DNA from: Baffinella frigidus
Lineage: Eukaryota; Cryptophyceae; Cryptomonadales; Baffinellaceae
Direction: 5' to 3'
Assembly: GCA_026770585.1 (NCBI GenBank)
Contig: MU646409.1
Location: 323,010-350,256, forward strand
DNA length: 27,247 nt
Both the position numbers and the translations under genes were made by a program. Positions 1 to 27,247 of the stretch are shown here, one piece after another. The notes under the pieces are model-generated. The model saw only the letters and a program-made list of their open reading frames with translations. It did not search any database and was not told the DNA's origin. The first letter of the stretch is position 1. The number at the start of each line of letters is the position of its first letter.

Positions 1-760
1 ACCCTCAATTCTCAACCCTCAAACCTGAACTGTCAACACTAAACCCTGCAATCTTAACTTTCAACTCCCAACCCTTGACCCTCAACGCTCAACCTCACAT
101 ACCAAACCCTCAACCCAAAACGGCAAACCCTAAACGCTAAACTGTAAACTCCCAAGCTGTATTTTCCCCAACCCTCAACCCTCAAACATCAATCCTGAAC
201 CCCGAACCCTCAACCGCGAACCCTCAACCCTCAATCCTGAACCCTTACCCCTGAACACGCAACCCTAAACACTCATCCCTCAACCCTAAACACTCATCCC
301 TCATCCCTCAACCTTCAACCCTCCACCCTCTCAACTCTCAACCCTCAACCCTCAATCCTGTACCTCCAACCCTTAACCCTCAACCCTCAACCCTCAACCC
401 TCAATTCTCAGCCCTCAACCCTCAATTCTCAACCCTCAACCTACACCCCTCAACCCTCCACCCTCAACCCTCAACCCTCAACCCTGCACCCTGATCCCTC
501 ACAACCCTTAACCCTCTCAACCCTCAACCCTCTCAACCCTCAACCTTTAATCCTGAACCCTAAACCCTGAACTCTGAACCCTAAACCCTGCACCCTAAAC
601 CCTGCACCCTGAACCCTCAACTCTAAACCCTCAACCCTTAACCTGCAACTCTCAACCCTCGACCTTAATCCTTCAACCCTAAATCCTGAACCCTAAAACC
701 GAAACCCGAAACCCTAAACCCAAAACCACACACCCTAAACCCCCAAACCCTAAACCCTAG
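1..760 (+). repeat. Degenerate CCCTAAA/CCCTCAA telomere-like array inside an intron
   Basis: The whole stretch is built of 6-8 base variants such as CCCTCAA, CCCTAAA, CCCTGAA and CCCTTAA, all with the C-rich strand on the plus strand. It begins before the window and ends in CCCTAG at 755-760, which is the splice acceptor of the RING exon starting at 761. It therefore lies in the sense strand of an intron. The units are too diverged for an active telomere end and a gene follows directly, so I read it as an interstitial, decayed telomere-like repeat. Confidence 0.85.
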
Positions 761-1212
761 GTGCCCTGCGGCCACATGGCGCTCTGTAGGGACTGCGCAC
801 CCCACATCGGCAAGTCGCTCTCGTCCTGCCCGGTACACCCCCCCACTCGTGACCAACTCGAGCCATTGCTTGACCAGACTGGGCAGGTTTGGTACCGTGT
901 CCGGTGTGGTACCGGTATGGCAACTGAACTGGGCAGGCTGTGTAGAAGGAAACCCTCGATGCAGTCAACCGTCGCGGAACTCGGAGGGCCACGTGTCAGA
1001 GCACGATGCAGTGTCAATCGAACCTAGCCGGGAGCTTGAGCCGCCCCCCCTGCCCCCTGAACCTTGCGCCCCGCCTTCCGGATGTCGTTTCCTCGGAGGT
1101 GGAACTGAGCGCTAGCACCCGCTGTGGCATGCACCAACTCTCCACACCCCCTGGACAGGTCTGCAGCGTGGTTTCTACCGCGCCCTGCACCATCAAGGTG
1201 TTCCGCCCCTGA
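761..1212 (+). CDS. RING-finger protein (probable E3 ubiquitin ligase), last two exons
   Basis: Two exons, 761-832 and 1159-1212, join in phase 0 and end at TGA 1210-1212. The first reads V-PCGHMALCRDCA...SCP and the second begins VC and ends TIKVFRP. Together they give the second half of a C3HC4 RING finger (CGH..C..C...CPxC) close to the C-terminus, as in MUL1/IAP-type E3 ligases whose chain ends a few residues after the last CPxC pair. The first zinc-ligand cysteines must lie in an exon left of the window. RING domains recruit ubiquitin-loaded E2 enzymes; substrate and location cannot be told. The Cys-Gly-His pattern is not the RING-H2 pattern of HRD1, so it is probably not the ERAD ligase. 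The 326 bp intron has GT (833) and CAG (1156-1158). Confidence 0.78.
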
Positions 1213-2286
1213 TCGAATGAGGCTAGTGGGCCCCGCGAAGAGTCGTGAGTCGATGCCCATCATGAGACGATGTCTGGGAGTGAAGGGGCCCATGTACACA
1301 AGTATTGTCGCGCAAACAAGAGACCCAGCGCTGAGACACGAGATGACAATGTAATATAAAGTTGGAAGCCAGGGCCGATGCCACCCGCCCGATTCGGCAC
1401 TGCAAGAGCGCACGCATCGCGAGAACACGAAACTCGCATCCCCACCAGAACCATCTCAGGGGGGGACAAGGTTGGGCCTGCGTCAGGTGCAAACAGCGCC
1501 TCGGACCTTGGATCTTCTCCTGAAACACCACGACATTGCCCCTTGGTGGCTGGGGAGCGTGCTGCGGCCGTCCCAGGGGTCTATGTCCTGAGACGGGCTC
1601 ATGGATTCTGAGGCGGGCCTACCTTTTCATAAGCGGGCCTATCTCACGCCACCCCGAAAGCGGGCCCGACAGCGCCACGCACGCGCAGCTGCGGACAAGG
1701 GGTTCTAGGGAGAGCACGTGCCGTCAATCGATCGCCCCGCGGAATCGTTTCTTGCGAGGAGGCATCCAAGGCTGTCGGACCACGCGGAGGGATCCTTGGG
1801 ACGACGAGAGGTTCTCGGCAGCACACGCACAGACAGTCGCGCGCCCCGCGGAATATTTTGTTGCAAGGGGGCGTGAGAGGGCGACGGAGGCGGAGGGATC
1901 GCTGGGCGTGTTGCAATGAGGCGTGAGAGGGTGGCGGCGGCGCAGGGGGCGCGTCAAAGGTATGTGAGGGTGGCGGCGGCGGAGGGATTCTTGGGCTTGC
2001 ACACGAAGTACTCGGCAGCGAGGAGGAGCTGCGCGCTGTGCCCTGGTGCCACACCCTGCGGGGGATCGGGTCGCGGTGGGGTCAGCACTGAGCGCCTGTT
2101 TCAACAGAGCACGCAGGCAAGGGCTCTACGCGAGCGCGCCCCCCGAGGCGGGAGAGCCTGGCACCGCCCCGCCCCGAGGCGGGCCTGTCCTAGAATCTTG
2201 TCGCCCCGCGGCGGGCCCGTCCTAGAATCTTCTCGAAGTGAGGCTGGCCCGCCCGCAACAAGCATCTGGAGCGGCAGCGAGAGCGC
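1213..2286. other. Intergenic stretch, no gene recognised
   Basis: No exon with family resemblance was found on either strand. It holds several copies of a short GC-rich motif (GAGGCGGGCC and variants near 1611, 1635, 1660, 2175 and 2208), which recurs in introns of the large plus-strand gene. The 2160-2235 part has two near-repeats of a GGGCCYGTCCTAGAATCTT segment. It may hide the 3' exons of the minus-strand C2 gene, which I could not locate. Confidence 0.5.
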
Positions 2287-2322
2287 GGTATATATATATA
2301 TATATACACACATATATCTCTC

Positions 2323-2403
<81 letters not shown>

Positions 2404-2424
2404 ATCGATCTATCTATCTTTCTT

Positions 2425-2517
<93 letters not shown>
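2287..2517. repeat. (TA)n-(CTAT)n-(TA)n compound microsatellite
   Basis: A TA run at about 2288-2308 leads into roughly 190 bp of CTAT tetranucleotide with a few interruptions (CTTT, CGAT), closed by a second TA run at about 2506-2516. The open frame across it (repeating Leu-Ser-Ile-Tyr) is a repeat artefact. Confidence 0.95.
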
Positions 2518-2518
<1 letters not shown>

Positions 2519-2560
2519 AGAGATAAAGATAGCGAGACAGAGTGCGAGAGAGAGAGAGAC

Positions 2561-3920
2561 CTGGAGCGGCACGGGCGGCATCTCGCCGCGCCCATCCTGG
2601 CGACACAGATCGTGCATCCCCGGCGCAAGCTTGACCGACGAGCAGAGAGAGGAGAGCGGGAAGCGCACGAAGCCGAGGCGGTTGCTTCCGGTTGTCTGGG
2701 CGGTGCGCGTCAGAGAGCCCCACGCACTCTCCTCCCATAGCTCGATGAACAGGTCGTCCTGCCACACGGCACTTCGTTGATTCGTTGTCGCGGCTTGATA
2801 CGGGGGGGGGGGTTGGCTTGGTGGTTGGCGTGCGGTGTCAAACGAGAGAGAAAGGGAGGAGGCAGGGGGGATGAGGGGAGATTGGGGGGGGGTAGGGGGT
2901 GCACCATGGCCGGGTCGCGATCGATCGGGACAACAAATGTCTTGTCGAACCTGCACCAGTGGCATTGCATTTCATTGGATTGCGAGCATGCGATTTCGCG
3001 AGCATCAGATGCAGTGCGAGCATCAGGGTCATTGCGAGCAGTAGATGCTTGCCATTAGATGCATTCGATGCTTGCGAGTCCCGACAGACTGGATCCCACA
3101 GTGGAATGCAATTCCCCCTCTTCCTCTCTTCATCTCACACGTTCGATTTCACTTCCAAGGGTCCCATTTGACCAGATCGCAAGGAGGGTTTGCGTGCGAG
3201 TTTGTTTGACGAGGGTGTGTTGCTTCCGGAGCACGTTAAATGCAAACACGCGTGAGGGGTGTTGCGTGAGACCCCTACGCCGCCCGGCTGGACGCACGAG
3301 GATGCATGCGTGCGCGCTACAAACGAGACCTCACCGCCAGAGGACCCACCGGAGCTACGCACCAGGCCGCACCGAACCTTAACACACGCCCGTGGGTGCA
3401 ATCAAGGCTGTAGGTACACAGAGACGGGTGTGGTTTATGTACAAAAAAGGCCGTAGGTACAAAGACGGCCGCATGACCAAACACGGCAGTGGGTACCGGA
3501 GGGTGAGCGAGCCGCGCTGTGCGACGGTCGAGAATGAGTGGCGCACTTCACCCTTGCCCCCCCCCGCCCCCCTGGCCACTACCTGCACCTGCTCCGTGCG
3601 CCCCCCCCCTCTGTGTCAGACCTGTTTCAATCGCACCCTCCTCGATTTGAACAGGGGCAGTGGAAGCGAGAGCGGTTACCAACACCGGACTTCCGGGATT
3701 TCGTGAACAACCCACAAAGGGATAATCCATAGCCCTTACGGTAGGCAATGGGGACATGGGGGGGCTCCTACAGATAAGGTAACGGAAAGTCGGTCAGAAT
3801 CGGGCCGAAAATCTCAGCCCACCGAGTGGCTGGCGGGGGGGTTGAGAACCTTGCAGAAGTAGCCGGAGAGGCCAGCGAGATCGAAGCCGAGCGACGACGG
3901 GATGTTGTGTGCCGCCAGCA
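2561..3920 (-). CDS. C2-like domain exons
   Basis: Exon 3920-3850 (phase 1 entry) gives VLAAHNIPSSLGFDLAGLS then GYFCK, matching the start of C2 domains (V-x-A-x-N-L-P...D..G.SDPY.KV). Exon 3377-3330 gives VRCGLVRSSGGSSGGE in phase 0. A tentative exon 2940-2905 gives TFVVPIDRDPAM, like the KT-x-V...NP strand. Exon 2758-2561 (66 codons) gives DDLFIELWEE, then RLGFVRFPLSSL and PPVPLQ, matching the C2 half W-x-D-x-L-x-F-E-L-W-E...LG-x-x-x-I-P-L-S-x-L. The second calcium-ligand aspartate expected in SDPY is Gly (LSGYF), so calcium binding may be lost. Reading straight through the 3850 donor instead meets a stop at 3814-3816. Confidence 0.62.
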
Positions 3921-6900
3921 CTGACACCCACAGGTACCCCGACGGCTCCTGCTGTCAAGGCCTGCGTTACTTGTAGCGCTCATGGCCTGAGTCACTTATG
4001 GGGCTCACTTTTGGAGCCGCAGCGCTGCGAGCACCGATACCAACAGGTACCCGCACGGCTCCTGCATTCATCAAGCACCATCCGCCTTCTCATTCAGTTT
4101 CCACGCCCCCAAAGCCAGTTAGTTTCGCTTCCCCCCAAATCGCGGTGAACTTCGACTGCTTGGATGACGGAAGTTCAAAAGAAGTAGGGTTGAGGGTATG
4201 GACACGTCCGGCGCACGCACCCCCTCAACAACCTCACACTACGACTAGAACAGAGTGTGGACTAGCGGGTGCTCGAGCGGGAGGAGCAAGAGGGGTGCGG
4301 GTGGAGGTGTCGCAGGGAGAGGCGAGATGCTGCCGCTGGGGAAGGTGGTTCAGGGTTAACCTACCCCTCAACCCATCAACCACTAGCATGTGCTGCGGCT
4401 GGAGGTGGTGATTGAGGGGTGCTGGGGCGGGAGGAGCGACCGGTGCGCGGGTGGAGGGTTCGACGAAAGGGCGGAGATGCTGCTGCTGGACCAGCTGCCG
4501 CAGCCTGTTGTTCTCCTGCTCACGCGGAAAGCCGAGGTGTATTCAGTTCATGTACACCACCGTTTTACGCCAGGGAGGGAGGTAGGCCGAGACGCAAGGG
4601 CGCTAGCAGCGCGTGACCACCGGTCGGTCCTAGCTTGTGAGCACCCAGTGGTGTTTCTCGCCAGCACCCACCACGCCGGTCAGCTACACCCCACCCCCTT
4701 TCAGAAACCGGACAAATATCCCGCTGGGCAGTGTTGGGTGTGCTGGGCAGGGAGACTCCTCTGTATGACTGGTGGCTAGTCTACGAAGGTTTGTCAGCAG
4801 GACGATACCTCAATAGGGCAGGCTTGGTTCCAGGGAACGGTGGGGACTTTCGAATCGGACTCCGTTTTTTGGGCAGTGAAGTCGGTGCTGGAACACAAGG
4901 GTGCTCACTCGGTTCCACGCGTTGTCATCAGTTCATCGTGTGGAACGTATCAAAGCAAAAGTGGAACCTCCGTCAACTTAAGTAACGGTGGATGCATGTC
5001 CTCTCGCAGGGCCCAACGCACCTCCTCGAGCTGGTGGAGGCGGGCAGCCTTCTCGTCCGTGGCTACAGGCGCCTCCTGCGCCCCCGCGTGTTCAGGCCAG
5101 ACGTGTGCGTGACGCGGAGCGCGCCCGTTGCCTGCTGCCCGCGGTCGCATGTGGCCAAGTGCAGGGCAGGTTCGATGCGTCTCTCAAAAAACATCGCGCG
5201 CGAGACTCCACATTCAATCATTTCGTGGAGGAGGGTTTGGGAGTGTCAGCAGCAGCAGGCGCGCGGGGGCTTCCATTCATGACACAGGCTTGCAACTCAC
5301 TAACTCCGCCCCTCGTCGCATCCAAGACGTGACGAATTGGTACCCCACACCCGGGAAAGCAAGGCTCGGCACTCTGGCGAGCGCGGATCGACTAGGGTGA
5401 GGGCAGGAACTTGCCTGGCGGAAAGGGGCTGGGGGCGGCGAAGCGGCGGGCTGCTCTGGAGCAGGAGCGCGCTGGGGCTGTTGCTCCTCCTGCGCGTATT
5501 CCACCGTTACTTACGTGAACGGAGGTACCGCTTTTGCTTTAAGAAGTCCCACTCTCGGCTTTTTCCACGGTGGGCAGCGTTCTTGAACGTTGCGCTTGAG
5601 AGGCTCGTGTGTGTGTACCAAGGGGGGTGGATGGCTAAAACGTCCTGTTAAACATCACCTGGTTTGTCAAGTATCGTTCCAACGAGCGTGGCGAGCGGGT
5701 CTTAATCTCATTCGACACCCATGGACCCTGCGAAGTCCTACGCGTGGACACACCCAGCAGCCACAAGAGAACCCGCCTGCAACTTTGCGGAGAAGTTTCG
5801 AGTGCAGAGCTGAGGGTGCAAGCTCACCACACGTACTCCTAGAAATCAACAGCTGTGAGTGTCTTGTCGCGTGAGCACCAAAATCATGCCTGCAAACAGG
5901 CCCGAGTGGGTTTAGGGCTTGGGCAAGAGCGGCCCTTGCTGAAACCAACGTTGCGTGGCCACGTGCACTCTCAACGAGCTCGAACCGGTGGGGGCCTCGT
6001 GCTCACCTCTTGAGCGATAAGGGCGCGGTAGCTCTGGCGCGTTGGCGCGTCCACGTCGCGCCCCATCTGTCCCCAGCCACCAGGCTTACTGTCAGCTTCA
6101 GTGCGTCCGTGCTCCAGGCGTTGTGTCCGTGCCCAAGAGTGTCAGCTCCCGTGCGACCGTGCCAAAAAGTGGTGTGCGAAAGTGTACTGCTCATACGTGC
6201 TTATGATCCTTGATCAGTGGCGATCACTGATCCGTGGTGACTGGTCCGCGGCAGCTCCAGGGAATCATAGGGTCACGGACTGAACACCGGGTAGTTGAGC
6301 CCACGGTATTCACTACGGTAGGTCGTAGGGGCCTAGTGCGGCTCAAAACCGGGCTTAGGGTCACTGCGGCCTACCGTAGTCAATCCCGTATGCAAAACTA
6401 ACCGGTCCGTTATCCTATTAGGATGGTGAGGGGAGAGACCTCCTGGAGATCTTGGACTCGCACCAGGACCACCGTCTTCATCATCGAGACGTCCTGCCAT
6501 GGGGAGCCGCATCTGAGTGTAAAGCGCAACGATCCGAGTGTAAAGCGCGAAACCCCGAGTGTAAAGCGAAAAGGTGCAAACGGCTCCATCAGCTCCGAGC
6601 TTCAGCAGCCGCGCGTCACCTCTACTAACCAATTTTACTGACCAACTCTCCTGGCCAACTCTAGTGACCAACATTAGCGCGGCCACCTTCAGGAGCGCGT
6701 GCGGCGCGCGGGTGCCAAAAAACATAACAGGTTATGGTCAGAAATAACCTGTTTGTACAGGCGGGGGACGCGTACCACCGGACCACCATCATGTTTGAAA
6801 CAACGAGTGTCGATCCGCACCCTCGTGCTGTGCCACGGGACACATCCTAGCTTTGTCTAACTCGGGTTGACTTGACTGACCGTGTCCACTCCACACGTTC

Positions 6901-8833
6901 ACGGACGTACACAAAGCTTCCCGGGGAATTGACGTCCAGGCTCGTCATATTGACGAGACTTAACCGTGTGAGGCAGAAATCGACATCCGATCCTCTGCAA
7001 GATGACCAAGAGGAGCGTGGCTGGTCTCAGGAAGACTCCCACGACACTTGACCACTCAGGCTTCCAGTTACAACGGCTGCCCAGATCAGGTATCGTCCGG
7101 GTACACACCTGCCGAGTTTAGTCAACATTCGCGGGACGCTCGCCTGTCTGCCGGGCGTGCTTTCACCCACGTGCACAACCAACGGCAGTCCCACGACCTC
7201 CGTTTTCTGGTACTAATTCCTCCTGGGTGGGGCAGCGTCCTGCTCGAAAAGCTGCATGGGTCGTTCACGAGCAAGGTGCCAATGCGGGAGAGGGTGCGTA
7301 CCAGGAGCGCGCGCACGCATTCCTCCGCCGAACTCCAAGTCGCAAATAATCAAGGCCGTCTCACACTCTCAATGCAATTAAGACAGTAGGGGCCAATACG
7401 GGGGAGGGTGTGCACCAGGGGGGCGGCAGGGGGGTGGTGAAGACGGGGGCGGGTATGCACCAAGGGGGCGCCAGGTGCCGCGTGTTCGACGCCTTCGAGG
7501 GTGCGCACCAGAAGCACCACCTGCTTCCGCCGAGGCATCAATGCCAGGTGTGGTGTTGGCTACCGCGCAAGAGATCAATGCCAGGTACGCCATGCACGCC
7601 ACTGCCGTGGTCGGAAAATGCATCAAAACCCAAAGGCTAGCGACCAACGGATGGAGCTTGCAGCTAGGCAATGCACGAATTACACAGGTCTAGCTGGGCA
7701 ACGCACGAACTCCGAAAGTCTAGCAAGGGTTCAAACTCAGCACACATGTCAAGCTGGCATAGACACGCCAGATGCATCCATCGCCATCCAGACAGAGCAG
7801 CGGCGAACAGACAGTGTCAACGTTTGACAGGAGGGCATGGGGGGACCGCGGTGCCGGGGACGCCATTGAGCTGGAAGCGAGTCTGGTCCACGCTCTGGTT
7901 CGCGCACTCCTTCCCGTTGATTGACATGATTGTGTCGCCCACTCGCACCTGGAAACGGCTCGATTTGTGAAAAGTGCATGTTTGAACAAAGTTGTGAAAA
8001 AAACGCAAGAGTGCGAGAGCCATGTGGGTGTGTTTGGAGAGGTTTGAGAGCGAACTCGCAGTGCATTCGTTGACACGCCTCCTCGCAACGAGCACGCCGC
8101 TGGCAGCAACGCCAACCAAATCCCCAAGGCCAAATGCCTTTCCCCAGAGTTCAAACAAGTACATTCAAGATTTGAGACCCGGAGCGGTCTATCGAGTTCC
8201 TGGGTAAATTTCCCGACTTTGTACAACGGGGGTATCCCGAGGAGGGCGACATCCAAAGATTAAGTCAACTGGCAACGTTTGAAGTTGGGCGGGGAGGGCA
8301 CCTGGCCGCTGCGCGCTGCCGCGCCGTCCTGCGCGAGCTGCACGATCTGCACACCATCCGGGACTATGTGGAAGTAGATCCCAACCTGTTCCCCACCCGT
8401 TGCACGTCAGGGTGCTGAGCCGACGATTGGAAGCGTGCATAAAAGTGGATTGCCGGGCAGGGTGGAGAGGTGATCAGGTCGATGGGCAGAGCCGACCATA
8501 GCCGGACAGGGTAGGTCGTTGCAGGTCGGTGGTCAGAGCCGACCGTAGGCATACAGGGTGCAAGGCCAGCCGGAGTGCACCACTTTGCAACGCAACAACC
8601 GTCCACCATTCCGAGTGCGTCCTAGCTAGTCTTCCTACGCAGTTGAAGTTGACGACCACAGGGGTGAGGGCAACCTTGCCAGTTGAAGACGGGGGTGGAG
8701 CACGTCCATCCGGGAACTGCGGTGGTGGCACCCACCCCCTTCCCTCCGCGTATTTGGGAGAGGGTGCTGGCGGCTGCGATTGTTCGCCGAAGACTCCCAG
8801 CAGCGAGTGGGCCAGCACCTCCGATCCGTACAA
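2561..8833 (-). CDS. PDZ - coiled coil - C2 domain protein (split gene, ends unresolved)
   Basis: Minus-strand exon model in reading order: 8833-8675, 8385-8302, 7948-7847, 6493-6440, 6066-6007, 5489-5415, 5075-5022, 4515-4365, 3920-3850, 3377-3330, (2940-2905 tentative) and 2758-2561. All junctions used are phase 0 except 4365/3920, which is phase 1 on both sides. The protein would carry a PDZ domain near its N-terminus, then Pro/Gln-rich and coiled-coil segments, then a C2-like fold. PDZ domains bind C-terminal peptides and C2 domains usually bind membranes or partners, so a membrane-linked scaffold is a fair inference; I do not recognise the specific family. A possible first exon is ATG 9205 to 9185 (seven codons, donor GTTCGT). 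The 3' end lies below 2561 and was not found. The PDZ and C2 parts could be two genes, but no stop separates them in the model. Confidence 0.6.
4263..4335 (-). pseudogene. Diverged, in-frame copy of the coiled-coil/proline exon
   Basis: About 73 bp resembling the 4384-4484 part of the neighbouring exon: RQHLASPCDTSTRTPLAPPA against QQHLRPFVEPSTRAPVAPPA, in the same frame. It keeps a good acceptor (ACCTTCCCCAG, phase 0 entry) and a weak donor (A|GTCCAC, phase 1 exit). It could be an alternative extra exon if the preceding exon ends at 4384 (CTA|GTGGTT, phase 0), or a decaying tandem duplicate within the intron. Confidence 0.5.
4365..6493 (-). CDS. Linker and coiled-coil exons of the PDZ/C2 gene
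   Basis: Five short exons, all linking in phase 0 on entry: 6493-6440 (TVVLVRVQDLQE); 6066-6007 (MGRDVDAPTRQSYRALIAQE, perfect GTGAGC donor); 5489-5415 (Pro/Gln/Ala-rich, EEQQPQRAPAPEQPAASP..., ending FRQ); 5075-5022 (DEKAARLHQLEE); and 4515-4365 (ENNRLRQLVQQQHLRP, then Pro-rich, ending in hydrophobic HMLVVDGLR). The last two give heptad-like leucines typical of a short coiled coil. Exon 5489-5415 ends CAG|GCAAGT, a GC-type donor. The exit of 4515-4365 uses GGG|GTAGGT in phase 1, and its end could form the first strand of the C2 fold. Confidence 0.55.
6515..6576. repeat. Three tandem copies of GAGTGTAAAGCG at a 3' splice region
   Basis: On the plus strand CTGAGTGTAAAGCGCAACGATC is followed by two further GAGTGTAAAGCG copies with about 20 base spacing. 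On the minus strand this is CGCTTTACACTC three times, the last ending TTTACACTCAG about 20 bases before the CAG|GAC acceptor of the exon at 6493. It looks like a multiplied 3' splice/branch-region segment. Confidence 0.7.
7278..7520. repeat. Degenerate tandem repeat GGGAGGGTGYRCACCAGGGGGCG
   Basis: Four loosely spaced copies of a GCCAATRCGGGAGAGGGTGYGYACCAGG-like unit occur near 7276, 7391, 7445 and 7495. They lie in the 1.35 kb intron (minus strand) between exons 7847 and 6493. No coding sense was seen in this intron. Confidence 0.55.
7847..8385 (-). CDS. PDZ domain, two exons (8385-8302 and 7948-7847)
   Basis: Exon 8385-8302 gives VGIYFHIVPDGVQIV followed by DGAAARSGQ; exon 7948-7847 continues VRVGDTIMSINGKE and ends LNGVPGTA. 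This is the PDZ order: a GI-x-F carboxylate-loop-like start, a V-x-x-L...DGxAxxSG strand-helix segment, then VGDxIxxINGxxC and G-x-PGT. Acceptors are GAACAG and TTCCAG, donors CAG|GTGCCC and GCG|GTCCCC, both phase 0. The usual GLGF loop seems to be VGIYF here. The next exon in phase (6493-6440, DVSMMKTVVLVRVQDLQE) may supply the last strand. Confidence 0.8.
8455..8565. repeat. Tandem duplication GGTCRGTGGKCAGAGCCGACC
   Basis: Two related segments of about 50 bp, both containing CAGAGCCGACC, then a TAG(G/C)C element, then ACAGGGT, at about 8474-8515 and 8523-8560. They lie in the minus-strand intron between exons 8675 and 8385. Confidence 0.6.
8675..8833 (-). CDS. N-terminal exon of the PDZ/C2 gene
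   Basis: Fifty-three codons in phase 0, acceptor TCTTCAG at 8834 and up, donor AAG|GTTGCC at 8675. It begins LYGSEVLAHSLLGVFGEQ and continues Pro/Gln/Gly-rich (PPAPSP, WVPPPQFPDG, APPPSSTGK). No domain is recognised; it looks like a disordered linker before the PDZ domain. The seven-codon candidate first exon at 9205-9185 would join it in phase 0, but that start is weakly supported. Confidence 0.5.
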
Positions 8834-9130
8834 CTGAAGATGCGGGCAGCGGGAGGCGGTTATATGCAGGGCATGTATGGGGAGGCTGGATGCCACTAGA
8901 TCGGCGTAACGCGCCGCAGGGGGAGACCCCGACTTGAGAAGCCGTGCATTTTCACCAACCTTGGAAATCCCACCTGCGAAGTGGCCACACCACACCATCC
9001 TGGGATACAATTGGATGGGGGAGAGGGCCTGGCGATGTACATTCTTCCCTGCAGGAGCAGGCTGGCGAGTGTCGGAGATGGACATGGCGTCTCCACTTCC
9101 CTCGCCACCGGAACAAAAATCAGGGTTGGC

Positions 9131-9175
9131 GGAGACGGACGGAGACGGACGGCAGATTTTCGTCTCCGTCTCCGG
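9131..9175. repeat. Hairpin-forming GGAGACGG / CGTCTCCGTCTCC element, copy 1
   Basis: GGAGACGGACGGAGACGG is followed after a short GCAGATTTT spacer by CGTCTCCGTCTCCGG, giving an inverted repeat able to fold on itself. A related copy lies at 9671-9745. It may be the core of a small inverted-repeat element. Confidence 0.7.
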
Positions 9176-9580
9176 CCCACGAACCTGCCTTTCAAACAGC
9201 GTCATTAGCAAGACTGGGGGTAGTGTGTTTCTGGGAACGGGAACAGAGGCCTCGTTCCCCGATCGGGAGCAGCGGAATCTGGGACTACCAGTTACCAGTG
9301 TTACCGCGGTAACAGGGCACCAGGACCTCTACTACGTTGTTACCAGATCCTCTGGGGCAACAGGGCCCCAGGAAAACCAGGTGACCTCCTCCCCACGCTG
9401 CGACTCCCCTTCCCGGTCTCGCCCCCACCCTTGGGCTGCAATATCTCTATTTTACTGGCTCCTGAATCCGAGGCGCCAGGAGGGAGATCGAGAGGGAGGG
9501 GTGAGGCAGGGGGTGGTGCTACGTGTACTGTATCCGTACACCGTCGCATGAGTCAGGTGTCCCTTCGTTTGTCAGCACAC

Positions 9581-9612
9581 AGCCAGTCAGCCAGCCAGCC
9601 AGCCAGCCAATC
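9581..9612. repeat. (CCAG)n microsatellite
   Basis: CAGCCAGTCAGCCAGCCAGCCAGCCAGCCAA lies in the presumed divergent intergenic region. Confidence 0.9.
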
Positions 9613-9670
9613 GCAGTGAAGTTGGGGAGAAGGTGCCAGCAGTTGAGGGGAAAGTCCTGCCCTATCTTTG

Positions 9671-9790
9671 TCTGGGGACGGAGACGGACAGCGGAGACCT
9701 TCGCTGATTCTGGTTTCCGCTCCAGATTTTCGTCTCCGTCTCCGCTCGTTTCCGTCTCCGCCCGAGACAACTCTCGTCTCCGCGAACCCA
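9671..9790. repeat. Hairpin-forming GGAGACGG / CGTCTCC element, copy 2
   Basis: GGGGACGGAGACGGACAGCGGAGACC is followed by GATTTTCGTCTCCGTCTCCG, then further CGTTTCCGTCTCCG and CTCGTCTCCGCG units. It shares the CAGATTTTCGTCTCCGTCTCCG block with copy 1 about 560 bp away. Confidence 0.7.
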
Positions 9791-9994
9791 CAAAATTCCT
9801 CGGTACGTCTTAAGTCAACTAATTCCAACCAGTGTCTACTTCTGCTCAAACTATTTGGCGAATTTGGGAGCAAAGTTGCCAAAGTTGACAGTTCCAGTGG
9901 TTTCAGTGGGCAGGCGGCGACGTCCTTGTTAACTCCACATCCCTCTCTTGTTGGACACGTCTGATCACTTCTCACCCGTGGCGGACCCGCAGCG

Positions 9995-10674
9995 ATGGCC
10001 GGGCGTCACGGAGCCGTCTATCGAATGCTGCCGTGGCTTCTTCTTCCGCTGCTCCTCGCCCAGCTGGCGGCTTCCGTCGAGGCTCCCCGAGAGACTAAAA
10101 ACCTCTCTTATATGCGGCGGGTCGTTGAAAACGCGCTCCGCCCGCGCGACTCGACAAATGACGAGTGGCACGTGGTCAGCCTCCCCCCCCACTCACACGT
10201 CCTTCCGGCTCACTTTCAACCAGATTCTGATGGAAAATGCAAAATTGCGCCTCAATCATATTGTACCGCCGGGGGTGCTTCCTGTGGTTGGAAAAAATCA
10301 GCATGCCGATGGGTAGTCTGACGATCCATGCCCGTGAGTGCAACACAATTGGTGGAGTACGTGTGCTCTTGGTTTGTGGGAGGAGAGGTCCGATGTGTCT
10401 GCCTCATTTTGAGGGGTTTGTTGGCTCTGGGCCGCTGGAAACCATTGCACTCGCTCCTCAAACTGCGATGGGGTCTGGCAGGTTTGGCACGCAGACCTTC
10501 TGCTTCATGTTGCTGGGTTCGGCTCCGAGGAGGAGGCCATCGCTCTGGAGAAGGCTCTCGGGGACCTCCCTGTTCAGGTGTGTCTCAAGAGGGGAGGTTG
10601 TGTTGGTGGTAGAGCTCTGAGGGTACAGGGCATAGCAAGTGGTCAAATATGACCGCGACGAGCCAGAGGGCAAG
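9995..10674 (+). CDS. N-terminal exons with signal peptide
   Basis: ATG 9995 opens [20 protein letters not shown], followed by [10 protein letters not shown]: a basic start, a leucine-rich core and a small-residue AAS/VEA cleavage region, a good signal peptide for ER entry. A sequon NLS follows (residues about 36-38). The first exon ends near 10171 or 10174 (both phase 0). Exon 10482-10577 gives [20 protein letters not shown] and ends LPVQ. Exon 10636-10674 gives [13 protein letters not shown] before a GTGAGC donor. This part resembles no family I know; there is no cysteine-rich LDLa module of the glucosidase II beta N-terminus. The order of exons 2 and 3 is less sure than the rest. Confidence 0.6.
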
Positions 10675-13600
10675 GTGAGCCGAGATGTAGTTCGCTGGAA
10701 AGAGGCTCCCCGCGACTCCCTCATGGTGCTGGGGGTTGGGACGAGCGACTACAATGATTTGGTATACTTGGAATAATCGCGCCGTGTGTGTGTTGGGATT
10801 GGCAGAGCAACTCGTCCCACGAACTCCAAATACACTGCACACCAACACTCATGCCGCTAGCTCGAACGCATCAACCCACCCACGGGACAGCATCGCATTC
10901 CTCGACCGACGTTCCCAGTAAGCTGATTGCTGCCTCCCGGTCACCTCCCGGGGTCCTCTCCACCCGCAACCTCCGCGCAACCTCCGCGCACCAGCAACCC
11001 GCCAACCCCCCCTCCCTCCACCCAGGTGCTCCACCACTTCACAGAGGTGCGGCGGTCCGCGGCACCCCCGGGCGGCAGAAGCGTGTGGCCGCCAGACTGG
11101 CCGACGCAGTGGCCCGCCGGCCAGCGCCTCGAGGCTCTTCCGTCCTGGAAACACCTGGAGCTGGTGCTCACGGCCGCGACGCGCCGGGGCGCCGAGCCCG
11201 CCTCGGGACCCGGTTCGGGGGCAGCGCAGCCGCAGAGAGCGGATCAGCCGCGCGCGGAGGGGGTGGCGGGGGCGCAGCAGCAACAGGGGACCCACAGGTT
11301 GCCCCGCTCACTCAGCAATTCGGCCTCGTGCCTCTAAGCACATGCAGTTAGGGGTAGGCATGCTTTTCGCATGGGTTCAGAGCGTTGCGACGCCTCCGAG
11401 TTTATTCAGGGTAGTTTCCAAGGTGGACACTTGCTGCATCAGTGAGGCAGAGGAACATGCGAGGAAGAAGCCAATCCTGTGTTGGCAGGACGAGAAACAT
11501 GCGTGCGACACTCCTAGCCCGCAATACACGGGACGCAGTCCTATCAACCCTAGGGACTTCCGCAGCAAACGCTATCCCCTAAATTGTTGGGGTTTCCTGA
11601 CTTGTCGCGCGATGGGTTCACAGCAAGGAGACGATCGAGGCGAAGCGGGCAGAGCGAGAGGCGGTGGTGCAGGCCGCCCGCAAGCGCGCCGCCCAGGACG
11701 CGCTTCATCGTGAGCGAGAGCGAGAGCGCCAGGCCCGGGGGGAGGAGCACGCGCGGGACACGCCGCCGGATGCGAGTGCGGGCAGGGTTGACGCGGCTCT
11801 TGGGCAGCCGGCGGCGGAAGGGGGGGAGGGGGGGGCGCAGGCGGGGCAGGCGGGGCGAGAGGAGCATCGGCGGATGCGGGCGCGGGCGCGGGCGCAGGAA
11901 CTGGCAAGGGCGATGTCACTTGCGAGGAGTGAGGCGCGCGGAGATGGGCAGGCGCGTGTGCGGGATGGGGAGGGTGCCGCTGCTGGGGGGGGGGAGGCTG
12001 CGGAGCGGGCACGGCGGGAGGATGAGGAGCTGCGGAGAGATGAAGAGTTGATGCAGGTTTGTTACCGCAGGGTTCCGCCTGGATGTCTTGCTCCCCCCCC
12101 CTTACGGATTAGATTGCTCGTGTTTTAAATTGTTACCACGCCACTGTCTGACGAGGGGTGAGAAAGGATCCAGAGCTGAACCTTTGCGACACTAGGGTAG
12201 GAGGTTTACGTCAGCAGTTCCGACACACCAGCTGCCGGGTCGTCTCCGTGGGAGCCCTGAAACCGCCCGTAGGCCAATACCGTATGCTGACTGTCCTGGC
12301 TGCGCAATGTTGGCCTCGAGCCGCATGCTGCATACCAGCCTACAGTTCTCGCGGATTGTTTTTACAAATCGGCGATAACACGACGAAAGGCGTGGATTGC
12401 TTCCACCAGTTTGGCAGCTCTGTCCGGTAAACCGGTCAATGTTGCATCTGTGCAGGCGGCTGAGCAGCGGAGAGAGGAGGAGGCAGCCAGAGCAGCCAAG
12501 GAAGGCGCAGAGGCGCCGTTTGCGGGGGGGGCAGAAGCTTCTTCGGCCGCGCAGACCAAGGGGGCGTCGGATCATGGGGCGGGGGGTGTCGAGGGGGGTG
12601 AGTTGATTCAGGGGGCGCGGGTGGTGGTGGAGGAAGCTGCGAAACAGCGCGATAGAGAGGAGGCCCTCCGATCCGGGTCTGTCCTCTGTCCTCACACCTT
12701 AAACACATGTTTCAACACCACTCTTGACTCACCAGAGCGTTCCCAGGTGCTTCGACCGGATTAGTTTATTTCCCGGTGGAATACTTGTCCGGCTCAGTTA
12801 GCACTTGGTGGACTCTCTTCTGTTTCCTTGACGCGCAAGTATACACCCTAGAATGGGGCGCCACTGCTCAATTTTCCGGTCCACTCGTGAAGGGTCAATC
12901 TGAAATCTCCTTGAATACAGCAAAGTTGGTGTACGGTATTGGACTGCGGTCGGCCTTAAACGGCACCTCCACTCAAGAATGCTCAAGGATCCTAATGATA
13001 TGTGGGGTTGTAAAATTTGTAGCAGGATAGGGTGTTCCAACCTCTGTGCAACATATGTAGAGGTACGTGACCAATCAAGGAACGTTGCTACACAAATGCC
13101 CACGTTTAAAAACACATGGGTTTTGAATAGGCCCCTCTAGCGTTCTCGTGTTGCTAGGACCGATGAGCGTTACTAATTGATTGAGGGTTGCGGTACAGTC
13201 GAGTCGCTGTAGAACAAACAGTTCAGAGATGTCCTCATGCTTGGGGTTTGGCGACCTGCAGGGTACAACCTTGCGTGGCGGTTGACTCATCCATCGTTCG
13301 CAGAGCCAGTTGACCAATCTGTCGTTCGCAGCTCGAGCGCCTCGTTCGCAGACGCAGTTGACTGAATCCTTGGTTCGCAGATCGGTGGAAGCGGAGCTAG
13401 ATCAGCAGAAGGCGCGTGTCGAGGAGGAGGTGCGCCGTCGGGAGGAAGACAAGCGTGTCCAGCACATGGTGCCCCCCCCCACCCCTCCCTCCTCCCCCCA
13501 ACTGTGATTTCCTGAATTAATTCCCCCAGTGCACGTGCCTGGTCCGGAGTTCCCGTCCCAGAGTCGGAGTTCCCGCCCTACCCACACCCCTGCTGCACGT

Positions 13601-14654
13601 GTTGCCCCTACACCTGCTGCACGCTGTCCACGTTTCGAGAATGTTTTCCAGCGGGGTTATTTGCGTTGCGGACACGCGAGCGTCCGTCCGTGTCAGATGA
13701 GTGGATGGCTCATTGTTGTGCCCTACGCGGAGGATTGATGTTTATGCGTTGTGTGTGCAGGCGAAGTTGAGGGGAGATCTGGACCGGCACGTGCAGGACC
13801 AGCAGCAAAAACGCCAGGAGGAGAAAGACCTTGCCGAGTCCGAAGAGCGGGTGCCGGCATCTCCCGTACTTGGCACCGTTTGGCATTTTTTCCTGCGCGT
13901 GGCAGTCTCGAATCGTTCGTGGTGAATCATTGGAACTTGTTTGTGACTAACGGATGCATCTCACATTCCGTGCGAGGCTCCGATGGGGCCCTCAGAGGTG
14001 GGTGGTTGTAGGGGGCGGAGCAACGTCATACAGAGACAGCGACATAGAGACAGTGGTAGAGAAGAAAAGACTGCGACAGAGAATACAGACAGCAGGGAAG
14101 GAGGTCTGCTGAGGTGTAGTTTCACACTGTGTTTGGACCCTACCGTATTCGCTCGTGATACGTTGAACCAGTTTCCCAGTGGCGTGTCACCCGGTGGTGT
14201 GGCTCATGATTTCCTGCTCTGTCTCCATCTCTCTCTCTCTCTCAGACACACGCGCTCTCTCTCCCCACAACACACACACTCGCTCTGTCTCTCTATCAGA
14301 CACACAGCCACACATTATATCTATTTCTCTCTCTCTATCACACACACGCACACACACACCATTTCTATCTCTATCACACACACACACACACACACACTAT
14401 ATATATATCTCTCCCACACATTCTCTCTCTCTCGCTCGCTCGCTCGCTCGCTCGCTCGCTCTCTCTCTCTCGCTCTCTCACACACACACACTCCATCTCT
14501 CACACAATCTCACCGCGTCGACACAGGAGCGGATAGAAGAAGAACGAACGTTGAAGGAGGTGGACCGCCGTGCTGACCAGGTCCTTCTCCCACTGAGATA
14601 CACAGAAAGAGAGGCATAGCGAGAGAGACACCTGAAAGAGAGAGAGAGCGAGAG

Positions 14655-14695
<41 letters not shown>

Positions 14696-16694
14696 CGTGC
14701 TGGTCAGGTCTTCCTCCCAGTGAGACAGAGAGAGAGTGCATTGCTTTGATACGTTCTGCACTTTCGACTTTTGTCTGCGGGGCGTTTCAACGCGCAAAGT
14801 GTGCTGAGTTGCTGGGTGGGGTGTGGCGTGCAGGAGATGCTCTGGGAGAAGGAGAAGCACGCGAAGCGCCTTCGCGAGGTACCGCACACACTTCAGACAC
14901 CTACCCCGCTGTCGGTTGCCTGTGCAAAACCCTCTGCATGATTGTACCACGGAATGGTACCGCACAGACTCCAGACACCTACACCGCTCACGCTTAGCGA
15001 AATTTTGGTATGAGATTGGCCAGAGGCCGTGGGATGAATGTGGGGGGGGGTTCTCGTGAAGTGATACTCACACGGCAGAGGGAACTAGTCCCGTGCTGAT
15101 TTGGTAGTCTCTTCTGGGAGAGAGTCTCTGCCGCCCATGCTCCTCCTGAATTGATGATTCACCAATTCAGGAGCCGTGCTCGCGAGGAGCGAGGACGCCG
15201 CCCAGTACCAAATTAAAGAAAAGGCTCCAATTCCAGTTCAAAAGTGGTCTCTGTATCCTTTTGAGTTCGCGAGGAGCACGGCCTCGTAGCGCGGCACCAT
15301 GAACCCTGAACCCGAGGCCGCGACTCGGCAGGTTGAGGCAGACAAACAGGAGGAGCGAGACGCTGCCGACTCCCTCTCTGTCGAGATGACGCGCAGGTTG
15401 CGAGCCCTCCAGGCAACATTGTACGCCGGTTGCCTGTGTCACGCTTCTCTGCTTCTCTGCATTCCTGGGTTTGGGTGCCGCTCTGGTACACACCCTGCAT
15501 GGGTGTGGTGTGCTCTGCGAACAGTTCCCGATGTCCAATGGGGCCCTGCACGTTTCACAACTTGATGAACGCGTTCTTGACCTGTGCTTGCAACGGAGAC
15601 TCTCATACGGGAGAGTCTCGAAACGTGCCTGGCGCAGCGTCACCAGGCGCTCGGGGGAGTCTCCAGGTTACACGTTGTTTGTAACCCAGTGAGATCTATC
15701 AGATAATAAACGAACCTTTCGAAGTGTGTAGTCTTAAAACTTGACGCCCTGGCAGGGCGATGGAGCTGCAGGAGCATCTGCGGGGCATCAAGGAGAAACA
15801 AGGCCTCACGGATGATGCGCCGCAGCCTCCTCCGGTGGAGAGCGAAACACCCCCCGGAGATGCGGCAGGCACTGCACACGAGGATGGTGGCGGCGTTGAG
15901 GCATCTGTTGCTGGGGCAGCGGATGGAGGGGGAGCCGCAGAGACGAAGGCGGGGGGGGGGGCGGAGGCGCCCGTGGGCCACGCGGCCACGGAGACAGACT
16001 CAGCCACAGCCACAGCCGCGGCCACGGATACGAAATTGGGCACGGAGCAAGGCACGGCAATGAGCGCGGTGGGGGGGGGGCGCAACCCTGGGTCGGCGCT
16101 GACGAACGCCATCGGGAACCGGATCGCGTTGCTGCGAGGGGTGTGTCTGACGCTCGAGGAGGGGTTCTGGTCGTATGAAGTGTGCGTGGGGGGCAACGCC
16201 ACGCAGTTTCGCCGCGCGGTGCGATCCTACACCCTAAACCCTAAACCCTCAACCCTAAACCCTAAACCCTAAACCCTAAACCATGAACCCTGAACACTAG
16301 ATCGTAAACCCTAAACCTCAAACCCCAAACCCCAAACCCTACACTCTCAACCCTAAACCCTAAAACTCAAACCCTAAACACTCAACCCTAAACCCTAAAC
16401 CCTAACCCCTGAACCCTAAACCCTAAACCCGAAACCCTGAACCCTACATCCCAAATCCCAACCCCCAAACCCCCTAAATCAGGTGCGCGCAGGGCCCTGG
16501 GAGGGGAGGCACGGCGAGGTGCGCGAGATGAGCCACCTGCTGGGAGTCCAGGTGCCTCAACCATCAACCCTACACACTCAATCCGAATGGTTACACGCCT
16601 CGGCCCAGTGTACCTCGCAGCGCCGTGGTTGGTGGCCGTGCAACCGCTCGTTCGGGGCCAGGCGGAAGAGAGAGCAAGAGAGAGAGAGAGATAG

Positions 16695-16735
<41 letters not shown>

Positions 16736-19700
16736 CGGGCAATGGCGCGCGGCATACCATTGAGCGCCGCATGCCAAGCATGATAGAACACGGACGCGCC
16801 CACCACGTCTCAACGCTGCACACGCTGCATGCATTTCCGGGAAGGAGGGAAGGAGGTGTGGAGCGCGGGAAGAGAGTGTCGGGTGCCGCGAAGTCAGAGC
16901 GGGTCATGTCAGTATACACCACAGATGAACACACCACACCTCAACGTCTGGTGTGACACAACACGGATGAACACACCACACCACAACGTTCCACACACCA
17001 CATGCGTTTCCTGCAAAGTGGAGTGGAGCGTGAACGGAGAATGGTGGTGGCAGGAGTCGGAGAAAGTGATGCAGGGTCAGGAAGGCAGCCTTGGGCTGAA
17101 GATGTCGCTCCGCGGCGGGAGCGAGTGCCCGGAGACAGGCCCGCGCGCCTCTGAGGTCTTGCCTGCCATTTTTCTTTCTCTGTCCTTCCCTCTTGCTCAA
17201 GAAACGTGAAGTCGCAACTATGATGATGCGTGGGCCAGAAGTCTATCGCCCGGTTGAGGCATGTCGGTTCAAGCGGAGCCACATGACAACTGAAAAGTCC
17301 AAGTCAACATGCACGAAGTTGGACCGGCCGAGATATCCAACGTCACTCTGTGAGAAAGAAATCCCGGCGATGTGTTTCACCTTGAGAGACGGAAGGAGAT
17401 GTCTTGCGTGTTGAGACGGTGCGCACTGGATGGTGCTGTCTTTGTTGTTGGCGCTCGTCGCCCGATGCCTCCCCGGGAGTCTTCTCCGTTACTAGTCTCA
17501 AGCCTCTTAAAGTGTGCCTGGTGGCGTTCATCACGGTGTCGAAAGCTGACGTCCTGTGGACACGCTTGGGAAACCCGTATGGGATAGCCGGAGTGACTCG
17601 ACCATAGTCACGTCCAATAGAAGGAGACTTAATGTGCACGTGCCGATTCCCTCCGCTCTTTCAGTGAAGTCTCTCAACTCGCACACGCGTGGCTGAGCAG
17701 GTGTATGTGGTGTGTCTGATGACAGACGCGGGCCGCGACGCGCCGAGCCGCCTCGAGAGAGTGTCTGAGCCATCCCCGTGCCACTACAGCTTCACGGTCC
17801 CGCCCGCCCCACTCTAATAAATCATCACTTGTCCTTGTCATTATTCCTAACACATGTTTGGTAATATTTGTTATTAAACTTGAAACCAAGCATTGCGAGA
17901 GGAAGCCACGAACGTTTGTTGGAACACCCCGCCATGGCCCATAAAACCCCCAGAGATGTCATGCCTGATGCTCTTCTGCCCGGCGTCAAGTCCCTGGGTG
18001 AGGACCACACTCGTGCCAGCATGGACACAACCGCCCCTCACTTTAAGTCACGGTGAGTCGCTTCATTGAGTCACAGTGAGTCACTTCGTTGAGTCACTGT
18101 GAGTCACTTCATTCGAGTCACAGTGAGTCACTTGGTTGAGTCACGTGAAGGCACTGCATCGAGTGACGGATGTCCCTCGCGGCGACGCAGGTGCTCTCAC
18201 CGCTGATCTGCGCCGAAACAGAGGAAATCGTGTTCCACTCGCGGCGTGCGTTCGCGGGGCGACAAGAGCTTCCGCTCATCGATGCTGCCCCTCACGATTT
18301 CTCCATCCCGAGTGCTCCGTCGCCAGGTCGCCCGCAGCACCCATCCACGCTTCCAAAGTGTTTCACTGATAGGCCTCATAACCTTAGATATGTGCGTGCC
18401 GTTAGAGCGCAGATAAGATCATATGTACCTAGCCACGCTGCACTCTTGACGAAACCGTGCAAAAGCGTCAGGCAGCATGCCGTCCTATGCGAGCCATCAA
18501 CATCACCCCCCCACACACACTGAGACACACAGCCGCCACACCCGCATGGCACGCCCGCAACACCAGGCATTCAATATCAACGCTGCTTCCCCCCGTGGTG
18601 TGCCTGGGACGCCGGCATAGAGGGCAGCTAGAATGCATTTGCCCGAGTGTTGGTAAACATGACACTCTCTCTCTGGCAGGGATGTTCGGGGCGGGGCCAG
18701 GAGCGCTGCTCGGCCTCAACTGGGTCAGTGCGGGGGTATACCCCAGACCTTGGACCCTGAACCCGAACCATAAACCCTAAACCCTAAACCCTTGACCCTG
18801 ACCCCTATGTCTTGACCCATAACCTTTACACCCTGAAACGTAAACGCTATACTCTGAACCCTAAACATTAAACCCTGAACCCTGAACCCTCAACCCCAAA
18901 ACCTAAATGCTAAACCCTGAATCCTAAGCCCTCAACTCGTAACCCCTCACAACTAACCCCTAACCCCTAACCCCCAACCCCCAATCCCCAACCCCTAACC
19001 CCTAACCCCTAACCCCTAACCCCTAACCCCTAACCCCTCACCCCTTACCCCTGACCCCTAACCCCTAACCCCTCACCCCTCACCCATAAACCCCTTACCC
19101 ATAAACCCTGACCCCTGAACCTCAAACCCTAAACATTGATCGATTGCCCCTTACCCCTGAGCCCTGAACCCTAACGCGCTGACCCGAAACGGTAGGGGGC
19201 GGTGCCGCGGATGGACCTGGGGGACGCGGAGTTCGACATGGCTTTCACTGAGGTCCAACAACACCCCTTTTCTCTAGTGCGAACCACCAATGTTTTCGAG
19301 TGCACACCACCGATTTTCTCGAGCGCTTATCGCTCATGGGGCTTTTACTATTGTGTGCTAGTCGATCGAGATGGCTTTCTCGAAGGTCTTCCTGCGCTGT
19401 TCGCTCTGGGGGGCACTCAGCGGACGACGGGATTTCTTGAATAACCCATTACTGGATAATCCATAGACCCTCCGGTAGGCAATACCATAGGGGGATAGGT
19501 GGGATCCTGCGGACAGATTGGTGTGTGTGCGGAAGCATAACAGAGTTGATATGCGACGCGGTGCTCCTACCCGGCCGGACCCACCATCCAATGCTTTTAG
19601 AAATGGGTGGAGTGAAGTGAGCAAGGTAAGAGAAGGATACCGCCTGATCACGACATCCCTCGCACTTGTTGCGACCGTAGACTCTGTTGGCTTGGTGGTG

Positions 19701-22700
19701 TGCGATACTATGTTGGGTTGGTGTTGTGTGATGGTGTGTGATGTGCTCTGTGAAACCCGGGCAAAGAGCCCCGAAAACATCCCGCGTGATCCCAAGCCCG
19801 TCCACTCACCACGTCCCCTCTCCCCTCAATCCCCGCCCTGGAGAGATTGGTAATATATTGCCGAACAACCAGTGCCAGCACCATCCCTTGAGCGCCGGAA
19901 CTGAGTTCCGGACCCGCTGCCCCAACGCATTTTGCTACTTACTGTGCCCCGCCCTACACGCATCCTTGCCCCCCCTGGTGCACGCGATTCAAGTGACGCC
20001 CCCCCCCCCTGACCAGACGATCATGCACCACCCGATGGCACTGGGGAGGAGGATGGGGGTGCGAACACGACACTGTTTCTCGATGGACACTTCGTGCACT
20101 TTCGACATGTGGCTCTGGCTTCGCGCGCCTGACCCGTTCGCCCAGGTCCTCTTTCTTCTCATCCTGCTTCCTTTTTCTCTGCTGCGTCTTTTTTTCTTTT
20201 CTTTTTCTTCTGTTTCGTCTTCTTCTGCTGCTTCTTCTTTTCTTTTCTTTTCTGCTCCGGCGTCTTTTTTCTTCTTCTTCTTCCTCTTCTTCTTTTTTTC
20301 CTTTATTACTCTCGATACAGGTTCTAGCAGCGTCTTAAGCCTAGAGTTGAGTGATGCAAACGTCTATGAGCATCATTACGAGCCCAGGTCCGCGCCCGTT
20401 GCCGTTCATCATTTCCGCGCGGGTTCTTGCTGGGGACACAGTCCCGTATATGATACCCGGAGTGACTTTACACGACCACGTTCACTGTCTCCATAGATGC
20501 GCCAGATTATTGGTCAAGTGCCCGGTATTATACCACAATGACCGCCATGAATTCCGCAAACGATACACCCTACAAAGCAGCCATCCAGGCCTGAGACCGC
20601 AGGTCGCAGGTCGAGGAAGTCTGTGTGTGTACATGTATTCGTGTTCGTACCTCATTCTCTTTCCAACCAGAGTGTGCCCGAGTCCGGAAATGGCCAGCCA
20701 CGCCTCGGTGTGGACCAAAAGTTGACGAAGTTGCACCGCATAAGTTTATGGATGTGAAGAAGCGACGTTTTTTGATGGACGGGTTTCCCGGCAGGGCCCC
20801 GAGAGCGCGATCGTGACTGTGAAAGAGGGCACGCACGCGGTGGGGCCGCACCTCCTGTGGTCGATGCCCCAGTCGCCCGGGCACGTCTTCTGCGGACTGC
20901 ACTCCTTTGTCGAGAACCAGATGGTCGGCGCCTTCTCTGCACAGGTTCTGAGCCCTGCCCATAGCACAATCTATTCTGCCCCCCGCGTATAACCTATACA
21001 TACATATAATATGTTTTGCCCCCCGCTCTTAACATGTACGAGTCTCCTCGCGAGCAAGGACACACGCCCTAGGGCCCTAGGGTCGTACCATAGGCATGTT
21101 CCTAGGAGCCAAGGACACCCCTGGAGACCGCGTGTGGCCTCGTGCAAACAGAGAGAGGGCTAGTTGATTGACGAACCCCACACCCGGATCCGTGAGGGCA
21201 CTGCTCCCGACCAGGACACCATACTCTGATGCTCGTTGGGTGGCGCACCGGATGGTGGTATGTGAAGGCGAGCAGCAGATGACCCGCACGGCAGTTGTAT
21301 CTTATATTTTTCTCCATCTCTTTCTATCTCTCGCTCTCTCGCGCTCTCCCTCTCTCTATAGTTCTCTCTCTCGATCGGGCCCTTCGCCTCGGGAGGTGTG
21401 AACCTCCTACGCGTGTTCAGCTCTCAAGAACCTCTCGCGCGCGCGAGAGAGAGGCACTCGAGAGCCCATGGCCCGTGAGGCCTCACGAGAGGCTTGCATA
21501 GTGCGAACCCTGCTGCGGTCAGGCATCGAGCTTCCTCACAATCCGCGCGGTTCAGTTACCCATTGTTTGCGGATGGGGCGCGGTGCAGTTACCTCTTGTG
21601 TGAGGACTGGGGTATTGTTTGTGGGTGGACATGTGATGGGGCGTAACGGATGTGCGTGGTTCGACAGGCGCTGGGGCTGGAGCGGTGGCACCACGTGGCG
21701 CTCGTCTTTCATCGCAAGTCGCGCTTGGAGGTACCTCCACCTGCCTCTCTCGCTTCATGTACTACTGTACTACTGTGGTTGTGCCCCTAGAGGTGTTCCC
21801 CTGCTGTCTTCCACTGCAGCGTTCGACTGTGCATCGCCAGCCAAGCTACCGTCTCGTCCAGAGAGAGAGAGAGAGATGCATAGAGAGGGGGGGCTTTGGG
21901 ATCACTCATTCCCAGGCGTGTGTGATGAAGAGAAGGAAAAAGGTACGACGATGGCACGAGCGCAGGTGACAGTAGCTGGCACGTGCGCTTGTCACTCAGC
22001 TGTCACGTGCGCTCCCTGGCCTGTTCGAGACAGGATCTGCCATGTCCTTTTTCCAGTCCACCCCTCTGCCTAGTTGCTACGTGGGGGGGAAAGGTTGACG
22101 GTATTTCGTGTGGCAGGTGTACTTCCACGGGGGGCGCAGCAAGTTGCGCACGTGCGCTGGTTACTCAGCTGTCACGTGCGCTCCCTTACCTGCCTGAGAC
22201 ATGCTCTGGCACGTGCGCAGGTGTACTTCAACGGGGCGCAGCAAGTTGTCATCGCGACGCCGACAGACGGGACCCTCCTGCCCATCTCGCGGGAACTCCG
22301 ACAGAACTTCATGATCGGAGGTTATGAGCCTCTATTTGGGAACAGCCCCGCGCCCCATCCACACCTGTTGTGCGCAGGAGGTTTTGAGTCTCGTTTTTTC
22401 TTGAGGTTGCGAGCCTCCCTGTATGTGCAGCCTCGGCGGGGACCTCCTGGAATTGAAGGGAGGTCGCGTCCGGCGTTGGACTGGGGTAGACCTACCTCGC
22501 GCGAGGGGCCTCTCTAGGTAGGGCCTCGTTGCCTGTCGAGCCGTGTCACGATGCCTGCTCTCTTCACAGATTCTTGACATTGCAGCACCTTAATCTGAGC
22601 GAATGTGTTGTTTCAAGGGTTTCTGCCAACGAAATGAACTACGCAATGGGGTCATACTGCAAACAGTAAAACATGTGTGTAGTAAGTTTTGTTGACAGGA

Positions 22701-22948
22701 AAGGCTTTGATGAAAACCTTCTCTCATCGATGAAGGTGGTGTGCAGGGTCCGCGCAGTACCACATCTCGGCGCCGGCGATCGTGGCTCAGGCCAGAATGC
22801 ATCACCACCAGGTGCCCACGCCTTCTCATCCATAATATGTTTCCGTTGATCAAAAGTTGCCGTGTGTCATACGTTGCCGTTTATCAGACGTTGCGACACA
22901 GCCAGGGGCCTAACATAACCTGTCTTCCCACATGTGTCTCGACTTTGA

Positions 22949-23041
<93 letters not shown>

Positions 23042-25208
23042 CAGAAGTTTCCGCAGCAATCGTTGTCCCGGTGGCAGACGCGTGCCCCGCCGAATATACG
23101 ACCCGTGAGGCGGGGGTGGCTGTACAACGAACATCGACGGTCAACGAACACCCATGTCTGTGCAACGAACATTAACTTGGATGGATGCAGGCACTGGACG
23201 TGGCGGAAATCCGGGAAATCGCGCGGTCTCCCCCAAAGTTCACGCCGCCGCCCGAACCCAAGAGGACCTCTTCTCCCGGGGTGACCACCCCCGCCCCTGT
23301 CCGGCATGAGCCCCGGCTAGCCCAACACAAGCTCCAAACTGTGCATTTTGAGCGTGTGCGGTATTTCCTGACAATCGCGCGCCAGCGGCATGATCCTCCT
23401 CCGCGCCCGGGGCACAGAGGGTCATCTATCTCTCTCCATCTCTCCATCCCCCTCGTCCTCGCTCTCGACCTCTCCCTCTCCCTCGCTCCCTCGCTCCCTC
23501 TCTCCCTCTTCCGCTATCTCTCCCTTTCTCTCCCTCTCCGCGCCCACCCCTCCTCTGCCGCCACCTCTATCTCTATCGCAGCGGCGACACCCCCCCTCTG
23601 AACCCTGATCACCACACCCCCCGGCCTTGACCACAGGGGGGCATGCTGGCCAAGATCCTGCTGAATGGTCAAACAATTGGACAAGGGTACCGCATCGAGG
23701 AGGCCATCGCCAAGGCCATGGCCGCCGCCGGCGAGGCGCCCGCGGCCGTGGAGGCGCCCGGGGCACTGGCGGTCGCGTCGCCGGCGGAGGGCGCCGTGCC
23801 TGTGGAGGGCGCGGCGCCGGAGGCGGCGGCGACTGAGGGGGCGGCGGGGGGGGCGACGGATACAGGAGTCGCTGTAGCCCCGGGTGCGGCAGAAGGTGCT
23901 GCGGAGGTTGCACCGACAGCACCGGCAGAGGCGGTGGGGGAGGCGGAGGTGGTTGCGGCGGCGGTGGCGGGGAAAGGGGGGGACCCGTCGCGAGGGTTGC
24001 CCATCCGCGGGGTCACGCTGCCGCCTCGACACGAGGCCGGGTGCGCCATCTTTCCCCGCCCAAGCGCTTGTTTTTTTCGGGGGGGGGGGGGGGGGGGGGG
24101 CTGCTCGGTGGGGAGGGGGTTGGTTGGGAGAGGCGATTGCCTTGTTCGGTTGGCGTGCCTCGCGGCGGGGTTGTGCGTGTATTGGCGCGCGTGAACCGCC
24201 CCGAGGTCCCGAGGCGGGCCTGTCTGAGGCTCCGTCCTTGGGTGGGCCTGACGCACGTGCGGCGGTTGCAGGTACCTGCACCACTTGGAGGAGTTCCTCG
24301 GCGGCAAGGATCATGCCCTCCTCGGCATGGCCCATCGAGCCCGCCTCGGAATCGGAGAGGTCCTCCCAAATCCTCAAGCCCCAAGTTTTGCACCTCAAGC
24401 TCTACCCGTCCAGCGTGGCGTCTGCGCATCCCCCATCCGTAACAGCATCGCCCGCCCACTTCGAGCAACATCACACCCACCATCCTTCGACATCTCACGC
24501 TGCGCGGGCGGGGCGCAGTTAAGGGTGTAGGGTTTGGGTTTCAGGGTTCAGGGAATTTGGGGCGTGTAATGTAAACCGCGCGACGTGTGACGCCGAATGC
24601 GACATCTGACGCGGCAAGTGGGACGCAGTTTGCCGAACCGCGGTGCGAAGTGGCGGCGGCCTACTACCGGGCAGCGGCTGACATTGCTCTCAAAGCCGTC
24701 GAGAACAGCGAGGCCTCTGCCGTCGAGTTTGTGCGCCTATCCGACGAGGTCCGACCCTTCACCCTAGACCCTAGACCCCAAAGGGTTGTCGGTTGTGGGT
24801 TCAGCCTTCAGCCTTCAGCCTTGAGGGTAGTGCGGTCCAGCTATCGGCATAGGTGGTCAAGGTGCGTGACTCTGCGGGGTGGCGTGACGTATTGGGGGTG
24901 GCGGGGTGCAGGTGGAGAAAGTGGAGGCGTTCACGGGGCAGAGAGGGGAGGACGATGCTCTCGTCAAGTATCAACAGAACCTTGCGGAAGCTGGCGATGC
25001 CCCCGCACAGGTCCATCCCTCCACTTCACTCAACTTTCCTCAACTTGTCATATACCCCCCTCCGGTCCCTCGCTCCCCCCGGATCAACTCACCTGCTTGC
25101 CAGATTCTCCTGAGCAACCAAGTCACGGTGCGCGCCCCACCCCCCTCGGTGGTTGCATTGTTCAAGTCGAAACCACCGCACGGTGTCATCACCTCTCTGG
25201 CAAGAGAG

Positions 25209-25244
<36 letters not shown>

Positions 25245-25428
25245 GTGACGCGTGAGTAATCAAGGCGCGGGATCCCCCAGGGGCGCGAAAGGCGTGCCTG
25301 AGGCAGAGAGAGAGAGCAAGAGAGAGAGAGAGAGAGCGACAAAGGGAGAGAGCGGGGGAGAGAGAGATCGAGAAAGAGCAAGAGAGAGCGAGAGAGAGAG
25401 AGAGCGAGTGAGAAAGAGAGCGAGCGAT

Positions 25429-25483
<55 letters not shown>

Positions 25484-27233
25484 AAGAAAGAAAGAGAGAG
25501 AGACAGCGCGCGAGAGATGGTTACCGACACTCGGACTCGGACAAACGCATGAAGGCTGGCCTCTGGTGGCAGGCGTGGCTGGGGCACAGATACTACTGGG
25601 GCGCCGGGGGGCTTCCTCGAGATCGCGCAAGAGCCCTGCAACTCCTCGGACGCGCCGCGGAGGCAGGTTGCGAGCCTCTCCCCGCCTCGACTCTCTACTC
25701 GCAAGCCTCAAGATGAGTGATCCAACAGTCAATTTGCCTTGAAGCGAGCGGGTGTGAGTAACGGCATGACCCGTGCAGGGAACGTGGAGGCGCAGTACAA
25801 CCTGGGGGTGATGCACGCATACGGACACGGCGTTGAACGCAACCGTGAGGAGGGAGTCCGCCTGTTCCGCGCGGCGGCTGACCAAGGCTATGTTGCTGCG
25901 CACAACGGTCCGCCCCCCCCAGGCCAAGAGCCACCGAGACGCCAACAACTTCACCATTTGAAACATCTCTACCTCAACTCATGCCCAGATTCTGGCCATG
26001 GACTTTTCAAAGAAATCGTACCCGCTCTCAAGCGGGTATGGTGTTGCACACATAGCCGGGGGTCCGCCCCCTCACCCGAAACAGGTCACGACGGACCATG
26101 ACAAAGAAAATAAGTTGGCGAGACTTGCTGGGCTGCGTCCCGAGGCGGGCCTAGCTGCCTGAGGGGCATAGACTTGCTGGGCTGCGTCCCGAGGCGGGCC
26201 TAGCTGCCTGAGGGGCTGCCGCAAGGGAAGAAACCCTAAACCAGAAAGGCGAAACCCGAAACCCGCGGACCAGGGCTGGCGCTGGCGCTGACTGACGGTG
26301 CCTCGGACAACAACTTCACCGAAGCATTCATCCACTTCAATCGGTCTGTCCCCCCCACCGCCCTATTTTGAAAAGTGGCCTTGTTGATTTTTGGCGCCAC
26401 ACGCTGCGCGCGGCCAAATCCGTACCCGCCCTGCGTCCTCAAGGGGTGGACGGGCCCGCCTCGGGACCTGACGGGCCCGCCTGATGAGAGCCCTGGCGAG
26501 TTCGTGTCTATTTTCAAGGGCGATCGTGTCGGGTGATATTTTCTCGCTTCTTCTAAAGAACGGCGCGGATCGCACAGGTCGGCGCAGTCAGGCAACGCAG
26601 ACGGGCTTTACAATGCGGCCCTCCTGCTCCGTGACGGCCGAGGTGTGCCTTCTCTCGGCTAGAACTTTCTTCTCCGTCTGCTTCTTCTCTATTACTCTCG
26701 ACACACGTCCTTGTCAGGCCATGAAGCCTTGAGTTCAGAGATCTAAAAGTCTACAATCCTGCCGTGATGGTGTGGCGGTCTTCAGTCTGCAATCCCGCAC
26801 CCTGCTGCTCCTTACGCGGCCGGTGCGGATCTTTTTGTGTGGTGGAAGAGAGCGGCGTCGAGTGATGCCGACCGCGGAACGCTCAATGGCAGAACATTGC
26901 GCCCGCAAATACCTGCGGTGTGGCAACGAACATTACTACACAGATGTATTACTATTACGTGCACGGACCAATTGTGTAGTATTTGTTTGGTGCCAGTTGC
27001 TAGAAACGGTTTTCAAGTTGAATACTCGACGGAATTACATCCCGCGAGTGGTTCGGTGGCTGCCAGATCTGACGACCCGGATCTCACGGCCTGGTTTCGG
27101 AGCACTGATTCTGTGACATGTGATACGCAACAAGCGGGGCGGGTCGCAACCCCTCATCCCTCATCGCTCAACACAGGGGTGGAGAAGGACGAGGTGGTGG
27201 CGCTCGCGTACCTCCGCCGCGCGGTCAGCCCCT
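9995..27233 (+). CDS. SEL1L: Signal peptide - coiled coil - MRH lectin - LamG - SEL1L/Hrd3 fusion protein, 3' partial
   Basis: A 33-exon model, at least about 1,400 residues. Exons: 9995-10174, 10482-10577, 10636-10674, 11026-11297, 11624-12056, 12456-12676, 13381-13468, 13761-13850, 14527-14580, 14834-14878, 15332-15420, 15756-16218, 16483-16551, 17054-17155, 17701-17796, 18191-18326, 18680-18723, 19196-19252, 20017-20145, 20795-20923, 21668-21730, 22221-22320, 22747-22811, 23191-23280, 23637-24040, 24272-24359, 24629-24748, 24912-25010, 25573-25666, 25779-25907, 26274-26343, 26578-26642, 27177-27233 (donor GCG|GTCAGC; continues outside). Every junction agrees in phase, including the non-zero ones (phase 2 at 11297, 12676, 15420, 24040, 26343; phase 1 at 18326, 22320, 25666, 25907, 26642). 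The product should enter the ER lumen and act in ERAD as substrate receptor and HRD1 partner. MRH lectins and SEL1L are separate, interacting proteins in animals and yeast. Least certain are the first three exons, the acceptor at 17054 and the donor at 23280. Confidence 0.75.
11026..15420 (+). CDS. Charged coiled-coil region on eight exons
   Basis: Exons 11026-11297, 11624-12056, 12456-12676, 13381-13468, 13761-13850, 14527-14580, 14834-14878 and 15332-15420. After a mixed segment ([20 protein letters not shown], then Gln/Ala-rich) the chain is Glu/Arg/Ala-rich: [120 protein letters not shown]. This is long coiled coil or single alpha-helix (residues about 195-535), split by a gap of small residues. 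Placement before an MRH domain recalls glucosidase II beta, where a Glu-rich coil precedes MRH; OS-9 has MRH near its N-terminus. Junctions of phase 2 (CACAG|GTTG to CACAG|CAAG, and TCCGG|GTCT to CGCAG|ATCG) restore sensible codons. Confidence 0.75.
14222..14515 (+). repeat. CT/CA compound microsatellite upstream of a 54 bp exon
   Basis: Blocks of TCTC, ACACAC, CGCT and ATAT run to within 12 bases of the acceptor of exon 14527-14580. Sense strand is pyrimidine-rich. Its open frames are repeat artefacts. Confidence 0.92.
14635..14692. repeat. (GA)n microsatellite
   Basis: Purine-only GA run shortly after exon 14527-14580. On its right is GCCGTGCTGGTCAGGTCTTCCTCCCAGTGAGA, a near copy of the exon end and donor at 14567-14600 (GCCGTGCTGACCAGGTCCTTCTCCCACTGAGA). 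Confidence 0.9.
15756..18326 (+). CDS. MRH lectin domain (OS-9/Yos9 or glucosidase-II-beta type)
   Basis: Exon 15756-16218 starts [16 protein letters not shown], passes an Ala/Gly/Thr-rich linker and ends in the MRH start [16 protein letters not shown], then GGNATQFRR. Exon 16483-16551 gives [13 protein letters not shown]; 17054-17155 gives [16 protein letters not shown]; 17701-17796 gives VYVVC, then [12 protein letters not shown]; 18191-18326 gives [12 protein letters not shown]. Six cysteines are present in MRH order. The mannose-contact set is also visible: Gln in ATQFR, Arg in GPRASE, Glu in VSEP, Tyr in CHY. MRH domains of this group read trimmed mannose glycans on misfolded glycoproteins. 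OS-9 has a double Trp (GWW); here it is GFW. The loop before GGSEC is short, as in glucosidase II beta. NAT is a potential glycosylation sequon. The acceptor at 17054 could instead be 17075 or 17081, all in phase. Confidence 0.82.
16219..16482 (+). repeat. CCCTAAA array filling an intron of the MRH domain
   Basis: The intron between exons 15756-16218 and 16483-16551 is nearly all CCCTAAA, CCCTCAA and CCCTGAA units, C-rich on the sense strand, ending CCCCCTAAATCAG|GTG. The repeat itself must supply the branch point and the pyrimidine-rich tract. Confidence 0.9.
16676..16737. repeat. (GA)n-(GATA)n microsatellite
   Basis: AGAGAGAGAGAGA, then GATA units, then GA again, in the intron between exons 16483-16551 and 17054-17155. 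Confidence 0.95.
17797..17821 (+). terminator. In-frame intronic stop with AATAAA: possible short MRH isoform end
   Basis: If the donor at 17796 is not used, the frame runs VPPAPL and stops at TAA 17815-17817 (a second TAA follows). AATAAA at 17816-17821 overlaps the stop, and the next 65 bases are unusually AT-rich. This could be an alternative 3' end, though a signal overlapping the stop leaves hardly any 3' UTR, and such a product would lack the sixth MRH cysteine. Confidence 0.35.
18043..18145. repeat. Tandem GAGTCACNGTGAGTCACTTC repeat
   Basis: About four units of TTGAGTCACAGTGAGTCACTTC with small changes lie in the intron ending at 18190. Each unit holds two GTGAGTCA/TTGAGTCA cores and includes GTGAGT, a strong donor-like hexamer. 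Confidence 0.85.
18680..23280 (+). CDS. LamG / concanavalin-like jelly-roll domain
   Basis: Exons 18680-18723 ([14 protein letters not shown]), 19196-19252 ([17 protein letters not shown]), 20017-20145 ([19 protein letters not shown] at the end), 20795-20923 ([27 protein letters not shown]), 21668-21730 ([18 protein letters not shown]), 22221-22320 ([24 protein letters not shown]), 22747-22811 ([20 protein letters not shown]) and 23191-23280 ([17 protein letters not shown]). The order FT-x-D-x-W-x-W-x-R, W-H-H-V-A-L-V, V-Y-x-N-G, I-G-G-S and R-x-x-x-A-L-x-x-x-E-I is that of LamG/pentraxin-type folds, which often bind glycans or proteins. Junctions 18326/18680 and 22320/22747 are phase 1 on both sides and the others phase 0. 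It sits between MRH and Sel1 repeats, where animal or yeast SEL1L/Hrd3 has no such fold that I know of. Confidence 0.77.
18757..19190 (+). repeat. CCCTAAA/CCCCTAA array in an intron of the LamG region
   Basis: CCCTAAA-type units change at about 18950 to a purer CCCCTAA array (about 19 near-identical units to 19085), then decay again. C-rich strand is the sense strand. It ends about 20 bp before the acceptor CGGTAG|GGG at 19195. Confidence 0.92.
20157..20316 (+). repeat. TTC/TTTTC polypyrimidine tract
   Basis: About 160 bp of almost pure pyrimidine (TTCTTC, TTTTC) in the intron after exon 20017-20145, ending ATTACTCTCGATACAG. An exon starting there would read VLAAS and stop at once (TAA 20335-20337), so I do not call one. 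The tail resembles 26685-26735. Confidence 0.85.
21303..21375 (+). repeat. CT-rich microsatellite
   Basis: CTCTTTCTATCTCTCGCTCTCTCGCGCTCTC repeats in the intron before exon 21668-21730. Confidence 0.9.
21978..22250 (+). repeat. Duplicated intron end plus broken exon start
   Basis: A block with CACGTGCGCTNGTNACTCAGCTGTCACGTGCGCTCCCT occurs at about 21979-22016 and 22151-22190. Before the second block, at 22116-22150, stands CAG|GTGTACTTCCACGG..., a near copy of the true exon start at 22221 (CAG|GTGTACTTCAACGG). The earlier copy has two extra G bases, so it is frame-shifted against the exon. Confidence 0.8.
22951..23040. repeat. (TA)n-(TG)n microsatellite
   Basis: Thirty-nine TA units followed by six TG units, in the intron between exons 22747-22811 and 23191-23280. 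Confidence 0.97.
23410..23560 (+). repeat. CT-rich pyrimidine tract before the SEL1L exons
   Basis: CTCTCCATCTCTCC/CCCTCGCT/TCTCCCTC repeats fill the intron upstream of acceptor CCACAG at 23636 and could serve as an extended polypyrimidine tract. Confidence 0.85.
23637..27233 (+). CDS. SEL1L: SEL1L/Hrd3-like Sel1 repeat region, 3' partial
   Basis: Exon 23637-24040 opens [20 protein letters not shown], then an Ala/Glu/Pro/Gly-rich low-complexity segment. Then Sel1 repeats follow: 24272-24359 ([16 protein letters not shown]); 24629-24748 ([20 protein letters not shown], ending EFVRLSDE); 24912-25010 ([26 protein letters not shown]); 25573-25666 ([20 protein letters not shown]); 25779-25907 ([36 protein letters not shown]); 26274-26343 ([12 protein letters not shown]); 26578-26642 ([20 protein letters not shown]); 27177-27233 ([15 protein letters not shown]). 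The Cys-x-x-A-x-x-YY-x-x-x-A-D segment followed by V-x-x-V/F-x-R-L-x-DE-V-E is specific to SEL1L/Hrd3 rather than generic Sel1 proteins. In the ER lumen SEL1L/Hrd3 stabilises HRD1 and presents ERAD substrates. NFT is a possible glycosylation sequon. The C-terminal repeats and any membrane anchor lie beyond the window. Confidence 0.88.
24079..24100. repeat. 22-base G homopolymer
   Basis: An unbroken G run follows T7-C about 38 bases after the donor at 24040. It could form a G-quadruplex in the pre-mRNA and is a likely sequencing trouble spot. Confidence 0.95.
24360..24628 (+). other. Intron with a short TTTAGGG-like segment in opposite orientation
   Basis: Contains GGGTGTAGGGTTTGGGTTTCAGGGTTCAGGG at about 24523-24553, the G-rich strand of the telomere-like repeat on the sense strand, the reverse of the three large arrays. 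No exon was seen. Confidence 0.6.
25209..25506. repeat. GA-rich microsatellites
   Basis: Two GA/GAA tracts (about 25209-25243 and 25303-25506) in the intron between exons 24912-25010 and 25573-25666. Sense strand is purine-rich, so not a polypyrimidine tract. Confidence 0.95.
26121..26216. repeat. Perfect 49 bp tandem duplication carrying GAGGCGGGCC
   Basis: Two 47-base identical copies (AGACTTGCTGGGCTGCGTCC...GCCTGAGGGGC) start at 26121 and 26170. Each contains TCCCGAGGCGGGCC, the motif also found at 1611-2215 and 24200-24215. The identity implies recent duplication. It lies in the intron before exon 26274-26343. Confidence 0.93.
26643..27176 (+). other. Intron, no exon recognised
   Basis: The intron between the last two visible Sel1 exons (534 bp). 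It includes a segment at 26685-26735 resembling 20304-20352 (TATTACTCTCGAYACA...AAGCCT.GAGTT.AG). No other structure was seen. Confidence 0.55.
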
Positions 27234-27247
27234 GCCTGCCCCCCTTG

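Follow-up and report, generated by a model that had tools for sequence, protein, structure and literature searches.

A single nuclear gene of the cryptophyte Baffinella frigidus very probably encodes, in one chain, an MRH lectin, a LamG domain and a SEL1L/Hrd3 scaffold, making up a putative type I ER membrane glycan receptor and HRD1 adaptor. The locus lies on contig C107 (323010-350256), and this whole stretch of 27,247 nucleotides is referred to here as the window. Yeast, plants and animals make the lectin and the scaffold as two separate proteins. As judged from its sequence, the Baffinella protein most likely serves HRD1-type ERAD as glycan receptor and adaptor in a single chain. The domain order, its continuity in relatives, the conserved binding residues and the hydrophobic ends can be read directly from the sequences compared. 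An initial annotation of the window had proposed a fusion of two known ERAD partners; both partners indeed stand in one chain, in the same MRH-LamG-Sel1 order, in three sequences from relatives: an ORF derived from an MMETSP transcript (P0010), a EukProt protein of the cryptophyte Hanusia phi (P0011) and a predicted protein from ENA (P0002).

The gene model was assembled manually with reading frames, splice sites and relatives as guides, all Baffinella evidence being genomic DNA. It comprises 33 exons on the plus strand, from 9995 to 27224, which join into 1450 amino acids without a stop, with GT-AG borders at all 32 introns. The encoded protein starts with an N-terminal region, followed by one that resembles a coiled coil, a complete MRH domain, LamG and Sel1 repeats of the SEL1L/Hrd3 type. 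The initial annotation had stated that the exons from MRH to Sel1 agree in phase with no stop between them, and this holds in the model, including the phase-1 pairs 18326/18680 and 22320/22747 and the phase-2 pair 24040/24272. Its start of the gene at 15756 had to be moved: the model begins about 5.8 kb upstream with a signal-peptide-like exon at 9995, and its 3' end runs off the window, the gene being incomplete here. Three exons are new to the model, at 15332-15396, 17054-17155 and 20017-20145.

Exon 1 (9995-10174) carries the start codon and is called signal-peptide-like on hydropathy only, its peak spanning residues 11-29. The N-terminal region continues through exons 2 (10482-10577) and 3 (10636-10761), both in phase 0/0 and separated by an intron of only 58 bases, into exon 4 (11026-11297). 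No Pfam match was found in the first 189 residues. Exon 4 has a WP.DWP..W motif in common with P0010 (WPSDWPVSWV) and P0011 (WPPDWPTMWP), with 20/57 and 28/78 identities over the exon, respectively, and this shared motif makes it probable that the N-terminal region and the MRH-LamG-Sel1 part are encoded by one gene. A charged coiled-coil-like region starts in exon 5 (11624-12056) and extends in the gene model over exons 6 (12456-12676), 7 (13381-13468), 8 (13761-13850), 9 (14527-14580) and 10 (14834-14878). The added exon 11 (15332-15396), outside the coordinates first proposed, puts exon 12 in phase.

The MRH domain begins, after a linker, in exon 12 (15756-16218), as placed by the profile match and the gene model, and continues in exons 13 (16483-16551), 14 (17054-17155, with the conserved Arg) and 15 (17701-17796, with the conserved Glu and Tyr in the alignment). 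Exon 16 (18191-18326) ends the domain with its last Cys, enters the following linker and closes in phase 1. In the hand-spliced pieces lacking exon 14, Pfam PRKCSH scored 5.8e-6 (27.5 bits, cut-off 27); with that exon the match lengthened to cover the whole profile (1-74/74) at 27.4 bits, less than one bit above the cut-off. The four MRH exons after 16218 are less similar to P0010 (8/34 to 7/17 identical) than the downstream exons, which from 20017 to the window end range from 7/28 to 21/22 identical, the Ala-rich exon 23637-24040 left out. All four aligned sequences (window, P0010, P0011 and P0002) keep six Cys as well as Q34, R86, E110 and Y116. These positions line up with OS-9, and we take the latter four residues to be the mannose contacts. 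OS-9, XTP3-B (ERLEC1) and Yos9 thus share with the fusion a full MRH domain, its six Cys, the conserved Q/R/E/Y and a W-containing motif, but are separate proteins, whereas here one MRH lies N-terminal to LamG and Sel1 in P0010, P0011 and P0002 as well.

Compared with solved structures, the window MRH best matched endoplasmic reticulum lectin 1 (XTP3-B, 2.4e-7). The second match was the GlcNAc-phosphotransferase gamma subunit, a non-ERAD MRH protein (6.6e-6), above OS-9 (4.5e-5); weaker still were a chain described as ER quality-control lectin (1.3e-4) and the yeast-type OS-9 homolog 6vk3_B (0.0014). With P0010, both XTP3-B and OS-9 rank above the gamma subunit. In these comparisons the MRH part is closest to XTP3-B. 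Glucosidase II beta also has an MRH domain and, to our knowledge, no Sel1 or LamG; its own MRH profile, PF13015, matched the window protein weakly (0.0041, below the cut-off).

The stretch between MRH and LamG is the weakest of the model. Linker exons 17 (18680-18723, placed by phase and splice sites only) and 18 (19196-19252) are weakly supported, with 0-3 identities to any of four relatives. LamG starts in exon 19 (20017-20145, 19/43 identical to P0010) and runs through exons 20 (20795-20944, 24/50), 21 (21668-21730), 22 (22221-22320, ending in phase 1) and 23 (22747-22811) to exon 24 (23191-23280), where it passes into a linker. In the hand-spliced pieces Laminin_G_3 scored 2.1e-5 (25.2 bits), below its cut-off of 27.6. 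The same holds for P0001, P0002, P0003, P0009 and P0011, so that one of the seven LamG-bearing proteins scanned, P0010, exceeds the cut-off (4.7e-7). The predicted MRH-LamG-Sel1 order was thus recovered from the spliced protein, Sel1 giving 6.3e-23 by Pfam in the same hand-spliced pieces.

The weak linker is one of the points that could suggest two adjacent head-to-tail genes, one for an MRH lectin and one for a LamG-Sel1 protein, wrongly joined here, with the relatives being mis-joined predictions. The NCBI protein T484DRAFT_1940011 (P0001), the best protein match to the window, likewise spans the downstream half only, and P0003, which starts shortly before LamG, is also without MRH. Yet the start of P0001 at 21650 lies 18 bases before exon 21, inside an intron of the model, in the middle of LamG and without a signal peptide, and for these reasons we consider this public Baffinella gene model probably truncated. 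As it is without MRH and without part of LamG, the fusion is absent from the public annotation of Baffinella. Moreover, no stop separates the domains in our model, and the relatives argue against two genes: the transcript-derived P0010 has all three domains, P0011 of Hanusia phi has them in the same order, and MRH and LamG stand in one predicted protein in both P0002 and P0009 (also from ENA). We therefore regard a wrong joining as very unlikely.

Relatives were scored, in each search, among about 8000 candidate proteins sharing most words with the query, so that a fusion in another lineage could have gone unnoticed. The MRH-to-Sel1 query returned 33 proteins, five of which (P0001, P0010, P0011, P0002 and P0003) were far ahead at 2.9e-211 to 8.9e-133, the others scoring 4.2e-55 and weaker. 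Pfam detected both MRH and Sel1 in three of these five (P0010, P0011 and P0002), and relatives with the same MRH-LamG-Sel1 order reach E 3e-171. P0010, whose ORF start falls inside the N-terminal region, carries PRKCSH (1.4e-9), LamG and Sel1 (8.7e-49) in one chain, and P0002 carries all three domains in one predicted protein. From residue 553 onwards, before Sel1, P0002 has a Ser-Leu run that resembles an in-frame read-through of a CT-repeat intron. P0009 is near-identical to P0002 up to that residue and then continues in a different frame; whether the frame is preserved seems to depend on how long the CT-repeat intron is. The order is known from two cryptophyte genera, Baffinella and Hanusia, in addition to the MMETSP and ENA datasets and, on these sequences, amounts to a fusion, specific to this lineage, between two ERAD partners already known.

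The scaffold part follows an Ala-rich linker, exon 25 (23637-24040), which ends in phase 2 and is present in P0001. The SEL1L-like region starts in exon 26 (24272-24359) and includes a SEL1L-type block (...VEFVRLSDE) in exon 27 (24629-24748). Similarity to P0010 is high over exon 28 (24912-25010, Sel1 region, 22/33 identical) and the Sel1 repeats of exons 29 (25573-25666, 25/31), 30 (25779-25907, 37/43), 31 (26274-26343, 18/23) and 32 (26578-26642, 21/22); exon 33 (27177-27224) is 8/16 identical, and the remainder lies beyond the window. P0001 continues past the window with further Sel1 repeats and a C-terminal hydrophobic helix. By hydropathy this helix peaks at 2.66 in P0001 and at 1.86 in P0011, and is less clear in P0010. 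On contig C107, N occupies at least 19 kb from 350257, straight after the window; P0001 nevertheless continues.

The solved structure best matching P0010 is SEL1L (7.4e-53 over residues 579-996), the next-best other Sel1 protein scoring 1e-43. Because of this match and the SEL1L blocks that P0010 has in common, the Sel1 part is, by sequence, SEL1L-like rather than generic. The same single chain also matches Hrd3 (5e-11), XTP3-B (1.4e-16) and OS-9 (2.8e-10), partners that the PDB keeps as separate chains: SEL1L with XTP3-B in 8kes, SEL1L with OS-9 in 9og0, and Hrd3 with an OS-9 homolog in 6vk3. SEL1L and Hrd3 resemble the fusion in their Sel1 solenoid with SEL1L-type blocks and, as judged by hydropathy in P0001 and P0011, in the C-terminal hydrophobic helix, but they bind a separate MRH lectin, whereas the fusion carries its own lectin and has LamG ahead of the repeats.

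LamG itself had been presented in the initial annotation as an added second lectin-like module. The module is present, but animal SEL1L3 has a LamG ahead of its Sel1 repeats. The combination of LamG and Sel1 is thus probably not new, and the MRH fusion is the novel part of the architecture; we know of no MRH domain in SEL1L3. The resemblance also raises the main rival to our interpretation, namely that the protein belongs with SEL1L3, carries an MRH in addition, and regulates or competes with SEL1L-HRD1 instead of receiving substrates. LamG, Sel1 repeats and C-terminal helix are together the SEL1L3 layout as we know it, but P0010 matches SEL1L itself at the value given above (SEL1L3 not being among the solved chains compared), and no other SEL1L-type locus that could be the regular adaptor was detected in a weak search of an incomplete assembly. 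We judge this alternative unlikely, though distinctly less so than a wrong joining of two genes. According to PMC13280011, the SEL1L family has in common C-terminal Sel1 repeats and one transmembrane domain and differs in the N termini, and human SEL1L3 interferes with ERAD and binds both HRD1 and SEL1L, which would fit a regulator. SEL1L3 has Sel1 repeats and a C-terminal transmembrane domain (PMC13280011), a likeness of layout to the fusion.

AlphaFold models had low mean pLDDT, 39.3 for P0002 (4 sequences) and 49.3 for P0010 (6 sequences). Confidence was mainly confined to the Sel1 part, plus a long helix near the P0010 N terminus; neither MRH nor LamG was confidently folded in either model, and therefore the calls of these two domains rest on sequence profiles. 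In a Foldseek search with the P0010 model the top two matches were SEL1L chains. The best 50 were SEL1L, Hrd3 and other Sel1, TPR-type or similar repeat proteins with low whole-model TM-scores, and by description no MRH or LamG chain was among them.

We infer glycan binding, HRD1 binding and ER location for the fusion along the following lines. It would enter the ER via its signal peptide and be anchored in the membrane by its C-terminal helix. Through its MRH domain it would recognise trimmed N-glycans with terminal alpha-1,6-mannose on misfolded glycoproteins, and through the Sel1 solenoid in the same chain it would grip the unfolded segment nearby and attach to HRD1; LamG may bind glycan or protein, or serve as a spacer. 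One chain would then supply lectin and adaptor at 1:1, with no assembly from two proteins. For yeast, PMC9478403 describes a luminal site proposed to be built jointly by Hrd3 and Yos9: the Yos9 MRH binds a terminal alpha-1,6-mannose, and the unfolded segment next to it occupies a groove of Hrd3. The fusion would present such a site within a single chain, at 1:1. Arabidopsis plants that have lost the Hrd3 homolog are reported to contain less of the OS9 homolog (PMC12940902), so that the two amounts are coupled there by stability, whereas in the fusion the covalent link would couple them.

Alternatively, the protein might work not in ER quality control but in protein import into the cryptophyte plastid, whose ERAD-like machinery derives from the symbiont. 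Cryptophyte plastid import follows a transit-peptide Phe rule, and by inspection no transit-peptide-like Phe comes after the signal-peptide-like start; a mannose lectin would also suit the ER lumen better. We consider this reading the most improbable of all, although Guillardia theta does have nucleomorph-encoded parts of such machinery (PMC5756292). That paper names both Guillardia and Hrd3, but speaks of Hrd3 with regard to yeasts.

For the ER receptor that we favour, a stronger version is that cryptophytes have replaced OS-9/Yos9 and SEL1L/Hrd3 by one 1:1 chain with a lectin-like LamG, leaving no stand-alone ERAD MRH lectin; we give this an even chance. The assembly searched is 382 Mb and incomplete, and the published Baffinella sp. 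CCMP2293 assembly is described as 535 Mbp with BUSCO 72.3% (PMC9756366). A search with the MRH profile that admitted E values as high as 10 gave two places, the fusion locus and C82:887326 (0.049, below the cut-off). Two exons at the latter match PRKCSH_1 at 7.9e-4 (over the cut-off) and 0.053 (under), and by sequence C82:887326-888375 looks like a separate glucosidase II beta-like gene. Finding it indicates that the MRH search has some sensitivity, near its limit. At that sensitivity no stand-alone OS-9 was detected in the incomplete 382 Mb assembly, nor, with P0001 and P0025 (a SEL1L-like protein without MRH or LamG) as queries, a second SEL1L-specific block. Separate OS-9 and SEL1L orthologues, which the initial annotation had counted, together with lack of expression of this locus, as evidence against a fusion, thus did not appear, but both absences are weak. 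The assembly is incomplete, and with P0025 even the fusion locus came up only at E 0.96, so that another SEL1L gene rich in introns could have escaped detection.

Three other Sel1 loci (C679, C66 and C269) were set aside as a second SEL1L, with 28-40% identity and matches beginning after the SEL1L-specific block: the block spans residues 282-316 of P0001 and 211-249 of P0025, and matches start from 330 and 262, respectively. The C679 locus (16004-18281, minus strand) encodes a large Sel1-repeat protein (Sel1 2.3e-45) without a match to the SEL1L-specific block; its frame has only Sel1 repeats and an overlapping TPR_27 profile. Its C-terminal part looked Nop16-like by eye but gave no such match in Pfam.

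Full-text searches covering few subscription papers returned no paper naming both a cryptophyte and SEL1L and, judged by title and abstract start among the matches listed, none on an MRH-SEL1L fusion or a cryptophyte Hrd3/SEL1L. The main text of the Baffinella genome paper (PMC9756366) contains none of the terms sel1, lectin and erad. With the fusion, cryptophytes gain a candidate ERAD receptor. In yeast and animals the joint action of lectin and adaptor must be worked out from complexes, and a natural fusion would provide independent evolutionary evidence that the two act as a unit with fixed stoichiometry, as well as a single polypeptide for studying glycan and segment recognition together. 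If the replacement has indeed taken place, gene fusion would tie glycan recognition to recognition of the unfolded segment at a fixed 1:1.

Other features were seen in the window. Degenerate telomere-like arrays of CCCTAAA/CCCTCAA/CCCTGAA occupy 1-760, 16240-16480 and 18750-19190, and two of the three fall within introns of the modelled gene. A PDZ match (PF00595, 2.9e-8) was obtained from hand-joined pieces on the minus strand (8299-8394 and 7820-7951), which are probably a separate gene upstream on the opposite strand. On the plus strand, 761-832 encodes a partial C3HC4 RING finger (VPCGHMALCRDCAPHIGKSLSSCP; PF13920 8.9e-6, slightly below the cut-off), possibly an exon of another gene.
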